NCBI RefSeq assembly: GCF_000334895.1
Contig: NZ_BAFM01000004.1
Location: 62,001 to 126,000, forward strand
DNA from: Halococcus agarilyticus
GTDB lineage: Archaea > Halobacteriota > Halobacteria > Halobacteriales > Halococcaceae
Reading direction: 5' to 3'
DNA length: 64,000 nucleotides
Part shown: piece after piece, positions 1-64,000 of the stretch
How the letters are laid out: each line of letters starts with the position of its first letter
How positions within the stretch are numbered: the stretch's first letter is position 1
Notes under the pieces: model-generated
Told to the model about the DNA's origin: nothing
Databases searched by the model: none
What the model saw: only the letters and a program-made list of their open reading frames with translations
Translations under genes and position numbers: made by a program

Positions 1-42
1 CAACGGAGATGGATTTATGAAACCCCCCATCCAACCAACAGC

Positions 43-270
43 ATGGCCTCGGAGAACCTGAAAGTGATACTCGGGCTTGCAGCCGTGGTAGTCGGGGCGT
101 TCGTACTACTTGTAGCATTCACCTACCCAACGACGTTTTGCGTGAGTGGGACCGGGATCGAAGAAACCTGCACCACCGACACTATCGCAACGGCAGGCGT
201 CATCGTTGCAGGAGGGATTGGCCTACTCCTCGGAGGAACGGGAATCCGAACTGCTTGGGCGAATTGGTGA
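43..270 (+). CDS. small two-helix membrane protein
   Basis: A 75-residue protein of unknown function. Two hydrophobic segments (about residues 7-27 and 48-66) flank a short loop with two cysteines (FCVSG and ETCTT), which could form a disulfide outside the cell. An AT-rich box (gatttatg, about 10-17) lies roughly 28 nt before the ATG, so the transcript is probably leaderless; this is the main reason for calling it a gene. It is less GC-rich than most of the window, like the following gene-free stretch. I do not recognise a family. Confidence 0.6.
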   Translation: MASENLKVILGLAAVVVGAFVLLVAFTYPTTFCVSGTGIEETCTTDTIATAGVIVAGGIGLLLGGTGIRTAWANW

Positions 271-949
271 AAGCACGACAGAGCAGTAGCAACCATCGAG
301 GCCGGTGGATTTTGGCATAGAGCACTGAAATCCTACTGCGCCTCACTTTTCAGCCCCATCTGAACACCACTGTTCTACCGGCAGAACGCTAATACGGATA
401 CAGGAAGATCGTTGTGGTGGCGGCGATGACGAATCACCAACCTCTCTGAGCCCCTTATGATGAGATGGGAGGGTCACTGAGCCGCTACCGCTTCGATTAC
501 AAACGAGAATCGCACAGCGGCTTTCATCTGATTCGGGAGCCCTCAGCGGGTTTCTGATGCAACAGCAAGTCAAAGCAGCACAGCACTCCGGCGGACACCC
601 GGAGAGGGCCCGTCGAAATCCCCACTGCTCTCCGAGATCGAACGCAGCCCTGACCTGGACGGCAAGCCGTGCCGCCGTGCACGCTCGAATCGCCTACGAG
701 CAACGAGATCATGCGAACGGTTGCGCGATTTCGAGCACTGTGGTCAGCCACATGGCAAGAGAGACCAGCACAGCAGATAGCTACCAAACAGCCAGAGGAT
801 ACAGGGATTTCCGTGCAGTACTCCGCTCAAGCGTGCATCAGACAGCCGTCTGGCAAGAACCTCTCGGTCGTCTCTGTCGAGTAGATCGCGGTTCGGCGCG
901 TCCACGGGGAGCCACCAGTCATAAGCCGTCGCTCCGCCGATGACACGTC
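271..949. other. 679-bp stretch without a convincing gene
   Basis: Several short ORFs exist on both strands, but none shows the acidic composition, codon pattern or promoter spacing seen in the real genes here. The stretch is less GC-rich than the coding DNA around it. Its right end carries the promoter of the next gene: cataagcc at about 917-924, some 29 nt before the ATG at 950. It may hold decayed mobile or accessory DNA, but I could not identify a transposase remnant or terminal repeats. Confidence 0.5.
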
Positions 950-1966
950 ATGACGCCGGCCACCGAATCCGACGAGGCGCTGTTTCTCACGAGCGAGGAG
1001 TGTGCAGGGCTCGCGACGCCTGCGGAGTACGTCGCGGCGGTCCGCGAGGGCTACCGCCAGCGGGGCCACGGCGCGCCCGCGGCTCCGCGGACGACGCTCA
1101 CGAACGACGATCCACCGGGGATGTTGACGGGCTACACCGCGATCCTGCCAGAGACGGGCGCGATGGGCGGGTACACCTACGCCGCGGGCTTCGGCGACCA
1201 CGACGCTCACTTCATGCTGCCGCTGTTCGACGCCGACTCGGGCGCGCCGCTCGCGCTGCTCGACGGCGCGAGCCTCAACCCCTTCAAAACGGGAGCGGCG
1301 GGCGCAGTGGGGGTCGACGCGCTCGCGCGCGAGGACGCGACGACGCTCGCGGTGATCGGCAGCGGCGCGCAGGCCCGCGGCCAGGTCCGGGCGGCGGCCA
1401 CGGTCCGCGAGTTCGAGACCGTGAACGTCTACTCGCCGACCCACGAGCATCGCGAGTCGTTCGCCGCGACGATGAACGAACGACTCGACCCGGCGGTGGC
1501 CGCGGTCGCCTCCAGCGCCGCCGCGGTCGAGGACGCAGACGTGGTCATCACCGCGACGAATAGTTCGGAGCCGGTGTTCGACGGCGACCTCCTCGAAACC
1601 GGCGCGCACGTCACCGCGATGGGCCAGTACAACCCGGAGAAACGCGAACTCGATGCGACGACCATCCAGCGCGCGAAATACGTCCCCGACCTCCGCGAGC
1701 GCGTGATGCAGGACGCGGGTTCGTTCATCCACGCGGTCGAGGAGAGCGTCGTCAGCGAGGACGCGATCCACGCGGAACTCGGCGAAGTGGTTGCCGGCGA
1801 GGCTCCGGGTCGTGAGGCCGACGAGGAGATCACGGTGTTCGACTCGGGCGGGACGGGCATCGAAACCGTCGCGGCCGCCCACCTGCTCTACGAGACGGCG
1901 CACGAGAAGGGGCTGGGGACGCCGATCGAGTTCTCGCCGGCGAGTCAGGCGCTTACTGGGGAATGA
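950..1966 (+). CDS. ornithine cyclodeaminase / alanine dehydrogenase family protein
   Basis: This 338-residue protein belongs to the ornithine cyclodeaminase/mu-crystallin family, whose members are NAD(P)-dependent enzymes acting on amino or imino acids (ornithine to proline, archaeal alanine dehydrogenase, ketimine reductases). The Rossmann motif AVIGSGAQARGQ sits near residues 132-143, after the family's substrate-side segment LNPFKTGAAGAVG. The length is typical. A likely TATA box (cataagcc) centred about 29 nt before ATG 950 supports this start over an out-of-frame ATG at 940. No proline or alanine pathway gene is adjacent, so the exact substrate stays open. Confidence 0.88.
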   Translation: MTPATESDEALFLTSEECAGLATPAEYVAAVREGYRQRGHGAPAAPRTTLTNDDPPGMLTGYTAILPETGAMGGYTYAAGFGDHDAHFMLPLFDADSGAPLALLDGASLNPFKTGAAGAVGVDALAREDATTLAVIGSGAQARGQVRAAATVREFETVNVYSPTHEHRESFAATMNERLDPAVAAVASSAAAVEDADVVITATNSSEPVFDGDLLETGAHVTAMGQYNPEKRELDATTIQRAKYVPDLRERVMQDAGSFIHAVEESVVSEDAIHAELGEVVAGEAPGREADEEITVFDSGGTGIETVAAAHLLYETAHEKGLGTPIEFSPASQALTGE

Positions 1967-1979
1967 GGGGATGGCGGGA

Positions 1980-2270
1980 CTATTTCACAAGAACGAGAAC
2001 TGTCCCGACTGACAACAGAATTGACACTGAAACACCCCAGATTCGAAGCGCTCGGTTGAGTGTACTATTGTCCCTCCAATGATATCCCACGAGCAAGCTT
2101 ATACCACAAAAAATGCCACCGGCGTATCCGCTAATCAGTCCAATCGTGAATACCGACGCTGAAAACGGGAGTCCTTGTTCTACCAACCCATCCAAACTGC
2201 TCAGAACATCCGGAGTCACTCGCAACGCGAGCACGAGAATCAAAACGCCGAGAGCCGCACCCCCCCCCAA
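1980..2270 (-). CDS. small membrane protein, probably frameshifted at its N-terminus
   Basis: The frame encodes about 96 residues with three hydrophobic segments (ALGVLILVLALRV, FTIGLISGYAGGIFCGISLLV and VSVSILLSVGTVLVLV) and no recognised family. The frame opens only at a TTG inside a run of nine G (minus strand; C run at 2260-2268), an improbable start. With ten G an ATG at 2302 (MAEKYTMRPDSW...) would join in frame; with eight G a GTG at 2313 would. I infer a one-base indel in the homopolymer, from sequencing error, mutation or phase variation. Confidence 0.5.
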   Translation of the reverse strand: MGGGAALGVLILVLALRVTPDVLSSLDGLVEQGLPFSASVFTIGLISGYAGGIFCGISLLVGYHWRDNSTLNRALRIWGVSVSILLSVGTVLVLVK

Positions 2271-2348
2271 GAGTCCGGTCGCATGGTATATTTCTCAGCC
2301 ATTCGAGTAGCACGGATATAGCTTGCGCAGGATGGAAGAAGTCAATCC

Positions 2349-3512
2349 TCAGACGTACGGTCCGAGACCGACCGCGCGCACCAGCGGGATCCCGGCTGCG
2401 AGCGCGCCGAGGAGGTAGCCGCCGACCGCGCCGCCATTGAGAAGCGGAAGACCGGCGTGTGCGCGGCCCTGCATCACGAACCAGAGCAACGCCACGAGGC
2501 CACAGATCGTCCCGATCATCGCCGTGAGTGCGGGCAGAGTGAGCGCGAACCCGGTGACGAGCGGTGATGCGGGCGCGAACACGGCGGCGCTCGCCACCAT
2601 CACGCCCGGCATCACCGCGTCGCCCAGACCGACGAACAGCGCCTCGCGCTCGTCGAGGCCCGGCCGCTCGGCCGCGTCGTCACCGTCGCTGTTGGCGTCC
2701 GCTGTCTCGTCGGTGGCTGCGTCGTCGCCGCCGTCGGACTCGCTTCGCTCACGGCCTTGCCGTTCGCTGTTTCGAGGCGCTCCCTCCGGTCGCACCTCGC
2801 CTCGCTCGTCCGACGAGGCGAGCCTCGTTTCGCTCGGCTCGCCGCCGTCCGCTTCGACGGCCCGTCCGTCAGAATCCTCCGCGGTCGAAGGGCTCTCGTC
2901 GAGAAACGAATAGGAGAGTGTGAGCGGGATCACGAGGACGACCGGGAGTTTGAGGTCCATCACACCGTCGGCGAGCGCGAGCATGTGTTCGGTGCCGTAC
3001 ACCGAGATGGCGTCGTAGACCGCGAGCGCGACCAAGAGTACGATCGCGGGGAGGAGGCCGAAGCTGATGCCGAACAGTGCGGCCGCGCCCGCACCCATCA
3101 CGATCCCGGCGGCGTCGATGACGTACCACTCCGGGTAAAAGAGGAGTGCGCCCGCGAGCAGGCCCGCGGCGGCGAGCGCGAGCGGCGAGGTCGCGATCCC
3201 GGCGACCGACCAGCCGAGGGGTGCGGGCAGGAGCACCGAGAAGACATAGAGCGAGACGAACCCGGCCGAGAGGATCACGAATCCCCGAAGTACCCAGTCC
3301 GCGCCGAGTTTGATCGTTCCGAGCATCACTGCTGTGGCGACGAGGATCGCACCGAGATAGATCGCGCTGTTCGCCGGGTTCGAGGGGTTCTCGACCGCAC
3401 GGTAGCCCGCGGATTCGAACGGGCCGACGAGCGCGAGCGCGCCCACCTGGACCGCGAGAAAGATCGCGATCGTGGCCGCGCCGGCCGCGACGACCCGCCT
3501 GCGCTGGTGCAT
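2349..3512 (-). CDS. presenilin-type (A22 family) intramembrane aspartyl protease
   Basis: An integral membrane protease of the archaeal presenilin/signal-peptide-peptidase superfamily (387 residues). The two catalytic aspartates lie in membrane segments: YD at about D167 (VYDAISVYG) and GLGD at about D298 (FVGLGDAVMPG). A C-terminal GLPLL replaces the usual PAL motif. Between the catalytic motifs lies a hydrophilic linker of about 70 residues (roughly 205-275), rich in Ser, Glu, Asp and Arg, encoded by DNA with short inverted repeats. It would cleave transmembrane segments. An AT-rich box near 3598 may drive this gene and the divergent membrane-protein gene at 3640. Confidence 0.85.
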   Translation of the reverse strand: MHQRRRVVAAGAATIAIFLAVQVGALALVGPFESAGYRAVENPSNPANSAIYLGAILVATAVMLGTIKLGADWVLRGFVILSAGFVSLYVFSVLLPAPLGWSVAGIATSPLALAAAGLLAGALLFYPEWYVIDAAGIVMGAGAAALFGISFGLLPAIVLLVALAVYDAISVYGTEHMLALADGVMDLKLPVVLVIPLTLSYSFLDESPSTAEDSDGRAVEADGGEPSETRLASSDERGEVRPEGAPRNSERQGRERSESDGGDDAATDETADANSDGDDAAERPGLDEREALFVGLGDAVMPGVMVASAAVFAPASPLVTGFALTLPALTAMIGTICGLVALLWFVMQGRAHAGLPLLNGGAVGGYLLGALAAGIPLVRAVGLGPYV

Positions 3513-3639
3513 GGGCCACTCACTCCCGGCGCACCCTTCGGGGTTTCGTTGCGGGCTCGCGGGAATGAGTGTTCGAACGCCGAGCGATGCGAAGAGTTAG
3601 GCGGTCGCACACCCTCATTCGGGGAAGGATCGAAGAGTC

Positions 3640-4506
3640 ATGAACCTCCGTTCGTCACGGCCGGCGACGCTCGTCCGGGCGACGATCGCCGAGATCCGCG
3701 AGAACCATCTCACCTTTCTGGCCGGGAGTCTCGCCTTCTACGCGTTCGTCTCGCTGGTGCCGCTGTTCGTGCTGGCGTTCGTCGCGGCGACGGTCGTCGG
3801 CGGCGAGGCGTTCGCGACGCGGATCACCGAACTCCTCGAATCGACGCTGACCGAGAGCGCGCGCGACCTGCTCGCGGACGTGCTGACCGATCCCTCGGGC
3901 CAGACCGGCGCATCGGTGATCGGACTCGTGACGCTGCTGTGGAGCGCACTCAAGCTGTTCCGCGGGCTCGACATCGCGTTCGACGCGATCTACGGCGTGC
4001 GGCGGCCGAAATCGTTGCTCGCCCAGCTCCGCGACGGGGCGATCGTCCTCCTCGGCGTGGGGCTCGCGGTCGGCGCGATCGTGCTCACCAGTGCGGCGCT
4101 CGCGCTCCTTCCCACGATTCCCTACGTCGAGGGGTTCCATCCGTTGCTTCTCGTGGTTGGGCTCTCGCTCACCTTCCTGCCGCTGTACTACTTCCTGCCG
4201 GACGTCGACGTCTCGGTCGTCGAGGTGTTGCCGGGAACGCTGCTCGCGGCACTCGGCTGGACCGTGACCGAGTTCGCCTTCCAGCTCTACGTCGCCTACG
4301 CCGGCCAGTACGCCGCCTACGGCGTGATCGGTGGCGTTCTCCTCGTGCTGCTCTGGCTCTACTACAGCGGCCTCGTGCTCCTGCTGGGCGCGGTCGTGAA
4401 CGTCGTGCTCGCGGGCCGATCGGGGTTTCTCGACGACGAACGCGCGCCGCTCGATGCGTCCCGTGCTCCCGACACCGCTTCCGACGGCGGGCGGTGGCGG
4501 TGGTGA
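3640..4506 (+). CDS. YihY/virulence factor BrkB family membrane protein
   Basis: A polytopic membrane protein of 288 residues and the usual length for the YihY/BrkB family (once misnamed RNase BN). The order is a cytoplasmic N-terminus with the family segment TFLAGSLAFYAFVSLVPLFVL, an amphipathic region, then about five more helices, ending in AYGVIGGVLLVLLWLYYSGLVLLLGA, which is diagnostic. The family's molecular role is unsettled; membrane transport has been suggested. It is divergent from the presenilin-type gene, with agttagg at about 3596-3602 as a shared promoter box. The C-terminus runs straight into a hairpin array. Confidence 0.85.
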   Translation: MNLRSSRPATLVRATIAEIRENHLTFLAGSLAFYAFVSLVPLFVLAFVAATVVGGEAFATRITELLESTLTESARDLLADVLTDPSGQTGASVIGLVTLLWSALKLFRGLDIAFDAIYGVRRPKSLLAQLRDGAIVLLGVGLAVGAIVLTSAALALLPTIPYVEGFHPLLLVVGLSLTFLPLYYFLPDVDVSVVEVLPGTLLAALGWTVTEFAFQLYVAYAGQYAAYGVIGGVLLVLLWLYYSGLVLLLGAVVNVVLAGRSGFLDDERAPLDASRAPDTASDGGRWRW

Positions 4507-4660
4507 GCGCGCCTTCGGCGCGCGAGCCTCACTGGACCGGAGGTCCAGCGGTGGTGAGAGAAGCTTCGCTTCTCGAACGTCGGAAGACGAGCGGAGCGAG
4601 TCTTCCGGAAATGAGCAGGCCTCCGGCCTGCGAGCCTCGTCGGGCGAGCGAAGCGAGTCC
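4507..4660. repeat. array of short perfect hairpins
   Basis: Five inverted repeats lie head to tail: 4507-4523 (7-bp arms, loop TTC), 4532-4548 (7-bp arms, loop GGA), 4558-4574 (7-bp arms, loop TTC), 4582-4606 (7-bp arms, 11-nt loop) and 4616-4630 (6-bp arms, loop TCC). A GAGCGAAGCGAG-type motif ends the array at about 4645-4657. The arm sequences differ, but four of the five have a three-base loop. The array starts immediately after the stop of the BrkB-family gene and ends before a convergent small gene, so it may act as a terminator for one or both. Confidence 0.75.
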
Positions 4661-4676
4661 GGCGGTGGTGAACGTC

Positions 4677-4856
4677 TCAACCGAGAACGCGAACACAGAA
4701 CCGCAGGACGCCGTACACTACCAGCGCCCAAAACAGCAGTTCGGCCATCCGATTCGCGGCCACGAACCCATCGAACCCGAACGCGAGCGTCATCGCCAGC
4801 ACCGCCAGAGCGGTCACGACACCCGCCGCGACACGACGATCGCGCAGGACTGCCAT
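4677..4856 (-). CDS. 59-residue membrane protein
   Basis: A short ORF on the minus strand with ATG at 4856. The peptide begins MAVLRDRRVAAG and has two hydrophobic segments (about residues 9-26 and 38-53) around an FDGFVAANR turn, ending in RVLG. Its basic N-terminus fits a cytoplasmic-side start. It is convergent with the BrkB-family gene across the hairpin array. An AT-containing box (gcgatactg on the minus strand, about 34 nt upstream) could be its promoter. No family is recognised. Confidence 0.5.
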   Translation of the reverse strand: MAVLRDRRVAAGVVTALAVLAMTLAFGFDGFVAANRMAELLFWALVVYGVLRFCVRVLG

Positions 4857-4921
4857 TTCGTCCCCTCTCCAGCTCCGATCGGAAGTCAGTATCGCTCGGA
4901 CGAGCTATCGACCCTCATCAG

Positions 4922-5143
4922 TCACTCGGCGTAGAGTCGACTGCCGAGCAACAACGCCGGCTCGTTTCTGGGATCGACCGCGAGATACGGCCGCTCGACC
5001 GGTCCAAATACGTCGACCACTTGGCCCACGGTCGAGAGCTCCTGATCGCTGAGCTCGGTCCCGATGTCGGGATGAGTCTCGTCGGGACAGCGGACGATCG
5101 CGAGTCCCTGAGCGACCCGGACGACCTCGCCGGCGCGTTTCAT
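4922..5143 (-). CDS. gar1: H/ACA ribonucleoprotein subunit Gar1
   Basis: Gar1 is a core protein of H/ACA guide-RNA particles that direct pseudouridylation of rRNA, binding the Cbf5 enzyme and helping substrate turnover. The 73-residue protein is a single small beta-barrel domain with the family signature [18 protein letters not shown] (about residues 39-56). The eukaryotic RGG tails are absent, as is usual in archaea. Its ATG overlaps the stop of srp19 by four bases (ATGA), so the two are almost certainly co-transcribed and translationally coupled. Confidence 0.9.
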
Positions 5144-5418
5144 TCCCGGAGGACGGCGACGTACGCCGCGACCGCCTGGAGGAGATCGGACTTGCCGGCG
5201 TCGTCGGCGTTCTCGATCAGGACTCGCCCCCGAGGTTCGTACTCGCGCGGGTAGGTCTTCTCGCGCTCGATCACCACGTCGTAGCCGACCTGGCCAGCGG
5301 CGCGCGCGATCTCGTCGACCGTCGGTGCCGGGACCGCCGCCGACCGGGGGACCCGCCGGCCCTCGCTCCGGCTCAGCTCCCGATCGAGGTAGGCGGGCCA
5401 GATGACGTTCTCGACCAT
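5140..5418 (-). CDS. srp19: signal recognition particle protein SRP19
   Basis: SRP19 binds the 7S RNA and helps load SRP54 for co-translational membrane targeting. The 92-residue length is typical of archaeal SRP19. The conserved start VIWPAYLD is followed by [11 protein letters not shown] (RNA-contacting basic segment) and [15 protein letters not shown]. The promoter box cgtttacgc lies about 28 nt before ATG 5418, suggesting a leaderless transcript. It heads the srp19-gar1 pair. Confidence 0.92.
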
Positions 5419-5496
5419 GCCGCGTCTTTCCCCCGGCCCCGCGTAAACGTCTTCGGTCCGGGCTGGTTCGGCTCCAGCTTCGAGCGGGTCGGGACG

Positions 5497-6201
5497 TTAT
5501 CGGTGTTCCTGCTCTCCGCCGTCGGTGATTCGGCCGGAGCAGGTGGGTGGTGGATCGACCGTCTGCTTGAACTTCCTGAATCGGAGTCCGGACTCCTCGT
5601 CGATGTAGATCTGGATGTACTCGTAGTTGCTACAGCGAGCTATTTCCCACGTGAACGTCTCGCTCGCGCCGGATTCCGTTTCGGCTCGGATTCGGTAGCT
5701 GCCCTGTTTCGTTATCGGGTTGTCCACGCGCGTCGAGGAGTCGGCGTCGAGATCGAAGGTGTCGTCGAGCAACGCCGAGCCGTTTTTCGTGATCGAAACA
5801 GAGAGCGAGTGGGATGCGTCGTCGTCGTTCCAGAGGACGAACTTACCCACGTACCGGGCGTCACCGACGGTGGTCTGTGGGCCGGGAGGTGCAGTCGGCT
5901 CCGTCGTTTCGGTCACCGTGGGGTCGATTTCAGCCGTTTCGCCGTCGGTCGTCGCGTCCAGGGTCGTCTCGTTCGGGGTGGTCGATCCGTCTCCGACGGA
6001 AGTCGTGGTCCCCTCGGTCGTTTCGGTGTCGGTGGCGGCGGACGTGTTCGCAGCCGTTTCCGACGTGGACTGGATATTACCGGTCGTGGTGGTCGGTGAT
6101 GACGATTCGTCGCCCGACCGTCCCGCGTTCGTGCATCCGGCCACGAGAGCGGTCGCGCCGAGAGCCGCTCTGCGAACGAAGCGCCGACGGCTCTCGTCCA
6201 T
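5497..6201 (-). CDS. predicted Tat-exported lipoprotein of unknown function
   Basis: A 234-residue protein. Starting at ATG 6201 it has a short twin-arginine signal (MDESRRRFVRRAALGATALVAGC) with a lipobox Cys near residue 23. A Ser/Thr-rich linker of about 90 residues follows, probably O-glycosylated, and then a compact beta-rich C-terminal domain of about 110 residues with two cysteines. The domain is not one I can name. Longer in-frame starts would bury the signal peptide, so 6201 is preferred. It is divergent from the oxidase locus. Confidence 0.7.
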   Translation of the reverse strand: MDESRRRFVRRAALGATALVAGCTNAGRSGDESSSPTTTTGNIQSTSETAANTSAATDTETTEGTTTSVGDGSTTPNETTLDATTDGETAEIDPTVTETTEPTAPPGPQTTVGDARYVGKFVLWNDDDASHSLSVSITKNGSALLDDTFDLDADSSTRVDNPITKQGSYRIRAETESGASETFTWEIARCSNYEYIQIYIDEESGLRFRKFKQTVDPPPTCSGRITDGGEQEHR

Positions 6202-6393
6202 GTCGTTCGTGGCGAACGGGGCGACAAGTGCTTTGTGGGGGCGATCGATTCGCCCCGCGCCAGACGATCCGCGGTCCGCTACCGGCCGCCACGTTTCGCT
6301 CGTCGGCGGTCGTGAGAGCCCGATCGAGTTCGGACGTCCCCTCTCGACAGCACCGCCTCGCACCTTCCGGAAAGCGGTCCGCCCGTCCGCTGG

Positions 6394-6400
6394 CTATTAG
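6394..6400 (+). promoter_or_regulatory. TATA-like box of the coxA transcript
   Basis: The AT-rich element ctattag is centred about 27 nt before the ATG at 6424, not before the coxA start at 6521. In haloarchaea this spacing marks transcription beginning at or next to the start codon, which makes 6424 the expected first codon of the mRNA. Confidence 0.5.
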
Positions 6401-6423
6401 TCGGTCGGTCCCGACGACCGCGT

Positions 6424-6528
6424 ATGAACCGTGTCGCGGCAGTCGGGAACCGTGCCGACCGGGCGCTTGCAGTGGCAGGCGAAACCGTCGCGCTCCCGCG
6501 TCGCGTCGACACCCCCACCCATGGTTGA
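6424..6528 (+). CDS. putative 34-residue leader ORF coupled to coxA
   Basis: This ORF starts at the predicted transcription start and ends in TGA at 6526-6528, overlapping the first eight bases of coxA (start 6521). The peptide begins MNRVAAVGNRADRALAV and is rich in Ala, Arg and Val, with no membrane segment. It may be a leader cistron that carries ribosomes to coxA on an otherwise leaderless mRNA. It could also be a chance open frame in GC-rich DNA. Similar ORFs precede three other genes in this window. Confidence 0.35.
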   Translation: MNRVAAVGNRADRALAVAGETVALPRRVDTPTHG

Positions 6529-8347
6529 GGCGATCGTCGGCATCGCGGTGCTCGGCCTGATCCTCGGGCTCCTCGCGTGGCGGATCCACGTGAACCGGGC
6601 GACAGCGCCGCCCGAACCGGCCCGCCCGGACGGTGGTGAGCGTGCCGACGGTGGCTACCTCCCCGCGAACCCCACCACCGAGGCCGGCACGGAGACCGCG
6701 GCAAAGTCGGCGGGGATCACGCGCTGGCTCACGACTGTCGATCACAAGGACATCGGGATCATGTACATCGTCTTCGGGACGATCGCGGGGCTGTGGGGCG
6801 GCACCGACGCGATGATGATCCGGACCGAGCTCCTCACCCCCGAAGCCGACATCTGGACCGAGGCGACCTACAACGCGCTCTTCACGACCCACGGGATCAC
6901 GATGTTGATCCTCTTTGTCACCCCCGTGTTCTTCGGCCTCGCGAACTACTTCCTGCCCATCCTGATCGGGGCCGACGACCTCGCCTTCCCGCGACTCAAC
7001 GCGCTCGGCTTCTGGCTGTTGCCGCCCGCACTGATCCTCATTCGGGGCGGGCTCGTCATCAACGTCTTCGCGAAGTTCCTCGGCGTCTGGATCCCCGTGG
7101 AGGCGATCGAGTTCCTGTTCGCGATCAAGCCTCCCGAGATCGGGTGGTATCTGTACACACCGCTGTCGATCCAGTCGCCGAACCCCCAGGTGGATTTCTT
7201 CCTGCTCGGCCTCCACCTGAGCGGGATCGCGACCGTGCTCGCCTCGATCAACTTCATCGTCACCGTGTTCGCCGAGCGCGGCGAGGGCGTCTCGTGGGCC
7301 GACCTCGACCTGTTCACGTGGACGCTCGTCACGACGGCGGGGATCGCGCTGTTCGCGTTCTCGCTGCTCGGCAGCGCGATCGTCATGTTGCTGCTCGATC
7401 GGAACTTCGGCACGGCCTTCTTCACACTCGACGGCGGCGGGCCGATCCTCTGGCAGCACATCTTCTGGTTCTGGGGCCACCCCGAAGTGTACATCCTCGT
7501 CCTCCCCGGGTTCGGGCTGATGAGCTACATCCTCCCGAAGTTCGCCGGACGGACGCTGTTCGGCCGAACCTACGTGATCTACTCGACGTTCGCGATCGGG
7601 GTGCTCTCGTTCGGGGTGTGGGCCCATCACATGTTCTCCACGGGGATCGATCCGCGGATCCGCGCGAGCTTCATGGCGGTCTCGCTCGCGATCGCGATCC
7701 CGAGCGCGATCAAGGAGTTCAACTGGATCACGACGATCTGGAAGGGGCGAGTCAGGCTAACCGCGCCGATGATCTTCTGTGTCGGCGGGCTCAGCACGTT
7801 CGTGATCGGCGGCATCACGGGGGTGTTCCTCGCCTCGATCCCGGTGGACCTGCTGTATCACGACACCTACTACGTCGTGGGACACTTCCACATGATCCTG
7901 ATGGGCGTCATCCCGTTCATGATGATGGCGGCGAGTTACTACTGGTTCCCGATCCTCACCGAGCGGATGTACGACCGGCCGCTCGCCCGGTTTCAGGCCG
8001 TGCTGATGGTGGTCGGCGTGATCGTGACCTTCGGCGCGATGCTCATTACTGGTGCGCTCGGGCTGCCGCGGCGGTTCGCGAGCTACCCCGCGGAGTTCGC
8101 GCCGCTGATGGAGATCACGACGATCGGGGCGTACGTCGTCGGGATCAGCGTAATGTTGTGGGTGTGGAACATGCTCAAATCCTACTTCTGGGGCTCGCGG
8201 ATCACCGAGGCCGACGTCTGGGATCTGAAGGAGGTCGGCCAGTTCACTCGCGAGTGGCAGCACTTCGAGGCGCAGCTCCGCGAGCGCTACGCGACCGATG
8301 GTTCGGGTACGCCGAGCGAGTCATCCGGGAGTGAGAGCGAGAGATGA
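6521..8347 (+). CDS. coxA: heme-copper cytochrome oxidase subunit I
   Basis: The catalytic subunit of an aa3-type (A family) oxidase that reduces O2 to water and pumps protons across the cell membrane. The protein has 608 residues. An extra N-terminal helix and a linker of about 50 residues precede the conserved core at TTVDHKDIG. Visible ligands are His124 (low-spin heme), H320 of GHPEVY (CuB, with its cross-linking Tyr), the His-His pair 369-370 (CuB) and the histidines of GHFH at 455 and 457 (hemes). The Glu in GHPEVY marks the D-channel type. ATG 6521 is preferred over an upstream in-frame start because of the promoter position. It heads a tight operon of three genes. Confidence 0.95.
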   Translation: MVEAIVGIAVLGLILGLLAWRIHVNRATAPPEPARPDGGERADGGYLPANPTTEAGTETAAKSAGITRWLTTVDHKDIGIMYIVFGTIAGLWGGTDAMMIRTELLTPEADIWTEATYNALFTTHGITMLILFVTPVFFGLANYFLPILIGADDLAFPRLNALGFWLLPPALILIRGGLVINVFAKFLGVWIPVEAIEFLFAIKPPEIGWYLYTPLSIQSPNPQVDFFLLGLHLSGIATVLASINFIVTVFAERGEGVSWADLDLFTWTLVTTAGIALFAFSLLGSAIVMLLLDRNFGTAFFTLDGGGPILWQHIFWFWGHPEVYILVLPGFGLMSYILPKFAGRTLFGRTYVIYSTFAIGVLSFGVWAHHMFSTGIDPRIRASFMAVSLAIAIPSAIKEFNWITTIWKGRVRLTAPMIFCVGGLSTFVIGGITGVFLASIPVDLLYHDTYYVVGHFHMILMGVIPFMMMAASYYWFPILTERMYDRPLARFQAVLMVVGVIVTFGAMLITGALGLPRRFASYPAEFAPLMEITTIGAYVVGISVMLWVWNMLKSYFWGSRITEADVWDLKEVGQFTREWQHFEAQLRERYATDGSGTPSESSGSESER

Positions 8348-8940
8348 GCAGCGACGACGAACTGGAGGGTAGCGACGAGAAGGACCTGCGAGAGCACTTC
8401 GCGCCGGTCGCGCGCAGCGCCCGGCGGGCGGTCACGAGCCGAACCCTTCAGGTCTACACGATCGCGTTCGTCGGCGTGGTGGTCCTCTCGGCCAGCATCG
8501 GCCCCACCGTCGTCGGTGCGTACGCGGTGTTTCAGGAGGACTTCGACCTGTGTAGCGATCCGTACATCGAGGTCCTGCCGCCGGAGGACACCGAGGCGGT
8601 CGACGCCGGAGCGGAACCGCCGGAGTTCGAGCGGCTCGACTTCGCGGCGCTGACCGCCGACGAACAGCGTGCGTTCCGCGCGGCGCTCGACGAGGCGAGC
8701 AACGAGCACCCGATCGAGGGGGAGAGCGTCGAGCACCTCGACGCGTTCCGCGACGGCGTCCTCGTCGAATACGAGGGCGCTGAATACTACGTGGCGATCA
8801 CCTCCAACAACGAGTGTGTGACGGCTGGCGCGGTCCGCTTCCCGCTCTCGATCGCGGGCCTCGTGATCGGTAGCGGGATGGTCGTCGCGCCGGAGCTACA
8901 GCGCCGCTTCGGCCGAAAGGAGGACAAAGGTAATGAGTGA
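8344..8940 (+). CDS. oxidase-cluster membrane protein of unknown function
   Basis: A 198-residue protein. An acidic N-terminus is followed by one membrane helix (about residues 36-60), an acidic extracellular domain of about 110 residues with two cysteines (DLCSDP and NNECVT), and a second helix before a basic C-terminus. Its ATG overlaps the coxA stop (ATGA), so it is coupled to coxA. It resembles haloarchaeal proteins that accompany oxidase genes. Assembly or stabilisation of the oxidase is an inference from position only. Confidence 0.75.
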   Translation: MSSDDELEGSDEKDLREHFAPVARSARRAVTSRTLQVYTIAFVGVVVLSASIGPTVVGAYAVFQEDFDLCSDPYIEVLPPEDTEAVDAGAEPPEFERLDFAALTADEQRAFRAALDEASNEHPIEGESVEHLDAFRDGVLVEYEGAEYYVAITSNNECVTAGAVRFPLSIAGLVIGSGMVVAPELQRRFGRKEDKGNE

Positions 8941-9448
8941 GTACGAGATCCACCGACCGAGCTTTTCGGGCACGACGCGAAACGACTGGGAGTTCCCCTC
9001 CGAGGTGGACTTCGACACCGAGGACCTCCCCGCGGCCGCCGATCGCTTCCTGCTCTCGAAATCCGGGTTCGACGAGCCCGGGGCGTTCGAGGACCTCGCG
9101 CTGCCGGTGGTCACCTCGCGGGGCGAACTCAGCTACAACGCGCTCTGGGCCGCGAAACGAGGCCCGTACAGCGTCGAGCGGATCGACGGGCTCGACGCCG
9201 AGACCAGACAGGAAGTCGAGGAACTCGTCGACGACCTCGGCCACGAGCACTTCGGGGGGTTCGACGACGTCACGCTACCCGCCGCACGGAGGGAGATCGC
9301 GCTCTCGAACGATGAACTCGACGAGGACGACGAAGGCATCGGCGGGTTCGTGACGGCAGGTCACGCGACGCCGACCCCGACGCGGGCCGCCATCGGCCTT
9401 CTCGCTCTCGTCGGGGCGTCCGTCGCGATCGATCGGCTCCGGCGCTGA
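8933..9448 (+). CDS. oxidase-cluster acidic protein, C-terminally membrane-anchored
   Basis: The 171-residue protein has a long soluble acidic part and a single C-terminal hydrophobic segment (about 147-168, AAIGLLALVGASVAI) followed by RLRR. This is a tail-anchored layout facing the cytoplasm. The start overlaps the preceding gene by eight bases, making it the third gene of the coxA operon. No known domain is recognised. A role in oxidase assembly is inferred from the operon only. Confidence 0.7.
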   Translation: MSEYEIHRPSFSGTTRNDWEFPSEVDFDTEDLPAAADRFLLSKSGFDEPGAFEDLALPVVTSRGELSYNALWAAKRGPYSVERIDGLDAETRQEVEELVDDLGHEHFGGFDDVTLPAARREIALSNDELDEDDEGIGGFVTAGHATPTPTRAAIGLLALVGASVAIDRLRR

Positions 9449-9527
9449 TTCACCCGTCCACCACCGATCACGGTCGATGGCTCGACGGGTCGAGTCGTCG
9501 TCCCGGGGCGTGTCTCGCGCTGGGCGG

Positions 9528-10067
9528 TCACTGGAACGTCGTCCCGACGAAGGCGACCTCGACGCGCGGCTCGGCGTACTCGAAGACGAGGCCGAGCACG
9601 AACCCGTAGAGACACTGGCCGACGAACGTGAGCACGAGAAAGAGCAGGAGCTCGATGCCGGTCTGACCCGAGTAGAAGGCGATCGCGAACCCGGACCAGC
9701 CGATCGCCGCGAACGTGATCCCGCTGACTGCCATCCGCCAGCCAGGCAGGTAGTGATGGAGCGAGGCGAAGAGGAACGGCCACGTCGTCATCCCGCCAGC
9801 GACGAAGATCGCGAAGCCGACCCGCGGGTTGCCCTCGCCGACGATCGGATCGCCGATCCCGGCGAGCCCCGCGAGTTCGCCGAACTGAGTCGGCTCGAAC
9901 GCACCGAGGACGACCGCGAGGGCGAGCAGCGCCGAGAACGCGAGGGTGCCGAGCCCGCCCGCGATCGCACCCACGAGCCCGCCGACGACGATCCGCCGGA
10001 GGTCGGTGAGCGCCTCGCCCTCGGATTCGCCCGTCACCCACTCGATGAACCCGCCGGCGTCGACCAT
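9528..10067 (-). CDS. four-to-five-helix membrane protein of the oxidase cluster (possibly DUF6789-like)
   Basis: A 179-residue integral membrane protein starting MVDAGGFIEW at ATG 10067. It has about five hydrophobic segments, with a histidine pair in FASLHHYLPGW between helices. It lies between the coxA operon and coxB on the opposite strand and is divergent from coxB. I recall similar proteins in haloarchaeal oxidase clusters (DUF6789 type), but that assignment is from memory. In-frame upstream sequence is the antisense of coxB and is not included. Confidence 0.7.
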   Translation of the reverse strand: MVDAGGFIEWVTGESEGEALTDLRRIVVGGLVGAIAGGLGTLAFSALLALAVVLGAFEPTQFGELAGLAGIGDPIVGEGNPRVGFAIFVAGGMTTWPFLFASLHHYLPGWRMAVSGITFAAIGWSGFAIAFYSGQTGIELLLFLVLTFVGQCLYGFVLGLVFEYAEPRVEVAFVGTTFQ

Positions 10068-10196
10068 GCCCGTGGGTTCGCCCCCCGGGCGCAAAAAGAC
10101 TCCCACCGCGCACTCCTCACGGCCTCCGTTCTGGCATCCCCGGCACCGACGGCCGCCGTCAGTAGATACTTGTGCGCGCCAGGCGATGATCGCCCA

Positions 10197-11081
10197 ATGG
10201 CACGCAGGCGCGCGACAGTCGGGGGAGCGCTCGCCGCCGCGCTGGTGCTCGCCGTCGAACCGGCCGCAGCCCAGTCGATCAACCGGGCGCTGATCCAGAA
10301 CCTGAATCGCCAGCTCCTCTACGTCGCCGCCCCGCTCGCGATCCTCGTCGAGACCATCCTCTTTTACGCGGTCTGGCGGTACCGAGACAACCACGACCCC
10401 ACCCCCACGAAGGAGAACCGCTCGCTCGAAATCACGTGGACCCTCGCGACCGCGATCGTCCTGCTGTTCGTGGGGTTCGCGTCGTTCAACGTCCTGTTGA
10501 GTCCCTACATCTCGCCGAGCTACGGCGACGCGAGCGTCCAGACGAACGCCTCGGAGCAGGCCCTCCAGGGCGCGGTCGTGCCCGACGATCCCGACGCGAT
10601 CGAGGTCGAGGTGGTCGCGTACCGCTGGGGCTGGGAGTTCGTCTACCCCGAGGCGAACGTCTCCACGCAGAACACGTCGGTGATTCCGGCGAACACCGAC
10701 GTCTACTACCACATCACCGCGCGGGAGGTGATACACGCGTTCCATGCACCCGAACTCGGCCTCAAACAGGACGCGATCCCCGGCCAGTACAACACCATCC
10801 GAACGAGCGTGGGCGCGACCGGCGAGTACCGGGTCTACTGCTCGGAGTTCTGCGGGGCGGGCCACTCCCGGATGTACGCGAACGTCACGGTCAGAAGCGA
10901 GGAGCGATATCGGGCGTGGCTCGACGAGCAGCGATCCGGAAACGCCACCGGGTCGGCCGACTCGTCGAACGCGACGAGTTCGCAGAGGGCAGCGCAGCGC
11001 GCACCCGTCCAAGTGGGGGACGACGGTCGGTCTTCCACCAGTCACGCGCCAGCGGAACCCGCGACGGCGGCGAGGCCGTGA
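10197..11081 (+). CDS. coxB: cytochrome oxidase subunit II with CuA site
   Basis: Subunit II accepts electrons from a small copper protein or cytochrome and passes them through the binuclear CuA centre to subunit I. The protein has 294 residues: an N-terminal signal or helix (residues 1-25, ending AAAQ), two membrane helices (about 37-60 and 80-105), then an extracellular cupredoxin domain. The CuA ligands are present: His180 (VIHAFH), Cys215, Cys219, His223 and Met226 in CSEFCGAGHSRM. A Ser/Ala-rich tail of about 50 residues follows and is not part of the fold. An AT box near 10163-10170 fits a leaderless start at 10197. Confidence 0.95.
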   Translation: MARRRATVGGALAAALVLAVEPAAAQSINRALIQNLNRQLLYVAAPLAILVETILFYAVWRYRDNHDPTPTKENRSLEITWTLATAIVLLFVGFASFNVLLSPYISPSYGDASVQTNASEQALQGAVVPDDPDAIEVEVVAYRWGWEFVYPEANVSTQNTSVIPANTDVYYHITAREVIHAFHAPELGLKQDAIPGQYNTIRTSVGATGEYRVYCSEFCGAGHSRMYANVTVRSEERYRAWLDEQRSGNATGSADSSNATSSQRAAQRAPVQVGDDGRSSTSHAPAEPATAARP

Positions 11082-11102
11082 CGCGATCGACGCCTGGACG
11101 CC

Positions 11103-12782
11103 TCAGAACCCGGCGACCGTGCCGTCCTTCCGCGGTTCGGTCGCACCCGAGAGCACCCCATCTTTGTTTCTCGCGATCTGCGCGCCGCCGAACAGCGTCG
11201 GCGCGAGCACGCGGACGTCGTGGCCCATTCGAGTGAGCTTCGTCGCGAGATTGCCGTCGATCCGGCCCTCGACCGCGAGCGAGCCGTCCTCGCGGTAGCG
11301 CCATCGGGGGCGATCGAGCGCGGCCTGGAGCGGCAGGTCGTGATCGACGAGATTGCTGACGACCTGGACGTGACCCTGGGGCTGCATGTACCCACCCATC
11401 ACGCCGAACGCCGCCCAGTCGTCTTCCTGGGTATCGGGCGCGAGATCCACGATGCCGGGGATCAGCGTGTGAAACGGTCGCTTCTCGGGTTCGAGACTGT
11501 TCGGATGGTCCGGATCGAGCGAGAACGACGCGCCGCGGTTCTGGAGGGCGATCCCGGTGTCGCCAGCGACGAGACCGGAGCCGAACCCGGCGAACCGGGA
11601 GTTGATGAACGAAACCACGTTGCCCGCGTCGTCGGCGACGCAGAGCAACACGGTGTCGGAATCCTCGGCGCGCGCGTCGGGGACGCCGAAGCTCACGTCG
11701 CTCGCGGTCGCGTCGACGTCCGCGGCACGCTGCCGCGCCCACTCGCTGGAGGCGAGCGGCGGGACGTCCTCGTAGGTGGGGTCGGTGACGTAGCGGTGGC
11801 CGTCGTGGAACGCACGCTTCGTGGCCTCCGCGAAGTAGTGGACGCGCTCGGGCGAGTCGATGGGGTGTTCGCCCGCGCCGACTGCCGCGGCGACGTTGAG
11901 CGCTTCGAGCGCGATCAGTCCCTGATTGTTCGGCGGGAGCTCGTACACCTCCGCGCCGTTGTACCGCGTCGAGACGGGATCGGGGAACTCGGGTTCGAAG
12001 CCCGCGAGGTCCTCGCGGGTGAGGAAGCCGCCCTTCGCCTGAACCTCGCTCGCGATTTGTTCGGCGATCTCGCCCTCGTACACGGCGTCAGCGCCCCGTT
12101 CGGCGATCGTCCGAAGACTCTCGCCGAGATCGGGGAGGCACATGCGCTCGCCGACGCCCGGAGCTTCGCCGTCCTTCAGATAGGCGTCGGCGGCGTGCTC
12201 GTCGGTGAACAGGTCCTCTGCGGCCTGCCAGTGGTGGGCGATGACCTCCGAGACGGGGTAGCCCTCGGTGGCGTAGCCGATCGCGGGCTGGAGCACCTCG
12301 GCGAGCGAGCGGCGGCCGTGGCGCTCGACGGTCGCCTCCCAGCCCCGTGCGGTGCCGGGCACGGTGACGGCGTGGGGGCCGAGAAACGGCATGCCGAGTT
12401 CGTCGGCGGCGTCGCTGTCATCGACCGCGTAGCCGCGCTCGCTGGGGTACCACTCCGAGGGATCGTCGTGCTCGCGGATCGCGGCACGGACGTTTTCGAT
12501 GGTCGCCTCGCGTGGCGCGCCGCCGCAGGCTCGCATCGCGCCGGTCTCGCCGTCGGCGGTTCGGTAGAGCGCGAACGCGTCGCCGCCCAGTCCGGTGCTC
12601 GTCGGCTCGACCACGTTGAGCGCCGCGGCGGTGGCGACGGCGGCGTCGAAGGCGTTGCCGCCCTCACGCAGGATCTCGACGCCGGCCTCCGCGGCGAGCG
12701 GCTGACTGGTGGCGACGACGCCGCGCTCGGCATACACGGTCGATCGGCGCGACGTGAACCGGTCGAGGTCGGGCGCTGGCAT
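11103..12782 (-). CDS. ggt: gamma-glutamyltranspeptidase-like Ntn hydrolase
   Basis: A 559-residue autoprocessing hydrolase of the gamma-glutamyltranspeptidase/acylase family. The large subunit ends before the nucleophile, which I place at Thr377 (SDTVLLC; the second Thr of the usual TTH is replaced by Val). This is followed by GNVVSFINS, the oxyanion region FGSG and GIALQNRG. That pattern resembles the YwrD-like subgroup more than classical glutathione transpeptidases. There is no signal peptide (MPAPDLDRF), so it is probably cytoplasmic. It is divergent from the DUF1028 gene and next to a dipeptide importer, which suggests hydrolysis of imported gamma-glutamyl or modified peptides. Confidence 0.88.
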   Translation of the reverse strand: MPAPDLDRFTSRRSTVYAERGVVATSQPLAAEAGVEILREGGNAFDAAVATAAALNVVEPTSTGLGGDAFALYRTADGETGAMRACGGAPREATIENVRAAIREHDDPSEWYPSERGYAVDDSDAADELGMPFLGPHAVTVPGTARGWEATVERHGRRSLAEVLQPAIGYATEGYPVSEVIAHHWQAAEDLFTDEHAADAYLKDGEAPGVGERMCLPDLGESLRTIAERGADAVYEGEIAEQIASEVQAKGGFLTREDLAGFEPEFPDPVSTRYNGAEVYELPPNNQGLIALEALNVAAAVGAGEHPIDSPERVHYFAEATKRAFHDGHRYVTDPTYEDVPPLASSEWARQRAADVDATASDVSFGVPDARAEDSDTVLLCVADDAGNVVSFINSRFAGFGSGLVAGDTGIALQNRGASFSLDPDHPNSLEPEKRPFHTLIPGIVDLAPDTQEDDWAAFGVMGGYMQPQGHVQVVSNLVDHDLPLQAALDRPRWRYREDGSLAVEGRIDGNLATKLTRMGHDVRVLAPTLFGGAQIARNKDGVLSGATEPRKDGTVAGF

Positions 12783-12870
12783 TACGGGTCCTTACACCGA
12801 GACCAGCCTAAAGGACCCACCGGACACATTCGGGGTGAACGTTATCGGCCGACATATCGTCGGACCGAGC

Positions 12871-13527
12871 ATGACGTTCTCGATCTGTGTTCGCGAGACG
12901 ACTGGCGCGGGAACGACCTTCGGCGTCGGCGTCGCGACCGACGCACCGGCGGTCGGCGCGTTGGCACCGCACGTCAGCCACGACGGTGTCGTCAGCACCC
13001 AGAGCTTCGTCAACGTGCGGCTGGGCCGGCGCGGCGTCGCGCTGCTGCCCGATCTCGGCGTCGACGACGCACTCGACGGACTGCTGGCCCGCGACGATCA
13101 CGCCGACCTCCGGCAGGTCCACGGGCTCGACGCGCGCGGCAACGCCCACGCCGTCTCCGGCGAGGGATGTGAGGGGTGGTTCGGCCACCAGGTCCACGCC
13201 GACCGCGGCGTCACCGTCGCCGGGAACATGCTCGTCGGCGGGGATACCCTCGATGCGCTCGTCGAGACGTTCACCGAGCGGGATTCCCACGATGACGTGG
13301 TCGCGAAACTGATCGACGCGCTCGCGGCGGGCAAGGCAGCCGGCGGGGACAAGCGAGGCCACACCTCCGCTGCGGTCGCGGTGAAGGCCCCCGAAACCAC
13401 GGCGTACCACGATCTCCGGGTCGACGCCCACGACGAACCGATCGCGGAGCTCCGGCGAGTGTACGAAACGGCGAAGGCGGCCAGCGACGGGTTCAGCGAG
13501 TCCTCGAAGGACCGGATCTTCGACTGA
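12871..13527 (+). CDS. DUF1028 family protein (putative Ntn hydrolase)
   Basis: The 218-residue protein begins MTFSICVRETTGAGTTFGVGVATDAPAVG, the family's hallmark N-terminus, and continues with GHQVHADRGVTVAGNML and RGHTSAAVAV. DUF1028 proteins share a fold with Ntn hydrolases, and their substrate is unknown. The TATA-like box gttatcg lies 28 nt before ATG 12871, so the start is well placed. It is divergent from ggt and convergent with the importer operon, which places it in a peptide or amide-breakdown setting. Confidence 0.88.
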   Translation: MTFSICVRETTGAGTTFGVGVATDAPAVGALAPHVSHDGVVSTQSFVNVRLGRRGVALLPDLGVDDALDGLLARDDHADLRQVHGLDARGNAHAVSGEGCEGWFGHQVHADRGVTVAGNMLVGGDTLDALVETFTERDSHDDVVAKLIDALAAGKAAGGDKRGHTSAAVAVKAPETTAYHDLRVDAHDEPIAELRRVYETAKAASDGFSESSKDRIFD

Positions 13528-13603
13528 CGGGGCTCCGGAACGGGGCCGGGCAGTGCTCACCGTGCCGGAACCGATCGAATGCGCCGGAACCGATCGGTCA
13601 CGT

Positions 13604-14908
13604 TCACTCCTCGACCCGGTGGCAGGCCGCCGTGTGACCGGGGGACGCCTCCCGGCTTTGCGGAATCTCGCGCTCGCACGGCGAGGGGAACGCCTCGGCG
13701 ACGACCGACTCCGCGCGGTCGCGGTTGCCGGCCGCGAGCTCGTCGGCGGCTTCGCGGACGGCGTCGGCCGCTTCCGGCGGCAGGTCGGCGGGATCGCGGG
13801 ACAGCAGCTGTTCGACGAAGTACCCGGCGACGCTTCCCTCGTCGGTGCCCCGACCTTCCGAACGGAGGCGGTCCTTCGCTGCTTCGCGATCGAGCTCCGC
13901 CGAGAGCACCTGATTCCGGAACGAGAACGCGTCGCGGAACTCGTCCTCGGTTCCGGCCCACTCCTCGGGCGGGATCACGACCGGACACCGGGTGTGGAAC
14001 CGACAGCCGGAGGGCGGGTCCATCGGTGATGGCACCGTCCCTTCGAGGATGATGCGCTCGTCGCGGTCGCCGGGATCGATCCGCGGGACCGCCGACAGCA
14101 GCGATCGCGTGTAGGGGTGGGCGGGATCGTCGAACAGCTCGTCGACCGGCGCGGTCTCGACGATCTCGCCGAGGTACATCACGGCGACCCGGTCGGCGAC
14201 GTGGCGCACCACGCTCAGATCGTGGGCGATGAACACCAGGGAGAGACCGAGGTCGGCCTGGAGCTCGTCGAGCAGGTTCAAGATTTGCGCCTGAACCGAA
14301 ACGTCGAGCGCGCTCACCGGCTCGTCGGCGATGATGAGTTCGGGTTCGAGCGACAGCGCCCGTGCGATGCCGACGCGCTGTTGCTGGCCGCCGGAGAACT
14401 GGTGTGGGTAGCGGGTGGCGTGGCCCGGCTTCAGCCCGACGCGTTCGAGGAGGCCACGTGCACGCTCCGTGCGGTCGTCGGCGTCCGTACCGATGTCGTG
14501 GACCTCCATCGGCGCGGTCAGGATCTCGCCGACGGTCTGGCGCGGGTTCAGCGCCGCCAGCGGGTCCTGAAAGATCATCTGGAGGTCGCGGCGATACGGC
14601 CGCATTTCGCCGGCCGAGAGTCCGGTGAGCTCCTCGCCGTCGTAGTGGACCGATCCCGCGGTCGCGTCGTCGAGGTTGAGGATCGTCCGGCCGAGCGTCG
14701 ACTTGCCACAGCCGGACTCGCCGACGACCGCGAGCGTCTCGCCCTCTCTCACGGTGAGATCGACGCCGTCGACCGCCCGGACGGCCGCGTCGTTGCCGAC
14801 GAGTCGGTCGAGCACGCCGCCGGACTGATCGAAGTGTTTCTTCAACCCCTCGACCGCGAGCAGGGGGTCGTCGGTGCGCTCGTCGGTTCGGGTCGTCTGG
14901 AGGCTCAT
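13604..14908 (-). CDS. dipeptide-type ABC importer ATPase (OppF/DppF-like)
   Basis: One of two ATPases powering the importer (434 residues). It contains Walker [10 protein letters not shown], the Q-loop, signature SGGQQQR, Walker B LIIADEP and the switch His in AHDLS. The oligopeptide/dipeptide C-terminal motif follows, with CRFHTRCP, part of the family's iron-sulphur/cysteine region. Beyond it lies an acidic extension of about 100 residues, longer than bacterial DppF. ATG 14908 overlaps the stop of the upstream ATPase gene (ATGA). It is the last gene of the five-gene operon. Confidence 0.9.
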
Positions 14909-15975
14909 AGCTGCTCCTCCTCGGGTCCACGGCGGAGACAGGCCGCCTCGTGGTCGCCCCACCCCTCGCCGGGCGTCGCCCCGGCGTCGAGGGTCCGTCC
15001 GACCGGTCTGAAGTCGGGCGGAACCTCGTAACACTCGCGTTTCGCCTCGGGACACCGCGGCGCGAAGTGGCAGGCGTAGGGGATGTCGATCAGGTCGGGG
15101 ACGTTCCCCTCGATCGGCTGAAGATCCTCCATCGGGGTGTCGAGTCGCGGCGTGCTGGCGATCAGCCCCTGGGTGTAGGGGTGCTGGGGGTTGTCGAACA
15201 GCTCGCGGGCCTCCGCGCGCTCGACGATCTCGCCGGCGTACATCACGTTCACCCGGTCGCAGACCTCGGCGACCACCGAGAGGTCGTGGGTGATGAGCAG
15301 GATCGAGGTGTCGAAGGCCTCTCTCAGCGCCCGGAGTTCGTCGAGGATCTGGGCCTGGATCGTGACGTCCAGAGCAGTGGTGGGCTCGTCGGCGATCAGG
15401 AGATCGGGCTCGGCCGCGAGCGCCATCGCGATCATCGCGCGCTGGCGCATCCCGCCCGAGAACTCGTGGGGGTAGTCGACCGCCCGGCTCTCGGGTTCGG
15501 GGATCTCGACGGTTTCGAGCATCTCGATCGCGCGCCGCCACGCCTCGCCGTCCTTCGCCGCGCCGAGGATCTTGCGTTTGACCTCCGCCGGCAGGCGCGT
15601 CGACTCGCCGCCGTGGCCGTGGAGCCGGACCGACTCGGCGATCTGCTCGCCCACCGTCAGGGTGGGGTTGAGGCTGTTCATCGGGTCCTGAAACACCATC
15701 GAGATCGCCCCGCCGCGCACCTCGCGGCGCTCGGCTTCGGCCATCGACAGCAGCGACTCGTCGTGGAGCCGGACGTCGCCGCCAGCGATCTCGCCTGGCT
15801 CCTCGACGATGCCGGCGATACTGTCGGCGAGCACGCTCTTGCCGGAGCCGGACTCGCCGACCAGCCCCACGATCTCGCCCGATCGAATGGTGAGATCGAC
15901 CTCGTTCACGGCGTCGACGGTGCCCCGTGGGGTCGGGAACCTGGTGTGGAGCCCGTCGATTTCGAGCAGGCTCAT
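14905..15975 (-). CDS. dipeptide-type ABC importer ATPase (OppD/DppD-like)
   Basis: The partner ATPase of 356 residues, with Walker [10 protein letters not shown], signature SGGMRQR, Walker B LLIADEP and THDLS. The C-terminal [16 protein letters not shown] segment is characteristic of peptide and nickel ABC ATPases. It overlaps both neighbours by four bases, indicating strict operon coupling. With the two permeases and the binding protein it forms a complete importer. Confidence 0.92.
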
Positions 15976-16973
15976 CGTCCCTCGACCTCCCCTTCGCTCA
16001 CGTCGAAGACGTCGCGCAGCCCGTCACCGAGCGTGTTGAACGCGAGTACGACGATCATGATGGCGAAGCCCGGCATCACGCTGATCCACCACGCCTGGCT
16101 GATGAACTGCCGGCCGTCCGACAGCAGGAGGCCCCACGTCGGCGTGGTCGGCTTGACCCCGAGCCCGAGGAAGGAGAGGCCGGCCTCCGCGAGGATCGCG
16201 AGCGGGATCATCAGCGTCGCCTGGACGATCAGCGGCGCGACCGCGTTCGGCAGGATCTCGCGGGTCATGATCCGCCGGTCACTCATCCCGATCGCGCGCG
16301 CCGCGGTGACGTACTCCTCCTCGCGCAGCGAGAGCACCTCGCCACGGACCAGCCGCGCGAAGTCGTCGATGTACGCGATCCCGATGGCGATGATGACGTT
16401 CTGGACGCCAAGTCCGCCGGAGATGGCGATGATCCCGACCCCGAGGATGAGTTCGGGGAACGCCCACTGGAAGTCGACGTACCGCATCAGCGCGCTGTCG
16501 ATCCAGCCGCCGTAAAAGCCGGCGAGCAGCCCGATCGACGTGCCGAGCGTGAACGCCACCGCGACGGTGGCGAGCGCGACGAGCAGGGAGACGCGCGCGC
16601 CGTAGATGATGCGCGAGAGCAGGTCGTGGCCGATCGAGTCGGTGCCGAGGGGATGCCAGACCCGCTCGGTGCCGGGATCGCCGTCGTAGTTGCCGACCGA
16701 GTAGCTGTTCGGCTCCTGCATCAGCCCGTAGGTCGCGTCGGGGTCGTGGGGCGCGATCATCGGTGCGAACGCCGCGACCAGCACGAACAGGACGACGACC
16801 ACGGCCCCGAACAGCGCCAGCTTGTCCGCCAGCAACCCCTCGACGATGCGCTGACGGGTGGTGCGGTGTTCCTCGACCGACTCGTCCGTGTCGCGGTACT
16901 CGGGCGGGACGTCCGCCGGCCCCGGTTCGGCGGGCGTGTTCGGCCCGACGCCCGGTTCGGTGGCGTCGCTCAT
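15972..16973 (-). CDS. dipeptide-type ABC importer permease (OppC/DppC-like)
   Basis: A 333-residue inner-membrane permease. A cytoplasmic N-terminus of about 50 residues precedes the OppC N-terminal helix (LALFGAVVVVLFVLVAAFAP). The large periplasmic-side loop carries HPLGTDSIGHDLLSR, typical of this subfamily, and five further helices follow with the ATPase-contacting EAA loop (EYVTAARAIGMSDRRIMTREILPN). Start 16973 overlaps the end of the upstream permease gene. Confidence 0.92.
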   Translation of the reverse strand: MSDATEPGVGPNTPAEPGPADVPPEYRDTDESVEEHRTTRQRIVEGLLADKLALFGAVVVVLFVLVAAFAPMIAPHDPDATYGLMQEPNSYSVGNYDGDPGTERVWHPLGTDSIGHDLLSRIIYGARVSLLVALATVAVAFTLGTSIGLLAGFYGGWIDSALMRYVDFQWAFPELILGVGIIAISGGLGVQNVIIAIGIAYIDDFARLVRGEVLSLREEEYVTAARAIGMSDRRIMTREILPNAVAPLIVQATLMIPLAILAEAGLSFLGLGVKPTTPTWGLLLSDGRQFISQAWWISVMPGFAIMIVVLAFNTLGDGLRDVFDVSEGEVEGR

Positions 16974-17929
16974 GCCTGCTGCCCTCCCTCGTAGCCGATG
17001 CGCGGGTCGATCACGGTGTACACGAGATCGACCGCGAGGTTCGTGAACACCATCACGGCGGCGACCAGCAGGATGACCGCCTGGGTCACCGGGTAGTTGC
17101 GGTCGAGCATCGAGTCGACCAGCAGCCGGCCGAGCCCCTGGATGCCGAACACGATCTCGACGGTGACGCTCCCGACGAGCACGAGCGCGAGCTGGATCCC
17201 CGCGACCGTGACGACCGGGATCAGCGCGTTCTGGAGCGCGTGCTTGTAGAGGGCGACCCGGCTGGTGACCCCCTTCGCGCGTGCGGTTCGCATGTACGGC
17301 TCGTTCATGACTTCGAGCAGCGACGACCGCATCATCCGCATCACGACCGCGGCGTACGGCAGCCCGACCGCGATCCCCGGCAGCAGAATGCTCTTGAGCC
17401 ACGGCACGATCCCCTCGCTCGGCGGCGTGTAGCCGAAGACCGGCAGCACGTTCAGCCAGACGCCGAACACGAGCGCGAGCAGGATGCCGACGAAGAAGGC
17501 GGGCATCGAGACGCCGAGAAACGCCGTGATCGTCGCGACGTAGTCCGCGGGCTCGCCCTTCCGGGTCGCGCTCACGATGCCGGCCGGAACGGCGATACCG
17601 AGCCCGACGACGATGGCGAACAGGGCGATCGAGGCCGTCCGCGGTGCGGCCTGGCCCACGAGCGTCGCGACCGGCTGGCTCGTGCTCAGGCTCTGGCCGA
17701 ACTGGAACGTCGCCATGTCGACCAACCAGTCGACGTACTGGACGTACAGCGGCTGGTTCAGCCCGAGCTCGGTGCGCAGCGCGGCGACCGCTTCCGGGGT
17801 CGCCTCCTGGCCGAGCATGGTGCGGACGGGACCACCGGGGATGAGCCGGAGCCCGAAGAACACCGTGGTGGCGACCATCCACATCACGAAGACGGCGTGG
17901 GCGACTCGTTTCGCGACGTATCGGCGCAT
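16970..17929 (-). CDS. dipeptide-type ABC importer permease (OppB/DppB-like)
   Basis: A 319-residue permease with the standard N-terminus MRRYVAKRVAHAVFVMWMVATTVFFGLRLIPGGP, six membrane helices and the EAA loop YMRTARAKGVTSRVALYKHALQNALIP. It pairs with the OppC-like permease to form the channel. It begins one base after the stop of the binding-protein gene and overlaps the next permease by four bases. Confidence 0.92.
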   Translation of the reverse strand: MRRYVAKRVAHAVFVMWMVATTVFFGLRLIPGGPVRTMLGQEATPEAVAALRTELGLNQPLYVQYVDWLVDMATFQFGQSLSTSQPVATLVGQAAPRTASIALFAIVVGLGIAVPAGIVSATRKGEPADYVATITAFLGVSMPAFFVGILLALVFGVWLNVLPVFGYTPPSEGIVPWLKSILLPGIAVGLPYAAVVMRMMRSSLLEVMNEPYMRTARAKGVTSRVALYKHALQNALIPVVTVAGIQLALVLVGSVTVEIVFGIQGLGRLLVDSMLDRNYPVTQAVILLVAAVMVFTNLAVDLVYTVIDPRIGYEGGQQA

Positions 17930-17930
17930 G

Positions 17931-19661
17931 CTACTCGTCGACCCACGTCGTGTGGAAGTTGCGGAGGTAGGGGATGTGGGTGAACCCCTTCACGTTCGAG
18001 CGCTTCGCCGCGATGTCGTCCTGATGCATCAGGTAGGCGTGTGGCACCTGCTCGATCAGCCGGTCTTCGAGCGTCCGGAGCACCTGCTTGCGCTGCTCGC
18101 GGTCGGTCGTCCGGCGTTGCTCCGCCAGCAGTTCGTGGACGCGGTCGTCGACGAAGTTGACCCAGTTCCAGACGCCGCCCTCTTCGGGCTTGCGGTAGAA
18201 GTTGTACAGCGACTGGTCCGGGTCGGGATCGCCGACACTGCCGCTGATGGTGGTGTCGTAGTTGCCCTTCTCGTAGCGCTCCCAGTAGGTCGAACTCGTG
18301 ACCTGCTCGATGTTCACCGAAAAGCCCGCCTCGTTCAGCTGCTGGCGGATCGCCTTCGCGCCGCGCAGGTTGCTCTTGGTCGCGAGAATACTGAACGAAG
18401 CGCCCATCGCTCCCGACTCCTCCAACAGCTGCTTTCCCCGCTCGGGATCGTGGTTCTGCACCTCGGGCTTGTCGTCGCGCCACACCCAGTTGGTCGCCTT
18501 GTTGATCGGGCCGACATCGGGGAGGGCGTTGCCGAAGTACGCCGTCTTCACGAACGCCTCGTTGTCGATGGATTTGGCGATCCCGAGCCGTGCCTTTCGG
18601 GAGCCGAACGGTTCGCGGCGCTCGTTCATCGCGAAGCCGTACCAGTTGACGCCTGGCGCGGCGAGCTTGCTCACGCCGTCGGCGTTCTCGACCTTGCTGA
18701 CGTTCTGGAGCGGCACGAGGTTCGAGAACTCCACGTCGCCGCTCCGGAGCGCGTTGACCAGCGTCGCCGGCTCCGGGATCGGCTGGATGTCCACGCCGTC
18801 GAGGTACGGCAGCGAGTTGCCCTCCGCGTCCGTCCCGAAGTAGTCGTCGAACGCGTCGAGCGTGATCCCGGAGCCGACCTGGTGCTCCGTCACCTCGAAC
18901 GGCCCGGTGCCGACGGGCGTGACCTTGTACTGGTCCGCACCCATCTCCTCGATCGCCTCCTCGTTCACGATGGTCGCGGCGCGACCCGGACCGCGCGACA
19001 GGTAGATGAGCGCGGGGGCCATCGCCTGCTCGAACCCGAGCTCGACGGTGTAGTCGTCCTTCACCACGACGCCGCCGTCGTCGACGGGTTTCAGCGTCGT
19101 GAGCTTCGAGGCGGCGGGGGCCTCCTGGGAGATGGTCCGGTTGATCGTGTACTTCACGTCCTCGGCGGTGAAGTCGGTCCCGTTGTGGAATTTGACGCCC
19201 TCCCGCAGATCGAACGTGTACGTCGTGCCGTCGTTGCTGACCTCCCAGTCCTTCGCGAGATCGCCCCGAACGGTGAGGTCCTGTTCGAGCGTGACGAGCC
19301 CATTGAACACGTTGCCGGTGACCTGGAAGTACTGGCCGACGCTGATGTACGGCGGATCGAGCACGTCGATGCTCCCGGTGTACCACGCGGCGGAGAGGCG
19401 ACCGCCGCGCTGGTTCGACGAGGGCGTCGCCGTCGCTTCGCTGCCGTTCCCACCCGCACCGGATCCGTTGCCGGAGCCACCGGAACCGCCGCCGTCGCTG
19501 GAGCCGTTGCCCGAACCGCCGCTGCCGCCGCTCTCGCCACCGCCGCCGGTACAGCCCGCGAGGGCCGCCATGCCCGCCGCACCGAGTAGTTCGATCGTCG
19601 TCCGTCTATCGACGACCGGCCCGCTCAGGTCCGCGTCGGTGATGGTGTCATCTGATCCCAT
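17931..19661 (-). CDS. solute-binding lipoprotein of the dipeptide-type ABC importer
   Basis: The extracellular binding protein (family 5, DppA/OppA/NikA type), 576 residues from ATG 19661. The N-terminus has twin Arg (DRRTTIELLG), a hydrophobic core and lipobox ALAGC, then a Gly/Ser/Asn-rich linker of about 45 residues that holds the domain off the membrane. The family segments LEQDLTVRGDLAKDWEVSNDGTTY and DLREGVKFHNGTDFTAEDV are clear. First gene of the operon; a TATA-like gaatatagcc at 19701-19710 suggests a short 5' leader. The ligand cannot be read from sequence; peptides are the family default. Confidence 0.92.
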   Translation of the reverse strand: MGSDDTITDADLSGPVVDRRTTIELLGAAGMAALAGCTGGGGESGGSGGSGNGSSDGGGSGGSGNGSGAGGNGSEATATPSSNQRGGRLSAAWYTGSIDVLDPPYISVGQYFQVTGNVFNGLVTLEQDLTVRGDLAKDWEVSNDGTTYTFDLREGVKFHNGTDFTAEDVKYTINRTISQEAPAASKLTTLKPVDDGGVVVKDDYTVELGFEQAMAPALIYLSRGPGRAATIVNEEAIEEMGADQYKVTPVGTGPFEVTEHQVGSGITLDAFDDYFGTDAEGNSLPYLDGVDIQPIPEPATLVNALRSGDVEFSNLVPLQNVSKVENADGVSKLAAPGVNWYGFAMNERREPFGSRKARLGIAKSIDNEAFVKTAYFGNALPDVGPINKATNWVWRDDKPEVQNHDPERGKQLLEESGAMGASFSILATKSNLRGAKAIRQQLNEAGFSVNIEQVTSSTYWERYEKGNYDTTISGSVGDPDPDQSLYNFYRKPEEGGVWNWVNFVDDRVHELLAEQRRTTDREQRKQVLRTLEDRLIEQVPHAYLMHQDDIAAKRSNVKGFTHIPYLRNFHTTWVDE

Positions 19662-19778
19662 GGGACGATGGTACGGAGTGAGACACTTCGCTGTACACCC
19701 GAATATAGCCGGGGCGAACGGCGCACGCCTCGCGGGTCCCGAGCAAGGTTCAATTCGGTGGGGTCCGAAGGGGGTCCA

Positions 19779-20489
19779 ATGCGAGAAGTGACTCTCCGGA
19801 TTCGCCACCACGGCGAGCCCGAGAGCGATCTCAGCGCCGACCATCCCGACCTCACGCTCAAGTCGGTGTCGTCGATGACCGGGAGCGCCGCCGAACGCAA
19901 GCGCATCATCGAGATCTCGGGCCCGGCGGCGTCGATCGAGGGGTTCCTCGCCGACTTCACGGCGGCCGACGCCGTGCTCGACGCGTCGCCGCTGACGCCG
20001 CTCGACGTCCCGCGGGTGCTGATCGACATCACGTACGACAGCTACCGGTGGGACAGCATCTCCCAGCGCCTCGCCGACATGGGCGTTCACTACCGGACCG
20101 GCACGACGATCACCGCCGGCTGGGAGCGCTGGACGGTGTACCTCGACGACGGCGACGACCTCCACGAGATCATCGACTCGCTCGAACGCGCGGGCAACGA
20201 GACCGACCTCGTCCGGAGTGTCGAACTCGACGAGGTGAACGAGCGCGAGCAGCTCGAACTCTCCCCGGTCGTCGACGAGCTGACGCGTCGCCAGGCGGAA
20301 GTCCTCGGCACCGCGATCGAGCTCGGCTACTACCAGCGCAAGACCGACACCAGCATCGAGGACATCGCCGCCGCCGTCGGCATCGCCTCCACGACGGCGT
20401 GGGAACACCTCGCGCGAGCCGAGTCGAAGGTGATGACCGCGGTCGGGAACCACCTCGCCTCAGTCGGTCGCGGGTCCCCGGACCGATAG
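19779..20489 (+). CDS. bat-type HTH transcriptional regulator
   Basis: A 236-residue haloarchaeal regulator. An N-terminal sensor-like domain (about 1-165) precedes a C-terminal HTH of the bacterio-opsin activator type (about 175-230, LTRRQAEVLGTAIELGYYQ ... IAAAVGIASTTAWEHLARAESKV). It is divergent from the importer operon with 117 bp between starts, so regulation of that operon is a natural guess. ATG 19779 was chosen because the protein aligns from its first strand and an AT-rich caattcg lies about 28 nt upstream. Confidence 0.85.
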   Translation: MREVTLRIRHHGEPESDLSADHPDLTLKSVSSMTGSAAERKRIIEISGPAASIEGFLADFTAADAVLDASPLTPLDVPRVLIDITYDSYRWDSISQRLADMGVHYRTGTTITAGWERWTVYLDDGDDLHEIIDSLERAGNETDLVRSVELDEVNEREQLELSPVVDELTRRQAEVLGTAIELGYYQRKTDTSIEDIAAAVGIASTTAWEHLARAESKVMTAVGNHLASVGRGSPDR

Positions 20490-21692
20490 CACGATCCCGA
20501 GCACCGACGCGAGCGACGCGAACACCGCGAGCACGACGAACAGCGCCGTGGGCGAGGCGTACTGGAGCACGACGCCCGCGACCGCGGCACCCAGCGCACC
20601 GACCCCGAACACGCCGAGGTAGGTGTAGCCGTACGAGAGGCCGCGAGCACCGGGCGGAGTGTACGCCGCGACGGTGGCCTGGTAGAGCGGCTGGACGACG
20701 AACAGGAAGAAACCGAGGGCGAAGCTCACCGCGAGCAACGGCCCCAGCCCGGCGGCGCTCGCGGGAACGAACGCCAGCGCAAGCACCGCGAGCACGCCGA
20801 ACGCGACCGCGATCCCGCGAGCGTTCTCCATCCGATCGGTCAGCTTGCCGCCGACGTACTGGCCCGCCATCCCGACGGTCAACAGCCCGGCGTAGAGGTA
20901 TCGTGCGGGTTCGAGGCTCTCGCCAGCCACCTCCACCGGCGCGAACAGCGCGAGGCCGGAGAGGAGGTCGGGGAGGAAGGTGAGCACGCCGCGGTAGTAC
21001 AGCCCGGAGAGCATGACGACGCCGAAGACGGCGACGAACCACCCCGAGAACAGCGTTCGGGAGTCCACCACCAGCTCCGACACCGAGGTCACGCCGCCGT
21101 CCGCGCGGGCGTCGCCCGCGCCGTCGGCTCCGACCGCGGCCGCCTCGTCGATGTCGACCCGGAGCGCGACCAGCGCGGCGGCGAAGGCGGGCATCGCGAG
21201 CACGACCACGACCGTCTGCCAGTCGAGCACGAGCAGGAGGAGCGTGGTCATCAGCGGGCCGACCGCGATGCCGAGGTTGCCGGCCATCCCGTGGTAGGCG
21301 AACGCGCTCCCCTGCTCGGTGACGCCCTTGCTGAGCAGCGCGAGCCCCGAGGGGTGGTAGACGCTGGCCGCCACGCCCCACAGGACCAGCGCGAGCGCGA
21401 CGACCCACAGCGAAGGAGCGACGCCGAGCAGCGCGAACGCGCCGCCCATCCCGAGGAGACAGCCCGCGATCAGCCGCCTGGAACCGTACGCGTCCGCGAG
21501 GACGCCGCCGGGCAACGCTCCGATCCCGAACAGCGCGTAGCCCGCCGAGACGACCACCCCGATCGCCGCCTGGGTGGTCCCGAACTCGGCGAGCCAGACC
21601 GGCACGAGGATCGGAATCGAGAGCTCGAACGTGTGGACCATCGCGTGCGCCAGCATGGCGAGCCCCACGATGGTCCGATCGTTGTCGTTCAT
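20460..21692 (-). CDS. MFS transporter
   Basis: A 410-residue major facilitator protein with twelve predicted helices. Helix 1 begins MLAHAMVHTFELSIPILVP; the loop-2 motif appears as GVLADAYGSRRL, and the second half repeats it as YVGGKLTDRMENAR. The substrate is unknown. Its 3' end overlaps the convergent bat-type regulator by 30 bp. The minus-strand TATA box tatagatc near 21714-21721 fits a leaderless start. Confidence 0.88.
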   Translation of the reverse strand: MNDNDRTIVGLAMLAHAMVHTFELSIPILVPVWLAEFGTTQAAIGVVVSAGYALFGIGALPGGVLADAYGSRRLIAGCLLGMGGAFALLGVAPSLWVVALALVLWGVAASVYHPSGLALLSKGVTEQGSAFAYHGMAGNLGIAVGPLMTTLLLLVLDWQTVVVVLAMPAFAAALVALRVDIDEAAAVGADGAGDARADGGVTSVSELVVDSRTLFSGWFVAVFGVVMLSGLYYRGVLTFLPDLLSGLALFAPVEVAGESLEPARYLYAGLLTVGMAGQYVGGKLTDRMENARGIAVAFGVLAVLALAFVPASAAGLGPLLAVSFALGFFLFVVQPLYQATVAAYTPPGARGLSYGYTYLGVFGVGALGAAVAGVVLQYASPTALFVVLAVFASLASVLGIVLSVRGPATD

Positions 21693-21835
21693 TCGTGCGT
21701 CGTTCGTTTCGATCTATACCGGCCGATGACCTAAACCGTGACCCGGATGGAGCCGGGGTTGTCCGTCGAGCAGCGAGGGATCATCGCGGGGTCAGGTCCG
21801 ACCGCCACGCCCGATCCCGCCAGGCCTCACGGGCC

Positions 21836-22696
21836 TCAAAGGACCGGTGTGACCGACGCGCCGACGTAGAGGACGACGACGAGGAACACCCAGACCACGT
21901 CGACGAAGTGCCAGTACAGCGATACCGTGGCGATCGAGGTGTCGCGGCCGGGCTCGTACTGGCCGAGGTGGGCGCGCGCGACGAGGATCCCCAGGAGAAC
22001 GGTCCCGAGCGCGACGTGGAGGCCGTGAAGTCCGGTGAGCGCGTAGAAGGCGCTCCCGAAGATCCCCGATGTGATGGTGAACCCCTCGACCACGACGAGC
22101 TCGTGGTACTCGTAGACCTGGCCGGCAACGAACAGCAGGCCGAGCACGAGCGTCGTCACGAGCAAGAACCCGAACCGCCGGTCGTTGCCCTCTTCGAGCG
22201 CCGAGTGAGCGTAATGGAGCGTGAAGCTGCTCACCACGAGGAGCGCGGTGTTCACCACCAGCACCGTGCTGAGGAGTGGCGGGATCTCACCGGGCGGCCA
22301 GCCGCCCGCCCGGATGAAGAAGTAGTAGATGAACCCGCCGGCGAAGGTGAACACGTCAGTTCCGAGAAAGAGGAGCATCGCCGCCCGGAGCGGCCCCGGT
22401 TCGCGCCCCTCGGTGCGTGTCCGGAAGTCGGCGATGAACGCCTGATACAGCCAGCCGAACAGCCCGATCAGGAAGACGAGCCCGCCGCCACCGATCACGC
22501 TTGGCCCGACGAACCCGGGAACGAGCGCGACCTCGCCGTGGCCGAACAGGTAGAGTCCGGCCCCCAGATAGAGCCCGGTGGCCCCGATCGCACAGACGAT
22601 CGGCCACCACGACGACTCGCTCCGCCCGAGCGGGAAGTCCATGCCGACGGGCGGCTCGTGGGTGTCGTGTTCTTCGGTCTCGCTCGCCGATCCCAT
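21836..22696 (-). CDS. coxC: cytochrome oxidase subunit III
   Basis: Subunit III stabilises proton pumping in the oxidase complex. The 286-residue protein has seven predicted helices and family segments WLYQAFIADF, RAAMLLFLGTDVFTFAGGFIYYFF (with the membrane Glu replaced by Asp) and LTGLHGLHVALG, ending SLYWHFVDVVWVFLVVVLYVG. ATG 22696 is preferred because a minus-strand gtttttgc box lies about 29 nt upstream. It is 10.7 kb from coxB, separated by the peptide-utilisation block. Confidence 0.92.
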   Translation of the reverse strand: MGSASETEEHDTHEPPVGMDFPLGRSESSWWPIVCAIGATGLYLGAGLYLFGHGEVALVPGFVGPSVIGGGGLVFLIGLFGWLYQAFIADFRTRTEGREPGPLRAAMLLFLGTDVFTFAGGFIYYFFIRAGGWPPGEIPPLLSTVLVVNTALLVVSSFTLHYAHSALEEGNDRRFGFLLVTTLVLGLLFVAGQVYEYHELVVVEGFTITSGIFGSAFYALTGLHGLHVALGTVLLGILVARAHLGQYEPGRDTSIATVSLYWHFVDVVWVFLVVVLYVGASVTPVL

Positions 22697-22841
22697 ACCG
22701 TCGGTTGTGTGCAGGCCAGCAAAAACCCCCTGGCTGTGCGTCACCGATGGGGCGGCCCGTGGGTCGGCCGCCGGTCGATCGGTCCGACGCAGGCGGCCGA
22801 TTTATCTGCCGACCGGACGTACCCGAATCGACCGATCGATC

Positions 22842-23069
22842 ATGTCCGCACCGAACGCGTCGGCCGTCGTCTCGCCCTCGTGGCGGGTCGCGGTCGGCCT
22901 CGTCGCCGCCACAGTTGGCTTTCTCGCCGTTCTCGTCGGCGTCGCGCTCTACGCGTGGGGCGAGATCCACACGGTGTATCGCGTGCCGACGCTGGTCGTC
23001 CCAGTGATAGGTCTCGCGAGCGTCGTCGCCGGGAGCGTGCTGATCGGGCGCGAGCGCACGAACGGCTGA
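22842..23069 (+). CDS. small two-helix membrane protein near coxC
   Basis: 75 residues with two hydrophobic segments (about 16-40 and 49-68), beginning MSAPNASAVVSPSWRVAVG and ending GRERTNG. It is divergent from coxC. The box gatttatct (about 22799-22807) predicts a transcript with a leader of roughly ten bases. The arrangement resembles small accessory genes next to haloarchaeal coxC, but no domain is recognised. Confidence 0.65.
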   Translation: MSAPNASAVVSPSWRVAVGLVAATVGFLAVLVGVALYAWGEIHTVYRVPTLVVPVIGLASVVAGSVLIGRERTNG

Positions 23070-23210
23070 GATCACGCTCAGACGGCGCAGCACGTTGTAG
23101 AGATGTTTATAAGTCGGTCGATCCGATATCGCCGAACACCTCATCTGTTCGATAAAGTGTGTAGACTGAGCGCCTAAACGGTTATATCAACGTCACACAT
23201 CGAGCATGAT

Positions 23211-23456
23211 ATGGTGAGCTTGCTTCGAATACTAACCAAAATATATCATTATTCGCATCCCGTGATCGGGTTCTGTGGTCTGACAGCGACAGTCGTACTA
23301 TACAGCCCTGGAACTCACCTGATCACTGTCGGGCCGATGCGCTTGGACGTTTTCTATATTGTAGTGATCGCGTTCGGATCGTTGCTGATACTGTCTGCGA
23401 TCGATAAGTATGACCCCGAAGAGTACGGTCTCGGTTCGTCGAAGGCTGATAGATAG
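23211..23456 (+). CDS. small membrane protein in an AT-rich island
   Basis: An 81-residue protein with two hydrophobic segments (about 15-32 and 43-63) and a hydrophilic tail (DKYDPEEYGLGSSKADR). A clear TATA box (ttatatc, about 23180-23186) sits about 30 nt before the ATG. Codon use is less GC-biased than its neighbours, and the upstream 140 bp are AT-rich, which suggests recent acquisition or relaxed selection. Family unknown. Confidence 0.6.
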   Translation: MVSLLRILTKIYHYSHPVIGFCGLTATVVLYSPGTHLITVGPMRLDVFYIVVIAFGSLLILSAIDKYDPEEYGLGSSKADR

Positions 23457-23526
23457 TGTTTCGCCGCTGGGACATCGAGAAGCGACGAACGGTTGTGTGA
23501 TTTTCACGATACCTTCGATCGGCGAG

Positions 23527-23823
23527 CTACGCCTCGTCGTCCGCGTCGGGTCGCTCGCCGGTCGCGAACGCGGCGATCGCCGTGGCGGTCTCGGAGTGGC
23601 CCGTTTTCTGGCTCTCGGCGATGATCCGCCCGGTGAGATACGTGGTTCCCGTGAGCACGACGAACGGCACGACGAGGAGCGCCTGGCTGACCACCGTCGC
23701 GATCGGGGTCGAGCCGACGGTGGTGACGGCGAACAGCAGGACGAAGAACAGCAACATGCCGAGCGGAATGACGTTGACGGTGAGATCGAGCAGCGTTTCG
23801 CGGTCGAAGACTCGCTCTGCCAT
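23527..23823 (-). CDS. DUF6684-like membrane protein of the oxidase neighbourhood
   Basis: A 98-residue protein starting MAERVFDRETLLDLTVNVIPLGMLLFF, an N-terminus I associate with the haloarchaeal DUF6684 family found near oxidase genes. There are two helices (about 16-37 and 47-68) and an acidic tail. ATG 23823 is preferred over an upstream GTG at 23838, because the AT box (tgtaactac, centred near 23855) is about 30 nt away. Confidence 0.72.
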   Translation of the reverse strand: MAERVFDRETLLDLTVNVIPLGMLLFFVLLFAVTTVGSTPIATVVSQALLVVPFVVLTGTTYLTGRIIAESQKTGHSETATAIAAFATGERPDADDEA

Positions 23824-23954
23824 CGCCGATGCGTACACGCCGAAGCGTCATGTAACTACCGAGAGACGCGTGGTCGACGGTTCCCCGCTTCCGTCCCGGA
23901 TCGTCGTGGTCGGAACAAGGGGAACTATTTGTGTACCCGCCGAGCAGACGATGC

Positions 23955-25787
23955 ATGGGATTCACGCCGATCGAGGAGTACGGGGTCATCGGGAACCTCG
24001 AGACCTGCCCGCTGATCGGGAGCGACGGCTCGATCGACTGGTGCTGTTTCCCCCACATCGAATCGTCGAGCGTCTTCGCCGGCATCCTCGACGAGGACGG
24101 TGGAGGGCACTTCGCCATCCAGCCGAGCGGCGAGTTCGAGTCGAGCCAGGAGTACGTCACCCGAACCAACGTGCTCCGGACGACCTTCGAGACCGATTCG
24201 GGGACGATGGTGGTGACCGACTTCATGCCCGTGGCCGACGGGGTGGAGCTCGGCCACACAACGAGTGCGATCTACCGGAAGGTGGCCTGCACCGAGGGCG
24301 ACGTCGAGTTCGACGTCGAGTTCGATCCCCGCTTCGACTACGAGCGCGTCGGCACCACGGTCGAGCAGACCCACGAGGGCGTCCTCGCGCGTGGCAACGG
24401 CGAACAGCTCTACCTCTGGAGCCAGGCGTCGTTTCACGCCTCCGAGGGCGAGGAGGAACACGCCGAGGCGACCGAGACCCTCCACACCGACGAGACGATG
24501 TGGTTCGTGCTCCAGTACAACGACCGCGAACCGATCGACGCGGCCGACTGCGCGGCGCTGCTGCGCGAGACCATCGACTACTGGCAGGACTGGACCCACC
24601 AGTGTCTCGACGAATCGGGCTGTCCGTTCGAGGGCCCCTACCACGACGACGTGATCCGTTCCGGCCTCGTGCTTCGGCTGCTGATGAACCCCCAGACCCA
24701 CGCCATCGCGGCCGCGCCCACGACCTCGCTGCCCGAGGAGGTCGGCGGCGTTCGTAACTGGGACTATCGGTACGCGTGGATCCGCGACGTCTCCTACACC
24801 ATTCAGGCGCTCAACGAACTCGGCCACGAGCGCGAGGCGCGCAACGGGTTCGACTGGTCGCTCACGATGTGTCACAAGGACGATCCGGGCGAGATCGGCT
24901 ACCCGCTCTACGGCCTCCACTACGAACCGGAGATGGTCGAGGAGGAGCTGCACCACTTCACGGGGTATCGGGGCTCCAAACCCGTGCGGGTCGGCAACGC
25001 GGCGGGCGACCAACAACAGCTCGACACCTACGGCGAACTCCTCACCGCGATCTACACCGCCACCGACTACGGTGCGGAGATCTTCGCGGGCGAGTGGGAG
25101 GTCTTGGCGGAGATGATCGAACACGTCTCGGGCGTCTGGATGAACGAGGACAGCGGCATCTGGGAGGTCCGGAGCGAGCCGAAACACATCGTCCACTCGA
25201 AGGCGCTGTGCTGGGCGGCGCTCGACAGGGGGATCAAGATCGCGGAGGACAACGAGTTCGACGCGCCGATCGAGCGCTGGACGGGTGAGCGCGACGCGAT
25301 CCGCGAATCCCTGCTCGAAGAGGGGTTCGACGAGGAGCTCGGCTGCTTCACCCAGACGTACGAGGGCGAAACCGTCGACGCGGCCGCGCTCAGACTCGGC
25401 AGCGTCGGCTTTCTCCCGTTCGACGACGATCGAATGCAGGCCACGATCGACGCCGTGATGGACCACCTCATGACCGACGACGGGCTCGTAATGCGCTACG
25501 AGGGCGACGACGGCCTGCCAGGCGAGGAGGGAGCCTTCGTGCTGTGTTCGTTCTGGCTGGTCGAGTGTCTCGCGCTCTCGGGCCGCGTCGAGGAGGCCCG
25601 CGAGGTCTTCGAGGACGTGATGGAACACATCAGCCCGATCGGGCTGTTCGCCGAGGAACTCGATCCGGGAACCGGCGAACACCGCGGCAACTTCCCTCAG
25701 GCGTTCAGCCACATCGGGCTGATCAACGCCGTGCTCTACCTCAACGAGGCCGAGCCGGGCGAGGTCATCGACCCTCTCGATCGGTGA
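23955..25787 (+). CDS. glycoside hydrolase family 15 protein (glucoamylase/trehalase-like)
   Basis: A 610-residue GH15 enzyme without a signal peptide, so cytoplasmic. The N-terminal beta-sandwich domain starts IEEYGVIGNLETCPLIGSDGSIDWCCFP. The catalytic (alpha/alpha)6 barrel begins near residue 250 with NWDYRYAWIRDVSYTIQAL. The C-terminal FPQAFSHIGLINA contains the second conserved region. Members hydrolyse alpha-glucosidic bonds in maltodextrins, glucans or trehalose; the substrate cannot be set here. The box ctattt is 28 nt before ATG 23955. No other carbohydrate genes adjoin it. Confidence 0.92.
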   Translation: MGFTPIEEYGVIGNLETCPLIGSDGSIDWCCFPHIESSSVFAGILDEDGGGHFAIQPSGEFESSQEYVTRTNVLRTTFETDSGTMVVTDFMPVADGVELGHTTSAIYRKVACTEGDVEFDVEFDPRFDYERVGTTVEQTHEGVLARGNGEQLYLWSQASFHASEGEEEHAEATETLHTDETMWFVLQYNDREPIDAADCAALLRETIDYWQDWTHQCLDESGCPFEGPYHDDVIRSGLVLRLLMNPQTHAIAAAPTTSLPEEVGGVRNWDYRYAWIRDVSYTIQALNELGHEREARNGFDWSLTMCHKDDPGEIGYPLYGLHYEPEMVEEELHHFTGYRGSKPVRVGNAAGDQQQLDTYGELLTAIYTATDYGAEIFAGEWEVLAEMIEHVSGVWMNEDSGIWEVRSEPKHIVHSKALCWAALDRGIKIAEDNEFDAPIERWTGERDAIRESLLEEGFDEELGCFTQTYEGETVDAAALRLGSVGFLPFDDDRMQATIDAVMDHLMTDDGLVMRYEGDDGLPGEEGAFVLCSFWLVECLALSGRVEEAREVFEDVMEHISPIGLFAEELDPGTGEHRGNFPQAFSHIGLINAVLYLNEAEPGEVIDPLDR

Positions 25788-25848
25788 GAGCGAGATAGCG
25801 GGATCGGTCGGAAGGAAGCGAAAGCGCGGATCCGGTTTGACGACGGCG

Positions 25849-27198
25849 TTACAGCCCGTTGCGCCCCGCCGCGAGCAGCGTCCCGGCGAGCACCGCGACG
25901 ACCGCGATCACGGAGCCGAAGCCGGGCCCGCTGCCCGAGCTGGTCGTCGTCGCGGTTCCGCCGTCGCCGGCCGTCCCGGCGTCGCCGTCGGCTGCCGCAG
26001 CAGTCGTTTCGTCGGTCATCGTCGCGTCGTTAGTCTCGATCGAGGTCGCGCTAACGGTCGTTTCGTCGGCAGTCGTTCCGGCCATCGTCGTCTCGGCGCT
26101 CGTCCCGGCAGTCGTCGTTGCGGCCGTTTCGCCGCCGTCGGTGGCCGCTGTCGTGTTCTCGGTTTCACCATCGGCCGTGGCCGCGGTCGCGTTCGTCGAC
26201 GTGCGGTTCGCGGGCCCGATGGCGGCGTTCGTCAGGTTCGCCGCCGCCATCGCGTCGGGGTGGAGCTGTCTGGCGATCGCGGTCAGCGAAAGCACCACCC
26301 GCGGTGCGGGCTGGTTGATGTAGCTGTTGTTCACGACGACGGTCTGGTTCCCCTGGACGGCAGTCGTGTCCGCCCACGGCGTCCCGTTGGGCACCACCGC
26401 CGGGCTGGAGACGACGAGCCACTCGGGGTCTTGCTGGGCGACGACCTCGTCGCTGATCTCCTTGTACCCCTCGATGCCCGCGCTCGCCGCGAGGTTCTCG
26501 CCGCCAGCGGTCTCGATCACCGAGCCGATGAACGTGTCGTTGCCCGCGACGAAGCCGCCGCCGAGCAGGTAGAGCGTCCGTGGCGTGGACTCGTTGCCGA
26601 CCGTCTCACGGATCGCCTCCACCCGCGTTTCCATCGCGTCGGCGGTGCGGTTCGCCTCTTCGCACGCGCCGACCAGCTCGCCGGTGAGCCGCGTCTTCTC
26701 GGTGACGTCCTCGATCGAGCCGGCGAACCCGAACCGGAACACGGTCACTCCGGCGCTGCGGAGGCGTTCGACCGTCGCGTTCGGGACGACGTTCGGCGCG
26801 AGCACGAGATCGGGTTCGAGCCCCACCACCGCCTCGACGTTGACGTACTGCTGGCCCGCACCCGAGACGTTGGTTCGGGTCTCGGCCCCGTCGAGGTAGG
26901 TGGCGTACTGCGTGACGCCCACCACCTTCTCCCGCGCACCGATCTCCCACATCGTCTGGGCCGCGCTCGGCGAGAGCGTGACGATCGACTCGGGTTCACC
27001 CTCGACGGTGACGTCGGTACCGGTCGCGTCGGTCGCCGTCGTCGGGAACGAGCAGGTCGCCTGAGCCGCGACATCCGCCGTCGCTGCCGGTCCGTCCACG
27101 GTCGAGGTCGTCTGTACACCGGTCGTCGCCGCGGCCGGGCCGATCGCGCCGACCAGCACCGTCGCGACGAGGAGGATCGAGAGGAAGTCCGTTCGCAT
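25849..27198 (-). CDS. btuF: cobalamin-binding protein BtuF with PGF-CTERM anchor
   Basis: The extracellular substrate-binding protein of a vitamin B12 importer (449 residues from ATG 27198). A Sec-type signal (residues 1-25, IGPAAA) precedes the BtuF/FepB domain with the opening SIVTLSPSAAQTMWEIGAREKVVGVTQY and metal-chelate ABC fold segments. A Thr/Ala/Glu-rich linker of about 90 residues follows, then a C-terminal tripartite signal: GPGFG, a hydrophobic stretch and a basic end. The last part is a PGF-CTERM sorting signal, the substrate of archaeosortase A, whose gene is at 50236-51198. It is divergent from btuC. Confidence 0.9.
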   Translation of the reverse strand: MRTDFLSILLVATVLVGAIGPAAATTGVQTTSTVDGPAATADVAAQATCSFPTTATDATGTDVTVEGEPESIVTLSPSAAQTMWEIGAREKVVGVTQYATYLDGAETRTNVSGAGQQYVNVEAVVGLEPDLVLAPNVVPNATVERLRSAGVTVFRFGFAGSIEDVTEKTRLTGELVGACEEANRTADAMETRVEAIRETVGNESTPRTLYLLGGGFVAGNDTFIGSVIETAGGENLAASAGIEGYKEISDEVVAQQDPEWLVVSSPAVVPNGTPWADTTAVQGNQTVVVNNSYINQPAPRVVLSLTAIARQLHPDAMAAANLTNAAIGPANRTSTNATAATADGETENTTAATDGGETAATTTAGTSAETTMAGTTADETTVSATSIETNDATMTDETTAAAADGDAGTAGDGGTATTTSSGSGPGFGSVIAVVAVLAGTLLAAGRNGL

Positions 27199-27220
27199 GG
27201 ACGGACGGTACCGCTGATAC

Positions 27221-27252
27221 AATAAATATTTACCTAAAGCAACCCGGGTTGC
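27221..27252. promoter_or_regulatory. shared divergent btuF/btuC promoter with palindrome
   Basis: Only 58 bp separate the two start codons. The 10-bp palindrome taaatattta (27223-27232) is centred about 29 nt from each ATG, so one symmetrical AT box can serve both leaderless transcripts. Between it and btuC lies the perfect 14-bp palindrome gcaacccgggttgc (27239-27252), at the expected btuC transcription start, and a likely operator. Confidence 0.6.
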
Positions 27253-27256
27253 AGTC

Positions 27257-28351
27257 ATGGGAACCGGGACGCGAGCCGAGTCCGGGACCGCGGCCCCCGA
27301 GGGCGAGCCGGGCACGGACGCCGCCGTCGGGGCCTCCGGCGTGGTCCGACGCACCGTCGCGTGGTCCGCTGGCCTCACGGTCGCGCTGATCGCGGTGGTG
27401 CTCGCGAGCGCGACGATCGGGCCGGTCGGGATCGGGTACGGCGTGGTCGCGAGGGCCGTACTCGACGCGCTCCCGTGGTTCAGCTTTCGCGTCCCCGATA
27501 CCGCGGCGACCATCGTGCTCGGCCTCCGGCTGCCCCGGATCGCGCTCGCGGCGGTCGTCGGGTTCGCGCTCGCGAGTGCGGGCACCGTGATGCAGGGCTT
27601 TTTCAGGAATCCGATGGCCGACCCCTCGATCATCGGGGTCTCGACCGGCGCGGCGGTCGGCGCGGTCGCCACCATCGTGTTCCCGCTCGCGGTCCCGTTC
27701 GGGCTCGGGCTCCACGGGGCGGCCTTCGTCGGCGCGCTGGTCGCGGCCTTTTCGGTCTACGCCATCGCCACCGAGAACGGCCGAACGCCGGTCGCCACTC
27801 TGCTGCTCGCGGGCGTCGCGATCCAGACCTTTCTGGGTGCGGTGATCTCGTACATGACGATCAACGCCGGCTGGAGCATCCGGCGGGTGGTCTTCTGGCT
27901 CTCGGGGAACCTTACTAACAGCACGTGGGGGAACGTCGTCACGACGCTGCCGCTCGCGCTCGTCGCGTTCGGGATCCTGCTCGCGTACGCCCGCGACCTC
28001 AACGTCCTCCTGCTCGGCGAGGCGGACGCCCACGCGCTCGGGATCGAGGTCGAGCGCACCAAGCGCGTGCTGCTCGCGGTGTCGAGCGTGCTGACGGCGG
28101 CCGCGGTCGCGGTCGCGGGCGTGATCGGGTTCGTCGGGCTGATCGTCCCCCACGTGATGCGGCTGCTCGTGGGTCCCGACCACCGCATCCTGCTGCCGAC
28201 CAGTGCGCTCGCCGGCGGGGGCTTCCTCGTCGCCGCCGACACCCTCGCGCGGTCGGGGGCCGCCGAGCTCCCGGTCGGGATCGTGACTGCGGCGGTCGGC
28301 GCGCCCTTCTTCCTCTACTTGCTCCGCCGTCAGGAGGTCCACGCGCTGTGA
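27257..28351 (+). CDS. btuC: cobalamin ABC importer permease
   Basis: A 364-residue FecCD-family permease. An N-terminal hydrophilic stretch of about 35 residues precedes about ten helices, with family motifs [25 protein letters not shown](F)[12 protein letters not shown] and [13 protein letters not shown]. It forms the membrane channel with BtuD. Its TGA overlaps the GTG of btuD (GTGA), so the two are coupled. A TATA box at about 27224-27232 places transcription near the ATG. Confidence 0.93.
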
Positions 28352-29586
28352 TCGACGTCGAGGACCTCTCGATCGCGTTCGGCGACGTCGCGGCCGTGAG
28401 CGACGCCTCCCTCGACGTCGATCGCGGCGAGGTCGTGGGCCTCGTCGGGCCGAACGGTGCGGGCAAGACCACCCTGCTGAGCGCGATCAACGGACTGATC
28501 GACCCCGCGAGCGGAAGGGTTCGGATCGACGGCGACCGCGCCGGGAGCCTCTCGGCACGCGCGATCGCGCGTCGAGTGGCAACCGTACCCCAGGAGACGA
28601 ATCTCTCCTTCGCCTTTCCGGTCCGCGAGGTGGTCGCGATGGGCCGAACGCCGTACCGCTCACGATTCGAGCGCGCCTCGGAGAGCGATCGCGAGCACAC
28701 CGCACGCGCCATGGAGCGAACAGGGACGAAGCGCTTCGCCGACCGCGCCATCGACGAGATCAGCGGCGGCGAGCGCCAGCGCGTGATTCTCGCCCGCGCG
28801 CTCTGCCAGGACCCCGAGGTACTCCTGCTCGACGAGCCGACCGCCAGCCTCGACGTCAACCACCAGGTGCGCACGCTCTCGCTCCTCGGCGAGTTCGTCG
28901 CCGACGGCCGGGCGGCGCTGTGTGCGATCCACGACCTCTCGCTCGCCGCCCGGTTCTGTGACCGGCTCGCCCTGCTTTCCGAGGGTCGTGTGGTCGCCAC
29001 CGGTCCTCCAGAATCGGTGCTGACCGAGACCCACGTCGAGCGCGCGTTCGACGCCGACGCCGCCGTGACCCGCCACCCCGTCACGGGTGCGGTCGACGTG
29101 ACCGCAACGGCCGACCGCCCCGAGCGTGACGTGCGGGTTCACGTCCTCGGCGGTGGCCGGGCGGGCGCGCGAGCCGTCGCCGCGCTCGCCGACGCCGGTT
29201 TCTCGCTGTCGGCGGGCGTGCTCCCGAACGGCGACGTCGCGCTCGAAACCGCCGATGCACATGGAGTCGAAACCGTCACCGCCGCGCCGTTCGCGCCGAT
29301 CGACGAGCACACTCGTGAGCGTGCTGCGGCGGCGGTGCGGGCGGCCGACGTCGCGGTGCTCGTCGGGGGCGGCGAAACGAACCGCCGGCTCGCCACCGAC
29401 GCGAGGCGATTGGTGATCGTCGAAGGTGAAGCGTCGGAAACCGCCGCCGAGGGGAGCGCGAGTGTGGCCGCCGATCGCCCCCGGCCCGCGTGCGTCGTCG
29501 GCGTCGAGGGAGTCGTCGCCGGGGTCGAGACGGCGTTCCACGCTTCGAGCGGTCCCGAGCGGCCCGAGGCGGCGGCCGACGACTGA
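28348..29586 (+). CDS. btuD: cobalamin ABC importer ATPase with C-terminal extension
   Basis: A 412-residue ATPase with GTG start at 28348. Residues 1-250 are a standard FecE/BtuD ATPase: Walker [10 protein letters not shown], signature ISGGERQR, Walker B VLLLDEP, switch AIHDLS. About 150 further residues form a separate domain that begins [19 protein letters not shown], a Gly-rich nucleotide-binding-like loop, and ends in an Ala/Glu/Asp-rich tail. I recall such an extension in other haloarchaeal BtuD proteins; its function is unknown. Confidence 0.9.
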
Positions 29587-29588
29587 GA

Positions 29589-29855
29589 TCACTCCTCGAC
29601 GAACCGATCGTAGGCGAGGTCGGCGACCCGCGTCGCGACCACGAGTGGCGGGAAGACCGAGAGCGCAGCCAGAAGTGCCAGCGTGAACTCCCGACTCGAT
29701 GGTGTGCCCGATGCGGTGAGGCGTTCGACGTACGCGAACAGTGCTTCGTGGAACAGCGCGACGAAGGGGGCGAACACCACGACGACGGCGACGAGCCTGG
29801 TCGCGGTTCGTGGGTGGACGTCGTGGACCGACCGCGGTGGTGAGGGCGCGGTCAC
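29589..29855 (-). CDS. small two-helix membrane protein
   Basis: 88 residues from GTG 29855, whose GTGA overlaps the stop of the PH-domain gene. The hydrophobic segments are about 19-40 and 57-75. It is coupled to the PH-domain protein and probably works with it. No family is recognised. It lies convergent with btuD, two bases from that gene's stop. Confidence 0.6.
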   Translation of the reverse strand: MTAPSPPRSVHDVHPRTATRLVAVVVVFAPFVALFHEALFAYVERLTASGTPSSREFTLALLAALSVFPPLVVATRVADLAYDRFVEE

Positions 29856-30394
29856 GACGTGGCCTGGCCCGCGCCCGCCACCCCGCGCCCCGCGGTCGTG
29901 GCGGCTGACTCGCTGAGCTGTGTGGTCACGAGCCCGGTCACGTGCTCGGGATCGGGGACGTCGCTGAGTGCGAGGTTCACGCCGCCCGAGCCGGCCGTGT
30001 ACACCGCGACGTCGCCGTACGAGAGGAGGCGCTCGGTCAACGACTGCTCGAACGCGGTGTTCTGGATCCGGTCGATCGGCACGCGCGTGACCCGGATCGA
30101 GAACACGCCCGTCTTCTCGTAGATCGCCTTCGTCGTGAACACGTACCGGGTGCCCCAGCGGACGAGGTACACCCACGCGACGATCGCGATCCCGAGCGGA
30201 ACGAGGGCGAAGGCGAGCCGTTCGGGCACGCCCTGAATCGTGACCTCGCGGGGGAGCCACGCACCGAGCAGGCTCAGCCCGAACCCCACGAGGATCGCGG
30301 GCGTCGCCGGGGCGAGGCTCGGCGTGCCCGCCCAGAGCACCTCCTCGTCGGCGGTGAGCGGGAGCCACCCGGTCGACTCGACGCCCGAACTCAT
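29852..30394 (-). CDS. PH-domain membrane protein (bacterial PH type, YdbS-like)
   Basis: A 180-residue protein starting MSSGVESTGWLPLTADEEVLWAGTPSL. Two adjacent helices (about 32-50 and 58-76) are followed by a bacterial PH domain beginning RWGTRYVFTTKAIYEKTGVFSIRVTRVPIDRIQNT, the recognisable signature. Such proteins sit at the membrane with the PH domain in the cytoplasm; their ligands are generally unknown. ATG 30394 was chosen because cgtaagtc lies about 27 nt upstream and the first strand fits. Confidence 0.82.
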   Translation of the reverse strand: MSSGVESTGWLPLTADEEVLWAGTPSLAPATPAILVGFGLSLLGAWLPREVTIQGVPERLAFALVPLGIAIVAWVYLVRWGTRYVFTTKAIYEKTGVFSIRVTRVPIDRIQNTAFEQSLTERLLSYGDVAVYTAGSGGVNLALSDVPDPEHVTGLVTTQLSESAATTAGRGVAGAGQATS

Positions 30395-30508
30395 CGGGGA
30401 ACCAACGGCGAGCACGGACTTACGCGTTTTCGTCCGCCGCGGGTTCGGGGCGGAGTCGATCGGCGATCGGCGAACGTTTGTCACGGACGGTCGCCCGAGT
30501 ACGAGGCG

Positions 30509-30516
30509 TTTTTATC
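30509..30516 (+). promoter_or_regulatory. TATA box of the GT2 transcript
   Basis: The box tttttatc predicts transcription from about 30540-30546. It is too close to the upstream in-frame ATG at 30524, and about 130 nt before the GT2 start at 30647. The first usable start codon downstream is 30546. Confidence 0.5.
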
Positions 30517-30545
30517 TCTCGGCATGGGAGAACCGCCACGATCGG

Positions 30546-30650
30546 ATGCAAGGGACAGCGCTCCGCGGGACGACGATCCGAACCACGAGCCGGCGATCGG
30601 TGCGGAGAGCGACGGCCGTCGCCGCGATGGGGGCCACGGCACGGCCATGA
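30546..30650 (+). CDS. putative 34-residue leader ORF coupled to the GT2 gene
   Basis: Begins at the first ATG after the predicted transcription start and ends in TGA overlapping the GT2 start codon as ATGA. The peptide (MQGTALRGTTIRTTSRRSV...) is Arg/Thr/Ala-rich and basic, unlike normal haloarchaeal proteins, which argues for a coupling function rather than a stable product, or for chance. Same length (105 nt with stop) as the leader ORFs before coxA and the BGTF surface protein gene. Confidence 0.35.
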   Translation: MQGTALRGTTIRTTSRRSVRRATAVAAMGATARP

Positions 30651-31402
30651 CGGCGTCGGGTTCGCCGTCGGTCTCGATCATCATCCCCACCTACAACGAG
30701 CGCGAGAACATCGAGCGCGTCGTCGATCGCTGCCAGGCGGCGCTCGACGGCTACCGCTTCGAGATCGTGGTCGTCGACGACGACTCCCCCGACAAGACCT
30801 GGCAGGTCGTCGCCGACGCGTACGACGGTGCGGAGACGGTGCGGGTCGTCCGCCGCACCGAGGAGTCGGGGCTCGCGACCGCGGTCTCGCGCGGGTTCGA
30901 CGAGGCGACCGCCGAGCTGTGCGCGGTGATCGACGCCGACCTCCAGCATCCCCCCGAGAAACTCCCCGAGCTCGTCGCGGCGTTCGACACCGGCGCGGAC
31001 ATCGTGATCGGGAGCCGCCACGTCGCCGGCGGCGGGGTCGAGAACTGGTCGCTCGCCCGCCGGATCGTCAGCCGCGGCGCGATGGCGATCGCGAAGCTCG
31101 CGCTCCCGCCGACACGGGGGATCTCCGACCCGATGAGCGGCTTCTTCGCGATCCGGCGCGAGATCATCGACGGCGTCGCGCTCGCGCCCACCGGCTACAA
31201 GATCCTGCTCGAAGTCCTCATGAAATGCGAGTACGACCGGATCGCCGAGGTTCCCTATGTCTTCACCGAGCGCGAGCGCGGCGAGTCGAAGCTCACCGCC
31301 GACGAGTACCTCGACTTCCTCACTCACGTCTACGATCTCCGGCGCGACGAGCGTGGCGGATGCGAGCGGGCGATCCCCGTCACGGTCGAAGGCCGGCGGT
31401 AG
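30647..31402 (+). CDS. family 2 glycosyltransferase, dolichyl-phosphate sugar synthase-like
   Basis: A 251-residue GT-A enzyme of the DPM1 type, which transfers a sugar from a nucleotide donor to dolichol phosphate on the cytoplasmic face. Motifs are VSIIIPTYNERENI (1-25), the donor-binding VVDDDSPDKT, and DADLQHPPEKLPEL with the metal-binding DAD, then SRHVAGGGVENWSLARRIVSRGA and DPMSGFFAIRR. It has no C-terminal helices, as in short DPM1 proteins. Start 30647 follows the conserved first strand; a longer in-frame start at 30524 lies too near the TATA box. Confidence 0.9.
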   Translation: MTASGSPSVSIIIPTYNERENIERVVDRCQAALDGYRFEIVVVDDDSPDKTWQVVADAYDGAETVRVVRRTEESGLATAVSRGFDEATAELCAVIDADLQHPPEKLPELVAAFDTGADIVIGSRHVAGGGVENWSLARRIVSRGAMAIAKLALPPTRGISDPMSGFFAIRREIIDGVALAPTGYKILLEVLMKCEYDRIAEVPYVFTERERGESKLTADEYLDFLTHVYDLRRDERGGCERAIPVTVEGRR

Positions 31403-31527
31403 CTTCGGACCGACCGCCGATCGCTCGTCGTTCGAACGACGGCGAACGATCGGCAGCCGTCCCGAAGCCAATTAGCCGACGAACCAATAGCCCTAAACCG
31501 GGTCCCGACGTTCGATCCGGGTAGCAC

Positions 31528-32853
31528 ATGGCTCCGCTCTCCCGCCAGCGACTCGGGACGCTGTTGATCCTCCTCGCGGTCGTGGGCGTCGTCGGATCGT
31601 TCGCGGTGAGCGCGGCGACCGCACCCAGCGCCGGGACGGGATCGGCGAACGACTCCGCCGACCGCGGCCGGACGCTCGTCGGGATGCAGGCCGAGGGCCG
31701 GGTCGCGATGCTCGACGCGAACGGCGATCCGCTCTGGCGGATCGGCAGCGAAACCGTCGATTACTTCGACGTCACCATGCTCGACAACGGCAGCGTCCTC
31801 GCGGGGTTCGTCGCCGAGGACCAGGAGGAGTGTGGCCAGTACGAAGCGCCGTGCTCCCGCACGGGCTTTCGGCTAATCGATCCGGAGCCCGAACCGACCG
31901 TCGCGAACGAGTGGTCGTTCCCGGTGCGCACGAAACTGAACAGCGAGGTCCACGACGTCGAGCCGTTGCCCTCCGGCGAGTACCTCCTGACCGACATGGA
32001 GTACGAGCGGATCCTCACGGTCGCCCAAAATGGTTCGATCACGTGGCAGTGGAACGCCAGCCAGCACTACGACGCGCCGCCCGACGTCACACGCACCGAC
32101 TGGCTCCACATCAACGACGTCGATCGGGTCGGTGACGGCCGGTACATGGTGTCGGTCCGGAACGCGAACCAGCTGTTGGTGATCGAGCGCGGCGAGGGCG
32201 TCGTCGACGTGATCAACGAGGACGAGGAACGGGGCAACGACGCCAACTGTAAACGCCGAGGCGGGCTCGCCGACTACAGCAACGACAGCGGCGGCGACGT
32301 GCGGTGTGGCGATCCCGAGGTCATGGACCACCAGCACAACCCGCAGTCGATCGACGACGGCGCAGTTCTCGTCGCCGACAGCGAGAACGACCGCGTGATC
32401 GAGCTTCACGAACAGAACGGTAGCTGGGAGGTCGCATGGGGCGTCGACACCTCGAACGGCGTCCGGTACGACTGGCCGCGCGACGCCGACCGGCTGCCGA
32501 ACGGCAACACGCTGATCACCGACTCGCGGAACGATCGGGTGGTCGAGGTCACGCCGAACGGCACGACAGTATGGAAAGCCGACACCGGGCGGTGGCCCTA
32601 CGAGGCCGAACGACTGCCCTACGGCGAACTCATCAACGACGACCGGCTCACGCGGCTCGACAGCAACGGCGACACGCCGACCCGGGGGACCGACTCCCCC
32701 CTCCCGTTCGTCGACCGGGCGTACGCCGGGCTCTCCTTCGTGGTCTCGCTGCCCACGTGGTTCCAGCCGTGGCACATCGGCGTGGTCGCGGTCGCGGTCG
32801 TCTTCGTCGTCGTCGGGAGCGTGCTGGTCGTGAGCGCGCGGTGGAACCGATAA
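31528..32853 (+). CDS. arylsulfotransferase (ASST)-like exported beta-propeller protein
   Basis: A 441-residue protein with an N-terminal membrane or signal segment (10-31), a large extracellular propeller domain and a C-terminal helix (about 413-436) before RWNR. Repeats such as HDVEPLPSGEYLLTD, HINDVDRVGDGRYMVS, DHQHNPQSIDDGAVLVADSEND and PRDADRLPNGNTLITDSRNDRVVEV match the arylsulfotransferase family, which moves sulfate between phenolic compounds in bacteria. The conserved histidines at the starts of the blades are present. It lies among glycan genes, so a role in surface polymer modification is possible but unproven. Confidence 0.82.
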   Translation: MAPLSRQRLGTLLILLAVVGVVGSFAVSAATAPSAGTGSANDSADRGRTLVGMQAEGRVAMLDANGDPLWRIGSETVDYFDVTMLDNGSVLAGFVAEDQEECGQYEAPCSRTGFRLIDPEPEPTVANEWSFPVRTKLNSEVHDVEPLPSGEYLLTDMEYERILTVAQNGSITWQWNASQHYDAPPDVTRTDWLHINDVDRVGDGRYMVSVRNANQLLVIERGEGVVDVINEDEERGNDANCKRRGGLADYSNDSGGDVRCGDPEVMDHQHNPQSIDDGAVLVADSENDRVIELHEQNGSWEVAWGVDTSNGVRYDWPRDADRLPNGNTLITDSRNDRVVEVTPNGTTVWKADTGRWPYEAERLPYGELINDDRLTRLDSNGDTPTRGTDSPLPFVDRAYAGLSFVVSLPTWFQPWHIGVVAVAVVFVVVGSVLVVSARWNR

Positions 32854-32975
32854 CGGGACTCGGCCGCCGGCCGAGACGCCATCGCCGCCCTCCGGATCCG
32901 GGGGACGGGAGTGGTAATATACGCCGAGCATACGCAGGCCGCGAGGACTTTCTCGATCCGCTCGACACACCGAGT

Positions 32976-33224
32976 ATGGGGAGTGGAACGTACCCGACGA
33001 ACGAGAGCGGGATGCCGGTGTGCGCCCGTCCTGAGGAGGACGAACAGCCGTGTCTGGAGGAGGTATCGGTTCCCGGAGCACCCTGCGAGGCCCACCGTGG
33101 CCGGAGCCCGATGGTCGACGAGCGGATCGTCTGGCGGCCACGGGACCCGCAGTGGACCCTGAGCACGACGAACGACGAACGACCGATCGAAACGGACGGC
33201 ACGAACGGGAAGGTCAGCCGGTAG
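32976..33224 (+). CDS. 82-residue protein with a Cys/His zinc-finger-like motif
   Basis: A small protein with C-x8-C-x11-C-x3-H spacing near its start (VCARPEEDEQPC ... APCEAH), similar in style to short haloarchaeal zinc-binding proteins. The rest is hydrophilic. A strong TATA-like taatatac at about 32915-32922 lies between the ASST gene and this ORF and has no other obvious target. That supports it as a gene, with a leader of about 30 nt. Function unknown. Confidence 0.45.
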   Translation: MGSGTYPTNESGMPVCARPEEDEQPCLEEVSVPGAPCEAHRGRSPMVDERIVWRPRDPQWTLSTTNDERPIETDGTNGKVSR

Positions 33225-33242
33225 CGCGGACGCGAACGGGTT

Positions 33243-34595
33243 CTATTCGATGTAGCCGAGATCGCGGAGCCGTTGCTGGACGTCCTCGTCGCGCTCGGTC
33301 GCCTCGGTGTCGGCGATCTCGATCGCCGCGAGGCGGTCGTCGAGCGCGGCGCGGAGCGCGTCCCAGTCCTCGCCGGTCGGCTCCGTGATCGGGTCGCGTT
33401 CGCCGGGATCGTCGCGACGATCGTATCCCTCGATCCCGTCGTTAGTGTAGATGAGCTTCCGTTCTGGCGTTCTGACCGCGACCTGGAGCGCGTCGGGCGC
33501 GAGCCGGCCGGGTTCGGTCGGCGTCGAAGCGACCTCGCTGATCGCGAGTTCGTCGTCGAGGCCGTCGCCCTCGATCGCGGGCCGAAGCGATCGACCACGG
33601 TAGCTCGCCGGGAGATCGACATCGGCGTAGTCGAGGATGGTCGGCGCGATGTCGATGTGACGCGCCTGCGTGTCGACGGTATCGGTGTTCACGTCCACGT
33701 CGGCCGGTGGCCGGACCAGGAACGGGACGTGAGTCAGCTCGTCGTGGAGGTTGGGTTCGTGGCCGACCTGGCCGTGCTCGAACAGCGCCTCGCCGTGGTC
33801 GGCGGTCACGATCACGAGCGTGTCGTCGTCCACGCTTTCGAGAAGTGTGCCCGCCTTCTCGTCGGCGTGGCGGACCGACGCGGCGTACAGCCCCCGAACG
33901 ACCTCGCGCTCGCGCTCGGTGAACGACTCGGGTTCGTGCTGGGCGCGCGTCACGAGCTGTGCGGGGCTGTCCTCGATCGCGGGCACGCCGACCGCCTCGC
34001 GGTGGCGTTTCGGCGGCGTGTAGGGGGCGTGGGGTTCGAGCAGGTGGGTCCAGACGAACGCCTCGTCGTCGGCGCTGTCGAGCGCCTCGCGCGCGACCTC
34101 GATCTCGGCGGCGTCGCCCGTCACCGTTCGAAGCGGTTTCTGGGCGTAGCGGTAGACGTACTGGGCGGCGCGGTAGACGGGGTGATCGAGCGAGAAGTTG
34201 TCGAGCAGGAACTGGCGGGCGGGTTCGAGCCCCGGCAGGCCGAACTCGCCGACGTCGCGGTACTCGGTGTACCCCCGGCCGTAGCCGTACTTCTCGCCGA
34301 GCCACGGGTTGGCGTGGACGCCGACCGATCGCCAGCCCGCTCGCGAGAGCGCCTCGCTCACCAGGGTCCGGTCCTCGCTCAGCCGTTCGTATCCTCCGTG
34401 ATCGAGCGGGAGCGTCGAGGTGAAGACGGATGGGAAAGCATAGGGCGTCGCGGGGCCGTGGCTCACACCCTCGGTAAAGACGACGCCGTCCTCGGCGAGC
34501 CGCGCGAGATTGGGGGTGTGATCGCCGACGGCGTCGGGCACGAACGAGGCGTGTGACGCGCGCCACGCGTCGATGGTCAGGAGGAGAACCTTCAT
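33243..34595 (-). CDS. sulfatase-family (alkaline phosphatase superfamily) hydrolase
   Basis: A 450-residue cytoplasmic protein beginning MKVLLLTIDAWRASHAS, with the first metal-binding Asp. The second metal site ITADHGEALFEHGQVGHEP and THVPFLVRPP are clear. The position of the sulfatase nucleophile reads GPATPYAFPSVFTS, with no Cys/Ser-x-Pro-x-Arg, so it cannot carry a formylglycine. A Thr or Ser nucleophile, as in phosphotransferases of the superfamily, is likely. It is convergent with the preceding zinc-protein gene and divergent from the GT4 gene. The minus-strand box gataaatcc (about 34619-34627) fits leaderless transcription. Confidence 0.85.
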   Translation of the reverse strand: MKVLLLTIDAWRASHASFVPDAVGDHTPNLARLAEDGVVFTEGVSHGPATPYAFPSVFTSTLPLDHGGYERLSEDRTLVSEALSRAGWRSVGVHANPWLGEKYGYGRGYTEYRDVGEFGLPGLEPARQFLLDNFSLDHPVYRAAQYVYRYAQKPLRTVTGDAAEIEVAREALDSADDEAFVWTHLLEPHAPYTPPKRHREAVGVPAIEDSPAQLVTRAQHEPESFTEREREVVRGLYAASVRHADEKAGTLLESVDDDTLVIVTADHGEALFEHGQVGHEPNLHDELTHVPFLVRPPADVDVNTDTVDTQARHIDIAPTILDYADVDLPASYRGRSLRPAIEGDGLDDELAISEVASTPTEPGRLAPDALQVAVRTPERKLIYTNDGIEGYDRRDDPGERDPITEPTGEDWDALRAALDDRLAAIEIADTEATERDEDVQQRLRDLGYIE

Positions 34596-34670
34596 TGTCC
34601 CGACGAACCGCTCGGTCGGGGATTTATCTTACTATCCGCGAACTGCCCGTCCGTCCACCGGATAGATATG

Positions 34671-34678
34671 TTTAATGG
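34671..34678 (+). promoter_or_regulatory. TATA box of the GT4 transcript
   Basis: The box tttaatgg is centred 28 nt before the ATG at 34702 and some 125 nt before the GT4 start at 34800. This spacing predicts a leaderless mRNA whose first codon is 34702. Confidence 0.55.
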
Positions 34679-34701
34679 GCTTCGGCCAGTCGTTCCGGTC
34701 A

Positions 34702-34797
34702 ATGGACGTTCCGCCGCGCGACAGCCGCTCTCCCGTCGTCTCTCCGCCCTGGACACGCCCCGATTCGACCGACAGCGACGCTCGTTCGACCGCATAG
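34702..34797 (+). CDS. putative 31-residue leader ORF preceding the GT4 gene
   Basis: It starts exactly where the TATA box predicts transcription to begin, and its TAG at 34795-34797 is two bases before the GT4 ATG (TAGTCATG). The peptide starts MDVPPRDSRSPVVSPPW and is rich in Pro, Ser, Arg and Asp. It is either a coupling leader or a chance ORF. Confidence 0.35.
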   Translation: MDVPPRDSRSPVVSPPWTRPDSTDSDARSTA

Positions 34798-34799
34798 TC

Positions 34800-35843
34800 A
34801 TGGTCGGGACGCGTATCGCCCTGTGTCCGCACCTCTCGGTCGAGCACTACCGCGGCGGCGAGAAGTGGGTGACTGCGCTCGCCAATCGGCTCGCTACTGA
34901 CGGAGTCGACGTCTCGATCCGCGCGCTCCCCTACGCGCCCGGCGGCGAGCGCCGGGTCGACGTTCGGGACGTGCTCCACCCGGAAGTCCCCTATCGGGAG
35001 GCGTGGCACCACGACCTCTCCGGGTTCGACACCGCGTACGTCTTCTACAACCCGCTCTCGGAGGTGTTCTTTTCCGGAGGGACGACCCGCATCGCGGGCA
35101 TCCACTCGTGGGCGTTCGTCTCGCCGAAACTGTTCGAGGCCCACTACGGCGTCGTCCCCACCGCCGTCAAGCTTCTCTACCGCGCGATCGGCGAACGCGA
35201 CCTCGGCCGATTCGACGCGGTCCACACGGTGACACCGGCCTACGACTCGCCGCATCCGAACACGATCCACATCCCGAACTTCGTCGACGTCGAGCGGTTC
35301 CACCCCGACAGGGACGACCGCGCCGAGGAGTTCACCGTCCTGACGACCGCCGCCCACATCCGCGAGAAGGGCTGGGACACGGTCCAGGCGGTGGCCGAGC
35401 GGCTCGCGCCCGAGATCCGGGTCGTGACGACCGGTGACGGTGCCGGAGCGGTCGAGGGGCTCGGGTTCCTCGACGAGGACGAGCTCGCCGACGCCTACGC
35501 CCGCGCGCACGTCGTCCTCCACCCGGCACGGGTCGACACCGACAGCATGGTGATCAACGAGGCCTGCGCGTCGGGCACACCGGTGGTGACGACGCCGCTT
35601 TCGACCCACGTCCGCGAGAACGACGCCATCCTCCACGCCGAGACGCCCCGCGGGATGGCTCACGCCGTCCGTCTGCTCCGCGCCGAGTGGCGACACGACG
35701 GCGGCTACGACGAGCGCTGCCGGCGCGCGCGAGAGGAGGGTGAGGCTCACGGGTTCGACGAGATCTATCTGCGGCTCAAGGACCTCCTCGTGTCGCCACC
35801 GACCGTCGAGACGGGTACGACGCGAACGGAGGTGCGGGTGTGA
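34800..35843 (+). CDS. family 4 glycosyltransferase
   Basis: A 347-residue GT-B fold enzyme. The N-terminal acceptor domain begins IALCPHLSVEHYRGGEKWV, with the GGxE-type loop. The C-terminal donor domain contains TAAHIREKGWDTV and the EX7E-like region DSMVINEACASGTPVVTTPLSTH. It has no membrane helices and is probably peripheral on the cytoplasmic face, adding sugars to lipid-linked glycans. It overlaps gtrA by four bases, heading a four-gene operon (GT4, GtrA, DUF2079, DUF2079). Confidence 0.88.
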   Translation: MVGTRIALCPHLSVEHYRGGEKWVTALANRLATDGVDVSIRALPYAPGGERRVDVRDVLHPEVPYREAWHHDLSGFDTAYVFYNPLSEVFFSGGTTRIAGIHSWAFVSPKLFEAHYGVVPTAVKLLYRAIGERDLGRFDAVHTVTPAYDSPHPNTIHIPNFVDVERFHPDRDDRAEEFTVLTTAAHIREKGWDTVQAVAERLAPEIRVVTTGDGAGAVEGLGFLDEDELADAYARAHVVLHPARVDTDSMVINEACASGTPVVTTPLSTHVRENDAILHAETPRGMAHAVRLLRAEWRHDGGYDERCRRAREEGEAHGFDEIYLRLKDLLVSPPTVETGTTRTEVRV

Positions 35844-36346
35844 GCGTTCTCGACACCGTTCGGGACGTTCGAGAACGTTCGCTGTTCCACCCCCAGAACA
35901 AGCGACTCGCGATGTACATCGGGGTCGGTCTCGTGGGTGTCGCGATCAATCAGGCAATCACCGTTGGGTTGCCTCGATTCGGCGTTCCGGTGGTGATCGC
36001 CGGACTGGCCGCGCGCATCATCAGCACGCTCACGAACTACGCGTTGAACGACAGCGTGACGTGGCGCGGTCGCGGCGCAGCAGGGTTCGGCCAGTGGTGC
36101 TGGCGCGGGGTGAAATACGTCGCCACCCGGCTCGTCGGGATCGCCATCGGCACCGTCGGTCTGGTCTTTTTCCACCAGGTCCTCGGCATCCCCCTGTTCT
36201 GGGCGAACCCTCTCTCGATAGCGCTCGGTTTCGCATGGGGGTTCGGCGCGAGCGAGAAGTGGGTCTGGGCCTCGGAGGACTCCTCGCTGTCGTTCGAGAA
36301 AGTCAAGCGGACGCTCTCACCCTCGGGCGAGGGCAAGCGTGAGTAG
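35840..36346 (+). CDS. GtrA family membrane protein
   Basis: 168 residues with four predicted helices (about 24-44, 48-66, 90-112, 118-138). This is the GtrA layout, with FLVGVGLVGVAINQ-like and ANPLSIALGFAWGFGASEKWVW segments. GtrA proteins are thought to flip lipid-linked sugars for surface glycosylation. The GTG start overlaps the GT4 stop and its end overlaps the following DUF2079 gene by eight bases. Confidence 0.88.
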   Translation: MSVLDTVRDVRERSLFHPQNKRLAMYIGVGLVGVAINQAITVGLPRFGVPVVIAGLAARIISTLTNYALNDSVTWRGRGAAGFGQWCWRGVKYVATRLVGIAIGTVGLVFFHQVLGIPLFWANPLSIALGFAWGFGASEKWVWASEDSSLSFEKVKRTLSPSGEGKRE

Positions 36347-38411
36347 ACTCAGCGAGGCCGTCGACACGTCCGATTCGTCCGCGTCCGCGACAGACAGGCT
36401 GCTCGCCTTTTTCCCGAATCGCGACGACCCGACGTGGTACGTGCTCGGTCTCGCACTCGCCCTGTTCGTCGGCTTTGCGATCTACACGTCGTTGATGCAC
36501 GCGCGCTTTGCCTCCACCGGGGCCGATCTCGGGGCGTACACCCACATGTTCGCCACCACGCTCGACGGCGAGGGGTGGCTCCTCCACGGGAAGTACCGGG
36601 TGAGCCAGCCCACCGGCTCGTACTGGGGCGCACACTTCTCGCTCACGCTCCTCCTCTTCCTCCCGCTGTTCGCGCTCGTTCCCTCCGTTTACACGCTCCT
36701 GGTCGCCAAATCGTTCGTGCTCGCGACGAGCGTCGTGGTGCTGTGGCTGCTCGCGCGCGAAGTTCTCGACTCCGACCGGCTCGCGGGTGTGGTGACGCTC
36801 TCCTATGCGTTCAACCCCTTTCTGTGGTCGGCGTGGTCGTTCGACTTCCAGGAACAGATCCTGATCCCGCCGCTGCTGTTCGCCGCGTACTACGCCTACC
36901 GGAAGGAGCATCATCTCGCCTTCCTCGGACTGCTCGCCGCCGTACTCTTCACCAACGAGTTCGTGATCTACGTCGTGGCGGGGTTCACCGTCGGGCTGAT
37001 CGTCGCGGCGGCCAGAGCGGGTCGACTGCGCGAGCGTGCACCCGTCCTCGTCGCGGCGGTGGTGCTGGTGGGCGTCGCGCGCGTCGTCTCGACGACGATC
37101 ATGAGCTACTACAGCGCGTTCGGCGGGCTGCCGTCGTACGTGGTGGCGGCACCGCTCCAGCCGTTCATCGACACCGCGCGCGTCTCGCTGACCGACCTCG
37201 TCGGGCTCATGCTCGCGAACCCCGAGCTCCTGCTCGAATCGGCGACGTTCGCGGTCGACCAGAAGCTGCTCTTCTTCGCCGCGTTCATGCTGCCCGTCCT
37301 CTTTCTCGCCCTGTTCGACGAGCGGTCGCTGTTCGCGCTCGTGCCGTTCCTCGGGTTCGCGTGGGTGTTCACCGGCGAGGCGAAGGCGGTCTACTACACC
37401 TTCGGCGCGCACTACCCGCTCTACCTCCTGCCCTTTGTCTACGTCGGGACGATGGGCGCGCTCGATCGGCTGTCCGGCCGGTTCGAGTCGGTCTCGCGAC
37501 CCTCCAGGGCGGTGTTCGCTGGCCTGGTCGCCGTCGTGCTCGTCACGAGCCTCGTGGCCGGCGTGGCCTCGGGCGGCGGCCACCTCGCGCGGCCGCCCGA
37601 CCCACAGCCCGACCACCGGGAGACCCTCGACGCCGCGATCGAGTCGATCCCCGCGAACGCCACGCTGATCGCCCAGAACGACATCTACCCCCACGTCGCC
37701 ACCCGCGAGAACGCGGGGTTCATCGTGAGTCAGAACACCTTCAGCGCGTACGAGCGCGAGTACGGACCGGTCACCCCCGAGTATATCCTCGTCGACAGCC
37801 AGCTCAACCCGAACGCGCCGTGGTCGCGCACCGTCCAGCGGAGCTACGCCGACCGTCTCGGCTCGGAGTACGGCCTCTCCCGGTACGAGGACGGGGTGCA
37901 GATCTTCGAGCGCGGCTACGACGGCCCGGTTCGGGGGATCACGCAGTCAGAACCGGACGCGCGTCGGTACGACGCCGCCGACTTCGCCACCGACACCGGC
38001 ACGGAGAGCGACGGCCGGATCGTCAGCGCGAACGGCTCGGCTGGCGATTACATCTGGTTCGGCCCGTACGACGTGCTGACGCCAGGGACCTACACCGCAA
38101 CCGTCCGGGTCAACGTCTCGGGCGTGGGGTCGACACCGGTCGTCCGGATCGACGCGGCCGCCGGGGGTGGTTCCGAGATCCTCGCCAGCGAGACGGTCGC
38201 GCCCGAACGCGGGTGGCAGACCGTCACGATGACGTTCACGATCGACGAGACGGTGAGTGACGTCGAGTTCCGCGGCATCCGCGAGGGTGACGGACGGGTG
38301 GTGTTCGACGGCGTCCGGGTGCGCTATGACTCAGCCGGGAACGGGACGAACGCCAGTCGTCTCGCTGCCGACGCAGCAACGACCCCACCCCGGACGGAGG
38401 TGAGCGGATGA
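36339..38411 (+). CDS. DUF2079 membrane protein, copy 1
   Basis: A 690-residue polytopic protein. An N-terminal segment of about 30 residues leads into DPTWYVLGLALALFVGFAIYTS and roughly ten helices up to about residue 415, with the conserved GADLGAYTHMF and FDFQEQILIPPLLFAAYYAY. An extracellular half follows: a soluble domain with EYILVDSQLN and a final jelly-roll-like region of about 150 residues. DUF2079 proteins resemble GT-C glycosyltransferases, and the acidic Asp in the first loop (GAD) could be catalytic. GTG start; overlaps both neighbours. Confidence 0.85.
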   Translation: MSRLSEAVDTSDSSASATDRLLAFFPNRDDPTWYVLGLALALFVGFAIYTSLMHARFASTGADLGAYTHMFATTLDGEGWLLHGKYRVSQPTGSYWGAHFSLTLLLFLPLFALVPSVYTLLVAKSFVLATSVVVLWLLAREVLDSDRLAGVVTLSYAFNPFLWSAWSFDFQEQILIPPLLFAAYYAYRKEHHLAFLGLLAAVLFTNEFVIYVVAGFTVGLIVAAARAGRLRERAPVLVAAVVLVGVARVVSTTIMSYYSAFGGLPSYVVAAPLQPFIDTARVSLTDLVGLMLANPELLLESATFAVDQKLLFFAAFMLPVLFLALFDERSLFALVPFLGFAWVFTGEAKAVYYTFGAHYPLYLLPFVYVGTMGALDRLSGRFESVSRPSRAVFAGLVAVVLVTSLVAGVASGGGHLARPPDPQPDHRETLDAAIESIPANATLIAQNDIYPHVATRENAGFIVSQNTFSAYEREYGPVTPEYILVDSQLNPNAPWSRTVQRSYADRLGSEYGLSRYEDGVQIFERGYDGPVRGITQSEPDARRYDAADFATDTGTESDGRIVSANGSAGDYIWFGPYDVLTPGTYTATVRVNVSGVGSTPVVRIDAAAGGGSEILASETVAPERGWQTVTMTFTIDETVSDVEFRGIREGDGRVVFDGVRVRYDSAGNGTNASRLAADAATTPPRTEVSG

Positions 38412-40426
38412 GCACCGTCGATCGACTCGGCGAGACCGTCGGCGGGTTCCTCCCCGAGCGTGGCGACCCGACGTGGTACGTGCTCGGGCTCTCGCTCGCG
38501 CTGTTCGTCGGCTTCTCGGTCTACCTCTCCCTGCTCTATCGGAGCTTCTGGCTGACCGGCGCGGACTTCGGGAGCTACATCCACATGTTCGAGACCACGC
38601 TCGACGGGAGCGGGTTCCTCGAACAGGGGAAGTACACCGTTCGCGGTCCCGACAGTTCGTACTGGGGCGGGCACTTCACCGCGACGCTGCTCGCCTTCCT
38701 CCCGATCTACGCCCTGGTTCCGTCGCCCTACACGCTGCTCGTCATCAAGTCCGCGCTGCTCGCGGCGAGCGTCCCGATGCTCTGGGTGCTCGCGCGCGAG
38801 CACCTCGATTCGGACCGGATCGCCGGACTCCTGACCGCCTCGTACGCGCTCAACCCCTTCCTCTGGTCGGCGTGGCTGTTCGACTTCCAGGAGCAGATCC
38901 TGCTGCCGCTCCTGCTGTTCGCCGCGTACTACACCTACTCCCGGCAACGCTACGTCGCCTTCCTCGCCTTCCTCACGCTCTCGCTGTTTACCAACGAGTT
39001 CGTGACGCTGCTGGCGGCGGGCTTTCTCGTGGGTCTCGCGGTCGCGTCCTACCGTGGCGGCCGACTCCGGGCGGAGGCGTGGGTGTTCGGCGCGGCGGCC
39101 GGGATCCTCGTGGTCGCGCGGGCGATCGCGAGCTGGGCGATCGGCCAGTACAGCGAGACCTCCGGGCTGCCGACCGACGTGATCGCGGCCCCGCTCCAGG
39201 CGTACGTCGAGGGGTCGCGGGTCGGTCTCGGCCGACTGATCGAGATCGTGCTCGCCAACCCAACCCTGATCGTCGACTCGATCGCGGTCGACGTGCTCGA
39301 CAAGGCGACCTTCCTCGTCCTGCTGTTGGTTCCTGTTCTCTTCGTCGCGGCGGTCGACGAGGTCTCGCTCGGCGCGCTCGTGCCGTTCCTCGGGTTCGCG
39401 TGGGTGTTCGCCGGGCGTGACGTCTACTACACCTTCGGCGCGCACTACCCGCTGTACCTCCTGCCGTTCGTCTACATCGGCGCAGTGCGCGTGCTCGCGT
39501 GGCTCGATCTCGACGCCACGATCGACCACGACGGAGCCAGGGCGTCGGCGCGCACAGTGTTGTCGGGGCTGTTCGCGCTCGTGCTCGTCGCCAACCTCGT
39601 CGTCGGGGTGGGGATGGCCGCCCAGAAGGACGCGATGCCGACGACGAACGACCACACCGAGACGCTGCAGGAGGGAATCGAGGCGGTGCCGGCGAACGCC
39701 AGCCTGCTCACCCAGAACGACGTCTTCCCCCACGTCGCCGCGCGCGAGAACGCGACGTTCACCGCGAACCGCACGCTGTTCTACCGGTATCAGCGCGCGA
39801 ACGAGCAGCCACGGCCCGAGTACATCCTGCTCGACACCGAGCTCGAAACCCAGGGGATCGAGTGGGCGCAACCCGTGCGCCAGATCTACCTCGGCCAGTT
39901 CGGCACGACCTACGGCCTCGAGCACTACGGCGACGAGGTCTGGGTGTTCAGACGCGGCTACAACGGCTCGCCGACGGGACTCTCTGGTTCGTACGCCGTC
40001 GAGCCGCGCACCTACGAGCCGAACGACTTCATCCCGAACGACGCGCTGACCATCGACGGGCAGCTCGTGGGGACGGGCGGTGCGACGGGGATCTACTACT
40101 GGTACGGCCCGGGCACGATGCTCCCGCCGGGCGACTACACCGCGACCTTCCTGGTCAACGCGACCAGCGAAGATGCACGCCCCGTCGCGGATCTCGAAGT
40201 CGCCGCGGGCGTCACGCCCCGCCGGATCGGCAACGAGACCGTGACGAACACCGACGGTCTCGAGAACGTGACGGTGGAGTTCTCGCTCGATCGGATGCAG
40301 TCGAACGTCGAGTTCCGCGCGGTCAGGGCCGGCGGCGAGGGACGGCTCGCGCTCGAAAACGTCACCGTCGCGTCGCGGGCCGCGGTCGGCGACACCGGCG
40401 GAGTCGACGCGAACGGGTCGGGCTGA
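38408..40426 (+). CDS. DUF2079 membrane protein, copy 2
   Basis: A 672-residue paralogue of the preceding protein, parallel along the whole length: DPTWYVLGLSLALFVGF, GADFGSYIHMF, NPFLWSAWLFDFQEQILLP, HYPLYLLPFVYIG, EYILLDTELE and the same C-terminal jelly-roll-like region (YYWYGPGTMLPPGDYTATFLVN). The loops differ strongly, so the duplication is old and the copies may use different lipid-sugar substrates. Start overlaps copy 1 by four bases (ATGA). Last gene of the GT4-GtrA operon. Confidence 0.85.
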   Translation: MSTVDRLGETVGGFLPERGDPTWYVLGLSLALFVGFSVYLSLLYRSFWLTGADFGSYIHMFETTLDGSGFLEQGKYTVRGPDSSYWGGHFTATLLAFLPIYALVPSPYTLLVIKSALLAASVPMLWVLAREHLDSDRIAGLLTASYALNPFLWSAWLFDFQEQILLPLLLFAAYYTYSRQRYVAFLAFLTLSLFTNEFVTLLAAGFLVGLAVASYRGGRLRAEAWVFGAAAGILVVARAIASWAIGQYSETSGLPTDVIAAPLQAYVEGSRVGLGRLIEIVLANPTLIVDSIAVDVLDKATFLVLLLVPVLFVAAVDEVSLGALVPFLGFAWVFAGRDVYYTFGAHYPLYLLPFVYIGAVRVLAWLDLDATIDHDGARASARTVLSGLFALVLVANLVVGVGMAAQKDAMPTTNDHTETLQEGIEAVPANASLLTQNDVFPHVAARENATFTANRTLFYRYQRANEQPRPEYILLDTELETQGIEWAQPVRQIYLGQFGTTYGLEHYGDEVWVFRRGYNGSPTGLSGSYAVEPRTYEPNDFIPNDALTIDGQLVGTGGATGIYYWYGPGTMLPPGDYTATFLVNATSEDARPVADLEVAAGVTPRRIGNETVTNTDGLENVTVEFSLDRMQSNVEFRAVRAGGEGRLALENVTVASRAAVGDTGGVDANGSG

Positions 40427-40501
40427 GCGCCGGCTGCCGGCGATCCGGTGATCGAACCCAGAAGAATCGGCGACTGCAACCGCAACCGACGGCCGCCTCG
40501 C

Positions 40502-42598
40502 TCACTCGCGGTCGGACAGCAGCTTCGCGGCGACGCCCCCGAGCGCCGTGAGCGTCGCGAGCACGCCGAATCCCGGGCCGTCGACCCGACTGATCCACCC
40601 CTCGCTCTCGCCGGTGTTGGTGGCCGTCGTGGTCTCGCGTGTCGTGTCGCGGGACGTCGTGTCGGTGGCCGCGGCGGTCGTGGTCGGTGTTTCGCTCGTC
40701 GGCGTCGGTGACGGCGTCGCCGTCGGTGTGGATGTCGGTGTCGGCGTCGGAGTAGGTGTCGGCGTGGGTGTCGGGGTCGGCGTCGCGGTGGGTGGCTGCT
40801 CCGGCGTCGCGGTGGAGGATTGGGTCGTCGTCTCGGGTTCGGGGGGCAGGATCTTCCGGACCGCGCCGGTCTCGCCGCTGACCTCGATGTTGTCGGTCGT
40901 CAGGACGTAGAGCTCGCCGCGCGAATCGGGATAGACGCCGAGCACGAACGAGTCGAGAGTGCCGTCCTCGAACCCCTCGAAGGTGACCTCTTCGAGGGGC
41001 CACTGACCCTCTTCGGGCGGGGTGGCGGCGAACACCGAGCCGCCCGGCGCACCACCCTTGGTGTAGTCGCCGAAGACGAACTTCCCGCGGAGGCTGGGGA
41101 TCGTCGCGTTCTCGTAGATCGTGCCACCGGTGACCGCGTTGCCCACGGGTTCACCCTCGTAACTGTGGGGGTACTCGATGACCGGCGGGATGAGCGGTTC
41201 GCCGCCGCGAACGTTCTCGGGGGTCCGATCCGGACAGTCGTCGATGATGGTGTCGCCGTTCGACCGGCGCTCCGCGCTGGCGAAGCAGTGGGTGCCCTCC
41301 TTGACGTTCCAGCCGTAGTTCTTCCCCTTCGCGACGATGCTCACCTCCTCGTAGCTGAACTGGCCGACGTCACACACGAACAGGTTCCCCCTGGCGAACG
41401 TCATCCGCCACGGGTTGCGAAAGCCCCACGCGAACTGCTCGTCGAGGCCCTCCTCGCCCACCAGCGGGTTGTCGTCGGGGATCCCGTAGGGTTTGCCGTC
41501 CTCCCGGCTGTCGACGTCGATCCGGAGGATCGATCCGAGGAGGTTCTCGGTGACGTCCTGGCCGTTGCCACCGCGATTCCCGTACCAGTCGTCGACGTTG
41601 CCCTCGATCGCGAGATCGCCGCCACCGTTGCCCATCCCCATGTAGAGGTAGCCGTCGTCGGGACCGAACAGGATCTCGCCCGCGTTGTGGGTATAGAACG
41701 GCGACGGGATCTCCAGGACCGTGCGCTCGGAGTCAGGAACCCCCGACGAGAAGTCCTCGGTCGCGCGGAACTCGGAAAGCACCTGGGTGTGGGTGTAGCC
41801 GGCGGGCGTTCCCGGCCGCGGCGGCGCGCTGTAGTGGAGGTAGAACTTCCGGTTTTCCCGATAGTTCGGGTGGAAGGTCAGGCCGAGCAGCCCGCGCTCG
41901 TCGATCTGCTTTTCGCCCGGCAGGTTGTCGAAGTTCACGAGCCGGCTCCCGATGTCGATGAACGGCTCCAGACCGCCGTCACCGAGCGTGTAGACCTGGC
42001 CGACCTGATCGACCACGAACCGGCGATCGCTGCCGGGCGGGGTTTCGAGCGCGAGCGGGGCGGTCATCCCGCCCTCGACGACGGTTTCGATCGCGACCGT
42101 CGGCCCTCGTGGCATGTATCGCTCGGACGAGGGCTCCTCCGGTGTCGGGGTCGCTGTGGTGGTCGTCGCTCCCTCGACCCGAAGATCGCCGCGCATCGAG
42201 GCCTGATGGGGTTGACAGAAATACTCCGCCATCTCCTCGGTCGCGGTGAAGGTGAGCGTCTGGGTCGCGCCCTGTTCGGACATGATCTCGGTGCGTTCGA
42301 GGACGTTCCCCTCGCCGTCGACCAGCACGAGGTTGTGGCCCTGTCCGTCGACGTTGGTCCACGTGATCTCGTAGCGCTCGCCAGGCGTGAGGGCGAGGGT
42401 GGGGTTCGTTTCGTCGGCGATCGCGTCCGGGCTTCGACCGACCCACCCCGAGATCTCCCCGCCGAGCTCGAAGGTCGTCGTCGACTGGGCTCCGGCGACA
42501 CCGCTCAGTCCGAGTGCGGTGGTCGCCGTGGCGGTCTGCAGGAACCGCCGCCGGGACAGGGTCGGAGGGGTGGAGGGCGTAGGCGGTCCTCTCGTCAC
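40502..42598 (-). CDS. secreted cupredoxin-PQQ sugar dehydrogenase fusion with PGF-CTERM
   Basis: A 698-residue exported protein. The Tat signal SRRRFLQTATATTALGLSGVAGAQ leads to a plastocyanin-like domain (about 40-145) with type-1 copper ligands His in GHNLV and Cys, His and Met in YFCQPHQASM. A linker of about 25 residues precedes a six-blade PQQ-dependent glucose/sorbosone dehydrogenase-type propeller (about 165-590). Then come a PT repeat (about 600-640) and the PGF-CTERM signal GPGFG. GTG 42598 is preferred over a TTG at 42616 because the box cttaatc is 28 nt upstream. It probably oxidises sugars at the cell surface and passes electrons to its own copper site. Confidence 0.85.
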   Translation of the reverse strand: MTRGPPTPSTPPTLSRRRFLQTATATTALGLSGVAGAQSTTTFELGGEISGWVGRSPDAIADETNPTLALTPGERYEITWTNVDGQGHNLVLVDGEGNVLERTEIMSEQGATQTLTFTATEEMAEYFCQPHQASMRGDLRVEGATTTTATPTPEEPSSERYMPRGPTVAIETVVEGGMTAPLALETPPGSDRRFVVDQVGQVYTLGDGGLEPFIDIGSRLVNFDNLPGEKQIDERGLLGLTFHPNYRENRKFYLHYSAPPRPGTPAGYTHTQVLSEFRATEDFSSGVPDSERTVLEIPSPFYTHNAGEILFGPDDGYLYMGMGNGGGDLAIEGNVDDWYGNRGGNGQDVTENLLGSILRIDVDSREDGKPYGIPDDNPLVGEEGLDEQFAWGFRNPWRMTFARGNLFVCDVGQFSYEEVSIVAKGKNYGWNVKEGTHCFASAERRSNGDTIIDDCPDRTPENVRGGEPLIPPVIEYPHSYEGEPVGNAVTGGTIYENATIPSLRGKFVFGDYTKGGAPGGSVFAATPPEEGQWPLEEVTFEGFEDGTLDSFVLGVYPDSRGELYVLTTDNIEVSGETGAVRKILPPEPETTTQSSTATPEQPPTATPTPTPTPTPTPTPTPTSTPTATPSPTPTSETPTTTAAATDTTSRDTTRETTTATNTGESEGWISRVDGPGFGVLATLTALGGVAAKLLSDRE
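40700..40794 (-). repeat. in-frame hexamer minisatellite encoding Thr-Pro repeats
   Basis: About 95 bp of imperfect GTCGGN repeats (plus strand) inside the dehydrogenase gene, read as alternating Thr-Pro. It forms an extended, probably glycosylated stalk before the membrane anchor. Repeat number may vary between strains. Confidence 0.7.
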
Positions 42599-42719
42599 GG
42601 TCGTACGTGTACGCAAAGCGGATTAAGCGTGACGGCTTCGGCCCGCGCGGCCGGCTGGTGCGGGCGCTCCCTCGGCGACGTGTGTCGCGAGCGAGTCGAG
42701 CCGTCCCGTACCCGTCGAC

Positions 42720-43436
42720 TCACTCGGGCCCCGACCCGCGGCCGTCGACGACCGTGCCGCCGACGATCTGGCCGTACGCCCGCCGGAACCGCTCGGAAAG
42801 CGCCTGATGCGAGATGCCGAGCCGGTCGGCGAGGTCGGCTGCCGTGACCTCGCGCGGCACCTCGTAGTAGCCCGCCTCGAACGCCGCGACCAGCGCCTCG
42901 CGCTGCTCGTCGGTCAGGTCGAACCGGTCGCCACGGCCGCCGCCGTACGTGCCGATGCGTTCGAGTTCGGTGCCACACTCGCAGTCCACGATCGCCTCGT
43001 ACGCCCGCGTGAGCGCGTCGCGATCGGGGAGCAACAGCTGAAGCGTCCACGTGCCGCCCCCACCCCGTGCCGACAGGATCGTGGCGTCCTCGGCGCGCAC
43101 GCGTGCGAGGAACCGGCGCGGCTGGCCGTCCCACGCGACCCCGAACACCCACCCGTCGCCACGGTCGGCGAGATACTCGACCGCCGTGACCGACGGGTCC
43201 GCGCGGAGCGCGGCGGCGACCTCGCTCTGGCTGGTCGCGTCGGTCCGGATCACGAGCAGCACGCGATCGTCCGGGGCCGCGATCGCGGGTTCGAGGTCGA
43301 CACGGGCGTCCGGGGCGCGCTCGAACAGCGTTCCGAGCGCGAACCCTGCGGCCGTGACCGCGATCCGCGCGGTGGTCGCGTCGGCTTCGGCTGCAGCGGT
43401 CGGCCGCGTGTCGGCCGTCGGCGTGCCCTCACCCAT
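42720..43436 (-). CDS. bat-type HTH transcriptional regulator
   Basis: A 238-residue regulator with an N-terminal sensory-like domain of about 170 residues and the C-terminal HTH_10 segment LTDEQREALVAAFEAGYYEVPREVTAADLADRLGISHQALSERFRRAYGQIV (signature parts at about 172-225). The alignment of strands FALGTLFERAPDARVDLEPAI matches the bat N-domain. It overlaps the small zinc protein gene upstream by eight bases and lies 121 bp downstream of the start of the dehydrogenase gene. Confidence 0.85.
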   Translation of the reverse strand: MGEGTPTADTRPTAAAEADATTARIAVTAAGFALGTLFERAPDARVDLEPAIAAPDDRVLLVIRTDATSQSEVAAALRADPSVTAVEYLADRGDGWVFGVAWDGQPRRFLARVRAEDATILSARGGGGTWTLQLLLPDRDALTRAYEAIVDCECGTELERIGTYGGGRGDRFDLTDEQREALVAAFEAGYYEVPREVTAADLADRLGISHQALSERFRRAYGQIVGGTVVDGRGSGPE

Positions 43437-43593
43437 CGGCGTGACGCGGCGAGCGTGCGCCGCGGACCCCGTTCCCGTCGCGCAGCTTGTCCTCGCAGTT
43501 CGGACAGACGCGCGCGTTCTCCATCCCGTTCGGGGCGAACACGCGCACGTACTGTGCAGTCACGAACCCGCCGCAGTTCTTGCACTCCGGCAT
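43429..43593 (-). CDS. 54-residue CxxC zinc-finger protein (DUF7563-like)
   Basis: A short protein MPECKNCGGFVTAQYVRVF..., with two CxxC pairs (CKNC and CPNC) that form one zinc knuckle, and a basic C-terminus. I recall near-identical haloarchaeal proteins (DUF7563). The minus-strand box ggtatttc (about 43617-43624) is 28 nt before ATG 43593; longer in-frame starts would read through it. It overlaps the bat-type regulator gene by eight bases, so the two probably act together. Confidence 0.72.
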   Translation of the reverse strand: MPECKNCGGFVTAQYVRVFAPNGMENARVCPNCEDKLRDGNGVRGARSPRHADG

Positions 43594-43775
43594 ATGCTCG
43601 AAAGCCAATGGCCAGTGAAATACCTGTACTCCCTTACCACGCACCCCACTTATCACGGGATGGATGACAACTCGCCCTCGCTCGGCGATCGTTTCGGCGA
43701 GCGCCGGGCGACCGGTGGGCCACCCGTCGATGCGGGGATAGAAACCCACTTTTGAGCCGGCTGATAACGACTGAT

Positions 43776-45251
43776 ATGTTCGACGGCGTGCGTGCGTCCC
43801 TCGCCGCCGCGTGCTCGCGCGCCAGGCGGCTCGAACGCAGGGAGGTCCACGAGTTCCGGCGCTGGATCGAGAGCACGCAGAACCTCGTCCACCTCTCGGT
43901 GCTGCTGTTCGTCCCGTTGCTGATCGCCGGGGTGACGGCCATCTCGAACCTCTCGGCCGAGCTGACCTTCCTGCTGTTCCCGCCGCTCGCCTCCGGGGCG
44001 TACCTGCTCTTTGCCCACCCGACGGGCCGGTACTCCTCGCCGTATCGGTTCGTCGCCGGGCTGACCCTCGGCGCGCTGTGTGGCTGGCTCGCGCTCCAGC
44101 TCTCGGCGGCGTTCCTGTACCACGGCCCGCCGAGCCAGCACCGGGTTCACGCCGCTGGCGCGGCGCTCGCGATGTTCCTCACCGGCGCGACGACGTGGGG
44201 GTTCGACATCGAGGAGCCCGCGGCGTACTCGACCGCGCTGCTCGCGCTCGTCGGCGACGCCGCCGGTTTCGCGTACGTGGTCTCGATCGCCGCGTCGAGC
44301 GCGCTGGTCGCGGGCGCGTTCGTGCTCTGGCACCGTGCGTTCTACGCCGACCGCGCCCGGTATCTCTACCAGTCGACCAAGGGTGACGACCACGTGCTCG
44401 TGCCGATGCGCGGCGAGCATCCCGACGCGACCGCCATGCTCGGCGCGCGGCTCGCTGCCGCCCACGACGCCGGCAAGGTCGTGCTCCTCGACATCGTGGA
44501 CGCGGACGACGGCGACACGACACGGCGGACGACCGCCGACGGCGGCGATGGGGAGTCGCTCGCGACGGACGGCGGCGCGACGGGGACGACCGACGAGACA
44601 GCGGCCGACGAGATCGCCACGAGCCTCGAAGACCGTGCCGCCACGATCGAGACGACCGTCGGCGTCCCCTGCGAGGTCGCGGTCGTCGACAGCGGAGCGG
44701 AGTCGCTCGCGGCGGCGGTGCTCCGGACCGCCCGCGAGGCCAACTGCGACCTGATCGCGACACCTTACGAGGAATCGGACGGAACTGCCGCGCCGTACAT
44801 CCGGTCGCTATTTCGAACGGACATGGACGTGCTCGTCCACCGCTCGGCAGACGGCCGCACCGACTGGGGGCGCGCCCTCGTGCCGGTGCGGAGCGTGAGC
44901 GACGTGGCCCACAGCATGCTGGAGTTCGCCTGCCGGCTCGCGGGCTCGGCCGGGGAGACCGCGGTCTGTCACTGCATCGACTCGCCGGCGGAGCGTCGGC
45001 GGGCCGAGCGGATGCTCGCCGACCTCGTCGAGACGTTCCCCGGCGGGATCGAGACTCGCGTTCCCCAGGCCTCCATCGGGTCGTTCCTCGAAACCGTCGC
45101 GCCGCAGTACGACCTCGTCCTCGTCGGCGCGAGCACCGACCGGAGCAGCGTCTCGCGACTGCTCTCGCCCGCCACGTTCGAGCGCCTGCCCGACATCGAC
45201 TGTGACCTCGCTATCGTCGATCGACGGTCCCGGCCGCTGTCGCGCGAGTGA
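43776..45251 (+). CDS. HPP-family membrane protein fused to universal stress domain(s)
   Basis: A 491-residue protein. The N-terminal four-helix HPP domain (about 40-190, with FLLFPPLASGAYLLFAHPTGRYSSPYRFVAG) is followed by a cytoplasmic region with two UspA-like halves (about 205-340 and 350-485), containing DHVLVPMRG and YDLVLVGAST. Between them is a variable Asp/Thr/Gly-rich insert. HPP proteins are suspected nitrite or anion transporters; Usp domains bind ATP or sense stress. ATG 43776 was chosen; a TTG at 43752 is in frame but would overlap a 31-codon ORF. Confidence 0.82.
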   Translation: MFDGVRASLAAACSRARRLERREVHEFRRWIESTQNLVHLSVLLFVPLLIAGVTAISNLSAELTFLLFPPLASGAYLLFAHPTGRYSSPYRFVAGLTLGALCGWLALQLSAAFLYHGPPSQHRVHAAGAALAMFLTGATTWGFDIEEPAAYSTALLALVGDAAGFAYVVSIAASSALVAGAFVLWHRAFYADRARYLYQSTKGDDHVLVPMRGEHPDATAMLGARLAAAHDAGKVVLLDIVDADDGDTTRRTTADGGDGESLATDGGATGTTDETAADEIATSLEDRAATIETTVGVPCEVAVVDSGAESLAAAVLRTAREANCDLIATPYEESDGTAAPYIRSLFRTDMDVLVHRSADGRTDWGRALVPVRSVSDVAHSMLEFACRLAGSAGETAVCHCIDSPAERRRAERMLADLVETFPGGIETRVPQASIGSFLETVAPQYDLVLVGASTDRSSVSRLLSPATFERLPDIDCDLAIVDRRSRPLSRE

Positions 45252-45275
45252 TGTCATTCAGCACATCACTTATGG
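45248..45275. promoter_or_regulatory. operator-like inverted repeat and TATA box of the toxin-antitoxin pair
   Basis: Perfect 7-bp arms GTGATGT and ACATCAC (45248-45269, 8-nt spacer) abut a TATA box (ttatgg, 45270-45275) centred about 28 nt before the ATG at 45300. A DNA-binding antitoxin bound here would block TBP/TFB. The repeat overlaps the stop codon of the HPP gene. Confidence 0.6.
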
Positions 45276-45299
45276 GGCTGTAGTGGTTACTGGCAACCG

Positions 45300-45665
45300 A
45301 TGAGTGGGCGTGACGAGGACGACGCGACCCCGCTCTTCGAGGACGCTCGGACGACGGCGAACGGAAACGTCGTCTCGGTCACGATCTACGACGCACGGGC
45401 GTGGGATCGCTTTCCGAGCGATAGCAAGTACAGTATGCACTACGGGACGACGGCCGGCGAAATCATCGTTCGGTACGACAACCACCACGCAGACACGAAA
45501 GGCCACGAGCGTCACGACGGGGAAACGACCGAATCGATCGCGTTTCCCGGCTACGAAGCGCTCCTCAAGCGGTTCTACACCGAGGTGACACAGCATGAAC
45601 CAGGATTCGAACTCCCGACCGGAATCGAACTCGACAGCGCCGACGGTGCTGACAGTCCGGGTTGA
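45300..45665 (+). CDS. DUF6516-family protein, putative toxin
   Basis: A 121-residue soluble protein with YDARAWDRFPSDSKYSMHYGTTAGEIIVRYDNHHADTKGHERH, the pattern of the DUF6516 (TumE-like) family, which pairs with HVO_A0114-type HTH proteins in haloarchaea. The segment RYDNHHADTKGHERH carries several conserved His and Asp residues that could be catalytic. It overlaps the next gene by 71 bp in another frame, an unusually long overlap that locks the two together. Confidence 0.75.
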   Translation: MSGRDEDDATPLFEDARTTANGNVVSVTIYDARAWDRFPSDSKYSMHYGTTAGEIIVRYDNHHADTKGHERHDGETTESIAFPGYEALLKRFYTEVTQHEPGFELPTGIELDSADGADSPG

Positions 45666-46032
45666 ACCCGACGAGCGGTTCGTCGACCGATCGATCGCTG
45701 CCGTGCGAGCACTCGATCGGGGCGAACGACCCGACGAGTATCACGGCGTGAGTCTCCGCGACGCCGACGAGCTGGGCCGGCTGCTCAGCGCGAACAACGT
45801 CGAACTCCTCCGGACCATCGCCCGCGAGGAGCCCGACAGCATCCGCGAGCTCTGTCGGCTCGTCGACCGCGATATCAGGCAGGTCAGCGACAACCTCGCC
45901 GAACTCGAGGCATTGGGAATCGTCGAACTCCAGCAGGACGGACGGGCGAAGCGCCCGCGCTTCGAGTACGACGAGATCGATATCCGAGTGCCGATCGGGG
46001 ACGACGCTGAAACCGATCCAGCGCCGGCGTAG
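45595..46032 (+). CDS. HVO_A0114-family winged-helix regulator, putative antitoxin
   Basis: A 145-residue protein. An N-terminal segment of about 60 residues precedes a winged HTH (about 65-125): LLSANNVELLRTIAREEPDSIRELCRLVDRDIRQVSDNLAELEALGIVEL. The family is named for a Haloferax protein and commonly sits next to DUF6516. It is the likely antitoxin and autoregulator, acting at the inverted repeat at 45248-45269. It is 128 bp from the 3' end of tRNA-Thr. Confidence 0.78.
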   Translation: MNQDSNSRPESNSTAPTVLTVRVEPDERFVDRSIAAVRALDRGERPDEYHGVSLRDADELGRLLSANNVELLRTIAREEPDSIRELCRLVDRDIRQVSDNLAELEALGIVELQQDGRAKRPRFEYDEIDIRVPIGDDAETDPAPA

Positions 46033-46154
46033 AACCGGATATTGGGTAATAGCTTGGCTGCCGGTTTCGACGACGACGGCACGTGATCGTCGTCGACCGT
46101 GCCGATCAGTCCAGCAGTTGTGCGGGTTGCCGCTGTCGATCTTCGCTATCGAAC

Positions 46155-46159
46155 AAAAA
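46155..46159 (-). terminator. T-run terminator of tRNA-Thr
   Basis: Five T on the minus strand begin one base after the tRNA 3' end, the usual archaeal intrinsic termination signal for tRNA genes. Confidence 0.5.
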
Positions 46160-46160
46160 G

Positions 46161-46235
46161 AGCCGGTGGGGGGATTTGAACCCTCGGCCTAATCCTTACG
46201 AAGGATTCGCTCTAGCCAGTCTGAGCTACACCGGC
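46161..46235 (-). tRNA. tRNA-Thr (anticodon CGT)
   Basis: A 75-nt cloverleaf can be drawn: acceptor stem GCCGGTG pairing with CACCGGC, D stem GCTC/GAGC, anticodon stem AATCC/GGATT with loop TTCGTAA (anticodon CGT, reading ACG), and T arm with GAGGG-TTCAAAT-CCCCC. The discriminator base is T and no CCA is encoded. There is no intron. The toxin-antitoxin pair lies immediately 3' of it. Confidence 0.95.
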
Positions 46236-46321
46236 GCAGGTTGAACACCGGCCACGAGGGGTATAATCGTTGCGAATCGCCGGTGGCTAGCCGTCCCGAC
46301 GACCCGCAGCTACGGCCCGCC

Positions 46322-47299
46322 TCACGCCCGAAGTCGAACGTCGAGACAGACGTTCAGTTCGTGGGGTGCGTACGATCGGACCGTATGCTTGGTCTCGACC
46401 GACACCTCGTAGCCCTCGGCGGCCACCCGGATCGCGCGCTCGCCCGGTCCGTAGGGATCGTCCTCGTGCTGGATGTCGTAGTAGTGGAGGACACACTCCT
46501 CGCCAGCGAGGTCGATCGCCGTATCGAGGAACGCGTCGGCGCTGTGGGGCAGGTTCATCACGATGCGGTCGGCTCCACCCTCGATCCCCGTTGCGACCTC
46601 GCGGACGTCGCCCTCGATCGCCTCGATTCGCTCGGCGACGTCGTTCCGCCTGGCGTTCTCGCGGAGGTACTCGATCGCCACCGGGTTGCGATCGACCGCG
46701 ATCACGTCCGCGCCGCGTCCCGCGAACGGGATCGCGAACGGGCCGACGCCGGCGAACATGTCGACGATCCGCTCGTCGGCCGCCGCCTGCTGGATCACAC
46801 GGTGGCGCTCGGTCGCGAGCCGGGGCGAGAAATACACCTCCGCAACGTCGAGCGCGAACGCACAACCGTACTCGCGGTGGATGGTTTCGGTGCTCTCGCC
46901 AGCGAGCACGTCCCACTCGCGGGTTCGAAACTCGCCCTCGATCTTCGAGGCGCGATTCAGCACCGTTTTCACCGGGATCGAGGAGTCCATCACCGCGTCG
47001 GCGATCCGCCGCGCGCGCTCGTGATCGTCTTCTCGGAGCAGCACGATGTCGCCGAGGCGCTCGTAACTCGGATCGAACCCGAGCAGGTCGGCGGGCATCG
47101 TCTGGGTCTCGCGGGTGGGCACGTCGCGCTCCTCGATCGTGTACTTCTCCGGCACCGCGTCGGGATCGACGACGGGGGCGTAGAGCCAGCCGTCCACGAC
47201 GGTGATCTCGTGGTCGTGATCGAGGAGGTCTCGCTCCGCGAGGCGCTCGCGCGTCCGCTCGCCGTCCTCGCGCGCGACGCGGACACACGGTATCTGCAT
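46322..47299 (-). CDS. trm5: tRNA (guanine37-N1)-methyltransferase Trm5
   Basis: Trm5 makes m1G37 (or the wyosine precursor step) in tRNAs that read codons starting with C or related sets. The 325-residue class I SAM enzyme starts MQIPCVRVAREDGERTRERL. It carries the conserved HREYGCAFALDVAEVYFSPRLATER, the SAM loop VDMFAGVGPFAIPFA, DRNPVAIEYLRENARRN and MNLPHSA (catalytic NxPH motif). The N-terminal D1-like domain is short, as in other archaeal proteins. TATA-like ccttaggc is about 29 nt upstream. It lies beside a tRNA gene, but tRNA-Thr(CGT) has A37 and is not an expected substrate. Confidence 0.9.
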   Translation of the reverse strand: MQIPCVRVAREDGERTRERLAERDLLDHDHEITVVDGWLYAPVVDPDAVPEKYTIEERDVPTRETQTMPADLLGFDPSYERLGDIVLLREDDHERARRIADAVMDSSIPVKTVLNRASKIEGEFRTREWDVLAGESTETIHREYGCAFALDVAEVYFSPRLATERHRVIQQAAADERIVDMFAGVGPFAIPFAGRGADVIAVDRNPVAIEYLRENARRNDVAERIEAIEGDVREVATGIEGGADRIVMNLPHSADAFLDTAIDLAGEECVLHYYDIQHEDDPYGPGERAIRVAAEGYEVSVETKHTVRSYAPHELNVCLDVRLRA

Positions 47300-47428
47300 A
47301 CCCGCACTCGCCGGCAGTCGGGCCTAAGGCTGACGCTTCGCGCGACGACCGTGCGCCCGCACGCGAACGGAGACGTGGTCCGACCGCTCCGGCACAACGT
47401 ATAACCGCCGGCCGGCGGGAAGACGATC

Positions 47429-48205
47429 ATGGACACCGACCTCGCAGGACGGACGGCGCTCGTCACGGGTGCCGGCCGGGGTAACGGCCACCGAACCGCG
47501 CTCTCGCTCGCCGAGCACGGCGCGAGCGTCGTCGTGAACGACGTGGACGAGGACGTGGCGGAGGCGACCGCCACCGAGATCCGCGAGGCGGGCGGCGAAA
47601 GCGTCGCGGTCGCCGCCGACGTGAGCGACGAAGCCGCCGTCGAGGCGATGGTCGAGCACGCGAGCGCGGAGTTCGGCACCGTCGATGTCCTCGTCAACAA
47701 CGCGGGCGTCGGCACCGCGGGGCCGTTCCTCGACGCTGACTACGACGACGCCTTCGAGTTGAATCTCGACGTCCACCTCCGGGGATCGCTCAACTGCCTG
47801 CGCCACACCGTCGATGGGATGGTCGAGGCGGGCTACGGCAAGGTCGTCAACGTCACTTCGATCCACACGAAAAACGGCGTCGGGATGTCACCGCAGTACG
47901 ATATCGGGAAGTACAGCCTGCTCGGGCTCACGAAGAGCCTCGCGCTCGAGCTCGGTCGCGAGGGCGTGCGGGTCAACGCCGTCGCGCCCGGCTGGGCCGA
48001 CACCCGGATGACCGACGAGTTCTCCGACGCGGTGACCGAGCAGATCCTCGACAACAACCCGCTCGGCCGGTTCGCGGAGCCCGAAGAGATCGCCGACGCG
48101 ATCACCTTTCTCGCTTCGCCCGCCAGCGACTACGTGAACGGCCACGAGCTTCGGGTCGACGGCGGCCAGGTCCCGATCGACAGCTGGCGGCTCGACGACC
48201 GGTAG
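47429..48205 (+). CDS. short-chain dehydrogenase/reductase (FabG-like SDR)
   Basis: A 258-residue classical SDR: TGAGRGNGHRTAL cofactor loop (about 11-23), NNAGV near 91, catalytic Ser in NVTSI and YDIGK (YxxxK) around 155, then VNAVAPGWADTRM. The Asp of VVVNDVDED at the end of strand 2 suggests NAD(H) preference. The substrate is unknown. The box gtataacc at 47398-47405 is 28 nt before the ATG. Confidence 0.9.
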   Translation: MDTDLAGRTALVTGAGRGNGHRTALSLAEHGASVVVNDVDEDVAEATATEIREAGGESVAVAADVSDEAAVEAMVEHASAEFGTVDVLVNNAGVGTAGPFLDADYDDAFELNLDVHLRGSLNCLRHTVDGMVEAGYGKVVNVTSIHTKNGVGMSPQYDIGKYSLLGLTKSLALELGREGVRVNAVAPGWADTRMTDEFSDAVTEQILDNNPLGRFAEPEEIADAITFLASPASDYVNGHELRVDGGQVPIDSWRLDDR

Positions 48206-48535
48206 ACCGCTCCGACGCCGAACACCGATTTTGGCGCGCGCTCGCGCTCGTGTGCGAGTGAAGCGAGCACCGAGCGCGGATCGGCGTGCGAGGGATGAGC
48301 GAACGAACGAAGTGAGTGAGCGAATCGGCTGGGGAGGCGCGTGGTCAGCGGTTGTGGCGCGGTACTGTGGCGTGCGGTACCTGGCGGACTGAAAGGGCGA
48401 GGCGCGCTCGCGGGGCGAGGGCTTTTAGCCATTGCTGTCGACTTCGGTCGAGTCTTCCGGACAAACGCGTTGAGGCTTGACACATCATTCCAAGCGGGTC
48501 GAACCGCTTACCCCGCCTCGAAACCGAACCACGCC
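48206..48535. other. 330-bp intergenic region with inverted repeats and purine-rich motifs
   Basis: No gene is convincing. The left half (about 48238-48335) contains GAGTGAAGCGAG-type imperfect repeats and alternating CGAAC/GAGTGAGTGAG runs. The right half (about 48390-48430) has ctgaaagggcgaggcg, a gcgag-gcgcg-ctcgc stem and cttttagcc, a layout that could be a terminator or a structured RNA. The final 30 nt hold the dphB promoter (cttacc, about 48508). Confidence 0.5.
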
Positions 48536-49294
48536 ATGCTCACCTTCGTCGGACTCGGCCTCTACGACGAGCGCTCGATCACGGTCGAGGGCCGGGACGC
48601 GCTCCGCGACGCCGACCGTGTCTTCGCCGAGTTCTACACCAGCAAACTCGCCGGGACCACAGTCGAGAGTCTCGAAGCCTACCACGACACCGAGATCGAG
48701 GTTCGCGACCGGACGGGCGTCGAGCAGGAGCCCGAACCGGTCCTCGATGCAGCCGAGGACGGCGCGACGGCGTTCGTGGTCGCCGGCGACCCCATGATAT
48801 CGACCACCCACACCGATCTCCGTCTTCGTGCCCACGAGCGCGGGATCGCGACCCGCGTGATCCACGGCACGACCGCCCAGGCCGCCGCGAGCTCCCTGAC
48901 GGGACTCCAGAACTACCGCTTCGGCAAGGCGACCACGATCCCGTTCGCCTACGGCGACGGCGATATCCCTCAGAGCGTGCTCGACACCATCGACGCGAAC
49001 CGCGAGCGCGGCCTCCACACGCTCTGCTATCTCGACATCAAGGCCGCCGAGGAGCGCTACATGACCGCGAGCACCGCCGCCGAGCGGCTCGCTCCAGACC
49101 TCGACGATCCGCTCGGGGTCGTCGTCGCCCGCGCGGGGAGTCCCGATCCGGTCGTGACCGCGGATCGGCTCTCGGTGCTCGCCGAGCGTTCGTTCGGCGA
49201 GCCGCTCCACCTGCTCGTGATTCCCGGCGATCTCCACCACGTCGAGCGCGACGCGCTGGTGGGGCTTGCCGATGCGCCCGAAAACCTGATGTAG
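48536..49294 (+). CDS. dphB: diphthine synthase
   Basis: DphB is a SAM-dependent methyltransferase that builds diphthamide on the conserved His of elongation factor aEF2. The 252-residue protein begins MLTFVGLGLYDERSITVEGRDAL, with the tetrapyrrole-methylase fold, then VVAGDPMISTTH and YLDIKAAEERYMT, and ends PGDLHHVERDALVG. Those are hallmark DphB segments. ATG 48536 matches the family start. Confidence 0.93.
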   Translation: MLTFVGLGLYDERSITVEGRDALRDADRVFAEFYTSKLAGTTVESLEAYHDTEIEVRDRTGVEQEPEPVLDAAEDGATAFVVAGDPMISTTHTDLRLRAHERGIATRVIHGTTAQAAASSLTGLQNYRFGKATTIPFAYGDGDIPQSVLDTIDANRERGLHTLCYLDIKAAEERYMTASTAAERLAPDLDDPLGVVVARAGSPDPVVTADRLSVLAERSFGEPLHLLVIPGDLHHVERDALVGLADAPENLM

Positions 49295-49314
49295 CGCCCT
49301 TTCGCTCGTCGGCG

Positions 49315-49994
49315 TCACCGCGTGAGCATGAACGTTTCGTCGTCTCCCTGCCGATGGACGACTTCGACTTTCGCCGGGAGGTCGCCGTCGACAGCGATCG
49401 TGACTTCGTAGTCGATCGTTCCGGCCTCGGCCTCACAGCCGAGCGTCGTCGTGCCGTTCGACGGTCCGTGTCGGCCCATCCCGACAACGACGACGATGGT
49501 TTCGCTCTCGTTACGGATCGATGTGAGAGTTGGGTCCCCACACGTCTCGACGAAGATAGCACCCGTGACGACGATACGGCTTCGATCCGGTTCGAACCTG
49601 GCGGTCGCCGTTTCGTCGGATGGGCGATCGCCGGGACTGGCGTAGTCGGTGATCGTGAACGCGGCCGAGACGTTCTCAGTAGTCCTCCGTACCCGCGTCG
49701 GCGTCGTCGTGGTTCTCGTCGGCACGGTGGCCGTCTCCGCGTCGTCGGCGACCGTGGCGGTCCCCATGATCGTCTCGACGTCGGTCGCCGTGGCCTCCAT
49801 CGTCTCCGTGGCGTTCATCGTGGTCGCTTTCGTGTCCCGCTCGGTGGTCGTCGCGGTCGCTGGCGTCGGGGTTTCGTCGGTGCCTGACGTCTCGGTTTCC
49901 GTGTCACCCCCGACGGCGGGTTCTCGACACAGCCGACCGTGCCGATAATCGACAGCACGACAGCGGTCCACTCGACGAAGGTCCGTCGGTGCAC
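49315..49994 (-). pseudogene. frameshifted Tat lipoprotein of unknown function
   Basis: A signal peptide from GTG 49994 (VHRRTFVEWTAVVLSIIGTVGC, twin Arg and lipobox Cys) is in one frame. The mature part is in the next frame: a Thr-rich linker, then a beta domain with two cysteines ending DLPAKVEVVHRQGDDETFMLTR. The frames meet at a run of five G (C run 49907-49911 on the plus strand). One added G would give CVENPPSGGDTETETSG... in a single ORF of about 226 codons. It is either a sequencing error, a mutation or phase variation. Confidence 0.6.
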
Positions 49995-50171
49995 GAGTGT
50001 TCGTATGGGCCGAAGCAACACCCCGTTAAGTGCTTTCTGTCGGGTTCTGGTGTTCGTTCGGGGTTGCTCGCCATCAGAGGTTCGTCGAGGTGCGAGGACC
50101 GACGGCGTTCGATCAGCCCTCCCGTCGGCGCGCGTTCACGGGCTTCGCCCGCTCGTGCCATCCGAGTCGTC

Positions 50172-50247
50172 GGAAACGCTTCGCGTTTCCGAGATCCCGA
50201 AAGGCGAAGCCTTTCGGGTGACTGCGAGAATCGTTTTACGATTCTCG
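50172..50247. repeat. three consecutive perfect hairpins at the 3' end of artA
   Basis: 50172-50190 (8-bp arms, loop TTC), 50196-50218 (10-bp arms, loop GAA) and 50225-50247 (10-bp arms, loop TTT). All have three-base loops, like the array at 4507-4660. The last hairpin contains the stop codon of artA (50236-50238), so it could act as a terminator or mRNA-stability element. Between here and the lipoprotein start (49995-50171) I see no gene. Confidence 0.75.
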
Positions 50248-51198
50248 AACGCTTCGCGTCTCGCGCATCCCGACACCGAGCGCTCGCTGGAGGTCGTACT
50301 CCGTCCCGGTCGCCATGTAGAGCACGTCCTCGATCACGACCATCACCTCCGGGAGTTCGTGGATCACGACCCACGTGATCGCGACCATCGCCACCACCGA
50401 GAGGCTCTGGGCGAGCACCCGATCGGCGATGAAGTACGACACCTTGTACGGGTCCGAGGAACCGAACAGCGACATGACGGTCTCGGGAAAGAGGTGAAAG
50501 CGCTGAGTGCCGAAGCCGACCGCGATGAACACGTTCCGGACGAGATTTAGTCCATAAATCACCGGGATCGAGACCGCGAGCGCACGGAGTTTTCTGCCGA
50601 GTGGCGCGTCGGTCGCAGCGATCAGCCCGCCGAAGATCGCCATGCTCCCCACGCCGGTGCAGGCGATCAGAATGGTATACGTGATGGTCTGCTCGCCCTC
50701 GACGAACCAGAACGTGCTCTGGTAGTCGGGGTACGTCCCGCTCGGGACCTGGGTGCCCGAAACCACCGTCGGATCGACGCCGATGAGCTCGATCAGGAAC
50801 GCGGTCTGGCGCGTGACGGTCTCGATCAGGAACTCCTGGAGGACGGTGATCGTCTCGAACGGGAAGAAGATCAGCCCCATCGCGGCGATGGCGCGCGAGA
50901 GCACGAACAGCGAGTCGCGCCCGCGCGCGAGCAACAGTCCCGCATAGCAGCTCGCCGGCACCGCTATCAGGGTGCCGATCCCCTCGATGAAGCTCTTCTG
51001 GACGAACGCGAAGTGATGGACCACCGAGAGCCAGAACACCGCGAAGACGACCCACGCCGCGACCGTCACCGGGCGCGCAAAGCGACTGTCGCGCCACGAG
51101 AGCACCGCGCCGGCGGTGAAGGTACCGACCACGAGCCACGCGAGCGGGTCGGAGAACTGACCGAACCACGCGAGCGCGGCGAGCAGGTCCCCGAACAT
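50236..51198 (-). CDS. artA: archaeosortase A
   Basis: ArtA removes PGF-CTERM tails and is linked to lipid anchoring of S-layer and other surface proteins. The 320-residue membrane protein has about eight helices. The catalytic Cys180 lies in ACTGVGSM and Arg221 in YGLNLVRNVFI. Downstream SYFIADRVLAQSLSVVAM completes the exosortase/archaeosortase pattern. A minus-strand box ctatgacc lies about 28 nt before ATG 51198. The upstream neighbour on the same strand encodes a PGF-CTERM surface protein, a likely substrate. Confidence 0.93.
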   Translation of the reverse strand: MFGDLLAALAWFGQFSDPLAWLVVGTFTAGAVLSWRDSRFARPVTVAAWVVFAVFWLSVVHHFAFVQKSFIEGIGTLIAVPASCYAGLLLARGRDSLFVLSRAIAAMGLIFFPFETITVLQEFLIETVTRQTAFLIELIGVDPTVVSGTQVPSGTYPDYQSTFWFVEGEQTITYTILIACTGVGSMAIFGGLIAATDAPLGRKLRALAVSIPVIYGLNLVRNVFIAVGFGTQRFHLFPETVMSLFGSSDPYKVSYFIADRVLAQSLSVVAMVAITWVVIHELPEVMVVIEDVLYMATGTEYDLQRALGVGMRETRSVRES

Positions 51199-51284
51199 TC
51201 GTCGTCGCTACGGCGATGACGGTCATAGGTCTTGCCGTCGAGACGCGAAACCGTCGGCCGCCGGCGATCGATCCGTCGGCGGAG

Positions 51285-53237
51285 TCACTCCCGTCTGGTC
51301 GCGAGCGCCGCCGTGGCCACGATGACCGCGACAGCGACCAGAATTCCGAACCCGGGGCCGTTCTCGCTCGTGGACCGATCCGAGCCGCTTGCGTTGCCGC
51401 CGCCGGACCCGCTCCCGTCGTTCCCGTCGCTTCCGGCCCCGACCGTGGTCGTGGTGACGTTCCGGACCGATACCTCGACGGTCGCGGCGACCGGTTCGCC
51501 GTCGCCCGTCGTTTCGCCCATGGCGGTGGCCGCTTCCGCACTGGTCTCGGCTTCGGCAGCGGTTCCGGCCGCCGTGGCGGCCGATCCCGTCGCTGACGTG
51601 TAGGGGCCGTCCTCGCTCCCGTTCGAGCTCACGAAGTCGAACACGCCGTTGTCGTTGGTGTCGCGGTGGGCCATCACCACCACCGTCGTGGTCTCGTTGA
51701 GCCGCCGGGTGAGCGTCACGGTGACGTTCTCGGCGGTGCCGTTTTCGAGGTGGCTCGACGCACCGAGGACGCTCGCGACGGGGGCTTCGTCGGCGTTCTG
51801 TGTGTGGACCACGACGTACCCACCGTTCGCGAGGGTGACGTTCCGGACGGTGACGGTTCCGCCGGTCGTCGTCTGATCGGCGACGGTGAGTCGGGCACCG
51901 CCGACCATCGGTTCGGGCGCGCTGTTCGGCCGGACGGGAACCGTGATGTCGTCGCTGGTGTTGAGCGGGCCGACCGCGCGCACGTCGACCGTGGTGTTCG
52001 GCGAGGTGTCGGAGAGGTTGAAATCGGTGGCGAAGCTGCCGTTCGGCGCGACGAGGGTGGTGTTGGTCCGCACGAACGACGCGGTGTCGTTGGCCGCGAT
52101 GGTGACCGTCACTTCGCTCCCCGGCGCGACGCTCGTCGTCCCGGTGACGGTCTGGCCGGCGTCGGCGGTCAGCGAGACGTCGCCGAGACCCAGCTCGGCC
52201 CCGACGATGGTGACGTTCGCCGCGATCGACTGGTTGCTCGCGGCGAGGGCGCTCTCCTCGCGCACGGCGAGTTGAGTCTCGAACTCGTCGCCCGGTCGCG
52301 GCGGTCCGCGCTCGAACACCGCACTCCCGGTGTCGACGTTGAGGTAGAGCACGTCGTTGTCGGGGTCGGGGATCGCCCGGATCGAGCCGTTCGCGAGGCT
52401 CCGTGTGAGATCGAGTCGCTTCGGCCGCCGGTTCGTGTCGGGGTTGGTCTGGCGGACAGTGAGGTTGAACATGCCGCGTTCGACGAGCTGGCTGAAGTTC
52501 GCGGCCGCGAACGCGCCGTAGACTCCCGAAACCTTCGACTGGAGCACGAGGACGTCGCCGGCGGCCACGGTGTCGGTGGTGGTGATCCGGTCGTTCTCGA
52601 TTGCGGCCGCGGCCTCGCTCGCGTTCGTCACGCCATCGAAGCTCCCGGCCGGAGTGGTCCACGTCACGAGTCCGTCGGTCGAGCGCTCGGTCAGCCTGAG
52701 TGTCGCGTTGTCGGTTTCGCGCCCGTCGACCGCGACCGAGAGGTTGTACGCGCTGGTGTCGAGGGGAGCGTCGAGCCGCTCGGTCGTCCGGTTCGTCTCG
52801 ACGACGGCGTCGGCTCCGGCCAGCGTGTCGTACACGCGACTCTCGTTTTCGACGGTGCCGGCGAGGTACGAGTTCATCAGGAGCGTGACCTCGTCGTCGC
52901 CGTCGTCGGCGACCGTGACGTTCGTCTCGTAGTTGACTGCACGGCCGCCGATCGTCACCGTGGCCTCGCTCGTCCCGTCGAACTCGAGTTCCACGGCGGC
53001 GATGTCGCCGCGGTCCTCGGCGACGGTCGACCGGTTGAACGTCACGTTGCGCTCACCGGCCGGGGTCGTGTTGCCCGGGGGAGCGGCCGTCCCGTTGGTT
53101 CCCGTGGGTGTTCCGTTCGGACCGGTGGTCTCCTGGGCGCTCGCCGGCGCGAGGAGCGCCACGCCGCCGAACGACGCGAGGACCACGAGCAGCGCCAGCC
53201 AACAGCCGGCAGCTCGTCCGCGGCGGTCGTTCGTCAC
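51285..53237 (-). CDS. BGTF-type surface glycoprotein with PGF-CTERM
   Basis: A 650-residue secreted protein from GTG 53237. The signal peptide (residues 1-34, LLAPASAQ) is followed by a domain resembling the haloarchaeal BGTF surface domain (VTIGGRAVNYETNVTVADD), VLQSKVSGVYGAFAA and further beta-rich domains with an extended DUF7282-like repeat (VTVRNVTLANGGYVVVHTQN). The C-terminus is a Ser/Gly/Asp linker and GPGFG-hydrophobic-RRE, a PGF-CTERM. It is S-layer-like. Probable promoter: the minus-strand box ctttattaga near 53371-53380. Confidence 0.78.
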   Translation of the reverse strand: MTNDRRGRAAGCWLALLVVLASFGGVALLAPASAQETTGPNGTPTGTNGTAAPPGNTTPAGERNVTFNRSTVAEDRGDIAAVELEFDGTSEATVTIGGRAVNYETNVTVADDGDDEVTLLMNSYLAGTVENESRVYDTLAGADAVVETNRTTERLDAPLDTSAYNLSVAVDGRETDNATLRLTERSTDGLVTWTTPAGSFDGVTNASEAAAAIENDRITTTDTVAAGDVLVLQSKVSGVYGAFAAANFSQLVERGMFNLTVRQTNPDTNRRPKRLDLTRSLANGSIRAIPDPDNDVLYLNVDTGSAVFERGPPRPGDEFETQLAVREESALAASNQSIAANVTIVGAELGLGDVSLTADAGQTVTGTTSVAPGSEVTVTIAANDTASFVRTNTTLVAPNGSFATDFNLSDTSPNTTVDVRAVGPLNTSDDITVPVRPNSAPEPMVGGARLTVADQTTTGGTVTVRNVTLANGGYVVVHTQNADEAPVASVLGASSHLENGTAENVTVTLTRRLNETTTVVVMAHRDTNDNGVFDFVSSNGSEDGPYTSATGSAATAAGTAAEAETSAEAATAMGETTGDGEPVAATVEVSVRNVTTTTVGAGSDGNDGSGSGGGNASGSDRSTSENGPGFGILVAVAVIVATAALATRRE

Positions 53238-53338
53238 GGCTCACTACCGACGCGTCGACACGTCGCCGCTCCGGCCGCCGCCGTGTCCGTGGAGGGCGAA
53301 CACGAGGACTGGAAGGGGGCGTTCGATTCTGGCATCAT
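53234..53338 (-). CDS. putative 34-residue leader ORF coupled to the BGTF surface protein gene
   Basis: ATG at 53338 lies about 8-9 nt after the transcription start predicted by the box at 53371-53380. TGA overlaps the GTG start of the surface protein (GTGA). The peptide starts MMPESNAPFQSSCSPSTDTA and is 34 residues, the same length as the leader ORFs before coxA and the GT2 gene. It could be a chance ORF. Confidence 0.35.
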   Translation of the reverse strand: MMPESNAPFQSSCSPSTDTAAAGAATCRRVGSEP

Positions 53339-53410
53339 CCGTCGGATACGAATTGAGGGAACTGCCTGTCTAATAAAGCCTTTGTGGTGGACCCCGCTGC
53401 CGGCAGGCGG

Positions 53411-54037
53411 TCAGTTCGGTCGGGCGACGACCGCGAGGTGGTCGGCGTGGTGGGCGAGCCGGCGGGTATCGAGCACCTCGTACGTCGTCCGGAGTTCGTC
53501 GAGCGCCGCGTCGAACACGGTCTCGGGGTCGGCCGTCGCGTCCTCACTCCGAGCCTTGATCGCGGCGATGAGTCGGCCGTCCTCGGCGAGGAACCGCCGA
53601 TTCGCACACGCCACGCGCGCCTGGCCACGGGTGGCGACGTCCTGAACGATCGCATCGAGATCGGCCTCGACCACGTGGGCGTACGTCTCGGGCTGATGAG
53701 CGTTCTTGAGCAGCGGCACGAGCGTGTCGCGCGACTCGGCAACGTCGACGAGATCACCCATCGGCCGCGACGCGAACTCCACCGCGTAGACGACCCGGGC
53801 GAGATCAGCGACGTGGCTCGCGGTGGTACCGTTGGCTGCGCCGAGATAGAGCACGCGGTCGTCGCCCGCGAGACCGGTGTCCATCCCGGCGTCGAGCATC
53901 GCGCCGAGCTTCGATCGGCGGACGTCCCACGCGCGCCAGTCACCATCGACGGGTTCGCCGTAGACTGGCGGGCCCTGGGTGGCGAGGCGCTCCTCGCCGT
54001 CGATCTCGCGGGAGGCAACGCCCTCAGGCAGCGCCAT
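53411..54037 (-). CDS. flpA: fibrillarin-like rRNA/tRNA 2'-O-methyltransferase
   Basis: Fibrillarin is the catalytic subunit of C/D-box sRNPs. The 208-residue SAM enzyme has VYGEPVDGDWRAWDVRRSKLGAML, the SAM loop VLYLGAANGTTASHVAD, VYAVEFASRPMGDLV and the catalytic-site DLDAIVQD. The archaeal form lacks the eukaryotic GAR domain. ATG 54037 overlaps nop5 by 14 bp, so translation is coupled to its partner. Confidence 0.92.
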   Translation of the reverse strand: MALPEGVASREIDGEERLATQGPPVYGEPVDGDWRAWDVRRSKLGAMLDAGMDTGLAGDDRVLYLGAANGTTASHVADLARVVYAVEFASRPMGDLVDVAESRDTLVPLLKNAHQPETYAHVVEADLDAIVQDVATRGQARVACANRRFLAEDGRLIAAIKARSEDATADPETVFDAALDELRTTYEVLDTRRLAHHADHLAVVARPN

Positions 54038-54944
54038 CGTCACCCCGTTCGTCGGCGTGCTGGTCGGTGCCGCCGTGGCCCCCATCGCTGTCGTCGCGGC
54101 GTGCTCGGATCCGCGCGATCCGCTCGTCCAGCTCGCGAGCGAGGTCGGGCCGGCGGTCGCCCGCGTAGTGATCGATCCGCGCTGCGATGGTGAGCTTGCC
54201 CGCGAGCGCGCGGGCCGCCGATCCCCGCTCATCGGGATGGGTGTGGCGGACGTACTCGTGAGTGTAGATGACGCCGTGTTTCGGCGACGGGGCCGATCCC
54301 CGGAGGTGGGCGAACAGCGCGTCCTCGGCTCCGAGGACCTGCATCGTGGAGCTCGACGTCCGCGCCAGCGACTCCAGCCCCCCGGCGAGCGCGAGCAGCC
54401 GTGCCGCAAGCGTCGGCCCGGCGAGCGCAGCGAGGTTCGGGGCTACCGTTCGAACCGTTCGCTCGACGTACGTTTCGAGTTCCGCCGCCTCGCTATCGAG
54501 TTCGACGACCCGTTCGGCGAGCGTCGTCAGGCGGTCGTCGGCGGACTCGGCGCGGCCGTCGGCCTCCCGCTCGACGAGTTCACGACAGTATTCGATACCG
54601 GTGCCGGCGTCTGCCTCCCAGCTCGCGGCCCACTCCGCGACCCGCTCGGCGAGTTCGTTCGCCACGCGTTCGGCGTCGTCCATCGCGCGGACCGCGTGGA
54701 TCACCTGGCGGTCGTCGGCGCGCTCGCGCTCGGCGGCTGCCTCGCCCGCGGCCGCGATCGCGGCCTCGCGGAGCGCCGCGTAGTACTCCTCGTCGGTGTC
54801 GGCGAAGCCAGTCTCGACGGCCCGTGCGGGCCAGTCAGCCGGGGATTCGGCGCTCCCGGTCTCGATCGCGTCGCGTGCGCCATCGAGATCACCGCGCTCC
54901 AGCCCCTCGAACCACCCTGTCCCTGCCGGCGTTCCCTCGCTCAT
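54024..54944 (-). CDS. nop5: Nop5/Nop56-type C/D-box sRNP protein
   Basis: Nop5 bridges fibrillarin and the L7Ae-bound guide RNA. The 306-residue protein has an N-terminal fibrillarin-binding region, a long coiled coil (about 110-165, rich in Glu/Ala/Arg) and the Nop domain with VAPNLAALAGPTLAARLLALAGGLESLARTSSSTMQVLGAE and the KHGVIYTHEYVRHTHPD RNA-binding segment. The C-terminus is a short acidic-His tail in place of a long Lys-rich one. Operon with flpA and probably the AlaX-like gene (27 bp apart). Confidence 0.92.
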   Translation of the reverse strand: MSEGTPAGTGWFEGLERGDLDGARDAIETGSAESPADWPARAVETGFADTDEEYYAALREAAIAAAGEAAAERERADDRQVIHAVRAMDDAERVANELAERVAEWAASWEADAGTGIEYCRELVEREADGRAESADDRLTTLAERVVELDSEAAELETYVERTVRTVAPNLAALAGPTLAARLLALAGGLESLARTSSSTMQVLGAEDALFAHLRGSAPSPKHGVIYTHEYVRHTHPDERGSAARALAGKLTIAARIDHYAGDRRPDLARELDERIARIRARRDDSDGGHGGTDQHADERGDDGAA

Positions 54945-54971
54945 GCGTCGGGTCGTGGCCGGGCCGACAAA

Positions 54972-56177
54972 TCAGTTCGTGGTTTCGACGCCGCCGGTGT
55001 GTAAGAACGCGACCAGTTTCTCGGGATCGGCATCGAAGCCGCCGGCCTGGGCCACCGTCTCGCTCCCGCCGCCACCGCCGCCGAACTCGGCCGTGAGATC
55101 GTCGACGACCCTGCTTGCGTCGATTTCGCCATCCGTGGCAACGGCGATGCTCTCGCCGTCGGCACCGACGAGCGCGACGGCATCGGCGGCCGAGCCAGCG
55201 AGATCGTTCGCTCGCTCCGCGAGTTCGTTGGTGTCGAGATGATCGACCGTCCCGACGAGCCACCTGTGGCCGTCCCGCTCGACCACGGTCTCGCGGAGTT
55301 CGTCGAGTCGCGATTCGACGAGACGTTCCTGCAACCCTGTCCGTTCGGCCGCGAGCGCGTCGCGTTCGTCGCGGAGCCGCGCGACTGCGTCGGGAAGGTC
55401 GGTCACGCGGGTTTCGAGCGCGGCGGCCGCGTCGAGCGCCGCGGTCTTCTCGGCACTCCGGCGCTGGATCGCGGCCGGCCCGACCGCGAACTCGACTCTC
55501 GTCACGCCCTCGCCGGGGTTCGATCGATCGAGCGCTGCGACCGGCCCGATCTCGCGGGTGTTCCGGACGTGGGTTCCGCCGCAGGCAGCGACGTCCCAGC
55601 CGTCGACGTCGACCAGCCGAACCGCCTCGCCAGCGATCCCCTCTTCGGTCTTGGTGTTGAACGCCACGTCGTCGCGGGCGAGTGCCGCCTCGCGGGGTGC
55701 GGTCTCCCACGTCACGTCCTTGGAATCCCAGACCGCGCGGTTGACGAGGCGTTCGAGGGTCACGAGCGCCGCGTCGTCGATCGCCGTCGGCGTCGCGAAG
55801 TCGACTCTGACCTTGTGCTCGTCGATGTCGAACCCGCCGTAACCGAGATCGTCGAACAACCGGCGACCGGCCCCGTAGAGCATGTAACTGGCGGTGTGGG
55901 CACGCATGCAGTAGGTTCGAAAGGCGGGATCGATCCGGCCGGCGACCGTCTCGCCGACCTCGACCGCCGGTGCGTCCGCGAGCGTGTGGACGATCTCGCC
56001 GTCGCGCTCCTGCACGTCCACGATCCGCTCGCCGGCGAGCGTGCCACGGTCGGGCGGCTGGCCCCCGCTCTCGGCGTAGAAGTACGTCTCGTCGAGCACG
56101 AGTTCGTCGTCGTCCCGCGATTCGACGACCGCCTCGAACTCGGTCGTGTACGGCTCGGCCGGTGCGAGGGTTTGCAT
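54972..56177 (-). CDS. AlaX-type trans-editing protein with DHHA1 domain
   Basis: A 401-residue homologue of the AlaRS editing domain, expected to hydrolyse Ser-tRNA(Ala). The N-terminal beta-barrel begins YFYAESGGQPPDRGTL. The zinc site has CGGTH around residue 199 but HTASYML where HxxxH is usual (the second His is Tyr). A coiled region follows, and the C-terminal DHHA1 part ends with the Gly-rich EFGGGGGGSETVAQAGG. An AT box (ggttttgtc, minus strand) lies about 28 nt before ATG 56177. First gene of the run leading into nop5-flpA. Confidence 0.85.
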   Translation of the reverse strand: MQTLAPAEPYTTEFEAVVESRDDDELVLDETYFYAESGGQPPDRGTLAGERIVDVQERDGEIVHTLADAPAVEVGETVAGRIDPAFRTYCMRAHTASYMLYGAGRRLFDDLGYGGFDIDEHKVRVDFATPTAIDDAALVTLERLVNRAVWDSKDVTWETAPREAALARDDVAFNTKTEEGIAGEAVRLVDVDGWDVAACGGTHVRNTREIGPVAALDRSNPGEGVTRVEFAVGPAAIQRRSAEKTAALDAAAALETRVTDLPDAVARLRDERDALAAERTGLQERLVESRLDELRETVVERDGHRWLVGTVDHLDTNELAERANDLAGSAADAVALVGADGESIAVATDGEIDASRVVDDLTAEFGGGGGGSETVAQAGGFDADPEKLVAFLHTGGVETTN

Positions 56178-56283
56178 ACCATGGAGACTCGATCGGTCGA
56201 CAAAACCCCCACGGTGAGCCGAGCACTGTCGGCGGACGGGGATCGTGGGGATTCGGGAGCTCGTTCCGTCCGCTTCGCTGTGT

Positions 56284-58188
56284 TCAGTCGTCGTCCCGGA
56301 GCACCTCGCTCGGGCCCGCGATACCGCGGTCGCGGACGGCGGCGCGGAGCCTGGCGACCGGCGAGCGGTGGCCGCGTTCCTGGCGGCGAAAGGTCAGCGT
56401 CAGCCCGACCAGCGCCACCACCAGCAACACCGCGAACGGGCCGCCCGTCAGCACCGCGAGCGCCTGCAACGCCTCGCCGCCGCCGACGAGCAACACCGCC
56501 ACCGCGACCCCACCCTGAAGCAGCCCCCAGAAGACGATGCTCCCGGTCGTCGGCGCGCGATTTCGTTTCGTGGCGAGGATCGACACCACTAGCGTCGAGG
56601 TGTCCGCGGAGGTGACGATGAACACGATGATGAGCGCGAGAAACAGGAACATCAGGAGCTGGCCGAGCGGGAGCGCCGCGAAGATCGGGAAGCCGGCGAC
56701 CGCCTCGGGCGTGGCGTAGGCCTCGATGGCGGCGAGGATGTCGGCCGTCCCGGAGCGCTGGAGGGAGAGTGACGTCCCGCCGAGCAGGACGAACCACACG
56801 GCGGTCGCGGCCGACGTGGCGACCGCGCCCGTGAGAACCACGGTTCGGATCCGCCGGCCCTTCGAGAGCGCCGCGAGGAAGAGTCCGGCGAAAGGTGCCC
56901 ACGAGAACCACCACGACCAGTTCCACACCGTCCAGCTCGCCACCCACTCGTCCGCGACCAATCCACCGCCGAGATAGAGGCTCATCGGCACGAAATCCAC
57001 GACGTAGCCGCCGACGGCGGCGGTCCCGATATCGAGGACGGCCGATCGTGGGCCGACGCCGATCAGCAGCGCCGCGAAAAGGATGAATAGGACGATGGCG
57101 ATCCCGGCGATCCGACGGATCCCGCGGTGGACGCCGCTCGCGGCGGAGACGACGTAGATGAGCGTCAGGCCGGCGACGACGAGGACGGGAGCGATCGCAC
57201 CGTAGGTGACGCCCCACTGGTAGCTGACGCCGGCGAGGAACTGCTGGCCGACGAGCGCGACGGAGGTGGCGATCCCACCGATGGTGGCGAACACCGCCAG
57301 CACGTCGACGAGCGTCGCCCAGCGGCTGTCGAGACCGTCGACGCCCAGAAACGGCGTCAGGATCGCGGATATCCGCAACGGTGCGCCCCGCTGGTGGGTG
57401 AAGTAGGCGATCGGCACGCCGATGGCGACGTAGGCGCTCCACGCCGAGAACCCGTAATGGAAGATCGCGTAGGTGAGCGCACCGGCCACGGCACCGCCCG
57501 ATCGTGGCTGGGCGTCGAGGAACGGCGGCGGCATGTCGTAGTGAAGAAGCGCCTCGGCCGGTCCCCAGAAGACGATGCCGGCGGCGATACCGGCGGTGAA
57601 GAACATCGCGAAGTACGTCGGGTAGGTGTAGGTGGGTTCGGCGTCGGGCCCCCCGAGTTTGATCGCTCCCCACGGCCCGATCAGCAAGAACAGGCAGTAG
57701 AGTACGGCAAGAAACATCGCGCCCAAAAACAGCCACGCGAACTCGAAGAGCAGCACGCTTTCGACGGTGCCGACGACCGACTGGGTACCCGACGGTGCGA
57801 GGTAGTACGCCGCGAAGAAAAGGGCGAAGGCCGCCACCGGGACGCCGAACGTGATCGGGTTCTGACGGGCGAGAAATCCCCTGAACCGCGCCGCGCCGCC
57901 CCTGAGCGTGCCGATCCACCCGAGACGACGGATCCGCAGCAAGTATGGGGCGTCACGGCGGGCCTCCTCGGTCTTCGCGTCGACCGTGATCGGCAACAGC
58001 GCGACGTACGCGAGGCCGGAGCCGAAGAACATCAGCGAAACCACGAGGATGGCTCGCCCGGTCAGCAGCGAGCCGACGATCCCCGGAAAGAAGAACACCG
58101 AGACGACGGCCGCGCCCGCGATCACGCAGACCGGCACGAGGACGCTCCGGAGGACCGTCTCCACGGGACCGGCCCCCTGGGTACTCAT
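56284..58188 (-). CDS. BCCT family transporter
   Basis: A 634-residue betaine/carnitine/choline-type transporter with twelve helices. The family core has FFTAGIAAGIVFWGPAEALLHYDMPPP, the substrate-box region WTVWNWSWWFSWAPFAGLFLAALSKGR and VLTGGPFAVLLV. The N-terminus of about 60 residues has an additional helix pair. ATG 58188 is preferred because the box actatggg is about 27 nt upstream. It probably imports a quaternary-ammonium solute for osmotic balance; ligand and Na+ coupling cannot be read. Confidence 0.9.
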   Translation of the reverse strand: MSTQGAGPVETVLRSVLVPVCVIAGAAVVSVFFFPGIVGSLLTGRAILVVSLMFFGSGLAYVALLPITVDAKTEEARRDAPYLLRIRRLGWIGTLRGGAARFRGFLARQNPITFGVPVAAFALFFAAYYLAPSGTQSVVGTVESVLLFEFAWLFLGAMFLAVLYCLFLLIGPWGAIKLGGPDAEPTYTYPTYFAMFFTAGIAAGIVFWGPAEALLHYDMPPPFLDAQPRSGGAVAGALTYAIFHYGFSAWSAYVAIGVPIAYFTHQRGAPLRISAILTPFLGVDGLDSRWATLVDVLAVFATIGGIATSVALVGQQFLAGVSYQWGVTYGAIAPVLVVAGLTLIYVVSAASGVHRGIRRIAGIAIVLFILFAALLIGVGPRSAVLDIGTAAVGGYVVDFVPMSLYLGGGLVADEWVASWTVWNWSWWFSWAPFAGLFLAALSKGRRIRTVVLTGAVATSAATAVWFVLLGGTSLSLQRSGTADILAAIEAYATPEAVAGFPIFAALPLGQLLMFLFLALIIVFIVTSADTSTLVVSILATKRNRAPTTGSIVFWGLLQGGVAVAVLLVGGGEALQALAVLTGGPFAVLLVVALVGLTLTFRRQERGHRSPVARLRAAVRDRGIAGPSEVLRDDD

Positions 58189-58397
58189 GGCACGAGGTAC
58201 GGTACTTACCCCCATAGTCCTGTCGTTGGCGCGCTCGACGGCTCGAATCCGGCCTCGCTCGCGGATCGCTCCGTGGACCACAGCGGCCCCAGCGACGGAC
58301 GGATCGTCGTCGTGGCCCCGCGATCGCGACCGTCGGGCATCAACGGCGGTGCTATCGGCGACCAGCCTTTATGATCGCACGCCTGGTACGTCACGGG

Positions 58398-59693
58398 GTG
58401 GCGAACGATCCCCCCGAGACGACGATGGACGCCGCCCTTCGGGAGCTGTTCCACCACGACGACAGGGTGCCGTTCGTCTACTGGCGGGAGTACACCGGTA
58501 CGGACACCACGGTTCCGCTGACCGGGGCGGTCGCGGTTCTGGCGTTCGTCACCGGTCTCTCACATTTCAGCCAGGGCGATCTCGCGTTCGGTGGCCCGCT
58601 CGCACCCGTGCTGCCGGCCGAATCGGCGACCGTCGTCCCCTTTGGAGCCGTGCTCCTCGCGTTCGTGCTCGGGGGGCTCGCGGTGGGGCTCCGCCGCCGT
58701 CTCCGGATCGCGTGGTACGGCACGGTCCTCGTGCTCCCGCTGGTGGTGGTGTTGCCGCTCGTGACGGCAGAGCCGACCGATGTCCTGCTGTTCGTGCTCT
58801 CGCTCGGCACGTTTCCGCTGGTGGTCCGCAACCGGACCGCGTTCGATCAGTCGCTCGATCTCTCGCCGTTTCAGACCGCCGCCATCGTGGCGTTCGTCGC
58901 GGGCCAGGCGTACGGCACCATCGGGGCGTACAGGCTCCGAAACTTTTACACCGGGATCGAGACGTGGACCGACGCGTTCTACTACATCGTCGTCACCGGG
59001 ACCACCGTCGGCTACGGCGACGCGACGCCGACGAGCCAGGGGGCGAAACTGTTTACCCTCTCGGCGATAGTCATCAGCACCGGCACGTTCGCCGTCGCCT
59101 CGGGGTCGCTCATCATTCCGACGATCGAGTCCCGGGTGTCGGCCGCCTTTGGCACCATGACCGCATCCGAACTCGCACTCATGGACGGTCACGTCGTGGT
59201 TCTCGGCTACGGCGATCTCACCGAACCCCTGGTCGACGAGCTGGTGGCCACGACCGACGTGGTGGTCGTGACCCCCGACGCCGACACGGCGTCGGCGCTC
59301 GGCGAGGACGACGTGAACGTGCTCACCGCGGATCCCACGGACGAAGACGCACTGCTCGACGCGCGGATCGACGTCGCGAGCGGGGTCGTGGCCGCGACTT
59401 CGGACGACGCCCAGGACACCCTCGCGGTGCTCGCCGCGCGGGAGGTGAACCCCGACGTCCGGATCGTCGCGGCGGCGACTGATCACGGCCACGTCGGCAA
59501 ACTCGAACGCGTGGGGGCCGACGAGGTCATCAGCCCGTCGGTCATCGTCGGCCGTCAGCTCGGACAGTCGGTTCTCGGCGATGCCGACGCGTCGGCCGTT
59601 GAAGCCGAGGTAGCCGAAACGGAGACAGCCGGAACGGACGACGCCGACGACGAAGACACTGATGAGGACGGAGACACCACGGTGCAGCCGTGA
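58398..59693 (+). CDS. potassium channel with cytoplasmic RCK (TrkA-N) domain
   Basis: From GTG 58398 the protein has 431 residues. About five N-terminal helices lead to a pore domain with selectivity filter TTVGYGD (residues 202-208). After the inner helix comes a Rossmann RCK domain starting HVVVLGYGDLTEPLVDEL (about 263) with NAD-binding-type glycines, then an acidic tail (DADDEDTDEDGDT). No TrkA-C domain is evident. GTG 58398 sits 28 nt after ctttatga, so it is preferred over in-frame ATGs at 58371 (inside the box) and 58425. Confidence 0.88.
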   Translation: MANDPPETTMDAALRELFHHDDRVPFVYWREYTGTDTTVPLTGAVAVLAFVTGLSHFSQGDLAFGGPLAPVLPAESATVVPFGAVLLAFVLGGLAVGLRRRLRIAWYGTVLVLPLVVVLPLVTAEPTDVLLFVLSLGTFPLVVRNRTAFDQSLDLSPFQTAAIVAFVAGQAYGTIGAYRLRNFYTGIETWTDAFYYIVVTGTTVGYGDATPTSQGAKLFTLSAIVISTGTFAVASGSLIIPTIESRVSAAFGTMTASELALMDGHVVVLGYGDLTEPLVDELVATTDVVVVTPDADTASALGEDDVNVLTADPTDEDALLDARIDVASGVVAATSDDAQDTLAVLAAREVNPDVRIVAAATDHGHVGKLERVGADEVISPSVIVGRQLGQSVLGDADASAVEAEVAETETAGTDDADDEDTDEDGDTTVQP

Positions 59694-59822
59694 CGGTGGG
59701 CGAGCGGACCGTCACGGTCCGCCGTGCGGCCGGCCGTGCTCGAACCCGACTCTCATAAAGGGGTGTACCATCACGTCCGCGGATTTATCCCGATGCACGG
59801 ACGTTCTTGTTGTGGATAAACC

Positions 59823-60287
59823 ATGTACGACACGATCCTCATCCCGACCGACGGGAGCGACGAGGCACGGAAAGCGGCCCAGCACGGGATCGAACTCGCG
59901 GCGACGCTCGGCGCGACCGTCCACACGCTGTACGTGATGGATCTGCCGGGTGTGCCCCGTGCCCTCTCGATCAGGGACGACGAGGAGCAAGTCCGCAGGG
60001 AGTACCGGGAGTACGGCGAGCGCGTCACCGAGGAGGTGGGCGAGATGGCGAGCGACGCCGGCGTCGAGTGTGTCACCGCGCTCAAGAGCGGCACGGTCCA
60101 CGAGGAGATCGTCAGGTACGCCGACGAGGAGGGGGTCGATGCGATCGTGATGGGAACCGGCTATCAGGGCCGGTTCGGCGCGCTGCTCGGCACCGTCGCC
60201 GAGAAGGTCGTCCGGCTGTCGACCGTCCCGGTGATCTCGACCAAACTGAGCGAGAGCGAGGCGCTCAGTCAAGTCAGCGACTCCTGA
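59823..60287 (+). CDS. universal stress protein (UspA family)
   Basis: 154 residues, a single Usp domain: YDTILIPTDGSDEARKAAQHGIELA at the start and MGTGYQGRFGALLGTVAEKVVRLSTVPVI near the end, a glycine pattern typical of ATP-binding members. The box gatttatcc at 59781-59789 gives a leader of about 11 nt. It follows the K+ channel on the same strand and is likely stress-induced. Confidence 0.92.
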   Translation: MYDTILIPTDGSDEARKAAQHGIELAATLGATVHTLYVMDLPGVPRALSIRDDEEQVRREYREYGERVTEEVGEMASDAGVECVTALKSGTVHEEIVRYADEEGVDAIVMGTGYQGRFGALLGTVAEKVVRLSTVPVISTKLSESEALSQVSDS

Positions 60288-60307
60288 CGTCGGTCGACGG
60301 TCCACTC

Positions 60308-60550
60308 TCAGGACAGCGCCGTGTCGACTGCGTCTTTGGTATACCCCAGCCACACGCTGAGGACACACGACACGACGACGAGCAGCACGGGCAGTCCGAA
60401 GACGGCAGCGAGAACCGCGCCAGGAAGCCCCAGTACACCGGTCCGCACGAGAAGCCAGAGACCGATGAGAGCGAGCGTCGTCGCCGTCGCGATGCCGAGC
60501 GTGAACGCTTCCGCCGCCGCAAGACCGGGCGAGTGACGAATGGCGGCCAT
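60308..60550 (-). CDS. small two-helix membrane protein
   Basis: 80 residues with hydrophobic segments at about 16-36 and 40-68, starting MAAIRHSPGLAAAEAFTLG. A minus-strand box (ttcatatcgg) lies 28 nt before the ATG, which supports leaderless expression. It is convergent with the Usp gene. Function unknown. Confidence 0.6.
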   Translation of the reverse strand: MAAIRHSPGLAAAEAFTLGIATATTLALIGLWLLVRTGVLGLPGAVLAAVFGLPVLLVVVSCVLSVWLGYTKDAVDTALS

Positions 60551-60689
60551 TGGCCGGCGCTACGGCAACGGCCGATATGAACTGCGCGATGCTCTTCGAT
60601 CGACGGTCGGAGAACTGGAGAGCCGGAGAATCGATCGGACAGGGGTCCGACCGATACACTGACGTCATCGACCGAGAACGTCGATCGCC

Positions 60690-60839
60690 CTACAGCCGCG
60701 ACTCGCGCAGATAGATCACGATGCTCGCGGCCAGAAACAGCGCCCCGGCCACGCCGAAGTTCCCCCCGGTCATGACCAGCGCGCCGCCGAGCATCAGCAC
60801 GGTCGCCACGACCGCCAACGCCAGCGCGATCGTGTTCAC
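60690..60839 (-). CDS. 49-residue membrane protein
   Basis: Two hydrophobic segments (about 3-22 and 28-43) and a charged end (LRESRL). GTG 60839 follows a GGAGG sequence five bases upstream, an uncommon clear Shine-Dalgarno in this window. The start overlaps the stop of a 28-codon ORF as GTGA; that ORF starts two bases after the zinc-ribbon gene. Co-transcription is likely. Family unknown. Confidence 0.5.
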   Translation of the reverse strand: MNTIALALAVVATVLMLGGALVMTGGNFGVAGALFLAASIVIYLRESRL

Positions 60840-60922
60840 GATCGCCTCCGTTCGGGAAGCCGTGTTCGAAGGGGTCGGGGATCGATCGAGAACGGATGGG
60901 TCGCGACTGGAGCACCGATCAT
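60836..60922 (-). CDS. putative 28-residue linking ORF
   Basis: Begins two bases after the stop of the zinc-ribbon gene (TGACCATG) and ends overlapping the start of the 49-residue membrane protein gene. The peptide (MIGAPVATHPFSIDPRP...) ends in a basic RRR segment. It may be a translation-coupling relay or a chance frame. Confidence 0.25.
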   Translation of the reverse strand: MIGAPVATHPFSIDPRPLRTRLPERRRS

Positions 60923-60924
60923 GG

Positions 60925-61317
60925 TCAGAAGTGATCGAACTCCCAGTGGTACTGGCAGCTCCGACACGTGGCCCACTCGGGAACGTCGAACGCGTTCGGA
61001 TGGCGTCGCCCGTGGCGCATCCGGTCCTTGCAGACGGGACAGTGGAGCGTGAGGAGTTCCAACTCGGGGAACTCGTGTCTGGTGAACTCGGCGACACACC
61101 GGGGGCAGTCGATCGGGTCCATCCCGCCCGCCTGGTAGATCTCGTGTTCGCATCGCGGACACTGGAGCGTGGCTGGCGGGCGCTTGTTCCAGCCGATGTC
61201 GCCCTCGACCGTCGTGGTCTGTGCCTCCGGGATCGACAGCCGGAAGTTCTCGAGGTCGTCGTCGGTCCGGAGGGGTTCGATCAGCCTGTCCGCGAGCCAC
61301 TTGAGGCGTCCGAGCAT
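60925..61317 (-). CDS. double zinc-ribbon protein
   Basis: A 130-residue soluble protein. A helical start of about 50 residues precedes two zinc sites built from CxxC pairs: CPRC (about 53-56) with CPRC (about 71-74), and CPVC (about 93-96) with CRSC (about 117-120), ending YHWEFDHF. Such proteins bind nucleic acid or other proteins; the partner is unknown. ATG 61317 was chosen. A minus-strand ttattacc lies about 48 nt upstream. Confidence 0.68.
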   Translation of the reverse strand: MLGRLKWLADRLIEPLRTDDDLENFRLSIPEAQTTTVEGDIGWNKRPPATLQCPRCEHEIYQAGGMDPIDCPRCVAEFTRHEFPELELLTLHCPVCKDRMRHGRRHPNAFDVPEWATCRSCQYHWEFDHF

Positions 61318-61552
61318 GATGTGTACCGAGCGATCGTCTCCTGGGGTCGCTACGCGAACACTGGTAATAAGCCACACGCCTGTGTGCCGACGGACCATCC
61401 GATCAAGCGGACGACAGTCGTGCCATCCATCCGAACGACCGGCGTGCAGGCCGACAGTTCGCGCCGACAGCGAGGAGTTGCTGGCGCGGAACGACCGACC
61501 GGGAACGCCGATTCGGCGATAGAACCATCCGGCCGGAGCGGGTAGTGAGAGC

Positions 61553-62140
61553 ATGGAACCCGATCGCTGGGTCATGGCGGCGGTGGAGGCGATCGGTCCG
61601 CGCGCGAGCAGCGTCCAGGCCGTCGACCCGAGCGTGATCGTCGACGCCCCGCCGACCCGAGCGATCGGCGCGTTCGTGTTCGTGGTGCTGTTCGGCGGTT
61701 TGTTGCTGTGGCGGTCCGACGGGTTCGTCGATCGGGCCGTCGACACCTCGATGGAACGCCCCGCGGTGTCGACGGCCTACGGCGTGATGGCACACGTCTG
61801 CGTGCTGTTCTTCGGCGTGTACTTCTTCAGCCAGGTGACCCGGCTCAGCGCCAACGGGCTCGTCGTCGCCGGGGCTGGCGCGGCGGTCGCCGTCGCGGTG
61901 GTGGGGCTCGCGGGGCTCGGGTTGACGGTCGTCGGCGCACGCCTCACCGAACTCGTCGGCGAACGCAGACCGTGGTACGGCCTCCTCGTGGGAGCGGTGC
62001 TCGGCGCGGCCGCGTGGCTCCTACCGGCGGTCGCCGCGGGACTCGTCGTCTGGGTCCTCCTCGTCTCGATCGGGATCGGCGGGCCGACGCGGGAGTGGAT
62101 CCACGCCTCCAGGACACCTGCCACCGAAACCGACGCCTGA
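61553..62140 (+). CDS. multi-helix membrane protein of unknown function
   Basis: A 195-residue protein with five hydrophobic segments after a soluble N-terminus of about 40 residues: about 43-61, 76-96, 102-125, 142-156 and 158-174. A short tail follows. There are no catalytic motifs. Promoter box gatagaacc at about 61516-61524. Confidence 0.65.
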   Translation: MEPDRWVMAAVEAIGPRASSVQAVDPSVIVDAPPTRAIGAFVFVVLFGGLLLWRSDGFVDRAVDTSMERPAVSTAYGVMAHVCVLFFGVYFFSQVTRLSANGLVVAGAGAAVAVAVVGLAGLGLTVVGARLTELVGERRPWYGLLVGAVLGAAAWLLPAVAAGLVVWVLLVSIGIGGPTREWIHASRTPATETDA

Positions 62141-62240
62141 GAACACTCCCCCTTGACGGCAGATGGGGATGGGCACGGGAACCGACCATGGCAAGTTGAC
62201 ACGTACCAACGTTCATGTCCGTCGACGACCGTGTGTTCAC

Positions 62241-62492
62241 ATGGAACACATCGTCTCGGAAGACGTAGCGGTCGTAGTCTGGGTTGCGGTCCCGGGACAG
62301 GCCACGTGGCTGGTGACGATCGGTGCGTCGCTCGTGTTGATTCTCATGCTGGTCGGGTTCGGCGGCTTCGTCTATCAGAGCATGACCGGCGACGGCATCA
62401 CGTGGCCCGACGAGCGGAGCGACGACCCGGACAACGCGGACGACGAGGGGGTCGAGCGAAGTCGTGGGGACGACGAGTGGGAGTACTACTGA
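62241..62492 (+). CDS. small single-helix membrane protein with acidic tail
   Basis: 83 residues, starting MEHIVSEDVAVVVWVAVPG. One long hydrophobic segment (about 21-48) is followed by a strongly acidic cytoplasmic tail (SDDPDNADDEGVERSRGDDEWEYY). The layout resembles small haloarchaeal proteins near transporters. No family is assigned; promoter unclear. Confidence 0.6.
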   Translation: MEHIVSEDVAVVVWVAVPGQATWLVTIGASLVLILMLVGFGGFVYQSMTGDGITWPDERSDDPDNADDEGVERSRGDDEWEYY

Positions 62493-62631
62493 GGAGTGCT
62501 GTACGGGGCGCTCGCTGGGCAGTTCGCGGATCACGAACCGTGAACCGTCTCGGTGAGGGAACGTCGAAAAGCGCGAAGCGGCGGAAGATCGATCGGTGAA
62601 CGAGCGCGGCCGGGTCGAACCGGGTAGTCGG

Positions 62632-64000
62632 TCAGTCGTTGGAGGTGTCCCTCCCGTCCGCAACCCCGGTTACCACGTCCCCACCCGTGCGATCCACGGC
62701 CACGTCGTCGCTGTCACTGATCTGATCGATCTGCTCGCGGAACGCCTCGGATTCGAGGATGGTGTACTCGTTGTCGAGCCCCAAGTACACCGTATAGCAC
62801 ATCACGAGGAGGATCACCGCGAACGGGAGGCCGGTCGAGATCGCCGCCGCCTGGAGGCCGTTGAGGCCGCCGCCCCAGAGCAACACCGCCGCGACGATCC
62901 CCTCGGTGGTCGCCCAGAAGACGCGCTGGGCGCGCGGCACGTCGTGCTTGCCGCCCGAGGTCAGGTGATCGATGACCAGCGATCCCGAGTCAGAGGACGT
63001 GACGAAGAAGGTGATCACGAGCAGCGTGGCGAGAATACCCGAGATGGCACCGAGCGGGTACTGCTCGAGCATGATGAACATCCCGAGCGTCTCGAACGTG
63101 CTGTACTCCATCGAGCTGTACGCGCTCATGATCGGCCCGCTCCCGCTCCCCTGCAGCGCCGTCGCCAGGGCGCTCCCGCCGAACGTCGAGAGCCAGACGA
63201 CCGAGAACAGCGTCGGCAGGACCAGCACGCCGAGTACGAACTCACGGACCGTGCGACCCTTCGAGATGCGCGCGATGAACATCCCGACGAAGGGCGACCA
63301 CGCGATCCACCAGCCCCAGTAGAAGACGGTCCACGCCGAGACGGTCCCATCGAGCGCAGCGCCCCCCGCACCGAGCGTCCCGGTGAAGAAGCTCAGCGCG
63401 AGGAAGTTGCCGAGATACGCGCCGAGCCCTTCCGCCATCGTCCCGAGGACGAAGAGCGTCGGCCCGACGATGAACAGGAACCCGAGCAGGATGAGCATCA
63501 AGTAGAGGTTGACCGTGCTCAGGCGCTTGACACCGCCGTCGAGGCCGGCCGCGACCGACAGCACCGCGATGAAGGTGATGCCCGCGATGAGCACGACCTG
63601 TACTGACGTGTTGATCGAGAGGTCGATGATCCCGAGCATATCGCCGCCCACGTAGGAGAAGCCGGAGTTCACCTGCGCGACGCCGAGGCCGAGCGAGGTA
63701 CACAGGCCAAAGAGCGTGGCGAACACCGACACGAGGTCGATGATGTGGCCGGGCCAACCGTAGATGCGGTCGCCGAGCAACGGCCAGAAGATCGAGCGGA
63801 ACGTCAACGGTAGCCCGCGGTTGAAGGAGAAGAAGGCCAGCCCGAGTCCGACGAGCCCGTAGATGGCCCACGGGGAGAGCCCCCAGTGGAAGAACGTCTG
63901 AGCCATCGCCGCCGTTCCCGCCGCCGCCGTCCCGGCCTCGGCACCGAAGAAGGCCGGTGGACTGTTGAAGTACACCACCGGTTCGGTCACGCTGAAGAAC
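62632..64000 (-). CDS. BCCT family transporter, second copy (5' end outside window)
   Basis: Partial at the right edge: the frame stays open past 63990 and the residues at the edge (FFSVTEPVVYF) match the interior BCCT segment that is usually GxGLxFWGVAEP. About 455 C-terminal residues are visible, with MAQTFFHWGLSPWAIYGLVGLGLAFF, WTVFYWGWWIAWSPFVGMFIARISKGRTVREF and VTSSDSGSLVIDHLTSGG. It differs from the BCCT gene at 56284 and probably has another ligand. Confidence 0.9.
   Translation of the reverse strand, partial: FFSVTEPVVYFNSPPAFFGAEAGTAAAGTAAMAQTFFHWGLSPWAIYGLVGLGLAFFSFNRGLPLTFRSIFWPLLGDRIYGWPGHIIDLVSVFATLFGLCTSLGLGVAQVNSGFSYVGGDMLGIIDLSINTSVQVVLIAGITFIAVLSVAAGLDGGVKRLSTVNLYLMLILLGFLFIVGPTLFVLGTMAEGLGAYLGNFLALSFFTGTLGAGGAALDGTVSAWTVFYWGWWIAWSPFVGMFIARISKGRTVREFVLGVLVLPTLFSVVWLSTFGGSALATALQGSGSGPIMSAYSSMEYSTFETLGMFIMLEQYPLGAISGILATLLVITFFVTSSDSGSLVIDHLTSGGKHDVPRAQRVFWATTEGIVAAVLLWGGGLNGLQAAAISTGLPFAVILLVMCYTVYLGLDNEYTILESEAFREQIDQISDSDDVAVDRTGGDVVTGVADGRDTSND

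Follow-up and report, generated by a model that had tools for sequence, protein, structure and literature searches.

The locus of coxA, the gene for cytochrome c oxidase subunit I of the main respiratory oxidase, raises the question of how ribosomes reach a start codon that lies inside the end of another, much shorter reading frame. Within the 64-kb stretch of haloarchaeal DNA analysed here (the window), a 34-codon upstream open reading frame (uORF; 6424-6528, forward strand, 105 nt) starts with ATG 6424 and translates as MNRVAAVGNRADRALAVAGETVALPRRVDTPTHG*. Its end overlaps the coxA start, ATG 6521, by 8 nt (6521-6528, ATGGTTGA), and coxA itself (6521-8347, forward strand) is identified by a COX1 match with an E value of 2.8e-138. 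A TATA-like box, TATTAG (6395-6400, forward strand), begins 29 nt before ATG 6424, a distance as in ordinary genes, and reads TATTA or TATTT in close relatives. Direct reading of the sequence confirmed this anatomy, which had been given in a preliminary description of the same DNA (TATA-like box, ATG 6424, 105-nt ORF and 8-nt overlap with coxA). The overlaps continue downstream, where a gene at 8344-8940 starts within a 4-nt overlap with the end of coxA, and a third gene at 8933-9448 (both forward strand) starts within an 8-nt overlap with its predecessor and ends the chain; four reading frames are joined in this way. Neither of the two downstream genes has a match in Pfam or NCBIfam. Upstream, a CCGGAAA block (6367-6373, forward strand) is kept in all close relatives in the alignment. 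Some 22 nt separate it from the TATA-like box downstream, more than is usual for a BRE, and it is perhaps a regulator site.

The best explanation of this layout, to which we give a probability of about 80%, is that the uORF is leaderless, that ribosomes load at 6424 and that coxA is reached by reinitiation. The usual spacing of the TATA-like box suggests that transcription begins at A6424 or right beside it, in which case the mRNA would begin with AUG. Ribosomes would enter at this AUG as on other leaderless haloarchaeal mRNAs; in Haloferax volcanii 72% of transcripts are leaderless (PMC6728339). After 34 codons they would terminate at 6526-6528 and reinitiate at the coxA AUG 6521, with which the stop is seen to overlap. 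Since coxA overlaps two further genes likewise, ribosomes would enter the whole chain at this mini-cistron alone. We infer that the uORF is translated, that reinitiation follows and that this is the main route to CoxA.

The position of promoter elements is consistent with this reading. No A/T-rich box is present at promoter position before coxA in the window (at most 3/6 A/T). Before 95 coupled uORF start codons (uATGs), chosen without a box being required, all-A/T 5-mers peaked at -28 to -33, and the 372 called genes of genome G003 showed a peak likewise at -28 to -33. None of the 95 coupled loci has an all-A/T 5-mer between -34 and -26 relative to the coxA start, and with no box in the window either, a promoter belonging to coxA itself was rejected. 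Some Haladaptatus-type loci have boxes at -35/-36, and their transcripts may carry a 5'-UTR of a few nt. Species of the Haloarcula-like group differ in the codon at the uORF start, which can be TTG, GTG or ATG, with the same frame following it; this is what a leaderless start codon set by the promoter would look like.

Five distinct relatives at genus level were aligned (L112, the same as L023 here, L085, L086, L087 and L088). The CCGGAAA block, a TCCGCTG motif, the TATTA/TATTT box and the start GTATG are kept at the same positions across all five. In the window and in its three nearest relatives (L085, L086 and L112) the uATG precedes the coxA ATG by 97, 100, 100 and 103 nt, distances that differ by multiples of three (3 or 6 nt). 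In L087 and L088 the distance is 98 nt, which places the uORF in a different frame relative to coxA, and the stop overlaps the coxA ATG nonetheless, by 7 nt; selection therefore appears to act on the stop/start overlap rather than on a single frame relation. Loss of the leader frame in close relatives, which by the preliminary description would speak against its proposal, was looked for in this alignment and did not occur. Among the features whose conservation upstream of coxA that description proposed to test, the stop/start overlap is kept and a fixed length is not a feature.

A further idea is that the ORF in fact extends CoxA at its N terminus, either by frameshifting or from the in-frame GTG 6431. 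The coxA frame is indeed open back to GTG 6431 in the window, and extensions of this kind exist elsewhere, as at L161 and L195, where a leaderless-looking GTG in the coxA frame gives an N-terminal extension in place of a uORF. However, upstream of the coxA ATG of L085, L086 and L112 the coxA frame contains neither ATG nor GTG, for which reason an in-frame GTG start was rejected; the frame relation to coxA differs in L087 and L088, and the annotated gene of Halobaculum limi starts at the coupled ATG. We regard an extension as hardly credible.

Beyond the genus, 140 distinct coxA-family loci were surveyed for an ATG uORF with an A/T-rich box between -34 and -27 and a terminal stop that overlaps the coxA start by 1-11 nt. 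This arrangement was found at 65 loci, compared with 5.1 ± 2.0 (maximum 10 in 60 rounds) when the upstream 200 nt were shuffled. Shifted overlap windows gave 2-14 loci and displaced box windows 11-22, and together these three controls led us to reject a chance origin of the coupled uORF. The overlap is 4 nt at 50 of the 65 loci (RTGA type), 7 nt at nine, 8 nt at four and 1 nt at two, and the uORFs have 10-36 codons (33-111 nt). The 8-nt overlap in the window is thus not the RTGA tetramer, and its stop-to-start distance of -8, like the -4, -7, -8 and -1 of its relatives, falls within the range for termination-reinitiation (-8 to about +6 nt). L186 has a tandem pair of short ORFs upstream of coxA; the first looks leaderless, and ATGA links each of them to the next start.

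As the surveyed loci are related they are not 140 independent trials, and kinship was addressed with a tree of 60 CoxA sequences (quick search, midpoint root). One orthologue clade of 35, spanning six haloarchaeal families, has the coupled uORF in 34 members, the exception being L090. The uORF was counted with ATG in 30 of these, GTG in one and TTG in three. L015 is among the 30 only with a wider box window; its start may be TTG, as in its sisters. The tree labels of the Haladaptatus-type sequences L009, L127 and L119, which have the box at -35/-36, were set by hand; the wider box window confirms the uORF of L127 and L119, and L009 has the same uORF as L127. Among the remaining CoxA sequences only 1 of 25 (L016) has an ATG uORF, and L110 and L120 have weak GTG/TTG candidates only. 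That L090 and other coxA genes manage without a uORF speaks against the main reading. The simplest reading of the tree is a single origin of the coupled uORF at the base of the clade, with one loss.

These counts also bear on the possibility that ribosomes start on coxA independently, behind a 97-nt leader, the uORF being incidental. Some haloarchaeal mRNAs, a minority, do have leaders (PMC4983044), and that of coxA might be one of them, but the coupled stop would then hardly be retained by all but one of the clade members, nor the counts fall so low when the overlap window is shifted. A Shine-Dalgarno-like motif before coxA is absent in the window clade and present at only 28 of 91 loci. Such motifs often boost reinitiation in Haloferax, and their lack here counts against the main reading. 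For de novo initiation in haloarchaea, Shine-Dalgarno motifs are reported to be non-functional (PMC6728339), so that an independent start is very unlikely on this count too.

The uORF product gives little sign of being what is selected. In the window clade pN/pS in the uORF frame is 1.00, with no purifying selection of the sort expected of a functional small protein, and a conserved uORF peptide was rejected for this clade. Three other groups gave pN/pS values of 0.55-0.76, not clearly frame-specific in all of them, and there may therefore be weak constraint on the peptide in those groups. Arg makes up 17.7% and Asp+Glu 9% of the 61 distinct uORF peptides, which are mostly basic, whereas haloarchaeal proteins are typically acidic. 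RNA folding at the coxA start in the window showed nothing beyond composition (z +0.68). What these comparisons show to be retained is an upstream start, an open frame behind it and the overlap of its stop with the coxA start; the peptide itself is irrelevant.

A regulatory role for the uORF, in which its translation would sense a condition such as ribosome state, amino acid supply or oxygen and throttle coxA, is made rather unlikely by the same data. The lack of a conserved peptide speaks against a fixed peptide signal, and with divergent peptides and unremarkable RNA folding in the window neither hallmark of a peptide-sensing leader or attenuator was found. In favour of regulation, a respiratory gene has kept the uORF and almost all of its paralogues lack it. 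Leaderless starts let the mode of initiation be regulated, and such a start at the uORF would permit this. Delivery of ribosomes through the uORF remains the preferred reading: with the layout kept and the peptide not, in almost all related oxidase genes, ribosomes are most likely handed from the mini-gene to the oxidase.

Coupled uORFs were also counted genome-wide, in 1.48 Mb from four genomes, using a home-made gene finder and shuffles that preserve the coding start, because ATGA itself favours a 4-nt overlap. Of 772 leading genes, 28 have one; the shuffles gave 10.6 ± 2.9, never more than 18 in 100 rounds, and coupling is associated with the box (Fisher p 0.0017). A class therefore exists, with coxA far above it, although it is small, perhaps about 2% of leading genes above chance. 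The preliminary description had counted four such arrangements in the window and given three of them a length of exactly 105 nt, a claim that is less secure. Four 105-nt ATG ORFs do occur under relaxed criteria, but two are doubtful: that at 16076 (reverse strand) lies inside a called gene, 15972-16973, and that at 53338 (reverse strand) has a weak box, with only 4/6 A/T. A further look-alike at 12829 (reverse strand) is not conserved, and its gene itself looks leaderless. The shared length is a coincidence, given the 33-111 nt spanned in the coxA survey, and exact leader length was not borne out as a feature of the class.

The second class member in the window is likely to be the glycosyltransferase family 2 gene at 30647-31402, to which a 105-nt uORF (30546-30650, forward strand) is coupled via ATGA. 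This coupling is retained as GTGA in two close relatives (L231 and L232). More distant relatives have instead a leaderless-looking GTG in the frame of the gene itself, which suggests a route by which such uORFs could arise: we conjecture that the frame of a leaderless N-terminal extension was broken and that reinitiation came to the rescue.

Taken together, the spacing of uATG and box, the retained overlap, the lack of peptide conservation and the lack of a box for coxA support the earlier proposal that coxA is expressed through a leaderless ORF and reinitiation. The fuller picture, of a leaderless mini-cistron ancestral to one haloarchaeal coxA clade, kept across families for its overlap alone, serving as the obligatory entry to the oxidase and forming the best-conserved case of a small, genome-wide haloarchaeal class of cis-acting starter cistrons, is tentative and falls a little short of probable. 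If true, translation of a central respiratory gene would begin, on leaderless archaeal mRNAs, with a short and expendable cistron, in parallel with some mycobacterial genes and presumably by convergence. It would also pose a testable question, namely why selection retains a coupled cistron whose product is not conserved rather than a coxA that is itself leaderless. There is a warning here for haloarchaeal gene maps, which miss such first cistrons: the first cistron is unannotated in both Halobaculum records checked. The annotated coxA start in that of Halobaculum limi is the coupled ATG.

We found no published description of the haloarchaeal coxA mini-cistron or of its deep conservation in the literature compared, which lay outside the two most relevant Haloferax Ribo-seq papers (Gelsinger 2020, Hadjeras 2023). 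Several known systems resemble it in part. In Escherichia coli, ribosomes bind to an AUG placed at the very 5' end of an mRNA, and such an AUG can influence the downstream gene (Beck et al. 2016, PMC4965119), but there, unlike at coxA, the main gene also has a canonical Shine-Dalgarno leader. The uORFs described in the 5'-UTRs of H. volcanii are likewise short ORFs before ordinary haloarchaeal genes (Babski et al. 2016, PMC4983044); those 16, however, were sought only in UTRs of 150-250 nt, have low isoelectric points and were presented as possible small proteins, whereas the coxA-type uORFs are located within shorter leaders, have coupled stops and are Arg-rich and mostly basic. Closer still are the termination-reinitiation pairs of H. 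volcanii, also a haloarchaeon, in which overlapping genes are strictly coupled and a Shine-Dalgarno motif is not essential for reinitiation (Huber et al. 2019, PMC6728339). Coupling in Haloferax occurs at overlaps of 4, 1 and 8 nt, spacings shared with the coxA loci, and is almost gone over about 20 nt (2023, PMC10666635). Those pairs are ordinary genes, whereas the cistron upstream of coxA is a mini-ORF without a conserved peptide.

The preliminary description knew of no leader class of this kind, but one has been described in mycobacteria, where leaderless small ORFs are coupled to the genes that follow, their architecture retained and their peptides divergent, and where ribosome delivery was proposed (Shell et al. 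2015, PMC4633059); the idea was stated generally in a 2025 review (PMC12548453). The coxA uORF, whose leaderless start is predicted, is a coupled small ORF of the same kind, with a stop codon that overlaps the downstream start (by 8 nt in the window) and an architecture kept in 34 of 35 clade members while the peptide has diverged (pN/pS 1.00 in the window clade). The class is therefore not new in kind. The haloarchaeal loci, known here from sequence alone, differ from the mycobacterial class in their 7- and 8-nt overlaps and in the tandem pair at L186; they belong to Archaea with TATA promoters, and a single orthologue clade keeps the layout across six families.

What the first reader, a model, noticed from the sequence alone, without database searches (positions are those of the whole stretch)
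30509..30650. A second 105-nt leader ORF ends as ATGA on a GT2 gene
Seen: TATA box tttttatc, an ATG at 30546 about 30 nt later, 34 codons, and TGA overlapping the GT2 ATG. The peptide is basic, unlike genuine haloarchaeal proteins, so the act of translation rather than the product may matter. Caution: GC-rich DNA keeps alternative frames open, and an upstream in-frame start (30524) exists for the GT2 gene.
Basis: partly seen in the sequence, partly recalled or inferred. Interest (0 to 1): 0.65.

Follow-up and report, generated by a model that had tools for sequence, protein, structure and literature searches.

The report
Short leader ORF coupled to glycosyltransferase
In this salt-loving archaeon (Halococcus) the message for a sugar-transfer enzyme seems to open with a throw-away 34-codon reading frame whose stop codon overlaps the enzyme's start codon, so that making the enzyme probably depends on ribosomes first translating the short frame; the same layout recurs, better conserved, on surface-layer genes.

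Summary
In detail: TATA-like tttttatc 30509-30516, ATG 30546, 34 codons, TGA 30648-30650 overlapping the GT2 ATG 30647. It is probably not chance. Two other Halococcus genomes, one clade with the window, keep the TATA-ATG spacing (37 nt from the T-run start), the open frame (35 codons) and the 4-nt overlap, although GT2 starts with GTG there and the leader is about one third diverged. In one of them the GT2 frame has no other ATG/GTG/TTG start. The rival start 30524 is not conserved and lies too close to the TATA box. The other six Halococcus orthologues start in frame at the leaderless position with an N-terminal extension; one genome of a sister genus gained the leader layout separately. Neither frame shows amino-acid constraint. 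Best reading: an ancestral in-frame extension fell out of frame and GT2 is now made by termination-reinitiation, a mechanism shown in Haloferax (PMC6728339). No expression data exist here. The window's other 105-nt leader, on an S-layer-like gene, is kept in 11 of 11 genomes (93-108 nt) with sequence near randomised between subclades.

The parts
30509..30516 (+). TATA-like promoter element tttttatc
   Evidence: Sequence; the T-run and the 37-nt spacing to the leader ATG are identical in L009 and L010, and a T-run is also present 31-32 nt before the in-frame GTG of the six other Halococcus orthologues.
30538..30541 (+). Predicted transcription start (inferred)
   Evidence: TATA-word to start-codon distances peak at 28-30 nt in this genome; not measured.
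30546..30650 (+). Leader ORF, 34 codons, TGA overlapping the GT2 start by 4 nt
   Evidence: conserved layout in L009 and L010 with 35 codons.
30626..30633 (+). Block gatggggg inside the leader: second leader-frame ATG (30627, a 7-codon mini-ORF to the same stop) and a G-run 13 nt before the GT2 start, possibly Shine-Dalgarno-like
   Evidence: 8 of 8 identical between L001 and L009; also present in L010.
30647..31402 (+). GT2 gene (dolichol-phosphate-mannose-synthase-like), 251 aa from ATG 30647
   Evidence: PF00535; 5mlz; third codon positions vary about 5 times as much as the first two against L009.
30524..30526 (+). Rival in-frame GT2 start, judged unused
   Evidence: Not an ATG in L009/L010; 13-15 nt after the TATA word.
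29852..30394 (-). Divergent bacterial-PH-domain gene bounding the promoter region
   Evidence: PF03703.
53234..53338 (-). The window's other 105-nt leader ORF, ending GTGA on the S-layer-like gene 51285-53237(-)
   Evidence: 11 of 11 genomes keep a 93-108 nt leader with a 4-nt overlap.

Best explanation
The promoter at 30509 makes an mRNA whose 5' end lies a few bases before ATG 30546 (inferred). Ribosomes start on this near-leaderless AUG, read a 34-codon leader whose peptide is unimportant, terminate at UGA 30650, and the same ribosome re-initiates on the overlapping AUG 30647 to make the GT2 enzyme (termination-reinitiation; inferred). The layout arose when the leaderless start of an ancestral gene, which in most haloarchaeal relatives opens an in-frame N-terminal extension, went out of frame; GT2 stayed expressed through the overlap, which selection has since kept (inferred from comparison).
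For: Same layout in L009 and L010 with GTGA in place of ATGA. L010 has no ATG/GTG/TTG in the GT2 frame between the upstream stop and the overlapping GTG; in L009 the only others lie upstream of the TATA box. GT2 is under purifying selection, L001 vs L009 mismatches 4.5/4.5/24.8% by codon position, so it must be translated. The three genomes form one clade (UFBoot/SH-aLRT 97/95 on protein, 83/96 on DNA). Six of nine Halococcus orthologues have GTG in frame 31-32 nt after the T-run. Separate gain in L036: TATA, 36 nt, ATG, 32 codons, ATGA on an in-frame GT2 ATG, while sister L037 starts in frame. Published: 9 of 9 Haloferax volcanii pairs strictly coupled, Shine-Dalgarno motif not essential (PMC6728339, sections 7 and 9 read); coupling needs an overlap or very short gap (PMC10666635, passages). 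In the same genome the S-layer-like gene keeps such a leader in 11 of 11 genomes, with leader identity between subclades mostly near the shuffled level.
Against: No transcript or ribosome data. A neutral leader would keep its ATG, open frame and TGA by chance with probability 0.13-0.15 at 33% divergence, so conservation in the one clade is suggestive only; identity around the leader ATG is 14 of 16, reached by 1069 of 20000 shuffles. No codon-level constraint in the leader frame. The predicted 5' end would leave 5-8 nt before the ATG, and 6 or more extra nt were rare among near-leaderless H. volcanii transcripts (PMC4983044, passages). Most haloarchaeal orthologues lack the layout.
Confidence: 0.62

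Rival explanations
1. GT2 is initiated de novo at ATG/GTG 30647 on an mRNA with a roughly 107-nt untranslated leader; the leader ORF is a by-product of GC-rich DNA and is not, or not usefully, translated.
For: No amino-acid constraint in the leader; chance preservation 0.13-0.15 at 33% divergence; leadered mRNAs are 28% of H. volcanii protein-coding transcripts (PMC4983044, passages).
Against: The AUG sits at the near-leaderless position in three genomes and in L036; the overlap is exact despite the ATG/GTG change; only 3 such layouts in 464 kb.
Confidence: 0.22
2. GT2 starts at 30524 (or another upstream start) and carries an acidic N-terminal extension as in relatives; the leader is only an out-of-frame shadow of that coding frame.
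For: The GT2-frame extension is acidic and haloarchaea-like in the window; 17 of 22 haloarchaeal orthologues read have an in-frame extension.
Against: 30524 is absent in L009/L010 and L010 has no in-frame start at all upstream; 30524 lies 13-15 nt after the TATA word; pN/pS in the GT2 frame, 0.61-0.70, is like the leader frame's 0.73-0.76.
Confidence: 0.08
3. Initiation at 30546 followed by a -1 ribosomal frameshift, for example on the conserved G-run 30629-30633, gives a fused leader-GT2 protein.
For: GGGGG is conserved in all three genomes and would allow re-pairing; both frames are open throughout in L001 and L009.
Against: The exact stop-start overlap would be unnecessary; no constraint on the fused peptide; no RNA structure beyond chance, z 0.09 and 1.41.
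Confidence: 0.05
4. A sensing leader peptide (attenuator type) whose sequence stalls the ribosome to control GT2.
For: Leaders of the clade end in Pro-stop, RP* or EP*.
Against: Peptide not conserved; no structure signal; the L036 leader does not end in Pro (sequence).
Confidence: 0.03

Closest known systems
Termination-reinitiation (TeRe) at overlapping gene pairs in Haloferax volcanii (Huber et al. 2019, PMC6728339)
   Same: 4-nt ATGA overlap, haloarchaeon, downstream gene expected to depend on upstream translation, no strict need of a Shine-Dalgarno motif.
   Different: There the upstream partner is a real gene; here it is a 34-codon frame without peptide conservation. Coupling not measured here.
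uORFs in long 5'-UTRs of H. volcanii (Babski et al. 2016, PMC4983044, section 12 read)
   Same: Small ORF at the 5' end of an mRNA before a normal-sized gene.
   Different: Those are 15-31 aa in 150-250-nt leaders, with low isoelectric points, and no overlap is reported in the section read; here 34 aa, leader about 107 nt, basic peptide, 4-nt overlap.
Leader ORFs of haloarchaeal S-layer-type genes seen here (L128-L171)
   Same: TATA, 36-43 nt, ATG, about 29-35 codons, stop on or just before the gene start.
   Different: Unrelated gene and sequence; far wider conservation than the GT2 leader.
Dolichol monophosphate mannose synthase (PDB 5mlz)
   Same: GT2 catalytic domain, E 2.5e-79.
   Different: The matched chain is 374 aa; the window protein is 251 aa.

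Membership tests
Translationally coupled (TeRe) gene pair | Stop and start codons overlap or nearly touch | tested here: met
   ATGA/GTGA in 3 of 3 clade members and ATGA in L036.
Translationally coupled (TeRe) gene pair | Upstream ORF is translated | not testable with these tools
   Needs ribosome profiling; no codon-level constraint seen.
Translationally coupled (TeRe) gene pair | Downstream output depends on upstream translation | not testable with these tools
   Needs a reporter with an early stop.
Translationally coupled (TeRe) gene pair | Shine-Dalgarno motif inside the upstream ORF (common, not essential) | tested here: inconclusive
   G-run 30629-30633 is 13 nt before the start; conserved block.
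Leaderless haloarchaeal transcript (0-5 nt before the start) | Start codon at the TATA distance typical of the genome | tested here: inconclusive
   Word distance 35-36 against a peak of 28-30, i.e. 5-8 nt of leader.
H. volcanii uORFs of Babski et al. | Low isoelectric point of the small protein | tested here: not met
   7 Arg, no acidic residue.
Attenuator leader peptide | Conserved stalling peptide | tested here: not met
   Mismatches 12/11/12 by codon position, L001 vs L009.
Attenuator leader peptide | Leader RNA structure beyond chance | tested here: not met
   z 0.09 (window) and 1.41 (L009).
GT2 dolichol-phosphate mannose synthase-like | Sequence match to the family's catalytic domain | tested here: met
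   PF00535; 5mlz. Substrate untested.

The most novel reading that the evidence does not exclude
Haloarchaea use 'blank' leader ORFs of nearly fixed length (about 33-35 codons, free sequence, stop overlapping the next start) as a translational gate on cell-surface genes: S-layer glycoproteins across several families, and in this Halococcus clade also the dolichol-phosphate sugar transferase that may feed their glycosylation, so that coat protein and glycosylation are coupled through the act of leader translation.
Probability: 0.15. Interest if true: 0.8.

Novelty: new variant of a known kind. Interest (0 to 1): 0.5.

Why it matters
Translational coupling by stop-start overlap is known between real genes. 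A leader ORF kept for its length and overlap but not its peptide would show coupling used as a regulatory or rescue device in archaea, where haloarchaeal mRNAs are mostly leaderless. The GT2 case also offers a natural before-and-after series (in-frame extension versus out-of-frame leader) among close species, and bears on how start codons are annotated.

Tried and rejected
Start at 30524: rejected on conservation and TATA spacing. Protein function of the leader: no Pfam match, no constraint. Descent of the leader peptide from the relatives' in-frame extension: local alignments against shuffles were inconclusive for both frames. RNA structure: not beyond shuffles. Sigma-70 promoter and terminator scan: nothing found, and not suited to archaea. 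First alignment of orthologues used L010 and L016 in the wrong orientation; redone. First neutral simulation scored the last base wrongly; redone. Literature: searches 'Haloferax volcanii + termination-reinitiation', 'upstream open reading frame + archaea + leaderless + ribosome profiling', 'haloarchaea + uORF', 'S-layer / Haloferax volcanii / leader / 111 / csg', 'Haloferax volcanii + ribosome profiling + start codon', 'S-layer glycoprotein gene + Halobacterium + untranslated region + translation' (0 papers), 'archaea + leader peptide + translational coupling + upstream ORF': in titles and abstract starts I saw no report of these GT2 or S-layer leader ORFs; most listed papers were not opened and the library is partial.

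Full report
Observation. The GT2 gene belongs to PF00535 and resembles dolichol monophosphate mannose synthase, 5mlz. The genus is Halococcus: orthologue L014 lies on a contig of the same length and number as H. morrhuae DSM 1307 contig_96, L039.

Orthologues. Of 10 genomes searched in the genus, 9 hold the orthologue (G008, 72% complete, does not). Three (L001 = window, L009, L010) have a TATA T-run, 37 nt, ATG, a leader of 34, 35, 35 codons and an NTGA overlap; six (L011-L016) have GTG in frame with GT2 31-32 nt after the T-run, giving an N-terminal extension. The three form one clade. In L010 the GT2 frame holds no ATG/GTG/TTG between the upstream stop and the overlapping GTG; in L009 the others lie upstream of the TATA box. 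ATG 30524 is GCG in both.

Outside the genus, after dropping duplicate loci (L039 = L014, L040 = L037, L082 = L119, L044 = L123, L046 = L124, judged by identical upstream sequence), 13 haloarchaeal orthologues were read (L036, L037, L038, L041, L119-L127). L052 was listed for reading but its start motif was not found, so it is not counted. Eleven have an in-frame upstream start 66-183 nt before the catalytic-domain motif; for several of these I did not tie the start to a TATA box. L036 (sister genus of the same family) has an out-of-frame ATG 36 nt after ttatat opening 32 codons that end ATGA on an in-frame GT2 ATG; its sister L037 starts in frame. L122 overlaps GTGA with a 53-codon ORF that has two CxxC motifs (my reading of the translation), probably an ordinary operon.

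Constraint. Leader mismatches by codon position: L001-L009 12/11/12 over 102 sites, L001-L010 10/11/11 over 102, L009-L010 3/1/1 over 105. Fourfold sites of GT2: 42/126, 38/121, 23/127. So the leader is about as diverged as fourfold sites against the window but less so between the close pair (5/105 against 23/127). pN/pS is 0.73-0.76 in the leader frame and 0.61-0.70 in the GT2 frame for the window comparisons: no frame stands out. Neutral retention of ATG, openness and TGA has probability 0.13-0.15 at 33% divergence, without counting indels; the only leader indel is 3 nt, while the stretch upstream of the TATA box has several that are not multiples of three. Identity round the leader ATG, 14 of 16, is reached by 1069 of 20000 shuffles.

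Promoter geometry. In a sample of 186 acidic ORFs, the TATA word starts 28-30 nt before the first in-frame ATG in 9 of 19 word hits, and at 13-27 nt in none (crude gene set). From the word at 30510-30511 this predicts a start of transcription near 30538-30541, 5-8 nt before the leader ATG and downstream of 30524.

Rarity. In 464 kb, 3 genes show an overlapping ATG leader of 60-190 nt with a TATA-like word 24-42 nt upstream; 10 of the 13 TATA-word hits to such leaders lie in the bins 30-44 nt, though most come from the same genes.

The other 105-nt leader. On the minus strand, leader 53338-53234 ends GTGA on 53237-51285, an S-layer-like protein (DUF7827, DUF7282, BGTF domain, PGF-CTERM; its score to the S-layer glycoprotein model NF041335 is below that model's cut-off). 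Eleven loci (L128-L138: the window's genome, nine other Halococcus, one of genus g3; three further family genomes, G015-G017, carry more distant S-layer genes, and four had no match) all keep a leader of 93-108 nt beginning 36-43 nt after a TATA word and overlapping the gene start as NTGA; 10 of 11 leaders end in Pro-stop. Seven of the eleven were compared pairwise: between subclades the leader identity is 0.42-0.59 against 0.34-0.59 for shuffled copies (5 of 17 pairs exceed all five of their own shuffles), while the first 300 nt of the gene are 0.53-0.78 identical. The S-layer genes of G015-G017 (L139-L141) have a 35-codon leader that ends 7 nt before the gene. Among 30 class-wide S-layer loci fetched (L142-L171; 24 gave a readable start), at least 7 (L144, L148, L150, L157, L158, L161, L162) have a leader overlapping as ATGA, others stop within 11 nt, and several have none. 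This supports leader translation as a real device in these archaea, but it is a parallel, not proof for GT2.

Mechanism. Shown: anatomy, conservation, lack of an alternative start in L010, purifying selection on GT2. Inferred: transcript start, leader translation, reinitiation, the order of evolutionary steps. Established elsewhere: coupling of overlapping pairs in H. volcanii, 9 of 9 (PMC6728339, sections read) and its strong distance dependence (PMC10666635, passages).

Verdict. A real feature, most likely a translationally coupled blank leader ORF; a new variant of a known kind.

Noticed in passing
window 53234-53338 (-), gene 51285-53237 (-); L128-L138: 105-nt leader ORF on an S-layer-like gene; a 93-108 nt leader with a 4-nt overlap is kept in 11 of 11 genomes although its sequence is near randomised between subclades.
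   Followed up: partly
L139-L171, upstream of S-layer genes: Shared promoter and leader words (CACAAAGCATTTATAA, then TACCCCTACCC often followed by ATGG) and leader ORFs of about 29-35 codons ending on or just before the S-layer start in many, but not all, haloarchaea.
   Followed up: partly
L036 (G010): Separate gain of an out-of-frame 32-codon leader ending ATGA on the GT2 orthologue in a sister genus.
   Followed up: partly
L122 (G137): GT2 orthologue overlaps GTGA with a 53-codon ORF carrying two CxxC motifs, probably a small zinc-finger protein.
   Followed up: no
L128-L137 and window 30546-30650: Leaders of both gene families in Halococcus end in Pro-stop (RP* or EP*).
   Followed up: no
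L187:8234: Ferritin-like gene with an overlapping 28-codon ATG leader 37 nt after a TATA-like word; the true start may lie downstream.
   Followed up: partly
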